Positions 1 through 64,000 of a stretch of 64,000 nucleotides of DNA are shown in pieces (positions within the stretch are counted from its first letter, which is position 1; the number at the start of each line of letters is the position of its first letter). The notes beneath the pieces were generated by a model. It was not told where the DNA came from and did not search any database. It was given only the letters and a program-made list of their open reading frames with translations. Source of the DNA: Candidatus Endolissoclinum faulkneri L5 (GTDB lineage: Bacteria > Pseudomonadota > Alphaproteobacteria > Thalassobaculales > Thalassobaculaceae); NCBI RefSeq assembly GCF_000510265.1, contig NZ_CP006745.1:703654-767653 (forward strand), read 5' to 3'. The position numbers were made by a program, and so were the translations under genes.

Positions 1-1349
1 TTCTATACCGCATTATAATTTTTGTACCATACTCTGATTATTCCAATGAATACATCAAATTTCATAGCATTAAACTAAGATAACCTTAATAGTACAATAC
101 TATTAGTTAATAAAATTATTTAATAGTTTAGCGTCAATTTATCTTTGTACAAAATTAGCTATTCGCTAACTTAGCAAGTATTTTGTCTGTAAACGATTAA
201 ACTTATTCCTGTGACTATTTGTCTGATTTTATTCGGAGTTCATATATTATGAAGCTCTGCTTAAAGTATTCTTGAGCAAAAAATATGCTTGAATATATTG
301 AATTAAGTAGTTAATTAAAGCAATTAATATGCTAAAACTTTTTAAGCGAAAAAGATAAATTGTCATTTTGATATGGTATAGCTAACATATTATAGTTTTT
401 TATATTTTTTAGTGACCCATAGCTACAGCGGAAAAACTATATCAATTCTTGCAATTTGATTTAAAAAATCAAAAAACATAAAACTTTCTATGATTTAAAT
501 TTTAGCATAATGGAAAGTCTAACTAAAAATATAACATTGGTTAATAGTTATATAACCAAAAATAGATCTTATCGATTAATAAGATAATCCTAACTATGCC
601 AAATGACGTCTTTTTCACTTGAGTATTATAATTTATATGCATTATCAATGCAATAGCTTTGCTATTTGTCTACATGCATGCGACGCATTCTGGTCAAATT
701 TTGGATTAGCCACTACAAATTTATATACAAAAAGATTAAAATTACGTGTATAATTATTCCTTGGTTTGTCTACATTCTTCTTAATTTAAAAGCTAATTAT
801 CGTACCTGAAAAATACTATTATGCTGAATTAATACTGGATAGATTTATTAATCCGATTACCATACCTAAGTATGCTACAAAAATTGTTGCAATTGACGAA
901 TGTTCTCTCTTGACTGCGCTAAAACTCGTGAAAGTTTGTATTTTATATGCTAATATTATAGTTGGTTAGCTATAGATCTACATGTTGGTAATACTTATGT
1001 TAAATTATTATACGATAAAAATTAAAAGTGTATATGAACTGTCATCAAGCAAGCTATTATAAAAAATTAATATAACGCTAATTTTACTTCCTTAGTTAAC
1101 TGGTATAATTAAGAAAGCACTGTTGATAACGATCACAGTCAAATAAGATTTTTAGTCTTGGTATCTGTAAATATGTACAAGTGTACAATTAAATATTGCT
1201 TTTCAGCTTTAATCTAGAAAAACTGACAAGTTGATGCTAATTTAATATAGCATTCGCCAATAGCAAAACAGTAATAACAAATGTTAAACAGCAATAATTA
1301 AATAAGTTAATACACACTTTACTTCAAAAATAATTTAACTTTTTTATGT
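1..1349. other. Gene-free AT-rich spacer
   Basis: I read both strands and found no open frame with recognisable protein motifs, no RNA-like GC-rich fold and no strong repeat. The argC gene ends at its right edge on the minus strand. It is most likely eroded DNA. Confidence 0.6.
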
Positions 1350-2312
1350 TTAAGCTGACATCGAGATACTAGCATCTTCTGGTATGCCAAGTAGTAAATT
1401 CATGTTCTGCACAGCGGCACCGGAAGAGCCTTTGCCAAGATTATCCAGACGCGCAGTAATTACTGCGCGTCTGGTATTATCGTCAGATAATACAAATATT
1501 TCCATTAAATTAGTGCCGTTTAGTGCTTGCGGATTTAGCTCTTGCAATTTTGTTGTCTCAGTAAGTGAAGCGACACGTACAAAGCGACTGTTATTATAAT
1601 GTTCTGATAAGATTTCATGAAGTGATCGTGCAGTAGGTTGTCTATCTATCTGCCATAAAGCTAACGGTACATTGACCAGCATGCCCTGCGCGTAATTAGC
1701 AACTGCTGGCTGAAAAATTGGCGGATGAACGAGACCAAGTCGGTTGGTAATCTCTGGCACGTGCTTGTGATTTAGGTTTAACCCGTACTGCCAGAATGGG
1801 TCAGGCTTATAGTTCTCTGCAGCTTCTGATTCATATCTTGTGATAAGAGATGTGCCCCCTCCAGTATAGCCAGATATTGCATTAATTGTAAAAGGATAGT
1901 CGATTGGTAGCAAGCCAGCCTTGATTAATGGCGCAAGTATGCCTACAGCGCCTGTGGCATAGCATCCGGGGTTAGAAATACGATTGGCCGTCATGATGGC
2001 TTCACGTTGACCTTCCTTAAATTCTGCAAAACCGTAAACCCAACACTCATCGGTACGATGCGCGCTAGAAGCATCAATTAACTTAGCATTTGATTTTTTA
2101 GCAATTGATGCTGCCTGTCTAGCAGCTTCATCTGGCAAGCATAGAAAAGCAATATCGCATGCATATAGCGCTTCAATCCGATACTTAAGATCCTTGCGCT
2201 GTTGATCTTCCAAGGATATAAGTCCTATGTCATTACGAGCAAGCAATCGCTCACGAATTAGCATACCAGTCGCACCGGTATTACCATCAATAAATATCTG
2301 TGGAACGCCCAT
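1350..2312 (-). CDS. argC: N-acetyl-gamma-glutamyl-phosphate reductase (type 2 ArgC)
   Basis: This cytoplasmic enzyme makes N-acetylglutamate semialdehyde by NADPH-dependent reduction of N-acetylglutamyl phosphate, the third step of arginine synthesis. The 320-residue protein opens with a dinucleotide-binding loop, GNTGATG, at residues 10-16. It carries the catalytic cysteine in NPGCYATG (Cys117). Its length fits the short type 2 family rather than the roughly 345-residue type 1 enzymes. The start is the first ATG of the frame; its ribosome site is weak. In relatives argC often follows rplM-rpsI, but nothing similar is found upstream here. It stands alone between two spacers, so it is probably transcribed singly. 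The frame is intact with all key motifs, which suggests the arginine pathway is kept. The assignment is firm. Confidence 0.95.
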   Translation of the reverse strand: MGVPQIFIDGNTGATGMLIRERLLARNDIGLISLEDQQRKDLKYRIEALYACDIAFLCLPDEAARQAASIAKKSNAKLIDASSAHRTDECWVYGFAEFKEGQREAIMTANRISNPGCYATGAVGILAPLIKAGLLPIDYPFTINAISGYTGGGTSLITRYESEAAENYKPDPFWQYGLNLNHKHVPEITNRLGLVHPPIFQPAVANYAQGMLVNVPLALWQIDRQPTARSLHEILSEHYNNSRFVRVASLTETTKLQELNPQALNGTNLMEIFVLSDDNTRRAVITARLDNLGKGSSGAAVQNMNLLLGIPEDASISMSA

Positions 2313-3278
2313 AAATCAATCCAATACTTTAAATAGTATAATATATAAAAATCATCCTAACAGGCAACAAGCTTTGTAAGTTTACATTAGTATAAGCATA
2401 AACCTATTCTTAGTTAGACAATCACCTGTTATAGCCATCATTATAGAAATTAATTAATTTTTAATCGAAAACGAGTTAATATTTATTTATAAAATAATAA
2501 CTCGTTTTCGATTAATAAATGAATAAAATTGATAATTTATCAAATTAGTTAATTTTAAATTGAGCAAATAAAAAAGTTTATTCTACTTAGCTAAAGAGTA
2601 ACGATTAGTTATATAGTTTCTATATTCTCAAAAAAATATCTTTAGAGGGCTAAGTGCAAAATAGTACCATTAATTTCTAATGTAATATGCTTAATTTACA
2701 TTAGTTGGCGAAAGTGTGGCGTATAGGATTATGTTAAAAGTCAATCTTGTATTTGTAATGGTGGCTAAATGGTAATATCAACATTTGATATTAATGTTAA
2801 TAGAATAAATGATTGCCTGAAGAACATAATCTACCGCAACTAGTATCAAGTAATTTGCTTTGGATTCGTTAATTTGCTCACTACCTGAAGTAACGGATTA
2901 ATATTCAAGTAATAATTGATAATAATTATCTTTTAGTTAGAGGACAGAACAAAAAATGGTTATATGTTACTACCTTTTTAGCCCATATGTTTATATTACT
3001 TAAAAACTTTTTCCAAAGTAGAGGCGTAACAAAAATTACCTTTGTAGGTTTACTAAAATAATTTAATTAAATTTTAGGCTCATTTAATAATTAAATGCTT
3101 TTGACCTAGGAGGTGTTTAATTTGCAAATAACTATATTATTTCAATATAACTATATAAATATGAAAATTACTAACATACTGAATTTATAATGCCACCATT
3201 ATACTAAATAGGATTATAGCAATATGCTTATTGTTATTTAAAACTCATCAAGCAAAAGTTGCTATTCTAAGTAACTAA
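2313..3278. other. Gene-free spacer with one long inverted repeat
   Basis: I see no gene here. The spacer holds the inverted repeat at 2461-2515. Near 3108-3116 there is an isolated, near-perfect ribosome binding site (AGGAGGTG) followed only by a 22-codon TTG frame. Confidence 0.55.
2461..2515. repeat. 18-bp perfect inverted repeat
   Basis: The arms 2461-2478 and 2498-2515 are exact reverse complements, separated by a 19-nt AT loop. No T-run follows the stem closely, so a standard terminator is not obvious. It lies upstream of argC, about 150 bp before that minus-strand gene, and downstream of the SDR gene at 3279. Confidence 0.85.
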
Positions 3279-4043
3279 TTATTTCAGCCCACGAACTATA
3301 TTAAGCGGTGAAAAAGCCTGAGCTCCCGCCATAATCTCAATCCTATTTATGTTGATGTTTCGTGGTCGAGAGACTGCCCAAAATACTGCATCTGCAATAT
3401 CATCAGGCTTGATCGGACTAACATCTCTATAGATGTCTGCTGCTTTTTTTTTATCGCCCTTGAATCTTACTTCAGAAAATTCTGTTTCTGCTAAACCAGG
3501 TTCTATATCAGTGACATGAATGTTTTTGCTAACTAAATCAGCACGTAAATTTAAAGAAAATTGGCGAACAAAAGCCTTAGTAGCGCCGTAAACATTACTT
3601 CCAGGATATGGCCAGTAACCAGCGATCGAGCCAATATTTACCACATGCCCACTACCCCTTTTTACCATCTGAGGTAATATTGTACGAGTACAATATAGAA
3701 GACCTTTTATATTAGTGTCAACCATCAGCTCCCAATCTTCAATACACACTTCATCGGCATCCATCATGCCGAGTGCTAAGCCAGCGTTATTAACTAGAAC
3801 GTCAACTGGAGTAAATACATCCGGTAAAGCACATACCGCTGCGGTAACCGCATCAAGATTGCGCACGTCTAGAACGATACTATGGCATGGGTTTAGCAAA
3901 TTTTGCTTCAATGTTTCTAAGCGCCGGCTGCGCCTACCTGAAATCACTGTATACCAACCTTCTGCATCAAACCGCTGAGCAATCGCTTTACCAAATCCAC
4001 TAGTTGCTCCCGTTATAAATACTTTTTTCGCTGTACAGATCAT
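3279..4043 (-). CDS. Short-chain dehydrogenase/reductase (YdfG-like)
   Basis: This is a classical SDR oxidoreductase using NAD(P). The nearest well-known type is YdfG, which oxidises 3-hydroxy acids and serine analogues, but the substrate cannot be told from sequence. Visible motifs are the cofactor loop TGATSGFG (residues 11-18), an arginine pair after the second strand (GRRSRR, suggesting NADPH), NNAG (85-88) and the catalytic Ser139, Tyr152 and Lys156. The length of 254 residues is normal for the family. The start ATG lies close upstream of the Rossmann fold. The gene is isolated, with about 1 kb of empty DNA on each side, so context gives no hint of its pathway. Family membership is certain and the exact reaction is unknown. 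Confidence 0.9.
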   Translation of the reverse strand: MICTAKKVFITGATSGFGKAIAQRFDAEGWYTVISGRRSRRLETLKQNLLNPCHSIVLDVRNLDAVTAAVCALPDVFTPVDVLVNNAGLALGMMDADEVCIEDWELMVDTNIKGLLYCTRTILPQMVKRGSGHVVNIGSIAGYWPYPGSNVYGATKAFVRQFSLNLRADLVSKNIHVTDIEPGLAETEFSEVRFKGDKKKAADIYRDVSPIKPDDIADAVFWAVSRPRNININRIEIMAGAQAFSPLNIVRGLK

Positions 4044-5227
4044 ATTTTTAATTTAACTAAAGCACTTTCATTGACTTTTTATTAATTTAATTTGCTTTTA
4101 TTCTAAAAAGCAAGCAAAAACTTTTAACTAGGCTTTGTTTAATTCATTTTATCGATCAGCAATTTATTATTCATAGTGCAAAAGAATTTCCAGAGCTAAT
4201 ACGCATGGTAATCTCCTATCTATTTATAAAAGTAAGCACATACCTCTCCCATAAGCAAAGCAAGCATACTTCTTAGTCTGTTATTGTATCTTACTAATTT
4301 GCAATCTTGCTTAGTGCTCCATTTAGGTAACTTAGCTTTTCTCAAGTATTGTCAAAAAAAATACGTTTATAGTTAAAATATTATGTTATAGTATACATAT
4401 ATCTGATAAAACAATATTTACTATGGCAAGTATGCTACACATTAAATTGATGGAAATATTTAGTAAATGTATTCTAACACTACAGATTAATATTGTTTAG
4501 TCGTCTAAAAAATCCAATTTTTATGATTGATAAGTAAATCATCAAGTAGCACCTATTGATATAAATCATCGTCTATACTCAATAAATATTAATAAATATT
4601 TTTCCCTCATATAATTCATCATGCTTGATTACTTTTATTAAAGTAAAGCTAAAATATACATTAATATAACCTTCAAGCATAATTTTAATGTATAAAAAGC
4701 TTCTCCCTTACCATAATTCAATATTTATTCTTAATCTAAATTAGCATTAAAAACAACAGTATCTGTATGCTACAATAAAGGCGATTATAGCATCTATGAC
4801 AAATAGATTTTTGTAAGCTAATATATTTAATCCATTAATAAAATATTAAATTTTACAGTAAAAATTAACTGTATTGTATTTTATTATCCCAATAAATTTT
4901 TTAAGCGTTGAAATTTTCAATTAGTTAATGTATTGTTAGAATATGTAAGATATTAATTTTTACTGCTAAATTAATTTAGCTGTCGCCTTTTGATCAATTT
5001 CCATATTGGAAATATTCACGCTAATTATTAATAGTCAACGTTCTAAAATGATTGTCTATATTTATGCTTTTAAATTAATGCAAGGATTTTTTATAAAAAA
5101 TATTGCATTCCAGCAATTTTAAGATTGTGCAGAATAGTTCCACTAAAATTAAAATAAAGTGTAGAATAAGTGTAATGTTATATAAGTGATCTGTCTATCA
5201 TTGAATTTACGTATCATTAAATAATTC
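4044..5227. other. Gene-free AT-rich spacer
   Basis: There is no supported gene or RNA. The stretch is made of short A/T runs with frequent stops in all frames. It separates the SDR gene from mlaC. Confidence 0.6.
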
Positions 5228-5821
5228 TCACTCCGTTATTTGGCGGCTTAATGCATCTACTAAAGCTTTAATACTCCCTGCATTGGCTTGAATCACCGAA
5301 GTGTATTCTTGACGCTGAGTAATGCTCATACTCATGCCCTCAATAATAACATCAATAATTTTGAAAGTAGAATTGGATTTAGCTACTACCCATTCCAAGC
5401 GAACCCCTTCATTGTTTTTTGGTGATACAATCCTACTGGAGACAATGTCAAACCGACCATTTTTACGAATACCATAGATTACCAATCGTTGACCGAAGTA
5501 TTGATCTAGTTGGCGCGCGTATGTATAAACAATATTTTTGGCAAAAACTTTAAGATAAGCATCCCACTCAGCTTGTGTAGCAGTTTGCCAATATTTTCCT
5601 AACAAAAACTTTCCAATTACGGGCAAGTCAAAGTACTTTTGTACAAGCTGTTCAAATTTATCGCGACGCTCGGTTTCGCTTAGATCAGAGTAAGACATCA
5701 GAATAATTGCTTTATCGGCAAATTCACTAACTGCAGAGCTGGCATCAAATGCAGCCGTAGCTATCGAGGATGGCCAAGCAATGAAAGAAAATAAGATAAA
5801 TAATCGAATGAGTTGGCTCAT
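5228..5821 (-). CDS. mlaC: Phospholipid-binding protein MlaC (Ttg2D family)
   Basis: MlaC is the periplasmic shuttle that carries phospholipids between the outer-membrane MlaA complex and the inner-membrane MlaFEDB transporter, helping to keep the outer leaflet asymmetric. The 197-residue protein begins with a Sec signal peptide: a hydrophobic stretch at about residues 5-20, then SIATAAFDA, with probable cleavage near residue 23. The body contains family-typical text such as FDLPVIGKFLLGKYW and IIDVIIEGMSMSITQR. It lies downstream of mlaA on the same strand with a 189-bp gap that contains a long hairpin, so the two genes may be only partly co-transcribed. No mlaFED genes are in this window. 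The identity is secure from sequence and neighbour together. Confidence 0.93.
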   Translation of the reverse strand: MSQLIRLFILFSFIAWPSSIATAAFDASSAVSEFADKAIILMSYSDLSETERRDKFEQLVQKYFDLPVIGKFLLGKYWQTATQAEWDAYLKVFAKNIVYTYARQLDQYFGQRLVIYGIRKNGRFDIVSSRIVSPKNNEGVRLEWVVAKSNSTFKIIDVIIEGMSMSITQRQEYTSVIQANAGSIKALVDALSRQITE

Positions 5822-5887
5822 TTAGTAATCAACTAGTGTTGTAGATTAGAAAAATGGTAAAAATTCTACTAAATTTAGGCTAGTATT

Positions 5888-5937
5888 AACTAAACAAGAT
5901 AATCTGTATTATCTAATGTAGATTATCTTGTTTAGTT
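5888..5937. terminator. 18-bp hairpin between mlaA and mlaC
   Basis: The exact inverted arms 5888-5905 and 5920-5937 have a 14-nt loop. A T-rich stretch follows on the plus strand, but there is no plus-strand gene upstream. On the minus strand the hairpin could act as an attenuator between mlaA and mlaC. Its direction and strength are inferred, not shown. Confidence 0.5.
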
Positions 5938-6010
5938 TTATCATTCTCTTTTGCTATAATTAATCGTCGGATACCTGAAATTTCTCAAAATTTCATTATG
6001 GTTTTTTTTA

Positions 6011-6727
6011 TTAGTACATGATTTCAACCGAAGAGAGATTATTTTTGATTAACAAATTACGATGCTGTTTATATATAGCACGGATTCGTGCGTAATAGTC
6101 TATCGAGGTCTCTTTAATGTTTTTTATCTTTTGATAATTTCGAGCACGAAAATCGATTACTTCACCAACATTCCGTGTAGCTTGAAATCTCATTTGTTTG
6201 TCATTACAAACTATAATATGTTGAGTTGGGTCCATAAAATAGTCAGCTAATAAGCCACTTGCGTCACGCAAATTTGATGGTCCAAGAAGAGGTAAAACTA
6301 GATATGGACCGTCGTATACACCCCACACTGCTAAGGTTTGACCGAAATCTTCTGGCCATCGCTCTAAACCGAGGCCAGTAGCATTATCGACAAGGCCAAA
6401 CATTGGAGAATTGGCGATAAAACGGGCTGTATTATGTTCTAAAGCCGTAAAATTTCCTTGTAGGGCACTGTTTACAATATATATGGGAGAGCTTAACCAA
6501 TCGAGAAAATTGTAAACAACTTCGCGTATTGGTGCAGGAATTACACTCTTGTATGTATATGCCGTTGGCCGCAAAATCACAGTGTCGATAACATCGTTCA
6601 TCGAGAATACTAACCGATTAACTGGCTCAATTGGATCGCTAACAAATTGATTGTTGAATTTTTCTTGAGATGCACAGCCGGCAAGTAAAAATAATATGAA
6701 TGTTTTTTTTATACTTAACCTAAGCAA
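6011..6727 (-). CDS. mlaA: Outer-membrane lipoprotein MlaA (VacJ)
   Basis: MlaA forms a channel ring in the outer membrane and removes mislocalised phospholipids from the outer leaflet, handing them to MlaC. The 238-residue precursor has a lipoprotein signal with a clear lipobox, LLAGC, with Cys18 as the lipidation site. Family signatures follow: DPIEPVNRLVFSMND near residues 31-45, the region around residues 100-130 with FGLVDNATGLGLERWPEDFG, and VWGVYDGPYLVLPLLGPS. Length is normal. It lies directly upstream of mlaC on the minus strand, as in many alphaproteobacteria. Nothing suggests decay. Confidence 0.95.
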   Translation of the reverse strand: MLRLSIKKTFILFLLAGCASQEKFNNQFVSDPIEPVNRLVFSMNDVIDTVILRPTAYTYKSVIPAPIREVVYNFLDWLSSPIYIVNSALQGNFTALEHNTARFIANSPMFGLVDNATGLGLERWPEDFGQTLAVWGVYDGPYLVLPLLGPSNLRDASGLLADYFMDPTQHIIVCNDKQMRFQATRNVGEVIDFRARNYQKIKNIKETSIDYYARIRAIYKQHRNLLIKNNLSSVEIMY

Positions 6728-7120
6728 TCTCTTTTCACCGTAAGAATAAAATTTAGCAACAAATAATCCTCATTTACTTTCGTCGAATTGATTAACGATT
6801 AGGATAATAACGCAACTTTTAATTTTATCATTAATACGGGTAAATTATCTAGGGTTACAGTGTTCAAGCTAAAGAAAAAATACGTACATTATAGAAAAAT
6901 ATTAATTTTCATAAAAAAGCAGCAATTTTTGACATACTAAATAAGCGAATATGATAATTATATCGCTTGTATATGAGCTGTTAAGAACGTAGTAGCAGAG
7001 TTTTATCTGCTGTTTTGATCAAAACGTTTAGTTTATATTTTTTATTTAGCCTAATCAAGTCAGTACTTTGCTCATCACAAAATCAATCTTCGGAAGATAT
7101 TATTGCGCAGAGCATATTTT

Positions 7121-7170
7121 ATTATTCTGTGATCGCATTTTGGTAATTATTCTGTGATCGCATTTTGGTA
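7121..7170. repeat. Exact 25-nt tandem duplication
   Basis: The unit 7121-7145 is repeated without change at 7146-7170. It lies in non-coding DNA. Perfect identity implies a recent duplication. Confidence 0.9.
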
Positions 7171-7516
7171 AATGAATATTACTAAAAATGATTGGATGTA
7201 TTGCAATTATAGGGCAGCATTTTTATGGAAATCACAGTTTTTATTTGGATGCTGCAGCAAATCAAAATTTTTAAAAATTAGGTGAGTTTAAACTTATAGA
7301 TAAATTTAGCAATATGATGCACTTAATAGCTGATAGAACAAACTATCGTAATTTTTGTTATAATTTATTTAAATTCTAGATCATTAATATATTTATGCTG
7401 AGTTATATTGGTGCGCATTATTTGCGATTTTTTAAAATTTTTACCGTATACTACTCAAGGCTCTGAAATATTAGCCTTTAGGTTGTCATTTCTAAAAAAC
7501 ATGAAGATTACTTGGC

Positions 7517-7560
7517 ATATTTGAGGGTTGAGCTTAAGATCTTTTTAGCTCCTCAAATAT
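7517..7560. repeat. Compound hairpin
   Basis: The outer arms atatttgag and ctcaaatat (9 bp) enclose a second inner pairing, gagct with agctc. It is terminator-like in shape but has no gene beside it. Confidence 0.55.
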
Positions 7561-7585
7561 CAGATACGTAATTACACACATCCAA

Positions 7586-7637
7586 ATTAACCACAGATTA
7601 TCCCATATTTTATTAACCACAGATTATCCCATATTTT
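7586..7637. repeat. Exact 26-nt tandem duplication
   Basis: The unit 7586-7611 is repeated identically at 7612-7637. The unit contains ccacagattatccc, which only loosely resembles a DnaA box, so I do not read it as an origin element. Confidence 0.9.
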
Positions 7638-9282
7638 ATTATAATTTGCGTATATCAGCTAAATAATTTTTCAGATTTATTGTATGCTTTTTAATAAGCA
7701 CAAAAACAAATACAGTCTAATCTACAAAATTTAGACATGACTAGGAAAATGTTTTATCACTACTGTAGATTTTCGTTCAGCCAAATCGTAGATCAGGTTA
7801 ATTTGAACATTAATGCTTTTGAGTAAATTTCTACATGATGGTAAAGCGCAATTCGCATTGAATTCATCTTTAATCTAAATATTTTTTGAACATAAAAACC
7901 ATTCACAACTTTAATAACAAGATGAATAGCAGTAAATTTTACTTTTCATCAAAGTCAAATAAAGTTATAATGTGTTATGCGTTTCTTTAATAATTTTTAA
8001 ATCGATTAAGATTGAGTTAAATACTTTTCGACTTTTTTGGTTCAATTTAAAAAATAAATCGTAACCTTCTTTGTTGTTTTTTTGCAGACGTATTGGCTAG
8101 AAATTAATGCAAGAAAATTTCTAAAATTATTTTATACTTTTAAATAAAAAAAAACAAAACAGCGATTTTCAGGATTGAGGATCAAAATAGAATTATTATA
8201 CAATTCAATTTTTCTTTATAGTCTAGCAAAGCTAGAATTTTATAGATCATTGATGTGACTATTGTTTTTATCTGGATATTTCAGCTGGCTTTTTCAATTT
8301 TTAGCATTGGTAGATATTTACTGATACGCCTAATTGTCTGCAATATAAACAGCAAGTTCAACATAACTACTTTACGCGTTTAGCCCGCACTACTTTAACA
8401 TAATATACATACTTTTTTTTCAATATTTTATTGAGTATTAACTGTTGTTTGATATTTTACATCTTATCATTTGTATATTTTTAGATAAAGCAGGGCGGTG
8501 CTATTTTATCCACTCAATAGACAAGTAAAATATTTAGGGGCTAAAGATTGTTTACGTAAGATTATATTAAAAATATTCACCAACTTAAAGGTTATTTTGA
8601 TTAAGCGCAATCTAATAAATGTTAATAGTTTGTATTGAAAACAGCATTTCTAATTATCGTTGCACGATAATTAATTAGATAATTGTCTACTGTAATTCAT
8701 ATCGATTGGCTTTCGCCAAACTTGATTTATGGAAAAAAGTTTCACAAAAATTTATTAGATATTAAGGAATAAAATATCAATGCTAATTAGCAGAAATAAA
8801 TTATTAAGTGCAGGATTCTGGATAAATAGATAGGAGTTTAATTGTTAAAATTAATCTTAGCAATGACACAAATTTGGTAAAGGAAAACAACATTCAAATC
8901 AATAACAGCTTTCGCCAATAAGAAATCTGCAGCTAAGAACAATAAAGTCTATCGATTGATTCATTAGCAGCATAGAAGGAGCTGTTCTTGGCAAGAAATA
9001 TCAGATAAAAAATCTACGATTATTTAATAGCAACATTTGAGCAGCAATATAATAAAAACTTTAATTGGCGAGTATCTCAAATATCATAACGAATTATCAG
9101 ATTGCATTGTGAAAAACTCTAAAAAAAATTTCACATTTTGACTATGAATAGCTTTTAAAAATATAAATGCGTCTACTAAAAAAACTTTAAATCTATAACA
9201 CTAAATAAAGTATAAAACTATAATAATTATTTTTGCACATTTAGATAGACACTAATTTGACTAAAGCTATTTTCTTCTTAGT

Positions 9283-9408
9283 CTAACCCTGTCTCGCCTT
9301 AAAGCGGGGATTAGATTTGTTTATTACGTATACTCGCCTTTTACGTCTGACAATTCTACATGCTTTGTGACGATTTTTTAAAGTTTTAAGTGAACTTACA
9401 ACACGCAT
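9283..9408 (-). CDS. rpmJ: 50S ribosomal protein L36
   Basis: This 41-residue basic protein, L36, binds the large ribosomal subunit. Translation from the ATG at 9406-9408 gives [14 protein letters not shown], then [20 protein letters not shown], ending with Gly and TAG. This matches the longer alphaproteobacterial form of L36 almost word for word: the MKVVSSLK start, the RRRGRVYVIN core and the NPRFKARQG end. An AAGGAAA ribosome site sits 6-7 nt before the start. This form lacks the zinc-binding cysteine set of classical L36 and has only one Cys (residue 17). It sits alone between empty spacers, which is usual for rpmJ outside the ribosomal operons. It is easily missed because of its size. 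The identity is very likely. Confidence 0.93.
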
Positions 9409-10281
9409 CAAATTTCCTTTCAAAGTCCAGAAAAGGATAAATAAACATAATTTTTTCGATAATTAAAAATTGCCTTTAAGCAATCCCCATAAGAATTATG
9501 GACTTATTAATTATTAACAATAGAAATTATTAGCATAGCTATCCGGTATGATTACACAACTTTTGCGATCCCAATTAATCAATCTGCAGATTGCTCCTCC
9601 GGATGGATAATAAACGCCAGTGACTTCACCATAGCACTTCTATGATTTTTTATTAATTAAGCACGATCTATATTGTTGTAGTTTTTATTTTTTCTGATCT
9701 GAAAGTACATCTCTCAAGTAATCATTTTTATATAAAATATTTATCATTCAGCATAGCTTCAACTACATAGTGAAATCATTGTATTAATTGATTAACTTAC
9801 TAGATAATCACAAAAATCAATAAGTTATTCGCTTAAGAAAGACGAATATTATCAATTAATCACTCGCACAACGACATATATTGGCTAGTTTACAACATCA
9901 AATGGTATATTTGCTTTTCTTATCATCCAAAAACATAGCAATTATCTAACGATACAATCGTATGATAATTGAATTAATTTTTTCATAGTTAACTTAAACA
10001 ATAATTGCAAAAATCTCTAATCAAATTATACAACGACCCTAAATAATTAAAAGCTAATTTATTTAGTTAATAGCTTATCAGAATTACATAATATAACATT
10101 AAGATATTTTGGATAAAAAGTTGTCTTTAAAAATTGTGATTTATCTTTTTATATCCTATTATCTAGAGCAATTTATTTAGTTTGTAGTTGAACAAGTAAA
10201 AATTACAAAGTTAGATCAAAAGACATTATTGAGCTAAAAATATACGCAAGATTTATTTGGAACTAATACAGCCTCTGTAGG
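9409..10281. other. Spacer holding a TAXI receptor gene fragment
   Basis: No intact gene is present. The only recognisable content is the pseudogene fragment at about 9555-9635. Confidence 0.6.
9555..9635 (-). pseudogene. Fragment of a TAXI-type TRAP receptor gene
   Basis: Read on the minus strand from 9630 to 9559, 24 codons translate as GEVTGVYYPSGGAICRLINW followed by DRKS. This matches the intact TAXI receptor encoded at 12386-13390, where the same stretch begins GGVTGVYYPTGGAICRLINR. At the DNA level about 65 of 72 bases agree by eye. The similarity ends abruptly on both sides and no start, signal peptide or C-terminal part can be found nearby. The fragment is therefore a relic of a second receptor gene in opposite orientation, or of an inverted partial duplication of the functional one. 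It lies 2.9 kb from the intact copy, on the other side of the iron-binding protein gene. No function is expected. Confidence 0.85.
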
Positions 10282-11385
10282 CTAATCATATCCGACTTCA
10301 TCATAAAGCTGCTGAGCTAATGACTGATGTTCGCCAAGCTTAGATAAATTCATGATGTCTTGACGAAATATACCAAGTTTGGAGAGAGCACAGCTAATTC
10401 CTACACCTGGAACTACTGGATATTCGTCATTATCGGATGAAAAATATTCTTGTGCGCTATCGGAAGCTAGATATTCCATAAACTTAATAGCGTTTTTTCT
10501 GTTAGGTGCCGTGGAAATTACACCAGCGCCGGAGATATTTATATGGGCACCGGTCGTATCCTGGTTAGGAAATATCCAGCCAATTTTGGCGATATTATCC
10601 TTGTTTATACCGTCTACCTCGTTACGTAAGGCGCGAACAAAGTAGTAGGTATTAGCTAATGTTACTCCACATTGCCCAGAAGCAATAGCCCGAAGTTGAT
10701 CTGTATCCGATCCTTGCGGACTGCGAGCTAGATTTTTATAAACTCCAGCAGCCCAATTTCTCGCTCCATCCCGACCAGCGTGCTCGATTTGCGCCGACAT
10801 AAGAGATAGCATGTAAACATTTGAACTTGATCTTGTGCAAACCATGCCCTTCAAAGAAGGTTCAGCTAATGCGTTATAATTTTGAAGCTGTAATGGCGAA
10901 ACCCGAGACTTATCATAAAAGATGATTCTTGCACGCTGAGAAAAACCGTACCATAGGCCGTCCGGATGTCTCAGGTGGACTGGTATTCGAGAATTGAGAA
11001 AATTAGAATGCACCGGTTGAAAGATACCCATACTACTAGCTCGCCAAAGTCGTCCAGCATCAACGGTTAACAGAATATCAGCTGGGCTATTACGCCCCTC
11101 GTTCTTAATACGCTGAATCAACTCATCAGCATCACCCTCAATTCGATTAATGACTATGCCAGTTTGCTTCTCGAAGTCAGAGTAGAGCCTTTCATCTTGA
11201 TCATAGTGCCTTGAGGAATAAAGATTAATTTCTTCAGCAGCTAATACATACCGACTGATAAGACCATTGATACCACAGACAAATAGGAAGGCAAATATAG
11301 TCAATATTTTAAAGCGCCATTTTTCCAATTCCTTATTGCATTTTGCTTTCAATTCCTTTTGCATTTTGCTTTCTTCAAAATTCAT
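10282..11385 (-). CDS. Ferric-iron ABC transporter substrate-binding protein (FutA/FbpA family)
   Basis: This is a periplasmic receptor for Fe(III), of the transferrin-like FbpA/FutA family that feeds an ABC permease. The 367-residue precursor has a long N-terminal extension (residues 1-24), a hydrophobic signal segment at about residues 26-45 and a likely cleavage after VLAA (47-50). The mature part starts with INLYSSRHYD, typical of the FutA branch. The paired iron-ligand tyrosines are Tyr247-Tyr248 in LANTYYF. The 5' end contains a 24/23-nt near-duplication (11327-11373), so the true start is uncertain: the ATG at 11385 or the one at 11364 are both possible. No permease or ATPase gene is adjacent, so it depends on partners elsewhere or is an orphan. 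Family assignment is strong; iron specificity is inferred from the family. Confidence 0.85.
   Translation of the reverse strand: MNFEESKMQKELKAKCNKELEKWRFKILTIFAFLFVCGINGLISRYVLAAEEINLYSSRHYDQDERLYSDFEKQTGIVINRIEGDADELIQRIKNEGRNSPADILLTVDAGRLWRASSMGIFQPVHSNFLNSRIPVHLRHPDGLWYGFSQRARIIFYDKSRVSPLQLQNYNALAEPSLKGMVCTRSSSNVYMLSLMSAQIEHAGRDGARNWAAGVYKNLARSPQGSDTDQLRAIASGQCGVTLANTYYFVRALRNEVDGINKDNIAKIGWIFPNQDTTGAHINISGAGVISTAPNRKNAIKFMEYLASDSAQEYFSSDNDEYPVVPGVGISCALSKLGIFRQDIMNLSKLGEHQSLAQQLYDEVGYD
11327..11373. repeat. Imperfect 24/23-nt tandem duplication in the 5' end of a gene
   Basis: The units 11327-11350 and 11351-11373 are identical except for one missing base in the second. They encode the lysine-rich leader before the signal peptide of the iron-binding protein. 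A one-base difference between copies shifts the frame, so the duplication changed which upstream start is in frame. Confidence 0.8.
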
Positions 11386-12385
11386 TCATAAACTAAAGTG
11401 TTATCCAGAGTTAAAGCACTAAGATAAGTTAAAGCAGTAAGATAATCAGTCAAATGTCTGTGACTCACAGAAAATTTTCTATGCAACGATTATCGATTCA
11501 CTGAGCAAAGACGATGTAAAGACGATGTATAATCACCCGTCCTGTAAAAGTTAGATATTTCACCACAAGTCCTAATTAGCAACACTACAAGTCCTAATTA
11601 GCAAATTAAAATCTAAAGATCAAAGTATTCTATTTCTAAGATCAAAGTATTCTATTAATAATCTCTATAATAATAAATAATTCTATAATAATAATCTCTA
11701 TATCAATAATCTCCTCAATATCTAAATCTCCATAATCTCTAATCTAACATCGAACTAATTAACTAATCTAAATATCAGCTTATGTAAAATCTAACATATC
11801 AACTATGATTTTTGCTTGCTACGGTTGATAAAATAAACGAAGGCCGAACTAAGTACTGAATATATTAAGTACTGAATATATGATGTGACTATCTAAAATA
11901 CAATGTGCAAGTTGGTACATGGAGAAATTCGTCTAGAAAAATTAAAATCTTGACTTGATATAATGAGGCTATAACTTGATATTAATGAGGCTATTATTAC
12001 GAAGTATTGCTGCTATTGCTGCTATTATTACGAAGTATTGCTGCTATTGAAATAAGAATACTTTATAAAGTTGGAGATGATATATCTCAATTATTATTTG
12101 GAGATGATATATCTCAATTAATCTGCTTAACATCTCATTTAAAGGCTAATCTGCTTATTTTATATAGGCTAGTTATTTTATATAGGCTAGTTTGTTTTTT
12201 TTGATGGTACGTTGACACTGTATTCAAGATACGGTACGTTGACTAATGTAATTCAAGAGTAAAATAATACTATAGATCTGCTTCTCAAGTAGAGGGTTGT
12301 GGTTTTGCTCAGTTCTTGGATTGCAGCCAAACGTTTGTGGATATTTTCTCAATGCAAAAGTCATTGTTATTTGCGGGAAATTCAT
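11386..12385. repeat. Block of nested short tandem duplications
   Basis: Almost this whole 1-kb divergent spacer is built from doubled 10-31-nt units. Clear pairs are 11565-11582 with 11587-11604, 11616-11634 with 11638-11656, 11851-11866 with 11867-11881, 11990-12020 with 12021-12049 (period 31), 12071-12097 with 12098-12121 (period 27), and 12155-12172 with 12173-12190 (18 nt, exact). Several repeats overlap the ends of others, so duplication happened more than once. It lies between the start of the iron-binding protein gene (minus) and the start of the TAXI receptor gene (plus), where both promoters should be. An open frame at 12007-12204 is a by-product of the repeats. Confidence 0.85.
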
Positions 12386-13390
12386 ATGAAGCGACTTGTT
12401 ATTGCAACCTGTGCTGTATTGTTGGAAGTTAGCACGATTGTTATCTTCGGCTTTTCTTTAGTATCAGCGCAAAGTCAACAGCCTATCTCTAAAGGTCAAA
12501 AGTTTATCTCTATAGGTACTGGTGGAGTCACTGGCGTTTATTATCCAACCGGAGGAGCAATATGCAGATTGATTAATCGGGATCGTAAAAAGCATGGTAT
12601 ACGTTGCTCTGTAGAAGCTACTGGCGGTTCGATTTATAACGCAAATATCATCCATGCAGGCGAACTCGAATTCGGCATAGTTCAATCGGACGTACAATAT
12701 AACGCATACAATGGCAAAGGTAGCTTTGAGAATGTCAGTCCATTCAGGGAACTACGCAGCGTATTTTCTCTTCATGCCGAACCAGTGACTATAGTGGCGC
12801 GCAAAGATGCAAATATCAAAACATTTGCTGATTTGAAGGGCGCTAGAGTAAATATCGGCAATGCCGGCTCTGGCACACGCAATACTTGGGAAATTATAGA
12901 GCAGGCCCTAGGCTGGAAACGAAATGATTTAAGACTTGCTGCCGAACTTAAATCTGCCGAGACTGCTCAAGCTTTGTGTGATAATAAAATCGATGCAAAT
13001 TTCTGGATGGTCGGTCATCCAGCAGCTATAGTATCCGAAACTATGTCAACTTGTGAAGCTAACTTGGTAAGTGTTGTAGGTCCTGTTTTCGATAAACTGG
13101 TTGCTGATCATTCTTACTATCGCAAAGCTACAATTCCTGGTAATATTTATCCAGGTAATTCGAATGATATCAATACTTTCGGTGTAGGTGCTACTTTACT
13201 CACTTCATCTAAAGTTTCCGATGAGGTTGTTTATACGCTTACCAAAGCCGTATTTAGCAATTTAGAAGATTTTAAGAAACTGCATCCGGCTTTTGCCACC
13301 CTCAAGGCCGAAGAGATGATTAAAGAAGCTTTATCTGCTCCCCTCCATCCAGGAGCGATTAAAGCTTATAAAGATCTTGGTTTGATGTAA
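12386..13390 (+). CDS. TAXI-family TRAP transporter solute receptor
   Basis: This is the periplasmic binding protein of a tripartite ATP-independent (TRAP) transporter of the TAXI type, which feeds a fused permease with substrate using an ion gradient. The frame is open from 12299, but the ATG at 12386 is the better start because the signal peptide begins there: MKRLVIATCAVLLEV, a hydrophobic core, then VSAQSQQP. The product is then 334 residues, normal for the family. The mature domain starts with FISIGTGGVTGVYYPTGGAI, the TAXI hallmark, and continues with SGTRNTWEII. It lies 153 bp before the permease gene and forms an operon with it and a UspA gene. The ligand is unknown; known TAXI systems take dicarboxylates or glutamate, but sequence alone cannot say. 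A decayed copy of this gene lies at 9.6 kb. Confidence 0.93.
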   Translation: MKRLVIATCAVLLEVSTIVIFGFSLVSAQSQQPISKGQKFISIGTGGVTGVYYPTGGAICRLINRDRKKHGIRCSVEATGGSIYNANIIHAGELEFGIVQSDVQYNAYNGKGSFENVSPFRELRSVFSLHAEPVTIVARKDANIKTFADLKGARVNIGNAGSGTRNTWEIIEQALGWKRNDLRLAAELKSAETAQALCDNKIDANFWMVGHPAAIVSETMSTCEANLVSVVGPVFDKLVADHSYYRKATIPGNIYPGNSNDINTFGVGATLLTSSKVSDEVVYTLTKAVFSNLEDFKKLHPAFATLKAEEMIKEALSAPLHPGAIKAYKDLGLM

Positions 13391-13543
13391 TCCAGTATGA
13401 TGTCTTGCTTTCTCCATTTCGGCTTTGTTTGTTTGGCAAAACATTCGGAGCTTCGGTGCTGAATAAAAATAAGTAATTTTTCATAATAATATGCTGCCAT
13501 ATTATCTGACACGTTTTCCTGTGATTTAAAGGATCCGGAAATT

Positions 13544-16183
13544 ATGAATAATCAGAACGGCACATCTAAAACTGTCGATCTTGAAGATCTCGTCGCCTCT
13601 ACTGATACTGGCAACAGGGTACTTGTGGGGGTTGTAGCTAAGCTACTAGCTGGGCTGGCACTGGCTTGGTCTCTATTTCAGTTGTACTACGCATCTAATT
13701 TTCCGTTCATTCTTAGTGATATCACAGGCCTCCAAGTAGTTTTTAATTCCGACAGCGCCAGAGCCATACATCTAGCTTTTGCCTTTGTCCTTACCGCTTT
13801 GTCTTATCCGCTATTTAAGTCTTCACCACGTGATCGGGTCCCGTGGTACGATTGGATTTTGGCAGTTCTTGGAGTAATGTCGTGTTGCTATTTGATATTG
13901 TTCGAAAATCAAATAGCAACACGAGCTGGATTGCCTAACGAGGTGGATTTATTGATCTCGACGTTAGGCATCGCTTTGGTTTTGATCTGTACCTATAGAG
14001 CACTCGGCTTACCGCTGGTAATAGTCGCTTTGGTATTTCTTACTTACGTTTTTTTTGGTCACCAAGCATTTATTCCAGAAGTTATTCAGTGGAAGGGTGG
14101 CTCTTATGGAAAGGCCATGTGGCATTTTTGGATGCAAACCGAAGGTGTTTTCGGTGTTGCTCTCAGCGTGTCAACGTCAATGGTATTCATGTTTGTCTTA
14201 TTTGGTTCATTGCTTGACAAGGCTGGCGCAGGTAATTACCTAATAAAGGTTTCTTTTGCTTTACTGGGACATCTGCGAGGTGGCCCAGCAAAAGCGGCAG
14301 TAATTTCTTCAGCAATGACTGGACTAATCTCCGGTTCTTCAATCGCTAATGTAGTTACTACAGGTACTTTTACCATACCATTAATGAAGCGTGTAGGCTT
14401 TTCTGGAAATAAAGCCGGAGCCGTGGAAGTTGCTTCTTCAGTTAACGGTCAGATTATGCCACCGGTTATGGGGGCAGCAGCTTTTCTTATGGTAGAATAT
14501 GTTGGCGTAACTTATCTTGATGTAGTCCGTCATGCAATTTTACCAGCTTCGATCTCCTATATAGCACTACTATACATAGTACATCTAGAAGCCTTGAAAG
14601 CTAATATGAAAGGACTAACAAAACCAGGTCTCCCGCGCTCAATGCTAGAAACTATTATAGGCTTGCTAACTGGGTTTCTTGCTATCGCTATTCCAGCTGC
14701 AATAATTTATTATTCGCTTGGTTGGACTAAAAGAATATTTGGTGAGTTCAGTTTTTATGCCGTGTGCATTTTGTTTGTAGTGGCTTATATTTTATTGTTG
14801 GCAATAGCTGCTCGACTGCCCGAACTGGAAATGGATAATCCTAACGCTCCAGTTACTAGTCTACCAGAGATAAGGCCGACAATTCTATCAGGCCTTTATT
14901 TTTTGCTGCCTATTGTAGTATTAGTTTGGTCTCTGATGGTTGAGCGATTATCACCTGGACTTAGCGCCTATTGGGCAAGCGCAGCAATGCTGTTTATTTT
15001 GATTACTCAGCATCCTCTGAAGGCGATGTTTCGTAAATCTGGGGGCTTATCTAAAGGATTAACACGTGGTTTATCGGAGATTTTGGAAGGATTAATCGCC
15101 GGAGCTCGTAACATGATCGGTATTGCGGTTGCTACCGGGGCAGCGGGAATTATTGTCGGTACCATCTCGCTGACTGGTGCACACCAGGTTGTTGGTGAGT
15201 TTATCGAATATCTTTCTGGCGGTAATTTGATGGCTATGTTGGTGCTGGTAGCAATTTTTTCTTTAGTCCTAGGAATGGGTTTACCAACCACGGCTAATTA
15301 CATCGTGGTTTCTTCTTTAATGGCTGACGTATTAGTTAAGGTTGCTGCACAAAACGGTTTAGTTGTGCCTCTGATAGCAGTGCACTTGTTCATTTTTTAT
15401 TTCGGTATATTAGCGGATGTTACCCCCCCTGTTGGTCTTGCTTCTTTTGCTGCAGCTGCAATTTCTGGTTCTAACCCGATCAACACTGGTTTTACTGCTT
15501 TCTACTATTCCTTACGCACGGTAGCACTCCCTTTCTTATTTATCTTTAATACTGATTTACTATTAATCGATGTTAGTTCGCTGGAAGCTGTGTTTGTATT
15601 TATGATTGCTACTGCTGCAATGTTACTGTTTGCTGCGGGCACTCAGGGGTATTTCTTTGCTAAGAATCGTTTGTGGGAAGCGCTAGCATTACTCCTCGTA
15701 GCCTTTACCTTATTTCGTCCCGGATTTTGGCTTGACCTGATTGAAGATCCATTTGAGAGAATTGAGCCGATACGTGTTGTTGAAACAGCACACAAATTAC
15801 CTAAAAATAGTGAGCTGCGTCTGGTCATAAGAGGGCCTAGCGTAGATGAATCAAATTCAGCAGGTTATACTACTACTATCGTGGTACCTCTTGGGGCATG
15901 TGCTGATGGATTAGATAGGTTAAGGAATGCAGGCATACTAGTAAGGGTGGAAAATGGCATCGCTAAATTGGACGAACCACTCCAATTTGTTAATTCTAGC
16001 AATATTCTAACTCAAAAGCTGGGAGATTTTGACTTTTATGACAACGATAACCCAGTACATATCTCCGAGGTTTATGTTAAGGCACATCGTTTACCAAAAG
16101 AGGTATTTTATATTCCTGCACTTTTGCTGCTTTGGTTAGTCATCGCATTACAAAATCGACGTACTGCATTATTAGCATTTTAA
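13544..16183 (+). CDS. TRAP transporter fused permease (DctQ-DctM)
   Basis: This inner-membrane permease of the TAXI-TRAP system combines the small (DctQ, 4 helix) and large (DctM, 12 helix) subunits in one chain. The 879 residues are mostly membrane segments. The N-terminal quarter (about residues 30-160) holds the small-subunit helices and the rest is the DctM transport domain, with the conserved motifs SGSSIANVVTTGTFTIPLMK, NGQIMPPVMGAAAF, LGMGLPTTANYIV and ADVTPPVGLASF. A soluble stretch of about 110 residues lies between the last two helices near the C-terminus, as in other fused TAXI permeases. An AAGGA ribosome site precedes the ATG. The next gene, uspA, starts 13 bp after the stop. 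The frame is uninterrupted despite its length, which argues for active selection. Confidence 0.94.
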   Translation: MNNQNGTSKTVDLEDLVASTDTGNRVLVGVVAKLLAGLALAWSLFQLYYASNFPFILSDITGLQVVFNSDSARAIHLAFAFVLTALSYPLFKSSPRDRVPWYDWILAVLGVMSCCYLILFENQIATRAGLPNEVDLLISTLGIALVLICTYRALGLPLVIVALVFLTYVFFGHQAFIPEVIQWKGGSYGKAMWHFWMQTEGVFGVALSVSTSMVFMFVLFGSLLDKAGAGNYLIKVSFALLGHLRGGPAKAAVISSAMTGLISGSSIANVVTTGTFTIPLMKRVGFSGNKAGAVEVASSVNGQIMPPVMGAAAFLMVEYVGVTYLDVVRHAILPASISYIALLYIVHLEALKANMKGLTKPGLPRSMLETIIGLLTGFLAIAIPAAIIYYSLGWTKRIFGEFSFYAVCILFVVAYILLLAIAARLPELEMDNPNAPVTSLPEIRPTILSGLYFLLPIVVLVWSLMVERLSPGLSAYWASAAMLFILITQHPLKAMFRKSGGLSKGLTRGLSEILEGLIAGARNMIGIAVATGAAGIIVGTISLTGAHQVVGEFIEYLSGGNLMAMLVLVAIFSLVLGMGLPTTANYIVVSSLMADVLVKVAAQNGLVVPLIAVHLFIFYFGILADVTPPVGLASFAAAAISGSNPINTGFTAFYYSLRTVALPFLFIFNTDLLLIDVSSLEAVFVFMIATAAMLLFAAGTQGYFFAKNRLWEALALLLVAFTLFRPGFWLDLIEDPFERIEPIRVVETAHKLPKNSELRLVIRGPSVDESNSAGYTTTIVVPLGACADGLDRLRNAGILVRVENGIAKLDEPLQFVNSSNILTQKLGDFDFYDNDNPVHISEVYVKAHRLPKEVFYIPALLLLWLVIALQNRRTALLAF

Positions 16184-16196
16184 AAAGGCCAGCGAT

Positions 16197-16625
16197 ATGT
16201 TTTTAGATATTTTGCTAGCGATAGATTTGGTATCTCCGCAAACTCAAGAAAAGGCTGTTGCGATTGCTGTCGAGCAAGCCAAATTATTTAATGCTCGATT
16301 ACATGTCTTAACCGTAGTTCCAGAAGTTCATTCAGGTATAGTGGCTGGTTTTTTCCCTAAAAACTTTGAGAGTGCGGCCATAGAAGTAGCTCGTCAGCAG
16401 TTACGTAATTTTTGCGAAAAAAGAATTCCTTCTAATGTAAAGCTTCAGCATGTGGTCGCTCATGGGACTATTTATCAAGAAATCGTTAAGGCTGCTCAGC
16501 AAACTAAATGTGATCTTATAGTGATGGCTTCACATCGTCCAGAGCTATCAGATTTTTTATTGGGACCAAACGCAGCAAGAGTTGTTCGCCATGCTTCATG
16601 TTCAGTAATGATTATTCGTGATTAA
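16197..16625 (+). CDS. Universal stress protein (UspA family) of the TRAP operon
   Basis: This 142-residue cytoplasmic protein of the UspA superfamily has a nucleotide-binding alpha/beta fold. The N-terminus MFLDILLAIDL matches the first strand. The ATP-binding type motif is visible near the end as VMASHRPELSDFLLG, followed by NAARVVRHASCSVMIIRD (the G-2x-G-9x-G(S/T) motif, with N replacing the usual S/T). It starts 13 bp after the permease gene, so it is translated from the same mRNA. UspA proteins encoded with TRAP operons, such as TeaD of Halomonas, bind ATP and damp transporter activity; a similar role here is inferred from position. A GG-rich site (aaaaggcc) precedes the ATG. Confidence 0.9.
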   Translation: MFLDILLAIDLVSPQTQEKAVAIAVEQAKLFNARLHVLTVVPEVHSGIVAGFFPKNFESAAIEVARQQLRNFCEKRIPSNVKLQHVVAHGTIYQEIVKAAQQTKCDLIVMASHRPELSDFLLGPNAARVVRHASCSVMIIRD

Positions 16626-17984
16626 GGATGAAGTGCATTATAAATGATTAATTTTTTTAATTTTATTGAATAAATATTTTGCTAAAATCTATTATTAGTT
16701 TACTTATAATTATTAACTAAATCATATAGTTGCCTATAATATACTATATTTTAGCTTTATGCTAGTGCCATTCACTATTATTACTAAGCATATTAAAAGA
16801 TTTTGAATACAGTAATATTGAAGCAGTATTGCATACTTTTTTATTTAAGCAATTGATTATTCAAACATCATTATAAAAAACCAGATTATTAATATTAGAA
16901 CCGAACTAAAAAACTTTAATTTGCATTCTATAGATTTTATCAGATAAGGTTAATAATCAGTATTTATAAAGAAATATCAATGCTAGTTGAGCACATAGAT
17001 AACACATTTAACTTAAAATTTAAAATAGAACATAAAGTACTTTTATTGCAAACATAAATTAAATTATGTGTGGATTAATAATTTAGTCGATCATACCCAG
17101 ATTGTTAGGCAGAAATTATCTTAATATCTTTGTATGATTATCATATAACTAGACTAGCTAATTAGCTTTTAATTGAATTATTAAATTGCAATACTAGTTA
17201 ATTTGCGTTACAAGCTAATGCTATTTTAACGTATAGGGATTTAATGAGTCAATTTATCATAAAAATTAAACTATCTAACAGATATAGGCAAATTTAATCA
17301 ACTTTTCTACTTATTTTGGCTATTAAAATTAGTTTGATGTTGACAAGCTGTTAGATAGCTCTTTCATGGATATCATCACATTAAAAACATTAAACAAATA
17401 GTAATGTTAATACTACTTTACTAATATTACTAAGAAGGTCAATAAAAATAATGCGCCTACTCAGGGAAGGGTAAATAAAAAAACACACAGGGTGCGATAA
17501 GCAAAAAAGCAAACACGTTGTATTTAGCGATTTCTTCAGCTAAGTAAATAGCATTTTATTACAAGAGCAGCGAAAATTGACACAAAATTCCTAGGTAGTA
17601 TATTAGTAAATATCGCTAAAAATGTAAATCACAAGTTGACATATGCATTTCGAAAAAGAAAATCTTATCGTTTTTGAAATCAAAAGCCAGCACAATATAT
17701 GAATAAATTTACTAATGACATGTTTATTATTATTTTTCTCAAATAAAAAAGCTACTTTATGAAAGTGACACAAATACTTTATGCTTTGTTAGCACTACAA
17801 ACAATTTATTCTTCGTCATAAGACCGATTGTTTTTTAGAAATTTCTTGCTTTGTTCATCCCAAAGGGATAAAACTAGATATCTTGATCAGCACAAACTCT
17901 TTTAATTTTATTTCCAAATTGTTATTACAAATTTGGAAATTCACTAGTAAGGGCATTGAATTTATCATCGATTATAAATATTTT
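16626..17984. other. Gene-free spacer
   Basis: No gene is supported. On the minus strand near 17441-17540 an open stretch of about 31 codons with a hydrophobic run lacks a start and a ribosome site. A hairpin at about 17908-17943 lies just after sspB. Confidence 0.55.
17908..17943 (-). terminator. Hairpin after sspB
   Basis: The inverted arms atttccaaatt and aaatttggaaat form about 11 bp with an 8-nt AT loop, 40-75 bp beyond the sspB stop codon. The position fits a terminator, but the T-run on the minus strand is broken, so this is tentative. Confidence 0.45.
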
Positions 17985-18443
17985 TTATTTCTTTTTTCGA
18001 AATTGATCTAAAAAAACTACATCAGCAAGCAAACTAGGGGTATTTTTCTCTACAGAAACTTCTCCCTTCTGTGCAATATTCCGACTAGCTATTTGTTCAA
18101 ATTGTAAGCCAAATTGAACAGAAGGATCAGCAAAACTAGTAAGAGCCTCAAAAGGAATTGCTATTGACTCAAGTACATTATTAAAGCTCAGCATTAGTAA
18201 AAACTTATCCTCCATTACCTCCAGATTCCAAAACTGGAACTGTAGAATAATAGTCATCTTATCTGGATAACGCTCAAATAAATACTTCGGAATTTTTACT
18301 CCATTAGCACGCGTTTTAAATGTAATATACAAACTTCTATTATCAGAAAGACCATGCCGCGCAACTAGCTTAAGAGTTTGCTTAACTACATCACGCAAGG
18401 CGGTTTCGACCATTAAGTCGTATCGAAAAATATCCTCGTCCAT
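17985..18443 (-). CDS. sspB: ClpXP adaptor SspB (alphaproteobacterial type)
   Basis: SspB tethers ssrA-tagged proteins, released from stalled ribosomes, to the ClpXP protease. The 152-residue protein matches the alphaproteobacterial SspB family: an N-terminal helix with YDLMVETALRDVV, a central core with YPDKMTIILQFQFWNLEV and LMLSFNNVLESIAIPF, and FADPSVQFGLQFE near residues 105-117. The short basic C-terminal tail (FLDQFRKKK) may serve as the ClpX-contact segment, as in the family. It begins about 100 bp after the tmRNA coding piece on the same strand, so the tag gene and the tag-reading adaptor gene are neighbours and may share transcription. Length and motifs look intact. Confidence 0.92.
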   Translation of the reverse strand: MDEDIFRYDLMVETALRDVVKQTLKLVARHGLSDNRSLYITFKTRANGVKIPKYLFERYPDKMTIILQFQFWNLEVMEDKFLLMLSFNNVLESIAIPFEALTSFADPSVQFGLQFEQIASRNIAQKGEVSVEKNTPSLLADVVFLDQFRKKK

Positions 18444-18540
18444 TTGCTTTAATGCATCTATGATCTTTAGTCCTAAGACAGATTAAAAGGAGATTTGTTG
18501 ATCTTCAGAAAAAATTTCTAGCCAAATCTGCCAAGTAATC

Positions 18541-18858
18541 TAAAAAGCACGAGCCTTCTGTTGCTAGGCGGCTCGCAAGCCTCACGTTTTAGGCAAAAAT
18601 CCAAAACGAATTAGTTAGAGGAAGCCGAGCCGCATCACGCAGCCAGGCGAGCCTCAAAATAGTTGTCGTTCGCAACTAGTATGAAAGCCCGATAACGGTG
18701 GAACAATACCGAGCAAAAAGTGACCCTTTATTACGCACGTCGACTCTATTTCGCCCCCATTAAAAACCTGCTATCCATAATATAGATACAACTCATGGTG
18801 GAGGCGCCGGGTACCGCCCCCGGTTCCGCTGCGCTTATTCCGAGCACCATTTATCGCC
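18541..18858 (-). ncRNA. ssrA: Two-piece (circularly permuted) tmRNA
   Basis: tmRNA rescues stalled ribosomes and adds a degradation tag. On the minus strand the acceptor piece comes first. It runs from about 18858 to 18796 and ends in CCTCCACCA, with the CCA encoded at 18796-18798. After a spacer of about 37 nt the coding piece starts at 18758 with GGGGGCGAAATAGAGTCGAC. GGGGGCG pairs with CGCCTCC of the acceptor piece (one G-U) to form the tRNA-like stem. The tag frame runs from a GCG resume codon at 18673 to TGA at 18635 and encodes ANDNYFEARLAA. This permuted order is the known alphaproteobacterial arrangement. The outer ends (about 18541 and 18858) are approximate. The GC-rich block stands out from its AT-rich surroundings. 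sspB follows directly. Confidence 0.93.
18635..18673 (-). other. tmRNA tag reading frame
   Basis: This is the mRNA-like part of the tmRNA coding piece: GCG resume codon, 12 codons for ANDNYFEARLAA, then TGA. The first residues, ANDN, are the family's SspB contact region, and the final LAA is the usual ClpX recognition end. The middle (YFEAR) is unlike tags I know from close relatives. Confidence 0.88.
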
Positions 18859-19239
18859 ATAGTCGAACGTTAAGATCTGACGAACAATAATGTAGTCTTT
18901 GTTAAAGATTATTAAAGAGGTATCAAAAAAGACTACATTATAAATATTTTTTCAAGTAAAAATAATCCTGAATTGCATTTTTATTCAAAAGATTTTTATT
19001 GTAAATTTAATAATTTAAAAAAATGAAATGTTGATTAATCTCCACAATAAAACAGGCAAGCATTTTAGTTATCATGCTTTGTTTGAGCTATGAACTTACT
19101 CCGATCGTTCTAGTAGGGTTGTTAATAAAAACGAAAGATTAGAAAAATTACTATAGAATTTGCTATTCATCGCCCATAACGAATGAAATTACTGAGTTTA
19201 CAAGCAGACAAAACCAATGAATTTAGGCGTTAAATTTCG

Positions 19240-19299
19240 ACAGCTAATTCCTGGTTAATAATTATAACAACAGCTAATTCCTGGTTAATAATTATAACA
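19240..19299. repeat. Exact 30-nt tandem duplication
   Basis: The unit 19240-19269 is repeated without change at 19270-19299, in non-coding DNA. Confidence 0.92.
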
Positions 19300-19826
19300 T
19301 ATCACCTAGAAAGAAAACAAAGATATCTTAAAATTTTTAAATTTATGACAAGTAAAAATCATAGACATATGGTATAATGAATGCACTTAATCGATGATAA
19401 GATTCAGCCAATTTAATCTAAAAACTGATTTTTGTTCTTTGATGAAAAACTAATAGTATTAGTAATAATTATATGGATAAAAATCCTGCTCTTACCTAAG
19501 GGTTTTCATGATTCGCTATGATTGAATGTAGCCTGATCTAGAAAAGGATTTGTTTAGTTATCAACTAACCAAATAATATCAATGAATAACTTTGATAGTC
19601 TTTGCTTTAACTACTAAGAAAGTACTCTCAAGTTATGTAAATTCTACATTTAGAAATAGAACAAAATTTATCTATGAGCCTTGATTTACACTTATGCGCA
19701 TAAATAATCCAAAACAAACTAGCACAGCATTGCGATAATTAATTTGCCTATATTGAAATTCATAATAACAAAGCAGATTAATATTAAATCTGGATTTGGG
19801 AGTATACTATAAGAATGTAAGAATTC

Positions 19827-19860
19827 ATGAAACCTAGATACTAATGAAACCTAGATACTA
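19827..19860. repeat. Exact 17-nt tandem duplication
   Basis: The unit 19827-19843 is repeated identically at 19844-19860, about 120 bp before folA. Confidence 0.9.
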
Positions 19861-19975
19861 ATAGAGAAGAAAGTAAAGCAATATTTTCTTGTTTTTACCA
19901 GTCAATAGACTTCATTTTTATGACCAATCAAATAAACTAGCACGCTAGTTATTTGATTAAATCTATGAGGATAAA

Positions 19976-20485
19976 ATCACTAAAATTACTATCATTGCGG
20001 CAATGGCTGACAACATGGTAATCGGTCGTAGTAATGCTGGGTTACCTTGGTCAATACCTAAGGATCTTGCTCGTTTTAAACGTCTTACACTGGGTCACAG
20101 CATATTAATGGGTCGCCGTACCTGGGAGACAATTGGCTACCCTCTGCCCCTTCGACGATCAATAGTTTTAACTCGTGATATCAACTGGGTTGCAAATGGA
20201 GCATATCGAGTAAAAGATTTGGATACTGCCATCGCAGTATGTAGTGAAGAAAAGGAAATATTTATCATTGGCGGAAGCGAAATCTTTGCTTTAACTATTC
20301 CTTTGGCTGATTCTTTATCTCTTACTTTTATACATTCACAGGCGTGTGGTGATGTTAAATTTCCAAAGATTAATTGGTTTGCTTGGAGCGAAATCTGGAG
20401 AGAAAATCATGTAGCTGAAGATAGTCGACCGGCATTTACTTTTACTACTTATGTGCGCGCCCAGGTACGATACTACAATCGTTAA
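19976..20485 (+). CDS. folA: Dihydrofolate reductase, apparent AUC start
   Basis: Dihydrofolate reductase uses NADPH to regenerate tetrahydrofolate for one-carbon metabolism. Family landmarks are MADNMVIGRSNAGLPW, LARFKRLTLGHSILMGRRTW, RRSIVLTRD and the cofactor glycines in FIIGGSEIFAL. The first ATG (20003) would drop the first beta strand, which normally reads roughly M-I-S-L-I-A-A and lines the active site. Upstream in the same frame the DNA encodes ITKITIIAAM, an excellent first strand, but with no ATG, GTG or TTG before a TAA at 19958. A GAGG ribosome site (19967-19970) sits 5 nt before an ATC codon at 19976, suggesting that an ancestral ATG became ATC, or an ATT start (19985). With the ATC start the protein has 169 residues, normal for the family. 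It may be poorly translated or on the way to inactivation. The family is certain and the start unusual. Confidence 0.85.
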   Translation: MTKITIIAAMADNMVIGRSNAGLPWSIPKDLARFKRLTLGHSILMGRRTWETIGYPLPLRRSIVLTRDINWVANGAYRVKDLDTAIAVCSEEKEIFIIGGSEIFALTIPLADSLSLTFIHSQACGDVKFPKINWFAWSEIWRENHVAEDSRPAFTFTTYVRAQVRYYNR

Positions 20486-20657
20486 AAAGTTAATTAATAT
20501 TAAAATTTAGTAAAAGCAACTTGTAAAACGTCTGAGCAAAACTCTCCTCAACTATGAGTTAGTTGGTGTTAAATAAAAAATTTGTTTGCGAGTTAGCTAA
20601 ATAACCACACAATATCATTATTCGATAAAGCGTTTTATAAACGGTCGTTGTTGTGTG

Positions 20658-21746
20658 TTAACAAGAACCAGAGATGGCTAATTTTACTTTATTAGCAATA
20701 TTAGTAAATGCTGTTCCATGTGAAGTTAAAGGTTTGGAAGCAACTATCGGAGTGCCATTATCGCTAGCTACTCGGATGTCAAGGTGCAGAGGTATCTCAC
20801 CCAAGAATGGTACACTTAGTTTTTTGGCTTCTATACGTGCTCCTTCGTAACCAAAAATATCGCTGCGCTTACCACAACAAGGGCATATAAAATAGCTCAT
20901 ATTTTCTACAATTCCTAGAATTGGAACAGCTACTCGGCGAAACATATTAAGCCCCTTGCGCGCATCAATCAAGGCAATGTCTTGCGGTGTAGAAACAATT
21001 ACCGCGCCAGCCATAGGAACTCGTTGGGCCATAGTAATCTGAGCATCCCCAGTGCCAGGAGGCATGTCAACTACAAGTAGATCCAATTCACCCCATTCAA
21101 CGTCACGAAGCATTTGTTCTAAAGCACCCATTACCATTGGCCCGCGCCAAATAGTTGGTGTATCTTCTGCTGTCAAAAAGCCTATTGACATGCATTTAAT
21201 CCTGTGATTTTCTAACGGCAATATTTTTTTACCTTTAAAAATCTCAGATTTATGTTTAATACCCATCATGCGCGGTAATGAAGGGCCATAAACATCAGCA
21301 TCCAGCATACCTACTTTCAAACCATTTTCGGAAAGAGCTATTGCCAAATTAGTAGCAACGGTTGATTTGCCCACTCCACCCTTGCCAGAAGCAACAGCGA
21401 TAATGGATTTAATTTTTGGTATCGCTTGGCGTGGTGGTATACGATTTTGTTGGGGATGAACAGTACCGCGATGCGCTGTAAGTACAGCTTTTACTGATGA
21501 TACGCCTGATATCAACAGAACAGCAGCTTCCGAAGCTTTTCGTAGACCTTCCATGGCATGCCCCTTGGCTGGATCTACCTCTAGCGAGAAGCTAACATTA
21601 CCTTCGTTGATTACTAATCCTGATACCTTAGCGACTGTGAGTAATGTAGCTCCGGAAGTCGGATCAACTACTTTTGCTAAAGCATTTTGAATAGATTCTT
21701 TGTAAACCATTGTCATAGGTTGAAATCCCTGCCATTTCGCCAACAT
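20658..21746 (-). CDS. mrp: Mrp/ApbC-type iron-sulfur cluster carrier ATPase
   Basis: This cytoplasmic P-loop ATPase holds a transient [4Fe-4S] cluster and passes it to target enzymes (Mrp/NBP35/ApbC family). The 362-residue protein has an N-terminal FeS-assembly (DUF59-type) domain at about residues 15-95, a deviant Walker A motif GKGGVGKST at 121-129, DMPPGTGDAQ (Walker B region) and the paired cysteines CPCC near residue 290 that bridge the cluster across the dimer. Length is typical. It is convergent with folA and divergent from hflK, with only about 120 bp between the mrp and hflK starts, so their promoters are back to back. mrp beside hflKC is seen in other alphaproteobacteria. Confidence 0.93.
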   Translation of the reverse strand: MLAKWQGFQPMTMVYKESIQNALAKVVDPTSGATLLTVAKVSGLVINEGNVSFSLEVDPAKGHAMEGLRKASEAAVLLISGVSSVKAVLTAHRGTVHPQQNRIPPRQAIPKIKSIIAVASGKGGVGKSTVATNLAIALSENGLKVGMLDADVYGPSLPRMMGIKHKSEIFKGKKILPLENHRIKCMSIGFLTAEDTPTIWRGPMVMGALEQMLRDVEWGELDLLVVDMPPGTGDAQITMAQRVPMAGAVIVSTPQDIALIDARKGLNMFRRVAVPILGIVENMSYFICPCCGKRSDIFGYEGARIEAKKLSVPFLGEIPLHLDIRVASDNGTPIVASKPLTSHGTAFTNIANKVKLAISGSC

Positions 21747-21865
21747 ACTGGAAGTTGTAACATACTACAAACCCAGCATTTGGGATATTAGATTATTCAG
21801 CTGTGCCTTATAAACGCGCCGGCAGTATACTACTTTTCCCGCTTCAAATATAGAGAGGAATAGCT

Positions 21866-23047
21866 ATGCCTTGGAGGGATCAAGGAGGACGTAAACGAGG
21901 TCCCTGGGGAGAGAGCAACGAAAGTGGAGGGCTTATCAATTCACCTTGGGGGCGCTCTCGAGGAAATGGAGGAGGTAGTCAGGGACCGAGCCAGAATGAT
22001 ATCGAAGATATGTTACGTCGTCAGCAGCAAAAATTTCGCGATATGATGCCAAGTGGTTTTATTAGTCCTAGGTTTATTATTTTGGCAATTTTTATTGTTG
22101 CCTTTATTTGGCTGATATCTGGTTTTTATCGAGTACAGCCAAACCAACAGGGTATTGAACTTGTTCTTGGCAAATATCAAGGTATTCCAAAAGGACCTGG
22201 CCTGCAATGGAATTGGCCAACTCCAATTGGTGAAATATTCCTTCCGGATGTTACTCGCGAAAATAGGATTGAAATTGGTTTTCGTTCCGGAGTTAATGAA
22301 CGCACAAACACTAGACAGGACGTTCCAGAGGAAAGCCAAATGATCACTGGCGATGAAAATATTATTGATATTGATTTTGTGGTATTTTGGCGTATTCGCA
22401 ATGCCAGTAATTTTTTGTTTAACTTGCATAATCCTGAACAAACTGTGAAGGTTTCTGCTGAAGCAGTAATGCGTGATATCGTTGGCAATACAAAGATTCA
22501 GGATGCTCTAACTGAATGTCGTGGTGCAATTGAAACCTCTGCGCAGGAACAACTTCAGTTATTGGTTAATGAATATCAGGCTGGCATAGAGATCCGCTCT
22601 GTTCAACTCAACGAGGTTGATCCACCTGCTCAAGTAATCGATGCTTTCAACGAGGTCACGCGAGCACGACAAGACTTGGAGCGACTCAAAAATGAAGCAG
22701 AAGGTTATCGAAACGACGTGGTGCCTCGAGCCCGAGGGGAAGCCGCCCAAATAATTGAAAACGCCGATGCATATCGCCAAGAAGTAGTTAACCGGGCTCA
22801 AGGGGACGCTAATCGATTTAGCTCAGTTTACGAAGCTTATAAACGAGCTAAAAAACTGACAACTAGACGTATCTACCTAGACACTTTGGAAGAAATTCTA
22901 TCAAACATAAATAAAGTAATCATTGACGATAACGTTAAGAATAGTGGTGTTATACCTTATTTACACCTACCAGAAATTCATAAATTATTCAGCAATAATC
23001 GTTTAACGAAAGATAGTAGCCCTAAAATAAAAGGGGGGGGGGAGTAA
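21866..23047 (+). CDS. hflK: FtsH regulator HflK
   Basis: HflK and HflC form a large periplasm-facing cage around the membrane protease FtsH and limit which membrane proteins it degrades. The 393-residue protein has the usual glycine-rich cytoplasmic N-terminus (about residues 1-45), one membrane helix at about residues 66-88 and an SPFH/band-7 domain starting with YRVQPNQQGIELVLGKY, followed by a helical region rich in E, R and A. A strong GAGAGGA ribosome site precedes the ATG. The last codons read AAA GGG GGG GGG GAG TAA because of a run of ten G bases (23033-23042), so the protein ends KGGGE. The stop lies 4 bp before hflC. The same G-run serves as the hflC ribosome site. Confidence 0.95.
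   Translation: MPWRDQGGRKRGPWGESNESGGLINSPWGRSRGNGGGSQGPSQNDIEDMLRRQQQKFRDMMPSGFISPRFIILAIFIVAFIWLISGFYRVQPNQQGIELVLGKYQGIPKGPGLQWNWPTPIGEIFLPDVTRENRIEIGFRSGVNERTNTRQDVPEESQMITGDENIIDIDFVVFWRIRNASNFLFNLHNPEQTVKVSAEAVMRDIVGNTKIQDALTECRGAIETSAQEQLQLLVNEYQAGIEIRSVQLNEVDPPAQVIDAFNEVTRARQDLERLKNEAEGYRNDVVPRARGEAAQIIENADAYRQEVVNRAQGDANRFSSVYEAYKRAKKLTTRRIYLDTLEEILSNINKVIIDDNVKNSGVIPYLHLPEIHKLFSNNRLTKDSSPKIKGGGE
23033..23042 (+). repeat. Poly-G tract of ten bases at the hflK/hflC junction
   Basis: Ten G bases in an AT-rich genome span the last three glycine codons of hflK and, with AG after them, form the purine-rich ribosome site 9 nt before the hflC ATG. Gain or loss of one G would shift the hflK stop and change spacing to hflC. 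This is the longest G or C run I noticed in the window. Confidence 0.85.
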
Positions 23048-23051
23048 CTAA

Positions 23052-23942
23052 ATGAACTGGGTAATTACCAGTATTTGCATCTTAGTCGGGATGGGTGTCA
23101 TTCTTTCGCAGTCCTTATTTGTTGTTAATGAAACCGAGCAAGCATTAGTAGTGCTCTTTGGTGAACCGGTTCGCGAAATTCGAAAACCAGGTATTAATTT
23201 CAAAATTCCTTTGGCGGAGAACACCACTTATTATGAGCGTCGCGCGCTTGATGTAGATCCGCCGCGCCAGCAAGTAATTCTAGCTGACCAAAAACGTCTT
23301 GATGTAGATAGTTACGCTCGCTATAAAATTATTGATCCGTTACAGTTTTTTCGAGCAGTACGTGCTGAAAGTGAAGCAGCTTCAAGACTGTCAATAATTA
23401 TCAACTCTTCACTAAGACGTGTTCTGGGCAACCAAACATTAGCTGATGTCTTGTCTAAGAAGCGTGCTAGAATTATGACTAATATTAAAACTGAGGTAAA
23501 CGATAGCGCACAGCGATTTGGTATGGAGATAATTGAAGTACGCATTCGTAGAGCTGACTATCCGGATGCGACTAAGCAAAATATATTCGATCGTATGACT
23601 TCTGAGCGAGAGCGTGAAGCAAGAGAGTTTCGCGCTCAAGGGAGTGAGCAAGCGCAAAAAATTCGGGCAGATGCTGACAAACAACGCACGGTTATCGTTG
23701 CAGAATCTCAAAAAAACGCAGAAATTTTACGCGGTCAGGGTGATGGTCAAGCGATAAAAGTTTATACCGATGCTTTCAGTCGCGATCCTGCGTTTTTTGA
23801 TTTTTATTGGTCCATGCAAGCGTATAAGAAGATGGTGAACCATGGAAATAGTGATACCACAATGGTGCTTTCCCTGAATAGTGCGTTTTTTAAGTATTTT
23901 AATTCCATAGCTAGTAATAAACCATCTATGGATGCTCAGTAA
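23052..23942 (+). CDS. hflC: FtsH regulator HflC
   Basis: HflC is the partner of HflK in the FtsH-bound SPFH cage. The 296-residue protein begins with a short signal-anchor helix (about residues 3-22) and continues with the SPFH domain: VVNETEQALVVLFGEPVREI, then KRLDVDSYARYKIIDPLQFF. The helical arm with ERERREAREFRAQGSEQAQK-like composition follows, and the family hallmark FFDFYWSMQAYKKM lies near residues 246-259. Length is normal. The gene is translationally close to hflK (4 bp). The degP/htrA gene that often follows in alphaproteobacteria is absent; about 1 kb of empty DNA lies downstream. Confidence 0.95.
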   Translation: MNWVITSICILVGMGVILSQSLFVVNETEQALVVLFGEPVREIRKPGINFKIPLAENTTYYERRALDVDPPRQQVILADQKRLDVDSYARYKIIDPLQFFRAVRAESEAASRLSIIINSSLRRVLGNQTLADVLSKKRARIMTNIKTEVNDSAQRFGMEIIEVRIRRADYPDATKQNIFDRMTSEREREAREFRAQGSEQAQKIRADADKQRTVIVAESQKNAEILRGQGDGQAIKVYTDAFSRDPAFFDFYWSMQAYKKMVNHGNSDTTMVLSLNSAFFKYFNSIASNKPSMDAQ

Positions 23943-24967
23943 TTTAGAATTATTAGGCATAGTAAATATAATGAAATATATTAATTTATTCTATGATAAT
24001 GATTGTGTATTTTTATTAGTTAAAAGTACTGTTTTATGATATGGTCTATAAATAGAAAATTTAGCTTTTTGTTAGTGATTAATTTCATGATTTAGATATA
24101 TAGCTAAGCTATGAATTAAAAATATTTATTTCATTATGATAATCTTTTATCTTAGTGTTGTAAAATATTAGATCATTAAAAACTGGGTTGTATATTAATC
24201 TAATATATAACCCACCTTCTGTTATTATTGCTTTAGTGAAAAAATTAACTTTTGCGGAATACTATCTTGTTGGATAAAAAAGTTATTTCGAACAAGATTC
24301 TAAGTTAGTTCGATAAAAAATAAGATTATTGGACTGCTTTTTATAACTTAGGTATACAGTTTTTGCTTATTTACCAAAGATATCTAAAGCAGTATAGGAA
24401 TAATTAGTAATTACATTACTATTAAGGTATAAATAAAATAATATATTGAGACTACATTTAACTTAATAATAAGGCTTTACTTTTTTACTAAACTTAATTA
24501 ATTCTTATATTTAATTAATATTGGTAGTATTATTTAATCAGTTTAACAATTTTTACTTAAATTTAACTTAAGACTATTTTTAGTTAAAACTATTTTTTAG
24601 TTAAAATTGTATCGTAGATAATGACCTTTCTAGAAGGTTGCTTCAATTTATAAGACACTCTTATAGGTAGCGCGTAAAGTGTATTAAGATCATTAAAAAG
24701 AATTTTAACTTAATGGCTAACTTATATTAGCAATAATTACGATAATTTCTAAACTATTTAGTAATTTTTTATTTACATAGTTTATTACAAGATGGATTTA
24801 GCGCAACAAAGATTATTTTTTGTTAGATGTCAACTTATTTAATATTATAATTTACCATGCAGATATGATCAACTGTTATTAAAATGCTCTTGTTTACTTA
24901 ATATTGTACCGGGATCTATTTTTAGATTTTTATTATCGATACTGTAGCAGTAAAGGAAGTAAAGTTT
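23943..24967. other. Gene-free spacer after hflC
   Basis: I see nothing coding. It holds the hairpin at 24184-24214. The expected neighbour degP is missing without readable remnants. Confidence 0.55.
24184..24214. terminator. 14-bp hairpin, 240 bp after hflC
   Basis: The arms 24184-24197 and 24201-24214 pair with one G-U and a 3-nt loop. The arms start with tgggtt and end with aaccca. No long T-run follows, so a terminator role for hflKC is possible but unproven. Confidence 0.5.
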
Positions 24968-25756
24968 ATGCCCTTATTTGCAGCAACCGATCCAGCAGAT
25001 AAGGTAGCTCTGCTAAACGCTGTAGCTATCCTAGCTAGAGCAGCTGGACAAATTGAGTTGTTTTATTATCGTGTTGGCACTGTGACTTCCACTAAAATGG
25101 ATGGTAGCATTGTTACTGCTGCTGATCAAGCAGCCGATACTTATATCGTAAAAAACCTTAATTTACTTACCCCAAATATTCCGGTGGTGGCTGAGGAAAG
25201 TTTTGAAGCTGGTGAGATACCCGATATTTCTTATGGAAGGTTTTGGTTAGTTGATTCGCTTGATGGCACCAAGGAATTTGTTAATGATAGTATTGATTTC
25301 ACGGTCAATATCGGATTGATCTGGGATGGTATTCCCATTCTTGGTGCTTTGCATACACCTGAAAATGGCATAGTTTGGGGTGGTATACTAGGTGAAGGCG
25401 CATGGGAAGAGTGCAAAGACGGTACTCGGAAAATGATTGCTGTTCGTAAATCTCTTCCGGATAAACTAAGCGTAGTTGCTAGTCGCAATAGTCAGAATCC
25501 AGAGTTAGATGCTTACATCAGGAAAATGCATGTGAAAGAAATCCTGTTACGTGGCTCTGCTTTAAAATTTGCTCTTATTGCTAGAGGTGATGCTGATATT
25601 TATCCCAGAACTAGCCCTACAATGGAATGGGATACGGCCGCAGGTCATGCTTTATTGCTAGCAGCTGGAGGAACAATGACAAAATTTGACGGTAGTCGAT
25701 TTGATTACGGTAAGCCAAACTTTCTTAACGAAAAGTTCATAGCTCGAGGCCTCTGA
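24968..25756 (+). CDS. cysQ: 3'(2'),5'-bisphosphate nucleotidase CysQ
   Basis: CysQ removes the 3'-phosphate from PAP (adenosine 3',5'-bisphosphate), a by-product of sulfate assimilation and of phosphopantetheine transfer. The 262-residue protein belongs to the inositol monophosphatase superfamily: KMDGSIVTAADQAAD (residues 43-57), VAEES with the metal ligand Glu pair (74-78), the metal-binding WLVDSLDGTKEF (93-104) and MEWDTAAGHALLLAAGG near residues 220-236. The DGTKEF wording is characteristic of CysQ rather than SuhB. An AAGGAAG ribosome site precedes the ATG. The gene stands alone, with no sulfate assimilation genes in the window, so PAP from acyl-carrier-protein activation is a likely substrate source. 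Confidence 0.9.
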   Translation: MPLFAATDPADKVALLNAVAILARAAGQIELFYYRVGTVTSTKMDGSIVTAADQAADTYIVKNLNLLTPNIPVVAEESFEAGEIPDISYGRFWLVDSLDGTKEFVNDSIDFTVNIGLIWDGIPILGALHTPENGIVWGGILGEGAWEECKDGTRKMIAVRKSLPDKLSVVASRNSQNPELDAYIRKMHVKEILLRGSALKFALIARGDADIYPRTSPTMEWDTAAGHALLLAAGGTMTKFDGSRFDYGKPNFLNEKFIARGL

Positions 25757-26345
25757 GTAAATTTAGACCAGTACACTTTAGACCAGTACACTATTTTAAC
25801 TACAATACTATTATTTAACTACAATACTATTATTAAAAATAATTTTGCCGTTGTTAGATCTAAAAACAAATAAAAACTAATTTTAGTATTGTAGTTTACA
25901 TGTAATAATAGTTGAGAAAACTAATCTTTTTGTTTAGATAAGAGCGATAAATTAATTTATTTAAAAACTATAAAACTTTAGGATTGGCAAATAGTCAAAA
26001 AAATAAAATTTTTTGCTTTTAGTGAGCGCATAATCTAAAAATTCTTACTTACTTTTCTTCGAAAGAAGATTTTTTGGTTGACTGTCATCTAATTAATCAG
26101 CTATTAATATAGTCAAGTTTCATTTTCCGAGTTACCCAATAGTTAAATATTAGAATAATAAAACGACTTACGATAAGTAACTCGCAGAAAGGTAGTTGAT
26201 TTGATCAACGCAGATTCTAAAAACCCAAATATTGACAATATTGTAGCATATGACTAGTACAATTTTAACTGTTAAAAGCAAACGCGTAGAGTAAGCTGTG
26301 AAGCTTATTTTATTTTTATTTAGGGAAAATCATGCAGGATTTGCT
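25757..26345. other. Spacer with two tandem duplications
   Basis: No gene is found. The units 25762-25776 and 25777-25791 are near-identical, and directly after them a unit of about 19-20 nt (atttaactacaatactatt) is doubled at about 25792-25831. Confidence 0.6.
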
Positions 26346-27011
26346 TTACTTTTTAAGAACTTTACTCAAAAAAGCTGCTCCTGAGCTTAAACCACCCTCA
26401 TCGATGCTATGGCCAATGCCTGGCCTTGAAATAGATGTTACTGTTATGCCAGCAGATGTAAGAGAACTCTGTGCCGCTTCCATGGCACTAAATGGCACGA
26501 CATTGTCTAAAGTACCATGAATCAGCAAAACTTGTGGTCTTGAAGTAATAGGATCTTCCGGTATGTCTTCGACGATCAATGCACCAGAATAACCAACAAT
26601 GCCTGCAATAGGCGGCAAACGACGTAGAGCAGTATACAAAGCTATCATTGTTCCTTGACTGAACCCTACTAAAGCAAGTTTATTGGCAGTAATAGATAAG
26701 CGATCTAGCTCAACATTAAGAAAGTGATTAAGTATTTCTGCCGTTTTACGCATGCTAGTATGCATGCTATTATGATCACCATCATGCATAAGATTAAACC
26801 ATTGACGACCAGAGTGGGTTATATCGCAAGGAAAAGGAGCGTGGGGTGCAATAAAAGCTACTGAACCCATTTCTGGCGCCCAAATCCGAGCAACTTCTAT
26901 CAGGTCATTTCCATCAGCTCCTAATCCATGTAGCATTACCACTAATGCCTCTGCTTTATCGCCGCTCGATGGTTCCAAACTTGGACCATAAATTTGTTTA
27001 ATTTGTGTCAT
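26346..27011 (-). CDS. Carboxylesterase/phospholipase, alpha/beta hydrolase (YpfH-like)
   Basis: This is a serine hydrolase of the short carboxylesterase/acyl-protein thioesterase-like family. Motifs are MLHGLGADGNDLI (oxyanion-hole region), the nucleophile elbow GFSQG with the catalytic Ser, the aspartate in HGTLDNVVP and the histidine in GIGHSID near the C-terminus. The ATG at 27011, giving MTQIKQIYGPSL, matches the family start and yields 221 residues; the frame is also open to a TTG at 27038. The substrate is unknown. It is monocistronic between two spacers. The catalytic triad is complete, so the enzyme is probably active. Confidence 0.88.
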   Translation of the reverse strand: MTQIKQIYGPSLEPSSGDKAEALVVMLHGLGADGNDLIEVARIWAPEMGSVAFIAPHAPFPCDITHSGRQWFNLMHDGDHNSMHTSMRKTAEILNHFLNVELDRLSITANKLALVGFSQGTMIALYTALRRLPPIAGIVGYSGALIVEDIPEDPITSRPQVLLIHGTLDNVVPFSAMEAAQSSLTSAGITVTSISRPGIGHSIDEGGLSSGAAFLSKVLKK

Positions 27012-27038
27012 AATCGTTTCATCCGTCACATTGATCAA

Positions 27039-27838
27039 CTTTTAGTTAATCAATACTGGCTATAATTATCATATAATAAGATATACTGTTATAATTTAGC
27101 ATAAAACTCAAAATATTATGATATTTTATCGAAATACTAGCTTAATTGTTAAGCCATATTTGATCACCCACCCAATAAGATTATATTTAGGTTTAATATA
27201 GTTTATCAATCAATTATATTCAAATTGATATTATATTTTGCTATTTTACATTTAGGGTGGTAATTAATATTGCAATTAAAAGCAGCGTAGCTTTTAATCT
27301 AACATACCAAATACAGTGCAGAGCGTTCTTCGCATAATAAGAAATCATTTTTGAAGTATGTCTATTGGTCGTTTGGAGGTTATTTTACAACACTTTTATA
27401 GCAAATACCGATAAATTTATTGCATAAATGAATTTATTTAATTCAAATTCACTAACTAGTATCCAATATATACTGCTTGAAAGGTAAAAATTTATAAACT
27501 AAGCATCTGCTGCAAAAAGCAAATTATCTAAACACAAGATAAAATTAATGCAGCAATGTAATAAACAAACCAAACTACTAAATGAGTTAATTCATCCGCT
27601 TCCAGCGGAATAGCTATTATTGGTTAAAAGCTAAGCGCAGTTCACTTAAGTTAAGGACAATCTTACGAATAGAAATAAAAAAAGATTCGAACACAAAAAT
27701 AATCTTAACTAAACTTTAATTATACAACAATACATTATATCTTAATGATTACTTTTCTTTAAATTAATTTAAGCTGATTTTTAGGTTTAGTGTGAGATAT
27801 AAGCGCAATAAAAATTAAGTGCGCTTTGGTATATCAAA
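27039..27838. other. Gene-free spacer
   Basis: I see no gene. A small hairpin at 27275-27298 (9-bp arms) is the only structure. It lies between the start of the esterase gene and the end of ubiB, both on the minus strand. Confidence 0.55.
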
Positions 27839-29383
27839 TCAAAAAATAGTATATCGACCGAAGGTCCAACCAGCAGCAAATGCTAGCAAGATGTGCCAAT
27901 AACTTAGCTGAGTTCTTGTCTGTAAAATCAATCGCATCGTATCGGGGTGTAATTTGATGCTACCATCTTTCATGTAGCCGAGTGCTTTATCTGCCTGACG
28001 AATCAGCGAAGGCATTTGCTTAATGCCTCGCACAATATCCGCGCTTATTAATGCTATACGAGCTTCCGGTCCTCGGTTTTCGCGCATCCACTCCTCAATT
28101 AACGGCTTAGCTAGATCCCACATGTTGACGTTTGAGTTCAAACTTCTACCTACGCCCTCCGACATTACCATAGTTTTATGCAATAATAAGAGCTGAGGCT
28201 GGGCTACCATATCAAAATTTTCTGCGATACGTAAAACTTGCCCGAATAATTTAGCCACAGATATTTCCTTCATAGACTTGTTAATCAGTGGCTCGCCGAC
28301 TGATCGGATAGCTTGAGTAAATAGATCGATAGACTTATTGGCTGGGACCATACCCATTCGAAAATGAACTTCTGCTACTGTACGCCATTTACCTAACAAA
28401 AAACTGGCCAATGTGTCTGCCAAGTAGTATCGTGTTTGCAGATCAAGTCGTCCCATAATTCCGAAATCTACAGGCATTAATACACCATCTGGTGATACTA
28501 ACATGTTACCGGGATGCATGTCAGCGTGGAAAAATCCGTCACGAAAGACTTGATTAAAAAATACACCTGCAGCACGAGCCAGCAACATTGTTGGCTCCAA
28601 ACTGGCCTTAGCAAGTGCTTTAGTATCATCTATGCGAAATCCATCAATCCATGCATTAGTGAATACTCGACTCGTAGTGCGATCCCAGTCAACCTCAGCA
28701 ACAGCAAAACTTTTATCACCAACAAAGTTTTCCGCAAGCTCAACGGAAGCTGCTGCTTCTAGGCGAAGGTCTATCTCAATTTTAACGGTATCGCGAAAAA
28801 CATTGATAATATCAACCGGTTTAAACCGATGAGATTTAGGTAAGTAACGCTGTAATATTTTAGCAATCCAAGAGAGCAGATTAAGGTCGCGAGCAATCGC
28901 CGTTTCAATATAAGGTCGTAAAATTTTTACCGCAACTTTACGTCCATTTTTGGTAGTGGCACGGTGCACTTGAGCTATAGAAGCTGCAGCAACCGGAGTT
29001 GTATTAAATTCGGAGAACAAAGCGTCAATAGGTGAACCTAATTCATGCTCTAGTATACTACGAGCAATCGCATAGTCAAATGGGGGTAAACGATCCTGAA
29101 GCTGTGTAAGATCTTCGGAAGCCTCTTCGCCAATTAAATCGCCACGAGTCGCTAAAGACTGACCAAGTTTGATAAATGTTGGGCCAAGCTGCGTTAGTGC
29201 TGCAGCAAGTCTTTGACCCCAACGACCGGTAATCGAATAACTACGTAAGTACCGAGCTATCTTGGCCAGATTAGAAATAGCGGGTGCTCCGTTTAGCGTT
29301 TCTAATGGTTCAAAGACACCATTCTTGGACAAAACCAGGAATATGTGTAATAGAAAAATTAGATTGCGCAATGAACGTATCAT
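27839..29383 (-). CDS. ubiB: Ubiquinone biosynthesis kinase-like protein UbiB
   Basis: UbiB is an atypical kinase-like ATPase bound to the inner membrane and needed for ubiquinone synthesis, probably helping to move lipid intermediates. The 514-residue protein carries the defining KxGQ motif as FIKLGQSLATRGDLI, QDRLPPF after it, AAASIAQVHRA (the Ala-rich nucleotide loop), a lysine in VAVKILRP, and the catalytic-loop equivalents GFFHADMHPGNML and VDFGIMG. A C-terminal hydrophobic segment (about residues 492-512) is the membrane anchor. It starts 18 bp after the ubiE stop, so the two form an operon, as in many proteobacteria. Length is normal and the frame is intact. Confidence 0.95.
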   Translation of the reverse strand: MIRSLRNLIFLLHIFLVLSKNGVFEPLETLNGAPAISNLAKIARYLRSYSITGRWGQRLAAALTQLGPTFIKLGQSLATRGDLIGEEASEDLTQLQDRLPPFDYAIARSILEHELGSPIDALFSEFNTTPVAAASIAQVHRATTKNGRKVAVKILRPYIETAIARDLNLLSWIAKILQRYLPKSHRFKPVDIINVFRDTVKIEIDLRLEAAASVELAENFVGDKSFAVAEVDWDRTTSRVFTNAWIDGFRIDDTKALAKASLEPTMLLARAAGVFFNQVFRDGFFHADMHPGNMLVSPDGVLMPVDFGIMGRLDLQTRYYLADTLASFLLGKWRTVAEVHFRMGMVPANKSIDLFTQAIRSVGEPLINKSMKEISVAKLFGQVLRIAENFDMVAQPQLLLLHKTMVMSEGVGRSLNSNVNMWDLAKPLIEEWMRENRGPEARIALISADIVRGIKQMPSLIRQADKALGYMKDGSIKLHPDTMRLILQTRTQLSYWHILLAFAAGWTFGRYTIF

Positions 29384-29401
29384 AGGAATTAGCGTATCAC
29401 T

Positions 29402-30211
29402 TTAGAACCGCCAACCAGAATGAATTGCAACAATCCCAGCAGACAAATTTCGCCACTTAATATGTTCGAGTCCAACTCTGCTCATACGCTTTGCTAGATC
29501 ATGCTGGCTAGGAAATTGGCGAATACTTTCAATAAGATATTTGTAAGCTGCACGATTATCTGCTATCTTTTCGCCTAACCAAGGTAAGACCCTAAAAGAG
29601 TAGATATCGTAAACAGAATTAAATAATCCTTCGCCTGGTCGAGAAAATTCTAAGCACATAAAACGGCCTCCACGACGTAATACTCTAGTCATTTCCATCA
29701 ATGCTAAGTCAATGTTGGTTACGTTACGTAACCCAAATGCAATCGTAACGCGATCGACTAAACCTTCGCTTAATGGAAGTTGCTCAGCATTACCGACTAC
29801 CCAATCCGTTATATCGCTACCATCTTTTTTCATACGTTCTTGTCCAACTGCAATCATCTTAGCGTTGATATCACAGACCGTGACCCGCCCACCACCACGT
29901 TTTTGCCAAAGATTTGCAATGTCCCCTGTCCCACCTGCAACGTCTAATAGCCATTGCTGCTGTCGCGGCGCTAACCAGTCCACAAATGCTTGTTTCCAAA
30001 TTCGGTGAATTCCAAAACTCATCAGATCGTTCATTAAGTCATAGTTTGTTGCTACATTATCAAACAACTCGCGAACCATTAAGCTTTTTTCATTTGCAGT
30101 AACAGAGGTAAACCCAAAACTGCTCATACCTTCATGAATTTTAGCGCCGGAAGCGAATTTTTTATCAGTTGAGCAAATTAAATTGCTGTCATCACCATTT
30201 GCGTTAATCAC
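29402..30211 (-). CDS. ubiE: Ubiquinone/menaquinone C-methyltransferase UbiE
   Basis: UbiE methylates the benzoquinol ring carbon in ubiquinone synthesis using S-adenosylmethionine. The 269-residue chain has the family N-terminal text ELFDNVATNYDLMNDLMSFG, the SAM loop LLDVAGGTGDIA, the acidic strand ending VCDIN, FGLRNVTNIDLAL, and the C-terminal motif YKYLIESIRQFP. The annotated start gives about 28 residues before MSSFGFTSVTANEK, where most family members begin, so the ATG about 84 bp inside the frame is an alternative start. It is the first gene of the ubiE-ubiB pair and divergent from mutM. Confidence 0.95.
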   Translation of the reverse strand: MINANGDDSNLICSTDKKFASGAKIHEGMSSFGFTSVTANEKSLMVRELFDNVATNYDLMNDLMSFGIHRIWKQAFVDWLAPRQQQWLLDVAGGTGDIANLWQKRGGGRVTVCDINAKMIAVGQERMKKDGSDITDWVVGNAEQLPLSEGLVDRVTIAFGLRNVTNIDLALMEMTRVLRRGGRFMCLEFSRPGEGLFNSVYDIYSFRVLPWLGEKIADNRAAYKYLIESIRQFPSQHDLAKRMSRVGLEHIKWRNLSAGIVAIHSGWRF

Positions 30212-30240
30212 TTTAAAATATATTCCATATTATTATAGTA

Positions 30241-30284
30241 AATGATATATAGTTTGTACCTTAATGATATATAGTTTGTACCTT
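30241..30284. repeat. Exact 22-nt tandem duplication
   Basis: The unit 30241-30262 is repeated identically at 30263-30284, within the divergent ubiE/mutM promoter region. Confidence 0.92.
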
Positions 30285-30390
30285 AATATAGTTTGTCTAA
30301 TGTTATTTATTCTCCCTAATAGTTTGTTTAATTGTAGTATATTTTATAAGCTTTTCTAATCTAGAATATTCATATTCATGTGAAATCAAG

Positions 30391-30430
30391 GCCACTAACT
30401 GTTAGATCTGACGATCTAACAGTTAGTGGC
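30391..30430. repeat. 18-bp perfect hairpin in the mutM leader
   Basis: The arms 30391-30408 and 30413-30430 are exact complements with a TGAC loop. The hairpin sits 31 bp before the mutM ATG. If transcribed it would form a very stable structure near the ribosome site. It has no T-run, so it is not a standard terminator. Confidence 0.9.
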
Positions 30431-30460
30431 GAATGGTTACCTAGGGTGCGTTTAATTATT

Positions 30461-31291
30461 ATGCCTGAATTGCCTGAAGTAGAAAATGTAATGCGTGGGC
30501 TTGCCCAGAGGTTAATAGGACAAAGATTGGCTAAGATTGAACTACGTCGCTCAACATTACGTTGGCCAATACCAGAGAACATAGTTGAACAGTTAACTGG
30601 TAAACGTATCACTGGTTTTCGTCGTCGAGCTAAATACATCATTATCGACCTTAATAGCAATATAAGCTGGATAATTCATTTAGGTATCTCTGGTCGTATA
30701 TTAGTATTCAATGATTCAAAGCCTTTGATTGACATTCATGATCACGTAGTATGTCATACAGATGACTGCATTTGGATAAAATTTAATGATGCTCGTCGCT
30801 TTGGTATGATGGATTTGTATAAAACAAGTGAAATTCAGCAGCACAAATTACTTAAGAATATCGGACCAGAGCCTTTGGATAAAGGCTTTTCTGGTACAAT
30901 GTTAGAATCTGCATTATCCGGCAAACATGTGCCAATCAAAGCAGCTCTACTTGACCAAAAAATAGTAGCCGGAATCGGTAACATTTATGCATCTGAAACT
31001 TTGCATCGTTCCGGGATTTTACCATCGCATCTTGCTATGAATATTACTGAAAAACGAGCAGAAAAATTGGTTTTAGAGATAAAATCAGTGCTTACTGAGG
31101 CTATAGCTGCAGGTGGATCTAGTCTAAGAGATCACCGTCAAGTTAATAACAAACCTGGATTTTTCCAGAATTTTCTTCGTGTCTATAATCGCGAAGGGGA
31201 AAAATGTCTATCTTATGGATGTCATGGATCGGTGAAACGAGCAGTTCAGTACGGAAGATCAACTTTTTATTGTCCTCAATGTCAGCACTAA
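30461..31291 (+). CDS. mutM: Formamidopyrimidine-DNA glycosylase (Fpg/MutM)
   Basis: MutM removes 8-oxoguanine and formamidopyrimidines from DNA and cuts the abasic strand. The frame is open from 30380, but the start must be the ATG at 30461 because the enzyme needs Pro2 as its nucleophile: the chain then begins MPELPEVENVMRGL with Pro2 and Glu3 in place. This gives 276 residues, the normal size. The catalytic Lys sits in the region around GKRITGFRRRAKYII. The helix-two-turn-helix shows KIVAGIGNIYASE and the C-terminal zinc finger has four cysteines (CLSYGC and CPQC) with GRSTFY between them. It is divergent from ubiE, which is the ancestral alphaproteobacterial arrangement. Confidence 0.96.
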   Translation: MPELPEVENVMRGLAQRLIGQRLAKIELRRSTLRWPIPENIVEQLTGKRITGFRRRAKYIIIDLNSNISWIIHLGISGRILVFNDSKPLIDIHDHVVCHTDDCIWIKFNDARRFGMMDLYKTSEIQQHKLLKNIGPEPLDKGFSGTMLESALSGKHVPIKAALLDQKIVAGIGNIYASETLHRSGILPSHLAMNITEKRAEKLVLEIKSVLTEAIAAGGSSLRDHRQVNNKPGFFQNFLRVYNREGEKCLSYGCHGSVKRAVQYGRSTFYCPQCQH

Positions 31292-31565
31292 ACTTGTAAT
31301 CTGTTGTCATAAGTATTACAGTGTACCACGTTTATTTTTTTTCTAATGTGCTCTAAGATTCTTAAGCTAACAAGATCAACACTGCTTTATTTTTCAGTTT
31401 AAAGTAAAATGCCAAAGCATTGTATCAAATGAGCTTAGTCGCTTAAGCATCTTTTAACTGGAGATCCGAGCATATAAACTGCGATTACTAGATTACAAGA
31501 TAAATTAATGGCTTAATAAGCCAGAATGTATTGTTGATATATTTTTTCTGGGAAATACTATCCAA

Positions 31566-31616
31566 AGTGAGTTAAGTAGGTACAAAATTATTAATTTTGT
31601 ACCTACTTAACTCACT
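31566..31616. repeat. 25-bp perfect inverted repeat, 1-nt spacer
   Basis: The arms 31566-31590 and 31592-31616 are exact complements around a single T, giving an almost perfect 51-bp palindrome. No T-run follows. It lies 275 bp downstream of mutM. Such a palindrome would extrude as a cruciform or fold fully as RNA. Confidence 0.92.
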
Positions 31617-31905
31617 CGCTGCTGTAAAATTTGGCTGATATTTACTTATTATGATCGTAATATATTGTAGTCATGGTAGTTAAAAAAATCTTTGCAAATA
31701 TTTAGATAATATTGTATTTTCCGTTAGAGACCATTAAAGCATAGTTCTGATATGATAAATCCGAGAAAAATGTCGCTGTTTTATGCGAGAATAAACGTGA
31801 GAATATCTTGTTTTGTATACCATAATCAAAAAAGCGCATTTTAGATTTTATAATAATGAAATAAGATTTTCAGCACTACGAAGGAATAATTGAAATAGCA
31901 AATTT

Positions 31906-31944
31906 AATTAACATAGTATTGTGTGAATCTATACTATGTTAATT
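31906..31944. repeat. 14-bp perfect inverted repeat
   Basis: The arms 31906-31919 and 31931-31944 pair exactly around an 11-nt loop. The hairpin lies upstream of rpsT. Confidence 0.8.
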
Positions 31945-32048
31945 ATTCCGGTATGTTTGGGCGACGATAATTTTTATCTTGATTGCTGAACGATCCTCAG
32001 TAGAAGGCGTTGCTTGATAGGCCGATAGTGTGTTTTTCATCTAATTAT

Positions 32049-32099
32049 AGGTTCAAGAACAAACATATAATTATTAGGTTCAAGAACAAACATATAATT
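32049..32099. repeat. 24-nt tandem duplication, period 27
   Basis: The units 32049-32072 and 32076-32099 are identical and lie in the rpsT upstream region. Confidence 0.9.
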
Positions 32100-32288
32100 T
32101 AGATAAAAAACTTAGTATAGTTAGAAAAGAATCAAATCGTTTTAAAAAACCAACAACTTGATACTGGTAAGATCGTAGATATAGACATTTAGATGATACA
32201 TTTGTGAAGATAATCTTTGTTTACTTAGGCATAACGAATGTTACTAATGTGTTTAGTAATAGAATTTATTATGAAGGGAGAGAATATA

Positions 32289-32555
32289 TTGGCTAATCAT
32301 ACTTCAGCTGAAAAACGCATACGGCGTAATGCAAAACGTTACGAGATAAATCATTCTCGTATCGCACGTATTCGGACTTACGTCAAAAACGTAAAAAAAG
32401 TAATTGCTACTGGTGATCATGCTAGTGCAATGGAAGTTTTTAAAGTAGTTCAGAAAGAGATGCATCGTGGAGCATCAAAGGGAGTTATGCATCGTAATAA
32501 AGTTGCTCGCAGTTTATCTCGACTTAATAGTAAGATTAAAGCTATGAGTACTTAA
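32289..32555 (+). CDS. rpsT: 30S ribosomal protein S20, TTG start
   Basis: S20 binds 16S rRNA early in assembly of the small subunit. The frame is open from an ATG at 32238, but the conserved protein starts at a TTG codon at 32289, giving [17 protein letters not shown] as in the family. The upstream ATG at 32271 lies within the ribosome site itself (gaaggga). The protein is then 88 residues, the usual size. It is highly basic, with [20 protein letters not shown] and a C-terminal [14 protein letters not shown] start is well known for S20 in other bacteria and takes part in its translational self-control, so this may be functional rather than decay. It keeps its ancestral place before dnaA. Confidence 0.95.
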
Positions 32556-32893
32556 GTTTACACTATTTTCTTGTTGTAAAAAGGTCAATTAAGTTTGCTA
32601 AGTACTTGATTTAAAGTGTGATTTTTTGCTTTTGACTTCCCAGCAAGCAAATTAAAAAATTTGTAATTTTTACGATTGTTTTATCCAAATTCTAAAAGTT
32701 GCTATTTCCCTACTCCAGTAAACAAGCAAACTAATCATAAAAATTGCTGTAGTATATTTTAAGTTATTCTAATAAGCTAGATATCTTTACTGGTTAAGGA
32801 TAATAAATATCTTGCCGCTTATAATGTTTATTAGGCATTTTAATTATTCCTACTTAGTATTTGGCAAAAAAAAGAAAAGCAAAAAAAATTCCA

Positions 32894-32954
32894 GTAAACC
32901 AAGTAGTAGCATTTGCATTGATTAAATCAGTGCAAATGCTACTACTTGGTTTAC
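32894..32954. repeat. 24-bp perfect inverted repeat
   Basis: The arms 32894-32917 and 32931-32954 are exact complements with a 13-nt loop, 340 bp after rpsT. The arms are richer in GC than the surroundings. Possible roles are a terminator of rpsT or a dnaA-region element. Confidence 0.92.
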
Positions 32955-33507
32955 ATTATTCATTATACGATTTATCTTCAGCGAATTAGAAATATTTGAT
33001 ATGTATCATACTGCTATATAAAAAAATAATATTGCTAGTCGCTAAATCTATCGGAAATTATTCCGATATAAAAAGCTTGGAAAAAGCTAACTGCTTAATA
33101 CTTAAGCAAGCAAAAGATTTTACAAATCTATCAACTTGATATAAAAATCGAAGCAAAAATGTTAATTAAGCAAATTAAGTATTGCTTAACCAGATTAAAA
33201 TACTAAAAATTTTAATCGATATATTTGTTAACAATGTCTATTTAAATTCTATTAAATTAGAACATACTATTAGTATAGTCATGGCATTCTTGCTAAAGTT
33301 ATTTACTTACAAACAAAATAATCCGATATAAAACAATTTAAATAAATTGCCATGAATAGCGATTTATTTAAAGACAGCAGATATAAATCTAAATTTCCAG
33401 CACGATTGTAACTAATGAAGCAGTTAGCGTAATAAAGCGTAAAAAGTTTTATGCTGAACATTAGATCATTTATAGGATTGAGCAATAATTATCACAAAGT
33501 ATCCTAA

Positions 33508-33553
33508 TAGATCATCAGCTAATCTACTTAACAGCAGATTAGCTGATGATCTA
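33508..33553. repeat. 18-bp perfect inverted repeat
   Basis: The arms 33508-33525 and 33536-33553 are exact complements with a 10-nt loop, 345 bp upstream of dnaA. Confidence 0.9.
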
Positions 33554-33897
33554 AATAAAATGAGTTGTAATTTGTTATTAAATTATTAATTTTGATTTAT
33601 TTATCTAATACAAATTACTTTTTATATTCCAACAATAATTAAGCTTTTTATTATTTAACAATTATTATGAATAATAAAAAGATTAATTATTTTGGTAGAA
33701 TGCTAAAAATTCCCTCGTAAGTTTTACGGATAAAATAAATACTAGAATTCTTTATTAAAGTAATGTGAAGAAAACACGTTAATACCAATCCGCGGGATGA
33801 GCCAATCGCAGCATATATAGCTAAAATAGAAATATTGTAGCATTATGTTGATCATCGCCGACTAGTCAAACAGGCGATCTTTCTAGGATTATTCGTC

Positions 33898-35310
33898 ATG
33901 TCTGAATTGGCAGATTGCGATGAATTGGCAGCTCAGTGGGCGCGAGTAAAAATACGTTTGCGCTCAGAATGTGGTGAAACAGCGTATCATGCTTGGTTGA
34001 AGTCTCTAACTTTAGCTTATCGCAATGGTCAAATTGTCTATCTGGTAATGCCTTCAAAGTTTGAACGCGACCGGGTAGTCACACAATACGGCGACAGACT
34101 ACGAGGTCTTTGGCAGGGTGAAGATCCAGCTATTGCAGCTGTAGAGGTGGTCGCCACTAGCCGAAGAAACAATGGACTACGGCCAGTGGATAAATTACCA
34201 AAGTCAAACCTGGCCGAGGAGCCAATTGTAAATATGCTGTTGATGCAAGAACACATCCTTTCAGATCCACCAGGTGACTTCAATGCTATATCAGCATCGT
34301 TGGACGATCGCTTCACTTTTAAGAATTTCGTTGTTGGGAAACCAAATGAACTTGCTTTCGCCGCAGCTCAGCGAGTAGCGGAGAGTGATACAATACCCTT
34401 TAATCCACTTTTTTTATATAGTGGAATCGGTCTCGGCAAAACTCATCTAATGTGTGCTATGGCTTGGGAGATCCGCAAAAAATATCCGCAACGACGAGTT
34501 ATATACCTCTCAGCTGAGAGGTTTATGTATCAGTTTATTCGCGCTCTAAGGTACCGAGACACGGTTACTTTTAAAGATTTATTTCGTTCAGTAGACGTGC
34601 TAATGATTGATGACGTACAATTTATCGGCGGTAAGGACAGTACTCAGGAGGAATTTTTCCATACCTTTAATGCATTGGTGGGCAATAACCGCCAAGTTGT
34701 AATTTCTGCTGACAAAAGCCCAACGAATCTAGATGGGCTGGAAGAAAGGCTACGCTCACGTTTAGGCTGGGGTCTAGTGGCTGATATTCAACCTACAGAC
34801 TACGAACTCCGTTTGAGTATTTTGCAATCTAAAGTAAAAGAGGTAAATGTAGATATTCCGACAAAAGTTATAGAATTTTTATCCCATAAAATCAGCTCCA
34901 ACGTACGTGAACTTGAAGGGGCATTGAACCGTGTTGTAGCACACTCCACCCTAGTTGGCTTAGCAATTACCTTAGAAATGGTGCAAGAAGTGTTGTCCGA
35001 CATGTTGCAAGCGAATAATCGACAACTGACAATTGAGATGATCCAACGTCAAGTTGCATCACACTATAAAATGGATATCACAGATATGTACTCGGCTCGC
35101 CGTGCTCAAGCAATCGCTCGCCCTCGGCAAATAGCCATGTACTTAGCAAAAAACCTTACTCAGCACTCCCTTCCAGAGATTGGCCGCAAATTCGGTGGCC
35201 GTGACCATACGACAGTTATGCATGCAATAAAAAAAGTGGATGAGCTACGTGCAACAAACAATAGTTTTGACGCTGATCTTACAATTCTACGTAAAATGCT
35301 TGAGAAATAA
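33898..35310 (+). CDS. dnaA: Chromosomal replication initiator DnaA
   Basis: DnaA binds origin boxes and opens the DNA for replication. The 470-residue protein has domain I at the N-terminus (ECGETAYHAWLKSL), a linker at about residues 85-130, the AAA+ ATPase with Walker A GIGLGKTH near residue 178 and Walker B VLMIDDVQFI, sensor text ANDLDGLEERLRSR-like, and the C-terminal DNA-binding domain with the signature GGRDHTTVMHAIKKV. All motifs needed for activity are present. A TAGGA ribosome site precedes the ATG. dnaN follows 135 bp downstream on the same strand. dnaA is lost in some extreme symbionts, so its good condition indicates self-controlled replication. Confidence 0.97.
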   Translation: MSELADCDELAAQWARVKIRLRSECGETAYHAWLKSLTLAYRNGQIVYLVMPSKFERDRVVTQYGDRLRGLWQGEDPAIAAVEVVATSRRNNGLRPVDKLPKSNLAEEPIVNMLLMQEHILSDPPGDFNAISASLDDRFTFKNFVVGKPNELAFAAAQRVAESDTIPFNPLFLYSGIGLGKTHLMCAMAWEIRKKYPQRRVIYLSAERFMYQFIRALRYRDTVTFKDLFRSVDVLMIDDVQFIGGKDSTQEEFFHTFNALVGNNRQVVISADKSPTNLDGLEERLRSRLGWGLVADIQPTDYELRLSILQSKVKEVNVDIPTKVIEFLSHKISSNVRELEGALNRVVAHSTLVGLAITLEMVQEVLSDMLQANNRQLTIEMIQRQVASHYKMDITDMYSARRAQAIARPRQIAMYLAKNLTQHSLPEIGRKFGGRDHTTVMHAIKKVDELRATNNSFDADLTILRKMLEK

Positions 35311-35445
35311 TTATCTTTTCTGCTGTTGATTATAAAGAGAAATTTACTCGTTTAGGTTTGTTTTTATGTTATAAATTATTACTAATGCTATTTTATGTAC
35401 AATACAACATTTATCTAGAGTATTAAATTAAATGATAGCAAACAC

Positions 35446-36567
35446 ATGAAAATTATCATTGATCGATCAGCTTTTCTTAAACCCATGGCCCACATTCAAA
35501 GCGTCGTTGAGCGGCGAAGTAATATTCCAATCTTAGCTAATGTGCTCTTACAAGCTAAAACAGGACGTCTATCAATGACCGCTACTGATATGGATATGAA
35601 TTTAGTTAATAGCACCGCCTGTATAGTTAATCAACCCGGCTCTATCACTGTACCAGCCCTTACTCTTTACGATATCATCCGAAAACTGCAAAAAGGATCA
35701 AAGATTAAACTAAATATGGATAAAGACAGTGTCAATCTATCAATTAGTGCTGGACGTTCTAAATTTTTCTTACCTACCCTACAAGTAGACCAGTTTCCTA
35801 CTTTACCTAACGATGAAATAACTGTTAATTTTATGCTTTCTGCGGCTAATGTAAAATCGCTAATAGATCGAACTCGTTTTGCTATTTCCACAGAAGAGAC
35901 TCGATATTACTTGAACGGTATGTACCTGCATGCAATCCAAGCTAATAATATATCTGTACTGCGAGCTGTGACCACTGATGGCCATCGAATGGCTCTAATG
36001 GAAATTCCGCTACCTGAATCAAAATCAGACATACCACCAGTAATTGTACCACGCAAAGCTATAATTGAAATACGCAAGCTGATTGACGAAAGCGAAGGCT
36101 GGATAGATCTAGCTTTTAGTAAAAACAAGCTTCGTTTTGACTTCGTTGATACTGTGATAACAACTAAGTTAATCGATGGAAATTTCCCAGATTATGAACG
36201 AGTAATCCCGAGTTCTAACGATAAGATTATGCGACTTGAGTGTAGATCTTTAAAAAAAGCCGTTGAGCGTGTCGTAACTATCTCAACAGCAAAATCGCGT
36301 TCAATCAAGCTAGAGATCAACAAGGGAAATTTAATGTTATCAGCCAAAAATCTTGATAATGCCTGGGCAAGTGAGGATATGAATGTAGACTATGATTCTG
36401 AACCTATAGAAATAGGTTTTAATGCGCGGTATTTGTTAGAGATAACTGATCAATTTAACGACAACGCCATAATGCTATTTCATATGGCAGACAGAGCGTC
36501 TCCAGCTATAGTCACCAATGAGAAGAACGACGGTGCAACTTATGTAATTATGCCTATGAGACTCTAG
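35446..36567 (+). CDS. dnaN: DNA polymerase III beta subunit (sliding clamp)
   Basis: The clamp encircles DNA and holds polymerase III and other enzymes. The 373-residue protein has the three clamp domains in order. Clear family sections are SVVERRSNIPILANVLLQA in domain 1, TRFAISTEETRYYLNGMYLH in domain 2, VTTDGHRMALMEIPLP, FPDYERVIPSSNDKIMRLE, and the C-terminal YVIMPMRL. The length is normal. It follows dnaA in the standard bacterial order. recF, which should come next, is absent from the following 1.1 kb. Confidence 0.97.
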   Translation: MKIIIDRSAFLKPMAHIQSVVERRSNIPILANVLLQAKTGRLSMTATDMDMNLVNSTACIVNQPGSITVPALTLYDIIRKLQKGSKIKLNMDKDSVNLSISAGRSKFFLPTLQVDQFPTLPNDEITVNFMLSAANVKSLIDRTRFAISTEETRYYLNGMYLHAIQANNISVLRAVTTDGHRMALMEIPLPESKSDIPPVIVPRKAIIEIRKLIDESEGWIDLAFSKNKLRFDFVDTVITTKLIDGNFPDYERVIPSSNDKIMRLECRSLKKAVERVVTISTAKSRSIKLEINKGNLMLSAKNLDNAWASEDMNVDYDSEPIEIGFNARYLLEITDQFNDNAIMLFHMADRASPAIVTNEKNDGATYVIMPMRL

Positions 36568-40164
<3,597 letters not shown>

Positions 40165-41620
40165 ATAAATGATTATTCTTTTATACACCGTATAATCAGT
40201 AAAAATACTAAATAAATTATTATTATGTATTAATGATCAATTGTAATCAGTTGGATGGGTTACAAATCACCTCTTTCTAGAGATCATTAGTAAAATTTAA
40301 AATATTATTTTAACAAATTCGTAAGTGGATTTCAATGCACTTTGAATAAAGTAAGTTTATTATTGATATTATTAAATAAACGGTTACTTTTAGCTGATTC
40401 ATTTCTGTAAGAATATACGAAGGCGTAGAATTCTATTGTATCGATCAAAGTACACTGATCTTGCATCGTTTTTCGCTGCTTGAGTTAATAGCGAATAACA
40501 TTCGTGCCTATTGATATGCTTATATTATTTGGTAATTATAAGTCCAATAAATAAATCTTTATAAAAACTTATATTAGTTTTGCTTTGAGTAAACGTCCTA
40601 TACAATATCTGATATGTGATGAGATTAATTTATTGCTATCTGAATACTTATCTAATGATCAATTTAATAAAAATTAAATCATGAAATTTAAATAGATTAG
40701 AATTTACGTAGCAGATATATTATATTACAAAACAAAATCTTGTTTGATAGCGTTATTTATGTAAAAGACAACTGATAATGTCAGTGTAAAGATCTATAAT
40801 CACTCCATGACCTATCGTATAATATAAACACGCTAGGCTAATATAGCTTAAGTATGTAAAAAATCAATTTTATAATTTATTGTTTTGTTCGACGTAAAAA
40901 TTATTTGACTAAATGACGTATCTTGTTCAATATAAAATCTTGTTAGAACAGACTTAATGTTAATGTATAGTGATGATTTTTAAAAGATCAGTTAATTTTT
41001 AAGGCATCCAGCTACATAAGTTTAAAAATAACGATCATATCAAATAAAACCATCAAAAATATTTGATGGTTGCTATTTAGCAAATCAATTACTAAGAACA
41101 AAAATTCCAAAATTTTACAGCCAGAACATAGCAGAAGATATTGTTTGTAATGATATAGTTTTATTATTATCAAAATAAATTCATAATGTTAATTAATAGA
41201 TTAATATTATTAATTTATCAATGTAAGCTTTCTAGCAATCAAACACAATTTATTTTTCTTAAACTTTACCTTTTGATGCTGGCATAATAAAACAATCTAA
41301 AAAAACTAAATATTTATATATCACATACTTAAAAATTTTTGATACTTTAAGTACTAAGCATAGATAACTATCTGTAGGTGCAAGGTTTCATTGGGGTATG
41401 CTATTTACTTTTTAAAGAACTGATAATCTGTGAATGATACATAAAAATAGTTGCAATAGCTCCATGTGCTCACATAAAATTTTATGCTTTAAATTTTGTC
41501 AAAATGGCAAGATTATAAAATAGTATTATTGCCCATAGATTAATTTCAACGTTATAGAATAACCTATCGATATTAAAGTTTTGTATAGAAAAACACTTAT
41601 AGAAACGGGGATACAAAGCA
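40165..41620. other. Gene-free spacer between gyrB and tsaD
   Basis: I see no gene. A small hairpin (arms 41048-41057 and 41062-41071) is the only clear structure. Confidence 0.6.
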
Positions 41621-42685
41621 TTGTTGACGACATATGCTGTTCTTGGCATAGAAACAAGTTGTGACGAAACATCAGCCTCAGTGGTCGCAAACGATAGGAA
41701 AATTTTGTCGAATGTCGTTCTAAGTCAGCTTAATGAGCATAGATTATATGGTGGTGTAGTTCCAGAGATTGCTGCTCGCGCCCATATCAATCACATCGAT
41801 TCCATAGTAACTAGAGCTATGATTGAATCTGGGGTTAAGTTTGCTGATCTCGCGGGAATAGCAGCAACAGGAGGTCCTGGATTGATTGGCGGTATATTGG
41901 TCGGTAGCACATTAGGAAAAGCGATTGCTAGCGCTCACTGTAAGCCTTTTATTGCAGTTAATCATCTGGAGGGACACGCACTTACAGTCAGATTAACTGA
42001 TGCTATAGATTTTCCCTATTTATTACTACTAGTTTCAGGCGGTCACTGTCAACTTTTGTTTGTAAAAGGAGTGGGTTTGTATCGTAGACTTGGCACAACT
42101 ATAGATGACGCAGTGGGCGAAGCTTTTGATAAAACCGCAAAGCTTCTAGGTCTTGGATATCCCGGAGGGCCAGCCGTGGAATATGCAGCTGCATTAGGGG
42201 ATTGCTCTAATGTTAAGTTACCTAGGCCTATGTTAGGTAAAGCAGGCTGCGATTTTTCCTTTTCTGGATTAAAAACTGCCGTGCGGAGACGAGTTAATCA
42301 GGTAAAGGAAATACTTAGCTCACAGATGGTTGCAGATATAGCAGCTGCTTTCCAAAAAGCAGTGTCTGATACTTTAGTAGACCGTACCAAACAAGCAATA
42401 AATCTCCTAGAGATAGAAAAAATTAACAATCAGTTTCTGGTAATGGCTGGTGGAGTAGCAGCTAATCAGACAATCCGAGCTGCTATTGCAGATCTAGCTG
42501 CACTCCGTGGGTTGCAGTTCGTAGCACCTTCGATGAATTTATGCGGCGACAACGGTGCAATGATTGCTTGGGCTGGAGTAGAACGCTTAGCCTTGGGACT
42601 AATCGATGGTATGAGTTTTCGTCCACGCTCTCGTTGGCCGCTTGATCAGTATGCTGCTCTATCTAGCAAAACTAACAAAGTCTAA
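41621..42685 (+). CDS. tsaD: tRNA N6-threonylcarbamoyladenosine transferase TsaD
   Basis: TsaD, with TsaB and TsaE, puts the threonylcarbamoyl group on A37 of tRNAs that read ANN codons. The 354-residue protein has the ASKHA fold motifs [15 protein letters not shown] (residues 8-22) and [11 protein letters not shown], the metal-binding HLEGHAL and upstream [35 protein letters not shown] and the C-terminal [12 protein letters not shown] and NGAMIAWAG. The start is a TTG (41621 or the next codon); no ATG is available upstream in frame without losing the family start. A GGGG stretch 10 nt earlier may be the ribosome site. The gene is single, without its usual neighbours hemC and gpsA. Confidence 0.95.
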
Positions 42686-43356
42686 TAATTAATTTTTTAA
42701 AAAATCGCTTATATTATAACTAAACTACCCATTATCATATCTAAATAGAAAGCAATACTACGTAAAAAGATCAAGCTATTATAAAAAAAGGTTTATAGAA
42801 TTTCGAGTAATTAAAGAATAAGTTAACGAGTAATTAAAGAATAAGTTAAACTAATTTAATCATTAACAGACAAATAAGCATAATATAAATTATTTTTAAT
42901 TACTAATCAGTATTATTATACTTTTGTATAAATTACGAATATTAAATATAGCTAATAATAAATAATCTGGTATTTTATGTATATAAAGCCCTAAGTTTAG
43001 AAAGATAATGGGATTTAATCAAAAAGTTTTTTTGATTAAATTAGTCAGCGTTATAATAGGGGTATTCTCTTTTATATTCTAAAATTTGGCATGAAAATAA
43101 ATATTCGAATTACCATAAAAGATGCCAGATTTTATAACATTAAACAATTTATAGTAATTTGGTATATAATGGTATGGTAAGATTTCATCTAGAACTGCGA
43201 TAACATTACTATTATCTACAGATGCAATAATGGAAAAACTATTATAAAGGTCAAGCATTGTTGTAACAGAATAATTTAACCCTTGCCATTTAAGGTCTAG
43301 TGTGCCTCGGATTATTTATCCCCAAAAAGCTAAGGCCAACTTTTAGGAAGAAAAAC
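42686..43356. other. Spacer before glnA
   Basis: The P-II gene glnB, commonly paired with glnA in alphaproteobacteria, cannot be found. The spacer holds an exact 23-nt tandem duplication (42804-42826 with 42827-42849). Confidence 0.6.
42804..42849. repeat. Exact 23-nt tandem duplication
   Basis: The unit 42804-42826 is repeated identically at 42827-42849. Confidence 0.92.
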
Positions 43357-44769
43357 ATGTGTAACGACGTGAAAAGGGTTATGAAATTAATCCAGGAGCG
43401 TAACGTTAAGTACGTTGATCTCAGGTTTACAGATCCGCGCGGTGCACTTCAGCACCTCACCCAGCACGTGCGCACGATTGATGAGGAAAGCATAATCGAA
43501 GGATTTATGTTTGATGGGTCATCTATCGCAGGCTGGAAGACGGTTGATGAGTCTGACATGGGTCTGAATCTCGATTTATCTACCGCCGTCATGGATCCTT
43601 TCTTTGCACAACCCACTCTCGCTATTACTTGCGATACATTTGAGCCGTCTACTGGTGAAGCCTATGAACGAGACCCACGTTCAACGGCTAAAGCTGCAAT
43701 CAGCTATATGGCAAACCTCGGTATTGGGGATACAGCATTTTTTGGTCCGGAAGCTGAGTTTTTTCTGTTCGATAATGTAAAAATTGCAATTAGCATGAAT
43801 AAGGGATATTATGAAGTAGATAATGAGGAAGGATCATATAATTCTGGGCGTGAATATGATGAAGGAAATTTAGCGCACCGTCCAGGTGTTAAGGGTGGTC
43901 ATTTTCCAGTCCCTCCAGTCGATAGCAGCCAAGATATTCGTTCCGAAATGTTATCCGTAATGCGCGAGATGAATATTAAAGTTGAGAAGCATCATCACGA
44001 AGTCGCGCCGTCTCAGCACGAACTAGGTATAGAGTTTGGAGCTATGATCCAAATTGCAGATCACTTACAACTTTATAAATACGTAGTAAAACAAGTTGCA
44101 GCGTCTTACGGAAAAACTGCTACGTTTATGCCAAAACCAATCTCTGGTGATAATGGTTCAGGTATGCATGTGCACCAGTCGATTTGGAAAGACGGTAAAC
44201 CAATGTTTGCGGGTTCAGAATATGCTAACCTATCTGACACAGCGCTATACTATATAGGAGGTATTCTTAAGCATGCTCCTGCGATCAATGCCTTTACCAA
44301 CTCTACGACGAACAGCTACAAGCGTTTAATTCCAGGATTTGAAGCTCCCGTATTATTAGCCTATTCTGCTCGTAATAGGTCAGCTTCTTGCCGCATACCA
44401 CACTCAAATAGCCCTAAAGGTAAACGAGTAGAGGTTAGATTTCCTGATCCAGCTGGAAATCCATATTTATCATTTGCAGCTATGCTAATGGCTGGTTTAC
44501 ATGGTATACGGAACAAAATACATCCTGGTAATCCAATAGATAAAAACCTATACGACCTCCCGCCTAAAGAGATATCGGCGATACCGAAAGTTTGCGGTTC
44601 TTTGCGTGAAGCGCTAAATAACCTGGATAAAGATCGAAATTTTCTCACTCAAGGTGGAGTATTTACTGATGATCAGATCGATGGCTATATTGAACTAAAG
44701 ATGCAAGAAGTATACGCATTTGAGCATACGCCGCATCCGATTGAATTCGATATGTATTACTCTAACTAA
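43357..44769 (+). CDS. glnA: Glutamine synthetase type I
   Basis: Glutamine synthetase joins ammonia to glutamate using ATP and is the main ammonia-assimilating enzyme. The frame is open from 43300, but the ATG at 43357 has an AGGAAG site and gives [14 protein letters not shown], the family start, and 470 residues, the dodecameric GSI size. Motifs are [21 protein letters not shown] (metal ligands), the ATP loop [16 protein letters not shown], and [20 protein letters not shown]. The adenylylation tyrosine is kept in NLYDLPP, so control by GlnE-type adenylyltransferase remains possible although glnB is not beside it. Codon use and composition in this gene are slightly more GC-rich than the spacers, as expected for a highly expressed gene. 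Confidence 0.97.
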
Positions 44770-45400
44770 TCTCTAACAGGTGTGATACGAGTGCACAAAT
44801 AATTGCTGAGTTTATCTAATAAGCATTACTAATCTGATCATAAATATTACCTTTATTTTATTTCTTTGTTTCTAGTATATGTATATTGTAGTGAATGACT
44901 GGTTTGAATCATTAATTGTTGTTTATTAAGCAAAATGTCCTATAAAAATAAATAGCTTTGCTCTATAATGCATGCAAATTTTGCATGGAATCTCTGTTAG
45001 ATTTTAATTGTTACTTAACATATTAAAATGCTCATTAATCTCTGCGTGATTTAAATTCTACGATGCAATTTTGCGTTTAGGGTATTTGTAGTAGAATTTC
45101 TTCAAAATAGAGCACAGCTAGTAGCTTGCAAATTTAAATGCACAATGCTTACATAAATGTAAGCTGTATAGATAAAATGATTAATCGCTTATGTTAAAAA
45201 TCCATGAGATTTGTATAGACGGAAGTAATTTTTAATCACTTTAATAAAGTTAGCTTATTATTTGACCAAATTGTTTTATTATTTATAGATTTGATGCATA
45301 TTATTTAATAATAAGTGTTTTATTTATCTATTACATATTAAAATTATAGCCTGTTATAATTATAATACAGGCCCCAAATAAATTTTTGGCAGAAAGTTTA
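44770..45400. other. Gene-free spacer
   Basis: I found no gene, RNA or repeat between glnA and parE. Confidence 0.6.
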
Positions 45401-47413
45401 ATGTCAGATTTTTTTGCGAATAATGCTCCTTTCAATATATCGAATTACTCAGCTAAAGATATTGAAGTACTTGATGGCTTGGAGCCTGTGCGTCGTCGAC
45501 CTGGCATGTACGTTGGTGGCACCGACGAGCGTGCTATGCATCATCTGGTGGCAGAAGTGCTAGATAATTCTATGGACGAAGCAATTGCTGGTTTTGCTTC
45601 ACGAATTGGAATAGAGCTCTCTGCTGACCAAACTGTAACTATTTACGATAACGGTCGTGGTATTCCTATTGATCAACATCCAAGATTTTCTAACAAATCG
45701 GCTCTAGAGGTAATTCTTACGACGTTACACAGCGGCAGCAAGTTTTCCGAAAAAGTCTATGCAACTGCCGGTGGATTACATGGAGTTGGTATATCGGTAG
45801 TAAATGCCCTATCCGATAGATTGGAAGTAGAAGTTTTTCGTGAACAACAACTTTACAGACAACGTTTTTCGCGCGGTATCCCAACGGGAGTTTTGGAGAG
45901 CTTAGGCAATAGATTGGGCTGCCAAGGCACTACCGTGCGTTTTCACCCGGATCCTGAAATATTTGGTGCCAAACTGAAATTCCGCCCATCTACTTTATTT
46001 CGTATGGCTCGTTCCAAAGCTTATTTAGTCAACGGTGTAGAAATTTATTGGAAATGTGATTCTGATTTATTAAACGATGATAATAGTACACCGCAAGAAG
46101 TTAATTTACATTACCCAGGCGGGCTCTCTGACTTTCTAGCTGGTGCTATACAAGGTCGTCGCACTATTGCTACTCGGCCTTTTATAGGTGATGTAAAATT
46201 TGCTGGTGATCGAGGTCGTGTAGAATGGGCTATAACTTGGCCTAACGATCAAGATAATGGTTTGCTACTTGCTTATTGTAACGCAATTCCCACGCCACAA
46301 GGTGGTACTCACGAGTCTGGTCTACGCAACGCTTTGGCTCGTGGAATTAGAGCTTATGGAGAATTAGTTAACAACAAAAAAGCAGCACAGATTACATCAG
46401 AAGATACCATGGCTGGAGCTTGTGTGGTGCTAAGCATTTTTATTGCTGATCCAGCTTTTCATGGTCAAACAAAAGATAAACTTGCTACTGCAAGTGCCAC
46501 TAAGCTGGTGGATCAAGCAATAAAAGATCATTTTGATCACTGGCTATCTGGTGATCCAGATACTGCTAACCAACTTTTGAATCTACTAATTGAGAGGGCC
46601 GAGAATCGCCTAAGGCGTCGTCAGCAGAAGGAGATAAGTCGCAAAACCGCTGCTCGTAGGTTGCGACTACCAGGCAAGCTTGCAGACTGCTCACGCTCTG
46701 AGAAAGAAGGGACTGAGATCTTTTTAGTTGAAGGTGATAGTGCTGGAGGATCAGCAAAACAAGCCCGCAATCGAGAAACTCAAGCGATTCTACCATTAAG
46801 AGGTAAGATACTGAATGTAGCTAGTGCTACAGCAGAAAAGTTACGGGCTAACCAAGAACTTAGTGACCTGCTTCTAGCGCTTGGTTGTGGTTCTGGTTCT
46901 TCTTACCAGCAAGATGCTTTGAGATATGAGAAAGTTATTATTATGACTGATGCCGACGTAGACGGCGCTCATATAGCATCGCTGCTAATAACTTTCTTTT
47001 ATCGAGAATTGTATAGGTTGATTGCTGACGGCAATCTTTATCTGGCTATGCCGCCTCTTTACAAGCTAGTGCATAATGGTAAGACTTTTTATGCTCGTGA
47101 CGATGCACACCGTGAAAAACTTGTGCATAGTTACTTTAGTGATAAGGACAAAATAGAAATAAGTCGTTTTAAAGGTTTAGGAGAAATGCAGCCAGCACAG
47201 CTTAAAGAGACCACTATGGATCCTAGATCACGACAACTTATACGTATAAGAATTCCTCCAAATTCTGATTCAGAGCTGATAATAGAGCCAGAACTAAACA
47301 GTGAAAATGTACGTACCCGCCATATGGTTGAAACTCTTATGGGTAAAAAAGCTTATAAACGTATGGACTTCATACAATCAAATGCTCAATTTGTATTGAA
47401 TCTAGATATTTAA
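45401..47413 (+). CDS. parE: DNA topoisomerase IV subunit B
   Basis: ParE is the ATPase/TOPRIM subunit of topoisomerase IV, which unlinks daughter chromosomes. From the ATG at 45401 the protein has 670 residues; the frame extends five codons upstream to a TTG. ATPase motifs are VAEVLDNSMDEAIAGF, DNGRGIPIDQHP and GGLHGVGISVVNALS. TOPRIM motifs are [17 protein letters not shown] and [15 protein letters not shown], followed by RFKGLGEMQPAQLKETTMDP. The DGAHIASLL wording, the GGTDERAMHHL segment near the start and the shorter length separate it from GyrB. parC is not present here. The frame is intact. Confidence 0.96.
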   Translation: MSDFFANNAPFNISNYSAKDIEVLDGLEPVRRRPGMYVGGTDERAMHHLVAEVLDNSMDEAIAGFASRIGIELSADQTVTIYDNGRGIPIDQHPRFSNKSALEVILTTLHSGSKFSEKVYATAGGLHGVGISVVNALSDRLEVEVFREQQLYRQRFSRGIPTGVLESLGNRLGCQGTTVRFHPDPEIFGAKLKFRPSTLFRMARSKAYLVNGVEIYWKCDSDLLNDDNSTPQEVNLHYPGGLSDFLAGAIQGRRTIATRPFIGDVKFAGDRGRVEWAITWPNDQDNGLLLAYCNAIPTPQGGTHESGLRNALARGIRAYGELVNNKKAAQITSEDTMAGACVVLSIFIADPAFHGQTKDKLATASATKLVDQAIKDHFDHWLSGDPDTANQLLNLLIERAENRLRRRQQKEISRKTAARRLRLPGKLADCSRSEKEGTEIFLVEGDSAGGSAKQARNRETQAILPLRGKILNVASATAEKLRANQELSDLLLALGCGSGSSYQQDALRYEKVIIMTDADVDGAHIASLLITFFYRELYRLIADGNLYLAMPPLYKLVHNGKTFYARDDAHREKLVHSYFSDKDKIEISRFKGLGEMQPAQLKETTMDPRSRQLIRIRIPPNSDSELIIEPELNSENVRTRHMVETLMGKKAYKRMDFIQSNAQFVLNLDI

Positions 47414-48131
47414 AATAAAACTAGGTATGTAGATATATCTTCTGTTTAGATTAACAATCATTTATTTAGATGAATACAGAGCTATATTAATTTACTATTT
47501 TATAAAAAAATAATTTTGCTAGCCAGTGATTTATAATTAATATTTACTCGTTAATTCGTTTTATTTAAAAAAGTAACATCATTTTTTACAAGCATCTAAG
47601 CATCATCTATTTTGTACTAGATGTTTTAATCTATAGAAAAGATCTTTACCATTTAATCAGATGTTTTCATCTGGCTAAATTTCTTCAGTAACTAGATTTA
47701 ATTAAACTAAAATTTTTTATTTAATTGTTATAAGACAAAGTAAATAATGCTGCTTAGCAGTTGCTAACTTCTTTTAATTAAGAATGTATAAAAATCGAGC
47801 ATTATAGTTCAGATCATACGAAGTTTTACTAAAGAGCCGCTGAAAAACTTTTCAAGATATAGGAGCATCTTCTGAAAGAGGAAAAAATAAGATTATCTTT
47901 ATTCAACTTATTAGACAATTTTTAGATGATTCACTGCTAGGTAACTACGTCCATATCATTCGTTACTATTGCGATATGTCTATAAATAGCACAGTCAAAT
48001 ATAATAGTTAATTAGCTAATGATACTTTATCTTGAATAATTTTTATTAAAGATAAAGCAATTAAGTCATAGTTTAACGTAAAATACTATTTATTATTTAT
48101 TTAAAAGTAGATAATATTCAAAAAAAAAATC

Positions 48132-48173
48132 ACAGATGCTTGATACTTTATTACAGATGCTTGATACTTTATT
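48132..48173. repeat. Exact 21-nt tandem duplication
   Basis: The unit 48132-48152 is repeated identically at 48153-48173. Confidence 0.92.
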
Positions 48174-48494
48174 ATAAATAGCAATTACATTATAAACTAT
48201 CATTCAGTTAATTATTAACTAGTTCTACTAATCATAAAATACATTCACGTTTTGTAGTCATGATAGTCTATGTACAATTCTTGGTTTGAAGAGTTAATTG
48301 TAAACTAAAATAGCCTATGGGATTTTTAAAATCGGAGTAGTCGTTATTAAAGCTAATTATACTATAGCAATAAATGGGTTAGAAAAGCTATTTATAATCA
48401 GCAGACTATATCGGCAATAAAAAAAATTACCTTTAGCTTAAAATAACTAGCTCCGGCTATTCTCAGCGAGAAATATAAAATATTTGTACATTGG

Positions 48495-48548
48495 AAAGGA
48501 TGTGTAATAGACATTCATTAAATAACAAATGTGTATTACACATCCTTT
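48495..48548 (+). terminator. 21-bp hairpin followed by T-run, upstream of plsC
   Basis: The arms 48495-48515 and 48528-48548 pair with one mismatch around a 12-nt loop and end in a run of five to six T. This has the shape of an intrinsic terminator on the plus strand, but the nearest plus-strand gene upstream, parE, ends more than 1 kb earlier. It may be left over from a lost gene or control plsC, which starts 112 bp later. Confidence 0.6.
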
Positions 48549-48660
48549 TTGCCTTCTAATAAACTAATCTGAACACTATGTTTAATTTATCTGATTTTGC
48601 TGTATTACAGTTGTGTATAGAAGTTCAATATAATTTAGAATCTTTAATGATGGTGATTTC

Positions 48661-49392
48661 ATGATTTATTTAAGATCATCTTTCTTCAATTTGATTTGGA
48701 TACTGTGGTCGCTATTGATGGCGTTGACGGTCCCGATTAGCATACTGTTCTACCGCGGTGACGATGGTCGTTATGCTCGTCAAGTAAGCCGAGTGTGGTC
48801 GCGAGGTACTACTTGGCTATTAGCAATGATTTGTGGGTTACGGTATCGTGTAGAGGGAAGTGAGAACATACCAAATAGACCAGCCTTTTTAGCCTGTAAA
48901 CACCAATCAGCTTTTGAAACATTCGTAATGAATATAATCGTTCCAGATTTATGTATTGCGTATAAAAGCGAGCTAAACTCCGTTCCCATTTTCGGCTGGT
49001 TTTTACGACATTCTAAAATGATGTCAGTTAATCGCAATGGCGGTGCTTCAGCATTACGAAATATGATGGCACAAGCAAGAGCAGAGTCTAACAAAGGTAG
49101 ATATGTACTTATCTTTCCTGAAGGCACTAGAGTAGCAGTTGGCGAGTACGGTAACGCTCACGTTGGAATTGTTGCTATGGTACGCGATCTAAAACTACCC
49201 GTTGTTCCTATCAGCCTCAATTCCGGACTTTATTGGCCAAGAAAATCTTTCTTGCGTTATCCAGGTGAGATCATAATTAGATTTATGCCCGTCATCGAAT
49301 ACGTTGATAAATTTGGGAAAAAAGACCTAGAAGATCTAATAAAAATAATAGGATACGAGTCATGTAGATTATGTTCTATTGAACAACATTAA
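48661..49392 (+). CDS. plsC: 1-acyl-sn-glycerol-3-phosphate acyltransferase PlsC
   Basis: PlsC adds the second acyl chain to lysophosphatidic acid, making phosphatidic acid for membrane lipids. The 243-residue protein has an N-terminal membrane helix (about residues 5-28) and a second hydrophobic segment near residues 50-58. The catalytic motif reads KHQSAFET, an H-x4-E variant of the H-x4-D motif that is common in alphaproteobacterial PlsC. Further blocks are MMSVNRNGG and the phosphate-binding FPEGTRV, then PVVPISLNSGLYWPRK. It stands alone; often it sits near plsX or other lipid genes, none of which appear here. The identity is good. Confidence 0.92.
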   Translation: MIYLRSSFFNLIWILWSLLMALTVPISILFYRGDDGRYARQVSRVWSRGTTWLLAMICGLRYRVEGSENIPNRPAFLACKHQSAFETFVMNIIVPDLCIAYKSELNSVPIFGWFLRHSKMMSVNRNGGASALRNMMAQARAESNKGRYVLIFPEGTRVAVGEYGNAHVGIVAMVRDLKLPVVPISLNSGLYWPRKSFLRYPGEIIIRFMPVIEYVDKFGKKDLEDLIKIIGYESCRLCSIEQH

Positions 49393-51243
49393 AATCAATA
49401 ATAGAGATATAAACTTTAGGAAAAACACTGCACAAGTTTATTATAAAGAAAATAGTATAGAATCATCTAATAAATTACATTAGTTTGTTGATTCATTATA
49501 TTTTGCGGCCTTTTGTGCAAAAGGATTTGTTCCTTATAGAGTAACTTCACCCTTTTTACTGAGTAAAACTAAAATAATGATCGAGCATTATATAGAAAAT
49601 AACCTAATTTAGCAAGATTATTAATTATTTATTAATAATCAAAATTAAAAAGATTTTCTTCCAAAGAGCACTCTATATTGTTAGAGCATTGCTAAAAGTT
49701 TTAATTTAGAATTAAATCTTGCTAGTTTAAATTCTCAATAAAAAATTTTTAATGTAGATAATTAACAAAAATTTTATTTTCTTGACTAAGTTCAGTGTAT
49801 ATCCAGTTAAGCTAAAGTAAAAATTATTTTATTAATCCTAACCTCTGCTACACATATTTATTTTCATAAAAGACTAGGTTTTATTTACCGTTAAATGCTA
49901 TAATCTTAAAAAGATCAGCTAATTGATTAGCATTCAATATGAATTATTACCAGTTTATTACGCATAATGCAAACCGATGATAAGTTAGAAATTGCACTTG
50001 CGAATAATATAGTGAAGTATCCATAGATAATTTTTCACTATAGAGCTTTATATTTTTGATTAACGATTTCGTACATTTTTAACTACAATGAAATTGGCTA
50101 ATTCAAAAAAGCATTTAATGCTTTATAATTTAAGTTTTGCGTGAGTACTACCACTAATGCGTAAAGTTAATAAAGTTTAAAAATTAAACAATTTTGAGCT
50201 ATTAATTTAAAAATATAGTCAACAACTATTAAATGTAATCAATGATTTATGCTAACTATTGTTTGTAAATAAGCAATTGTTTGAATTGTACTGCGATTAT
50301 GCTTTTTCATTGCAATAAAGATAATTCAATTATTATAGAAAAGTATTAGTTGTATTGGTATTAAAGCATTCTGCTTGCGAAGGTATTTTAAGTGCGGTAG
50401 CGAGTTGTTGCAGTGCAATTAGTGATTAAATTATATACAGACGATAATATCATTTTAGAAAATTCTTCTACTCCCTTGTTCGGGGTTATATTCATTTGAT
50501 ATGTATAGTTCGTTATACTGGATTACAAGTATATTTATATACTTGATGCTACTATTTATATACTTGATACTACAATCACAAATCTACTGGCATATATTTT
50601 TGCAGATAAAATGCATTCCACAATCTAATAAAAAACTAATATTTGACTTAATCTAAAACTAAAAATAAACAATTAAACTAAAATAACTATTTATACATCC
50701 ACTTAAGATATTAAATATCAAAGACTGCTCAGTTACTGAGCTAATATCGATTTTGTTAATATTACATAGGTTAGCAGTATTGACGAAAGGATTAGTTAAC
50801 TAATTGCGAGTAGCTAGGTGGTGCATAGAGCACTACACTTACTGTGCTTATTCTGTTCTACTGTGTAAATCTTATTTCTCTTACATTTTTAGAATATTAT
50901 CTAAAAGTAGATAATATTCTATTCTATTCACGATAGAAAGTTTTTAGCGTTAAACAAACACAGTGTAATAAAACTTTCCTAAGTCATATTGTTTCTTTTA
51001 ATGCACCAAGAGGATTCTATGGAATTAATTATAACATCAAAATAGCTTACTGGCTTACTAGTATGGACGTTTAGGTTAATCAACAGGCAATTATTCTAAT
51101 GATAAAAGAAAATTTTAATCAACTTAATACAAAAACTCATCAAGTAGTTTGATCGAATGTTAATCTACTACCTTCATCAAGGATATAGAATTTGTTTTTG
51201 TCTATAAAATCTCTTCAGTTAGGGTTGGTAATTTACCAGTTTG
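49393..51243. other. 1.85-kb gene-free spacer
   Basis: No protein or RNA gene is recognised on either strand. A direct repeat (tatttatatacttgat) is doubled at about 50530-50570. An isolated GAGG-ATG start near 51017 leads to an 8-codon frame only. Confidence 0.55.
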
Positions 51244-51636
51244 TTAATTGATCTGGATTGTCTCGTGTGGGCTGTCAAGAGAAAAGGCTGGGATAGATAC
51301 TTGGAATATTATTCCTTCAGCGTTCTTCATCGCGTAGGTGCCTACCATCATGCCTGATGGGGTAGTTAATGGACAGGCGCTGGTATACTCAAAATGCTCT
51401 TCTGGTTTAAGTATTGGCTGATCTCCTACAACCCCTACCCCGCTTATTTCTCTAATAAGTCCAGTAGCATCGATGATTCGCCAATGACGTGTTATTATGC
51501 GGACGACTTCTCTGCCGTTATTCTCTATTTTGACTTTATAAGCCCAAACATAATGATTATTCGATGGGCTAGAATATCCATCAAGATATACTGAAATTAC
51601 TGTCACATGGATATTACGCGTAGTCTTGCTGTACAT
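51244..51636 (-). CDS. apaG: ApaG family protein
   Basis: ApaG is a small cytoplasmic protein with a fibronectin-III-like fold, linked in enterics to cobalt/magnesium tolerance and dinucleoside polyphosphate control; its exact role is not settled. The 130-residue protein has the family core YVWAYKVKIENNGREVVRII, TRHWRIIDATGLIREISGVG and VVGDQPILKPEEHFEYTSA, then SGMMVGTYAM. The conserved GVGVVGDQP-type loop is present. The start ATG at 51636 fits the normal length. It is isolated between two of the largest spacers in the window, so its survival suggests selection. Confidence 0.93.
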   Translation of the reverse strand: MYSKTTRNIHVTVISVYLDGYSSPSNNHYVWAYKVKIENNGREVVRIITRHWRIIDATGLIREISGVGVVGDQPILKPEEHFEYTSACPLTTPSGMMVGTYAMKNAEGIIFQVSIPAFSLDSPHETIQIN

Positions 51637-52240
51637 TTGCCAGCCCTACATATTTATGTATGTCTGTAATAGGTTTAGTTTGCACCTAAAAATATAAAAG
51701 TTACAATTAACATGTAATTTTGCCTAAACTTAGTTAAATCAATTGTAGTTATTGGCTTAAGAAAATTTTTCTTTTTGCTTCTTGACTTTATAAACTTAAG
51801 TAAAGCGTAACGCTGCAAATTATTTAGAGTAATTAAGTAATTCTTTTTATTTTATTATTAGAAATAAAATATATTATTATAATCCTCCGCAGAGTTAGAT
51901 CAAATTTCTTTGAAAAGTAGTGATTATAGGTTAAGAACGAAATTCATTCTCTTTTTATAAAACATGTATATGATTGTGGTTAAAATCAATCAGTCTCTTT
52001 AATAATTAATAATGCTGGCTTGTATATTCAAAGTTAATGAACTACTGAGCTAAAACGTTTGCTTGTAAACAAAAAAACATTAACAATAGTTAAAAATGAA
52101 TAATCTAGCTTTAATGAGATTGATCAGTAGCATAGTTGCTGACTTATATTTATAACCAAGTAGTGTTATAATTCTTTTACTTAAGTAAAAATACAGTTTT
52201 TCTTTGAAACAAAATACCATCACTATTTTAAATAGTATTT

Positions 52241-52278
52241 TTAATATTACTTAAATCACTAGATTTAAGTAATATTAA
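52241..52278. repeat. 17-bp perfect hairpin
   Basis: The arms 52241-52257 and 52262-52278 are exact complements with a 4-nt loop. No gene lies within 600 bp. Confidence 0.88.
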
Positions 52279-52905
52279 ACCAATTCTGTAGTGTATTTTA
52301 GATTGTTTTTACAACATAACCAAGAAAAACGTTGAATGATAACATTAATTGGATATTATTTCTAATAAATTTAACATACAATCAATGATTATTACCTTAA
52401 GATATAAAGATGTAATATATAAAACTATTAAATCTTTAGAAGACTTTTATTCTTTACTAGTAGTAAGGCAACTTCTAGTTAAAATTCTTTATATAATTAG
52501 TAGATTAGTTTCATTATCTTAGCTTTAACTGCAGTTAAAGCCCTAAGTTAACAAAAATCTTTTTAAGATTACCATCTTAAAACCTACTAAGTATCTAATA
52601 ATAAAAGTTGCTTTAAGTTATACCTAAAAATACAACAATCCAATTTGATTTTATAGGACTTTTATGTATTCCAGATAATCTTGAATAATTAAAATGTTAT
52701 ATAGATGCGTCTTTTACGCCCAAACATTATACCACCTTAAATATGTTAATATATTTAGGGTGCAAATGATAGAATTATACTAATAAGCTTAACTATTCAG
52801 TTAAACACAGTGCATATTTTAAATAAATTGCTAAACAAACTGCATTCGCTATTGTATGCTATTTTTTTTACTTATTTTAATAATTCATTATTTACTAAAA
52901 GCAAA

Positions 52906-52946
52906 ATCAAGTAATAATTTTCAGCATATGAAAATTATTACTTGAT
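52906..52946. repeat. 18-bp perfect hairpin
   Basis: The arms 52906-52923 and 52929-52946 are exact complements with a 5-nt loop, about 800 bp beyond the end of the liv operon. Confidence 0.88.
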
Positions 52947-53749
52947 ACAGTAGCATCAACAAGCTTATTGACTAATAAATTATTTTTTAAAGGAAAATTA
53001 CTACGCTATTTATAAAATAACATAGTTGCTTTCGTAGATATTGTTAGCTCAGATATATAAACTGAGTATGAGTTTCAATTTTTATAGCAAATACTCTTCT
53101 CGCTGAGAATTAAAATATGTTTTTATCAATCTCACATAAAAATAAAAGTAAAAATAATTATCATCGTTGTTAATATACAAGGAAATATTTAAAATCAAAT
53201 TGCTTACTAACTATAGTAAATTGCGTTAATTGTTTTAACAGACACTTATGGTTAGGAAATGGTAGTGTAGCACACACTTATTGCCTCAAACAGAGTAGTT
53301 AAAATAAATTATAGTCAATCTTTTATGATTTAATACATATTAAGAGTTATCATCAACAATAAATCAGCAAACGCAAATGATTTAGGAAGATTTATTGACG
53401 GGTGTTAAAAGTATAATACACAATTAATTTTTAGCAAGTAGTAATGCCCGACTAACTTAGTGGCATAAAACTACTTTCGTAAATCCAGAATCAAAATTGC
53501 TGATGGCCTTATATAGAAAAAATTATTAATCTTACTTTAACTACAAAAATAACAAATAATACCTTTTCTTTTTATGAAAAGTTAGCTTTATTCTTTCTCT
53601 TTTCAGAAATAATTTAAGTAAAACACAAAACATTCCTAATTTAACAACTAATACCATAGGATGAATTTAAGATTCATGTTCTATAGTATTTTTAGAACAT
53701 TTCACCTAAAAATTTTTTTTAAAATAGCCGCCTAATGAATCTTAAAAGA

Positions 53750-55054
53750 TTAACGCTCTGGTATAAGGCCCCTTGGAGCGAATCGCATTACTGATAACAA
53801 GATAATTCCCATCAATAGATAACGAGTATAGGAAGTACCTGCTATTAAATGAGTAGTAATAAAAGAAGTTTTAGGCAAACTAGCAGTAATTATACTCACA
53901 AACCAATTTCCTACTGGTTCCACTTCAACCCACAAAAACCAAATTATAACCCCACCTAAAACCGCCCCCCAATTGTTTCCAGAACCACCCAGTATAACCA
54001 TAACCCAAATTAAGAATGTGAAACGCAAAGGGATGTAACTAGTAGGGGTAAACTGACCTTCCAAAGTTGCAAGCATAGCACCAGCAATACCGCAAATTGC
54101 ACAACCCAAAATAAATACTTGTAAATATCGCGCTTTAACATCTTTTCCCATAGCTTCTGCAGCATCGCGATTATCGCGAATGGCACGCATCATTCTTCCC
54201 CAAGGCGATTTTAATGCCCTCTCGGAAAGCCACAGGATGATAGCTAAAACAACAAAAAATAGAACACCATAGCACAATTTTACAAATATGCTAGAAGCAT
54301 TATTGATATCAGTAACTCCTAGAAAATGCGTTAAACTAACAAACCAAGAAAGATCTAATAAATCGATCTCGTAAGGCACTGGACGAGGAATTCCTGTGAC
54401 GTTTCTCACGCCACGTGACAGCCACTCCTCGTATTTAATTATTGCAATAATGATGTCAGAAATACCAAGAGTAGCTATAGCGAAATAGTCTCCGCGCAAT
54501 CCAAGTGATACTTTACCGATCAACCAACCTGCTACGGCTGTAACAATGCCAGCTATAGGCCATGACAAAAGGATTGGCAGCCCCATCCCACCAAGATAAC
54601 CAGATATTACCGGATCAATTGCTTCGATTTGCTTAGTAGCAGGTAAGAAAAAATTACCGATTAATAAATACCCAGCAATCAGCAAACCGATTGTAACAGG
54701 CAGACGTAAACTTGAAGTAAGCGGCAACAAGCGACGAGCTAAAACAATAGAAATCACGACAGCTATAAAACTAAGAAAAGATAGTATAAGTCCATTGCTA
54801 GCAACTACCCAAGCCCGTTGTACCTTTGGCATTGATACAACTACAGCCGTCAAGGCTCCCAGAGCGGTAAAACCCATGATACCGACATTAAACAGTCCTG
54901 CATATCCCCACTGTATGTTCAAACCTAGCGCCATAACAGCAGAAATAATGCATAGATTAAAAATGCTTAAAGCAATATTCCAGCTCTGTAAAGCACCTAC
55001 CGCAAGTAGAGCTATAGAAGTTATAAAATACACGACTCCCACATGTTTGGTCAT
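53750..55054 (-). CDS. livM: Branched-chain amino acid (or amide) ABC permease LivM
   Basis: LivM is one of two inner-membrane permease subunits of a hydrophobic-amino-acid type ABC importer. The 434-residue protein has about ten hydrophobic segments and family text ALGLNIQWGYAGLFNVGIMGF near the N-terminus, RGDYFAIATLGISDIIIAII in the middle, and the cytoplasmic loop SPWGRMMRAIRDNRDAAEAMG that contacts the ATPases. The C-terminus ends RFAPRGLIPER. It overlaps livH by four bases (ATGA), so it is the last gene of a tightly coupled operon livG-livF-livH-livM. The substrate may be leucine-type amino acids, amides or urea; the sequence does not decide. Confidence 0.92.
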   Translation of the reverse strand: MTKHVGVVYFITSIALLAVGALQSWNIALSIFNLCIISAVMALGLNIQWGYAGLFNVGIMGFTALGALTAVVVSMPKVQRAWVVASNGLILSFLSFIAVVISIVLARRLLPLTSSLRLPVTIGLLIAGYLLIGNFFLPATKQIEAIDPVISGYLGGMGLPILLSWPIAGIVTAVAGWLIGKVSLGLRGDYFAIATLGISDIIIAIIKYEEWLSRGVRNVTGIPRPVPYEIDLLDLSWFVSLTHFLGVTDINNASSIFVKLCYGVLFFVVLAIILWLSERALKSPWGRMMRAIRDNRDAAEAMGKDVKARYLQVFILGCAICGIAGAMLATLEGQFTPTSYIPLRFTFLIWVMVILGGSGNNWGAVLGGVIIWFLWVEVEPVGNWFVSIITASLPKTSFITTHLIAGTSYTRYLLMGIILLSVMRFAPRGLIPER

Positions 55055-56061
55055 GTAGTTTTACCGGGAATAATGCCAGTAGGCCTTAACAACAATACTA
55101 CAATTAATATGATATAGGAAACTGCATATTTGTAATCAGTAGATATAAGTTGTACTAAACCTTGTGGTTCCCAATTTGTTGGGGCAAGATATGTTAAAAA
55201 TTTTTTAAAAGAATAAGTAACTGCTACCTCCGAGAAAGCAACAACAAAGCCTCCCAATACTGCACCAATAGGTTGTCCAATACCTCCTATAATTGTTGCA
55301 GCGAAGACCGGTAAAGTAATCTGCGTAAATATAAAAGGCTTGTAAATCTTATCAAGACTATATAACGTACCCGCAACACAAGCAAGTGCGCCAGCAATTA
55401 TCCAAGCAAGCAGCACTACACGCTCTGGGTTAATCCCGGAAAGCAAGGCCAAATCTTCATTGTCGGAATAGGCACGCATCGCTTTACCCCAACGAGTTTT
55501 ATAAATAAACCAGAGCAAATTAATGACCACTATTAGAGTTACCACTAAAGTTATTAATTGGGTTTGTTTAATTGCTATTCCTTGATCCCATCCTGTAATC
55601 GCCTTAAAATCTCGGAAACTAATTAAGAATCGAGCACCATCAGCAAAACTGTACTCATTAGGGCCAATAATTATTCGAATTAAGCCAGCCATAAAGAACA
55701 TCAAGCCAAGCGAAGCCATGGTAAAAATTATTGGTTTTGAACGATTTTTTCGATAAAATCGAAATATAAGTTGGTCTGCTAGCAAAGCTATCGCTATAGT
55801 AGCAATAATTCCTATAGGCAGTGCCAACAAAGCTGTTGGTATAGGAAATATATTAATCCCTTTTGTTTGAAATAAACTGGTAATTAGAATAGTTACCATA
55901 GCTCCAAAAGACATTAACTCTCCGTGGGAAAAATTGGCAAAGCGCAAAATACCAAAAACAATCGTCACGCCAAGCGCGCTAAGAGACAATTGAGCGCCGT
56001 AGGTAATACTCGGAATGATAACAAAATTCGTGAGCAAAGCAAAAGCATTGGCTATTTCCAT
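55051..56061 (-). CDS. livH: Branched-chain amino acid (or amide) ABC permease LivH
   Basis: LivH is the second permease subunit. The frame is open from 56073, but the ATG at 56061 is preceded by a perfect GGAGG site and lies 1 bp after the livF stop, so it is the better start and gives 336 residues. Family marks are GVTIVFGILRFANFSHGELM, TRWGKAMRAYSDNEDLALLS (the coupling loop), FAATIIGGIGQPIGAVLGG and the C-terminal LRPTGIIPGK. About eight membrane segments are visible. It is coupled to livF upstream and livM downstream. Confidence 0.93.
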   Translation of the reverse strand: MEIANAFALLTNFVIIPSITYGAQLSLSALGVTIVFGILRFANFSHGELMSFGAMVTILITSLFQTKGINIFPIPTALLALPIGIIATIAIALLADQLIFRFYRKNRSKPIIFTMASLGLMFFMAGLIRIIIGPNEYSFADGARFLISFRDFKAITGWDQGIAIKQTQLITLVVTLIVVINLLWFIYKTRWGKAMRAYSDNEDLALLSGINPERVVLLAWIIAGALACVAGTLYSLDKIYKPFIFTQITLPVFAATIIGGIGQPIGAVLGGFVVAFSEVAVTYSFKKFLTYLAPTNWEPQGLVQLISTDYKYAVSYIILIVVLLLRPTGIIPGKTT

Positions 56062-56062
56062 T

Positions 56063-56767
56063 TTAACCTCCAAGAAACGAACGACGAACTTCTTCGTTGG
56101 CTAGTAGCAATTTACCGCTATCTATAAAACGGTTGGATCCCTGAACCAGGACAAACCCCTGATCAGCAATCTCTAGTGCCTGACGTGCATTCTGCTCTAC
56201 CATAATGACAGCAACCCCGGTAAGCGCAATCTCTACTATACGATCAAACAGTTCATCCATAACTATTGGCGATACACCAGCAGTAGGTTCATCTAACATC
56301 AGTAATCGTGGTTGAGTCATCAATGCTCTTGCGACTGCTACTTGTTGACGCTGCCCACCAGATAAATTGCCTGCCAGCTGATTGCGTTTTTCAGCTAATA
56401 TCGGAAATAACTCAAAAACTTGCTCTTTTAATGTGGAAACATTACTATCACTAATAAATGCTCCCATTTCCAGGTTTTCTTCTACACTTAATGAAACAAA
56501 GACATTGCGGTTCTGCGGTACAAATCCCATTCCAATACGTACTCTCTCCTGCGGCGCAAGATGAGTAATATCATCACCATTAAAAACCACACTCCCACTG
56601 CAAAGATTCAGCATTCCAAACACTGCCTTCATTGCCGTTGACTTTCCAGCACCATTGGGACCGACAATTACAGCAATTTCACCCTTGTTCACCCACAACG
56701 CACAATCATTGACGATGTAAGTACCGCCATATCCGCATGTCATGCCAGTTGCCATTAGCAAACTCAT
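56063..56767 (-). CDS. livF: Branched-chain amino acid (or amide) ABC ATPase LivF
   Basis: LivF is one of two ATPases powering the importer. The 234-residue protein has Walker A GPNGAGKST near residues 37-45, Q-loop text GFVPQNRNVF, the ABC signature LSGGQRQQVAVARAL, Walker B LLMLDEPTAGVSP and the H-loop replaced by the family's Q form in IMVEQNARQAL, which is typical of LivF. It starts 3 bp after livG ends. All catalytic features are intact. Confidence 0.94.
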   Translation of the reverse strand: MSLLMATGMTCGYGGTYIVNDCALWVNKGEIAVIVGPNGAGKSTAMKAVFGMLNLCSGSVVFNGDDITHLAPQERVRIGMGFVPQNRNVFVSLSVEENLEMGAFISDSNVSTLKEQVFELFPILAEKRNQLAGNLSGGQRQQVAVARALMTQPRLLMLDEPTAGVSPIVMDELFDRIVEIALTGVAVIMVEQNARQALEIADQGFVLVQGSNRFIDSGKLLLANEEVRRSFLGG

Positions 56768-56770
56768 AAT

Positions 56771-57547
56771 CTACGACACCTTTTTGTATTTACGCCCAGT
56801 ACCTAAATATGCTTCTATAACATCCTCATTATTAATTACTTCGTTTGGCTTACCCTGAGTCAAAATACGCCCCTCGGCCATAACTATGACCATATCGCAT
56901 AGACGAGCGATAAAATCCATATCGTGCTCTATCAAACAAAAAGTGTAACCAAATTGCTGGTTTAAACGCAGAATAGAGCCTGCAATAATTTTTAGCAATC
57001 TACGGCTTACACCAGCTCCAATCTCATCTAAAAAAACAATTTTGGGGTTAGCCATCATGGTACGACCAAGTTCTAGTAACTTTTTCTGTCCGCCCGATAG
57101 ATTACCTGCTAACTCGTTCTCCATTTGATTAAGTTCCAAAAAATTGATCACTTCTTTAGCTTGCTTACGCACTAATTCATCAGCTTTGCGGACTTTAGCA
57201 CAGTTAAACCATGTGTGAACCAACTGCTCACCAAACTGATCACCAGGAACTACCATCAGATTTTCAAGTACTGTTAGACTAGAAAATTCATGAGCAATCT
57301 GGAAAGTGCGAAGCAATCCCTTGCGAAATAATTCATGTGGCTTAAGAAAAGTAATATCTTCTCCATCAAGATATACCGCTCCTGATGATGGTGATAAATG
57401 TCCAGCAACAATGTTAAACAGCGTGGTTTTGCCAGCACCATTCGGGCCAATTAAACCGATAATTGATCCTTGATCTATTTCAAAAGATACTCCATCAATA
57501 GCTTTGATACCGATAAAATTCTTACTAATATTACTAACTTTAATCAT
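56771..57547 (-). CDS. livG: Branched-chain amino acid (or amide) ABC ATPase LivG
   Basis: LivG is the partner ATPase of LivF. The 258-residue protein has Walker A GPNGAGKTT (about residues 34-42), family text RTFQIAHEFSSLTVLENLMV, the signature LSGGQKKLLELGRTMM, Walker B IVFLDEIGAGVS (E-I in place of the usual E-P) and the H-loop LIEHDMDFI. The C-terminal YLGTG is typical. It is the first gene of the operon. The receptor gene livK, which usually lies just upstream or downstream, is missing; a possible remnant is discussed under findings. Confidence 0.94.
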   Translation of the reverse strand: MIKVSNISKNFIGIKAIDGVSFEIDQGSIIGLIGPNGAGKTTLFNIVAGHLSPSSGAVYLDGEDITFLKPHELFRKGLLRTFQIAHEFSSLTVLENLMVVPGDQFGEQLVHTWFNCAKVRKADELVRKQAKEVINFLELNQMENELAGNLSGGQKKLLELGRTMMANPKIVFLDEIGAGVSRRLLKIIAGSILRLNQQFGYTFCLIEHDMDFIARLCDMVIVMAEGRILTQGKPNEVINNEDVIEAYLGTGRKYKKVS

Positions 57548-59016
57548 TCAACAAATCCTAATATAAAACAATTTGGTTGCAAAAATGCTTTTTAATTGTT
57601 AGTATCTTTAGCAATCAACTACTTAATTCCATAACTATTACTCATAATATATCAAGCAAAACCAAATAACTAAAATTTCTTGGTTTATTCTACAATAGAG
57701 ATTAAAGAATAAAATACTTTACAAATCAAAGCAATTAACATCGCAGCATATAAAACAATCAATCATGCCGTTCTCGAAAGTTTAATTTTATTTTTGCAGA
57801 CTTAATAAAATTTTTGGGATATCGCATTTATTAAGCGAAACGTGGATGCTAAAGTATCATGTGTGGTAAACAAGTCATTCAACTTGCAATAAATTATCCC
57901 CGTAAACCTTTGTGAATGTTGCTTCAGCAGCAAAGAATAGAATGCCAGTTTTTCGATTGCTTGGATTAATTCTTAACAAGAACTATTAATTTTCTAGTAA
58001 ATTTTCCAGCAGTACAATTTAAGATAGCATAGATGCTATCAAAATTAAATAATATGGGATTAAGTTTTGCAGCAAATACTTTATACGTGTTTATATTTAC
58101 GTATTTGTATTTAAAATTTTTAGTAGCTATAAATTTAAGTAGCTATAAAAAAAGGAGTAATTGCAATAACGCTCAATAATCAACAATTACCGGAGAAAAA
58201 CCGTTTTCTGTATATTTTTCGCAAAACTAATTAATTAATTAGTAATTATTGTAAGATAAGCTTACCGGAAGGTAAGCTTCTTCTATAAGAAGAAAATATC
58301 AATATAAAAATTCTCGCAAAAGGGGAACTTTTAGTTTTGTAAATGCGTTAACGTCATAATTATTGGTAAATAAATCGACAACACTAAAACTTATTATACA
58401 AAAATGCTTTAAGTAACAAATGATTCATAGCAAAAATAAACAATAATAAATTAAATGCAGCCAAAACATATGGCTTTGATCGGTACTTTTATTAGTATCT
58501 AGAATATTTTTCTTAAATGTTTTAAGAAATTTTAAACTTAAGCATAAATCAAAAGTAATACACTAATAACTTAATAAAAAAATTATTTCCAAATAACTAT
58601 ACAGTTCAGGATAAAAAAATAAATTTTATAATGCTTAAATCAATCACAATTTATTGATTGCCCATATCATAAAAGATTTATGTAATTTTTATTTGCAATT
58701 GCATTTTATAATTAATATCATTAACCCACTATAAAATTTCATAAAATGATTTTGCTTTAAAAAGCTAAATATTTGGTATATAACTTATTTACTCAAAAAA
58801 AATAAAGAGAGCAATGTAGTACACAACTAATTATAATGTCTGTTAAAAATATTTATTCTTGCAAAATGTGTGAATAACTAACTGAGGTAAACGTATATTC
58901 TTAAAGCCAAGCTAGTTATTTAAAGCAATGGTTTGACTTCTTTAAGCATGCCATCTATTATTACGATTATACTAGATTCTTAGTAATACTACTAAATGAT
59001 AAATTAAAGACAAGCG
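57548..59016. other. Spacer between livG and ccoQ
   Basis: No intact gene is found. Near 57870-57972 on the minus strand an open stretch weakly resembles the C-terminal part of a LivK receptor. A 9-bp hairpin (58258-58279) is present, and an AGGAG site near 58155 leads nowhere. Confidence 0.5.
58258..58279. repeat. 9-bp hairpin
   Basis: The arms aagcttacc and ggtaagctt surround a GGAA loop. It is not placed next to any gene end. Confidence 0.6.
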
Positions 59017-59238
59017 ATGACATACGATAATCTTAGGCAGATTGCAGATAGTTGGGGAATACTTTATATCGTAGCGATGTTTCTTGCAGTTGTCGCCTAT
59101 ACCTTTCGTTCTTCTGGGCGCAAGCGAGCAAACGATGCAGCGTTTATACCGCTGAATGAGGATTTATTTAGCAATCGAGAAGAAAATCAAAGAAAGACTC
59201 TTCAACATAAAACACTGAATGATTTGAGTGATACTTAA
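59017..59238 (+). CDS. ccoQ: Cytochrome cbb3 oxidase small subunit CcoQ (FixQ)
   Basis: CcoQ is the small single-helix subunit that stabilises the cbb3-type cytochrome c oxidase, the high-affinity terminal oxidase. The 73-residue protein begins MTYDNLRQIADSWGILYI, matches the family wording (ADSWG followed by one membrane helix at about residues 14-30 ending in YTFR), and continues with DAAFIPLNED, close to the usual AA-IPL-ED motif. The remaining polar tail is longer than usual. The ribosome site is weak. Its structural partners ccoN, ccoO (upstream) and ccoP (downstream) are not adjacent, which is very unusual since these four genes nearly always form one operon. Confidence 0.85.
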   Translation: MTYDNLRQIADSWGILYIVAMFLAVVAYTFRSSGRKRANDAAFIPLNEDLFSNREENQRKTLQHKTLNDLSDT

Positions 59239-60547
59239 TTAAGTAATTCCATTCTGTTTTTGTGTCTAGCGTAGCGTTTTTTGTGTATAGCTTTGCTCCT
59301 TTTCCTAAGCTAGGTCGTATTATTGTTCTTTGGCTTGTATTCGACTTAAAACGAAAATATTTACAACAATTTATACTTACAATTGGTTTTCCTTTGCTTC
59401 GTTATATTATATTTTTATTATAAAAACGCAAAAAGCTACTTTGAGGTAGATCAGCTTGTCATAACCGTTAGCGAATAACTTTTTATGTCTATAAATATAT
59501 AAAGTAGCTTAATTAAAAAAAACTATAATTAGTGTATTTAGAAACCTTTGGATAACGATAAACAAACGATCCAGCATAAGCAGTTTTTTTGACAAAGTCA
59601 CATATGATGAGAATTTAGCTTGCGTTATGATAGATCGAGAACATAATTTTATTTCAATAACTGGATTACTGACGATATATTAAATGTAATCTACGAAAAG
59701 TAATCGATGATTACCTTAGTGCATCTAAACTTATCTAACAACTAATCCCGCAGCATTTTATCACATTCTAGGCTAAAAAACTTATTAGACGTCAATGAAT
59801 AATAATTTCTGAGCACTGCTATAAGGATAAAAATCTTCCTGGCTTTTTATTTGTCGTTAATAATAAAATAACCGCGTTTTATTTTATTGCTTAAATTAAA
59901 AGCAATTTGCAGCATTGCCCTGCAATTAGCTTTGCTTACTGTTTATGCTAGTAGCATTTTATGCAATAAATTGCACAGAGTTTTTCTATCCTTATACATA
60001 CCTTTATTATTCACCCATTTTAGTTGGTTGAAACCTTTTAATAATCGCGCTCTCGATTAGGAATGAGTCGAATAAGATTAATAAAATTAAATATTTGTCA
60101 ATTTATTTTGTCAATTTATTACTTCTGTTGGTATCGACTACAATAAATCGGTTGTAACTCAACAACTGATATTTACCAATATTGGCATATTAAAACTGTT
60201 AAGAAAATAATTGCTCTAGTTTGTTTGAGGGGCTCAACTAATCATTTAATTACTTAATACAAACATTTAGTTTATAATGTTTAGCCATTTCTTCGGTCAC
60301 ATAAACATGTACGTACGACGCCATACACAATAAAAGTTACTCAGGAATAATGCTACTAATCCAGCAAATATGCTGTTTAATGAGCAAATATTAGATGATT
60401 TCATTAAATCTTGTTAGCCTTAAAAAATATTTCCTGACACTGCTTTAATTTGCCTAGTTTTTCTTTAAAAAATTCTTAGTTTATCAAAAAGTTACGAACA
60501 ATTAAGTAAAATTAATTCATCCTAATGTAAACAAAAAAAAGACTAAA
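59239..60547. other. Spacer between ccoQ and ccoI
   Basis: This is where ccoP, ccoG and ccoH would normally lie. I found no CxxCH haem motif, ferredoxin cysteine motif or long frame. It is about 1.3 kb, shorter than those three genes together. Confidence 0.55.
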
Positions 60548-62761
60548 ATGTCCTGCTGCATCTCCTCCGCTCCATTTTCTTTAAGTGATGCCCAAAGGCC
60601 AAGCAAGTGCGAAATAATTAACGCCTCACAAGATATCGGTAACGGAGTTATTGTTACTCGCTTAGCTATACCAGAAGCTCATTGTGCAGCTTGCATAGCT
60701 ACCATCGAAAAGGCAATAAGTATGGTTGAAGGTGTTATTGACGTACGAGTGAATCTTGCTGAACGCTTCGTTACTGTGAAGTGGCCAAGTGCATCAATTA
60801 ACCCAGACGCAATTTTTAATGCACTAGACCGTGCTGGCTATCGAGCAAATCTACTTGAGGAGATTGAGATAACGCCTGATCCTATTCTACGTCGCTTACT
60901 CCTTGCGCTCGCAATAGCAGGGTTTGCTTCCGGTAATATTATGCTACTTTCTGTGTCTATTTGGTCTGGTGCAAATGATGCCACACGCGACTTGTTTCAC
61001 TGGATTTCAGCCTGCATCGCCATTCCTACGATTATTATTTCAGGCCGACCATTTTTTGCATCAGCACTTAAGGCAGTTGTAGCCAAGCACTTGAATATGG
61101 ATGTGCCAATTTCTTTAGCCGTCATTCTAGCAACTGGATTGTCTTTACATGAAACTTTGATAGGTGGCTTACATACTTATTTTGATGCTTCAGTTACTTT
61201 GCTATTTTTTTTGCTGATCGGGCAAACGCTTAACCATATGCTACGCTCGCGCGCTGGATCAGCTCTGCGTACATTAGATCGAACGACTCCAACCGGAGCT
61301 TCAGTCATATCTTCTGATGGAACAATAACTTGGACCCCATTATCTCGAGTTGTTCCCGGTAATAAAGTATTAGTATCTTCTGGCGATCGAGTACCAGTAG
61401 ACGGGATAGTTATCGATGGTTCTTCGCGAGTTGATTTAACAATCGTTACTGGTGAAAGCGAAGCGATCAATATATCAATTGGGGATACTGTAACAGCCGG
61501 TGCGGTAGTGCTCGATTCTTCGCTAACTCTAAGTGCTATTAGGATCGGCCAAGCATCCTTTCTTGGCGAAATGCGCTCAATGCTAGAGTTAGCAGAAAAT
61601 AATCGACCGGCTATTAGCAATTTAGCAGATAAAGCTGCAGCGTTATACGCTCCTGCAGTACATCTGATCGCTGTAGCGACCTTCATCGGTTGGTGGATTG
61701 TCGGAAAAGAATTTAGCCAGTCTTTAAGCACAGCAATCACTGTTTTGATAATTACTTGTCCATGTGCCCTGGGGTTAGCAGCTCCAATAGTACAAGTAAT
61801 CGCTGCTGAGGTATTACTAAAATATCGCATATTGTTGCGTGAAGGTAATGCACTAGAAATTTTAGCTAACATTGATCAAATTATTATAGATAAGACTGGT
61901 ACAATTACTATCCCGACGATAGATAATTGTTGCATGAAAAATTTTTCTAAGGTTGCTTTAAGTGTTGCTAGCACGTTAGCACGAGAGAGCCATCATCCAA
62001 TATCCAAAGCCATAGCAGATTCAATTGGCTTGACAACATCTGTCGCTATCGATCACTTTAGCGAGCATATTGGTAAAGGCTTAGAAGGTATGATAGACAG
62101 CCAGATATGGCGTCTTGGAAAACCTAATTGGGCCCTTTCTGATAAGGCTTTTTTTAAATACTTTTCAATTGATCGTCGAAATGCTTCGGTGCTATCTTGT
62201 AACGGTAATTTGATGGGCGTATTCAACATGGTTGACCTGCCTCGTCCAGGAGCCGACATTGCAATAGCAAAAATGATTTCTTTGGGACTATCTCCAACTT
62301 TGCTTTCTGGAGATAGTGAAGATAGAGTAGCAAACGTTGCACGTCGTATTGGAATTACAACTTGGAGTTCAAAAGCTACTCCAGATAACAAAGTTAATGT
62401 TATAAAAATGCTACAAAACAAAGGACATCACGTGCTAATGATCGGTGACGGGTTAAATGATGCTCCAGCAATGGCCGCGGCTGACGTATCAATCGCGCCT
62501 GGTAATGCTTCTGACGTGAGTCGCACAGTCGCTGAAATAATTTTTCTTGGCAAGGATATGAATGCTGTTGTTACTGCTATTATGATTGCCCGCAAAGCTA
62601 AACAAATAATGGTACAAAATCTCTTATTCGCTTTCTCCTACAACGCCATTGCTATTCCCTTGGCGATTGCTTGTTACGCAACTCCGCTTGTTGCAGCAAT
62701 CGCTATGTCAGCGTCTTCGATTATTGTCATTGCTAACGCACTACGTCTAATCATACGGTGA
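60548..62761 (+). CDS. ccoI: Copper-transporting P-type ATPase CcoI (FixI)
   Basis: CcoI is an inner-membrane P1B-type ATPase that supplies copper for assembly of the cbb3 oxidase. The 737-residue protein has a Cys pair at the start (MSCC), a heavy-metal-binding domain with HCAACIATIE (residues 45-54), eight expected membrane helices with the transport motif CPCAL, the actuator TGES, the phosphorylation site DKTGT, the SHHP motif (HP pair) and GDGLNDAPAM. The variant HCAAC N-terminal site and its place after ccoQ point to CcoI rather than general CopA. ccoS is not seen downstream. The gene is intact, so copper delivery to the oxidase is probably still needed. Confidence 0.9.
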   Translation: MSCCISSAPFSLSDAQRPSKCEIINASQDIGNGVIVTRLAIPEAHCAACIATIEKAISMVEGVIDVRVNLAERFVTVKWPSASINPDAIFNALDRAGYRANLLEEIEITPDPILRRLLLALAIAGFASGNIMLLSVSIWSGANDATRDLFHWISACIAIPTIIISGRPFFASALKAVVAKHLNMDVPISLAVILATGLSLHETLIGGLHTYFDASVTLLFFLLIGQTLNHMLRSRAGSALRTLDRTTPTGASVISSDGTITWTPLSRVVPGNKVLVSSGDRVPVDGIVIDGSSRVDLTIVTGESEAINISIGDTVTAGAVVLDSSLTLSAIRIGQASFLGEMRSMLELAENNRPAISNLADKAAALYAPAVHLIAVATFIGWWIVGKEFSQSLSTAITVLIITCPCALGLAAPIVQVIAAEVLLKYRILLREGNALEILANIDQIIIDKTGTITIPTIDNCCMKNFSKVALSVASTLARESHHPISKAIADSIGLTTSVAIDHFSEHIGKGLEGMIDSQIWRLGKPNWALSDKAFFKYFSIDRRNASVLSCNGNLMGVFNMVDLPRPGADIAIAKMISLGLSPTLLSGDSEDRVANVARRIGITTWSSKATPDNKVNVIKMLQNKGHHVLMIGDGLNDAPAMAAADVSIAPGNASDVSRTVAEIIFLGKDMNAVVTAIMIARKAKQIMVQNLLFAFSYNAIAIPLAIACYATPLVAAIAMSASSIIVIANALRLIIR

Positions 62762-63566
62762 AATAATATGATGGCTTCATCATCCATTAACATAATCCCA
62801 ATTTACGTATCTCAGATATCCGCTAAATATTGTAATGATGGATAGAATGCTTGCCGACTACTTATATTTCCAGTTTTTATTTTCACTTTAATGATAATTT
62901 TATTTTCTGTATTTAAATACATAATTTCTTATTGTTGATCTTGATATTGAATTAAGACTTTATACTTTACTAGGCCGAAATAAAGAATTTTTGTTTCCGA
63001 TGCGGAGCTAGGCTTAAACCTTTATATACTTAATATTGAATTTACAATACAGTTATTTATTCTAGGCAATACAATATCCTAAACAGATAACATTTTAACA
63101 ATACACCATGTTTAAAAGCACTTAAATTTCTATTTAATTTTTAATAGAAATTTGCATTATTTTTAATAATATTGGCATCATCCATTTTAACTAAGCTTAT
63201 CAAGCTATATCTTATAGATTTTGTTTAGATTAATTAACAATATTTTGTTGGCAACAAATTAAATAAAAAATAATTTGTGCTTGTTTATTATTATTTAATT
63301 AATTGTTAGTTAATTAATCACAATGCAATGTACTGTATATTGTAGTGTGATGGTAATGCTTGGAAAAATCTTGTATAATGTGTCATATCCCAGCAATTTC
63401 ATAAAATCTTTTTCCTTTATGCCTTTCATAAAGTTATGTCTTTGGCTAGCCTAGAACAATAATAATACATAAAGTTTATAGTTAGTGTGTAATAATCTCC
63501 TCATCAAACCTAATTAAAAATATCTTAACTGCAATACTACTTTTCAAAAGTATTCTAGGAGCTTTC
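62762..63566. other. Spacer after ccoI
   Basis: No gene is supported. A hairpin lies at 63124-63153 and a TATAAT-like box at 63374-63379 may be a promoter for the small ORF at 63567, although no good -35 element is seen. Confidence 0.5.
63124..63153. terminator. 11-bp hairpin after ccoI
   Basis: The arms aaatttctatt and aatagaaattt have an 8-nt loop. It lies 360 bp after ccoI. A terminator role is only a guess. Confidence 0.4.
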
Positions 63567-63707
63567 ATGCGCCGCCAGTTGTTTATAACATTAAAAGAAT
63601 ATGCACGTCTTAAAGCAAGAAAATATATTCGTACCAGCTACAATATATCCACGAGTCGACTTCTTAACAAAATTTCACTTGTCATCAAGATACAAAATAT
63701 CAACTAA
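63567..63707 (+). CDS. Small basic protein of unknown function
   Basis: This is a 46-codon frame from ATG 63567 to TAA 63705-63707. It has a good AGGAG ribosome site (63557-63561) with 5-nt spacing and a TATAAT-like box about 190 bp upstream. The product starts MRRQLFITLKEYARLKARKY and is strongly basic (many Lys and Arg), with no membrane helix and no cysteine. A small inverted repeat (tcaacta, agttagttga) overlaps and follows the stop and could end transcription. I do not recognise the family; it does not match CcoS, L34, S21 or L36. The signals make it a better candidate than other short frames here, but chance is not excluded. Confidence 0.4.
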   Translation: MRRQLFITLKEYARLKARKYIRTSYNISTSRLLNKISLVIKIQNIN

Positions 63708-64000
63708 TTTAGTTAGTTGAATCAAAAATAATAAACTGTTATTGAATACACACCAAATCTTATTCTTATCGATAATTTACTTTCCCAATATAATCTAGAA
63801 AAATTATCCTAGTTCAAAAAAAACTATTAATAAATTGCCAATGCTTAAGTAATTCGATTATTAATTGATTATAATGGTTATTTTAATAAAAATACCATAT
63901 TAAATATTTTTTATTCTATGCTTTGAAATAGTCGCATACAAAATTTAGTAGTATAATCTACCATATCTCGATTGATTCTTATTACATTCACAAAACTACC
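63708..64000. other. AT-rich window end
   Basis: I see nothing recognisable in the last 293 bases. Confidence 0.5.

Follow-up and report, generated by a model that had tools for sequence, protein, structure and literature searches.

A conserved AUC codon as the probable start of folA in the symbiont Candidatus Endolissoclinum faulkneri

The folA gene of the tunicate symbiont Ca. Endolissoclinum faulkneri L5, which encodes a type I dihydrofolate reductase (DHFR), is very probably translated from an AUC codon, located at positions 19976–19978 of the window (the whole 64,000-nucleotide stretch of contig NZ_CP006745.1 analysed here), as judged from comparative sequence evidence. The resulting protein would comprise 169 amino acids (19976–20485, forward strand, as for all folA features below). 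At least four further genes of this genome seem to start with AUA, AUC or AUU (collectively AUH), namely infC, folC, rsfS and a phosphopantetheinyl transferase gene. AUH starts as such are already known (infC, pcnB and ccpN); what looks new is their use in folA, folC, rsfS and the transferase gene, and their occurrence in the E. faulkneri lineage.

Results

A folA frame with AUC at Shine–Dalgarno distance

The folA frame contains no ATG, GTG, TTG or CTG between an in-frame TAA (19958–19960), which closes it upstream, and the ATG at 20003–20005. From the TAA onward it reads ATC TAT GAG GAT AAA ATC (19976) ACT AAA ATT ACT ATC ATT GCG GCA ATG (20003), with a Shine–Dalgarno site, GAGG (19967–19970), 5 nt 5' of the proposed AUC. 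An earlier note on this DNA had described a frame open back to the TAA and devoid of any enzyme-preserving ATG, GTG or TTG, which is correct to the base, as well as the GAGG 5 nt before an ATC, which we confirm and find conserved in the sister strain. Because AUH codons also encode isoleucine, the identity of the codon is by itself weak evidence for a start, and the case for AUH starts rests instead on Shine–Dalgarno distance, the absence of other starts and alignment to ATG in relatives.

Sister strain L2 (NC_019566.1; 72% protein identity), separated from L5 by 6–31 million years according to the divergence of the hosts (PMC3851785), has the same ATC, GAGG, spacing and in-frame upstream TAA. 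The 22-nt leader TGATTAAATYTATGAGGATAAA (19954–19975) immediately 5' of the ATC is identical at 21 of 22 positions (P ~9e-8 against background), whereas further upstream the identity is 38–45% per block and 41% overall; no Rfam element was found at the leader. Across the nine codons from the ATC to the ATG at 20003, the amino acids are identical in the two strains, with only two synonymous changes. This conservation is set in a genome, published at 1.51 Mb for L5, in which intergenic DNA is highly degraded, pseudogenes are few and mismatch repair has been lost (PMC3851785).

In the four genus mates with genomes of free-living size (G001–G004), a gapless alignment places an ATG at the position of the symbiont ATC (MADLTLVAALADN in G001 versus ITKITIIAAMADN), and elsewhere in the family folA has an ATG or another canonical start available, so that the AUC is a derived state of the symbiont lineage. 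Thus folA resembles other AUH-start genes in having AUH at Shine–Dalgarno distance, with no protein-preserving ATG, GTG or TTG, and in retaining both elements in a relative as diverged as L2; the free-living mates have ATG instead.

The FolA protein is intact

The AUC-start protein matches PF00186 with 167.8 bits (gathering cut-off 25) over profile positions 1–159. Profile position 1 aligns to residue 3, whereas use of the ATG at 20003 would make position 8 the first, and the codons from 19982 onward (K-I-T-I-I-A-A) fit the first DHFR strand. The AF2 model has a pLDDT of 92, with a strand at E3–11. The invariant residues W25, D30, R60, G99, G100 and T117, which we take to be the equivalents of W22, D27, R57, G95-G96 and T113 of Escherichia coli, are retained, so that catalysis and ligand binding are represented by their usual residues. 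Overall, the protein agrees with type I FolA enzymes in its whole profile and active site, and differs from them in its start codon and in the PLPGR segment (PLPLR/PLPFR). At the conserved RPLPGR motif (20138–20158), L5 has YPLPLR and L2 has HPLPFR.

The dN/dS ratio of folA between L5 and L2 is 0.28, which points clearly to purifying selection. At the same time, this value is the second highest among 32 gene pairs of the window, and the pN/pS of 0.35 ranks 181 of 195 in a wider sample (upper 7%); this place among the faster-evolving genes, together with the PLPGR substitutions, leaves room for a weak relaxation of constraint. The earlier note had offered either an AUC or AUU start, after the AUU of infC, or a newly damaged folA, and had suggested estimating dN/dS and looking in sister strains for an ATG at 19976. 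ATC is found there in L2, and the ratio indicates purifying selection; the first half of that proposal, in its AUC form, is therefore strongly supported and new damage is contradicted. Since the ATC is common to both strains and the gene is under purifying selection, the base is real and old, and the gene has been kept.

Alternative readings of the folA start

A start at the ATG at 20003, giving a functional shortened DHFR of 160 amino acids, is unlikely. This is the first in-frame ATG, is kept in L2 and would be picked by an annotation pipeline; the free-living mates have Leu or Val at this position, and the Met is therefore new in the symbiont. However, the codon specifies residue 10, inside beta strand A, and according to the model initiation there would remove residues 1–9, including seven of the nine strand residues (3–9 of E3–11) and, among these, the invariant A9. 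No GAGG- or AGGA-like site precedes this ATG, whereas the upstream Shine–Dalgarno site is conserved and the nine upstream codons are conserved as coding sequence. Even less probable is a decaying pseudogene without any start, a reading that the reduced genome with its lost repair genes (PMC3851785) and the relatively fast evolution of folA might invite. The frame is intact in both strains after 6–31 million years, with the dN/dS given above, whereas pseudogenes of this genome bear many frameshifts and stops (PMC3851785), and the ribosome site has been kept while intergenic DNA has nearly all diverged beyond resemblance.

The leader also harbours an out-of-frame ATG at 19965, which overlaps the Shine–Dalgarno site and opens 18 codons to a TAA (19965–20021) in L5, with the frame open in L2 as well. 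A -1 slip on the AAAA run at 19973–19976 would join this frame exactly to that of folA (M-R-I-K-I-T-K...), and both the ATG and the run are kept in the two strains, yet such an arrangement is highly improbable: the ATG lacks a Shine–Dalgarno site, whereas the GAGG is correctly placed for the ATC, and it is to the ATC that the ancestral ATG aligns. In addition, reading by eye revealed no canonical X XXY YYZ heptamer around 19965–19990, and no strong RNA structure lies near the proposed slip (z of -1.6 in L5 and -0.9 in L2). Finally, the whole case turns on a single base, 19978, in one assembly, but an assembly or sequencing error is hardly credible given that the separately sequenced L2 genome has the same base.

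Proposed initiation at AUC and comparison with known systems

Under the favoured AUC reading, the GAGG would set the codon at 19976 in the P site, where initiator fMet-tRNA with its CAU anticodon would pair with the first two bases, and FolA would begin with formylmethionine (M-T-K-I-T-I-I-A-A-M-A-D...). The ancestral ATG would have become ATC before the L2/L5 split and would have been functional since. Initiation at AUH is as a rule inefficient, and initiation factor IF3 discriminates against it; FolA is therefore probably made at a low level, by analogy with the products of infC, folC and rsfS, which seem to be similarly restrained in this clade. We infer initiation at AUC, the low yield and a role for the IF3 level from these considerations, and the AUC may represent either selected dosage control or tolerated drift. 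The C-terminal domain of IF3 is intact. A changed initiator tRNA was considered as the cause of AUH starts and rejected: L5 carries an initiator-type tRNA-Met(CAT) gene, CAGGCTCATAACCTG, which looks ordinary for alphaproteobacteria. A search for the initiator-tRNA pattern with three G-C pairs gave no match in L5 or in the free-living mates.

AUH initiation is known for infC and pcnB (PMC9410913). The folA case shares with E. coli infC, which encodes IF3 and whose AUU start serves IF3 autocontrol, the AUH codon, a good Shine–Dalgarno context and the absence of an alternative start. By contrast, folA is a metabolic gene whose AUC is derived in the symbiont and which IF3 may or may not control. 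E. coli pcnB (AUU) is, like folA, an AUH-start gene other than that of IF3, and differs from it in gene and codon. In Staphylococcus aureus, the starts of infC (AUA), ccpN (AUA), cvfC1 (AUU) and citZ (AUA) have been mapped and lower translation (PMC13009471). These genes have good Shine–Dalgarno sites, as does folA, and the cvfC1 and ccpN starts are conserved among relatives; they were proved by ribosome profiling and reporters, whereas the folA start is proposed from sequence comparison.

Further genes with AUH starts

Our screen for AUH starts covered the window and 39 other stretches, about 55% of L5, against L2, followed by checks in the free-living mates, and yielded three genes besides infC; the gene count is a minimum owing to this coverage. 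Many raw candidates were discarded because they were antisense open reading frames, ran into an upstream gene or belonged to a conserved 5' leader that precedes a credible ATG or TTG (mreB, gyrA, trcR and others). The infC parallel drawn in the earlier note proved apt, in that infC has no AUG start in this clade: CCT ATC GCC AGA follows AGGAGGTAA in the four free-living mates, and both symbionts have ACT ATA GCT AGA.

For folC, a GAGGAT site stands 6 nt before an ATA in G001 and G003, G004 has AGGGAG ACGACC ATA, G002 has an additional ATG two codons before the ATA, and an in-frame ATA is present in L5 and L2. The corresponding codon is ATC in genera g3 and g5 and ATT in g2, whereas folC has canonical starts in the other genera of the family and in nearly all of the other class members that were read, with one or so ambiguous. 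Across four genera, the spacing between a GAGGAT-like site and the apparent ATA, ATC or ATT start is thus constant (stretches L092-L095, L107, L110-L111, L113-L116, L120-L121), and a literature search of PMC found no publication on an AUA-start folC. In rsfS (ribosome silencing factor, TIGR00090), GGAGG precedes an ATA by 7 nt in L5; L2 shares this ATA, and the free-living mates have AGGAGTTCGACC ATA (loci L136:15346-15711, minus strand, and L197-L199). In the phosphopantetheinyl transferase gene (PF01648; L061:15864-16577, plus strand, L099 and L100), free-living G003 has ATG, L5 ATA and L2 ATT in a gapless alignment of 27 residues; the enzyme might conceivably serve the patellazole pathway.

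From these comparisons, infC, folC and rsfS look like ancestral AUH-start genes, and the transferase start appears to have changed from ATG to ATA or ATT in the symbiont. The apparent presence of such companion genes in the genome also speaks for the AUC start of folA. Among these starts the third base drifts (A, C or T) but the first two remain AU, which is what initiation with a CAU anticodon would allow. The transferase, with codons differing between strains, fits drift in a tolerant system, and the folC and rsfS starts, shared with free-living relatives, are in line with selection. A broader, speculative model, which we rate as unlikely, is that AUH starts serve regulation throughout this alphaproteobacterial family, with folC, rsfS, infC and, in the symbiont, folA tuned jointly through IF3-dependent rejection of AUA, AUC and AUU. 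If this were true, the capacity for initiation would be tied both to ribosome silencing and to the synthesis of folate, the source of the formyl group on initiator tRNA. More generally, gene finders do not call AUC and AUA starts; enzymes that the cell needs are then annotated as shortened or defective, and a reduced genome is mistaken for one in decay. The present strain pair, with its dated divergence and conserved AUC, together with folC starting at AUA, AUC or AUU in four genera, provides natural test cases for how far near-cognate starts keep bacterial expression low and whether IF3 links AUH genes.

Folate and genomic context

The earlier note had tied folA to an apparent loss of thyA and a change in folate demand, a link that does not hold up, as none of the six genomes of the genus, including the four of free-living size, carries thyA (PF00303). 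Neither ThyA nor the usual ThyX motif was seen in these six genomes, each of which encodes a diverged Thy1-domain protein. This protein, of 430–480 amino acids with a partial QRHR motif (stretches L032-L037), was the only one in the genus to resemble a thymidylate synthase. If a thymidylate synthase leaves no dihydrofolate behind, the demand for DHFR could be lower and a weak folA start tolerable. Since folP and folC are present, DHFR retains a role and a route to its substrate.

Two further observations concern the DNA upstream of folA: a 17-nt unit, GAAACCTAGATACTAAT, is tandemly duplicated in the intergenic region before the gene (19829–19862), and a two-piece (permuted) alphaproteobacterial tmRNA is located on the minus strand at 18546–18920, between an SspB-like open reading frame and folA.
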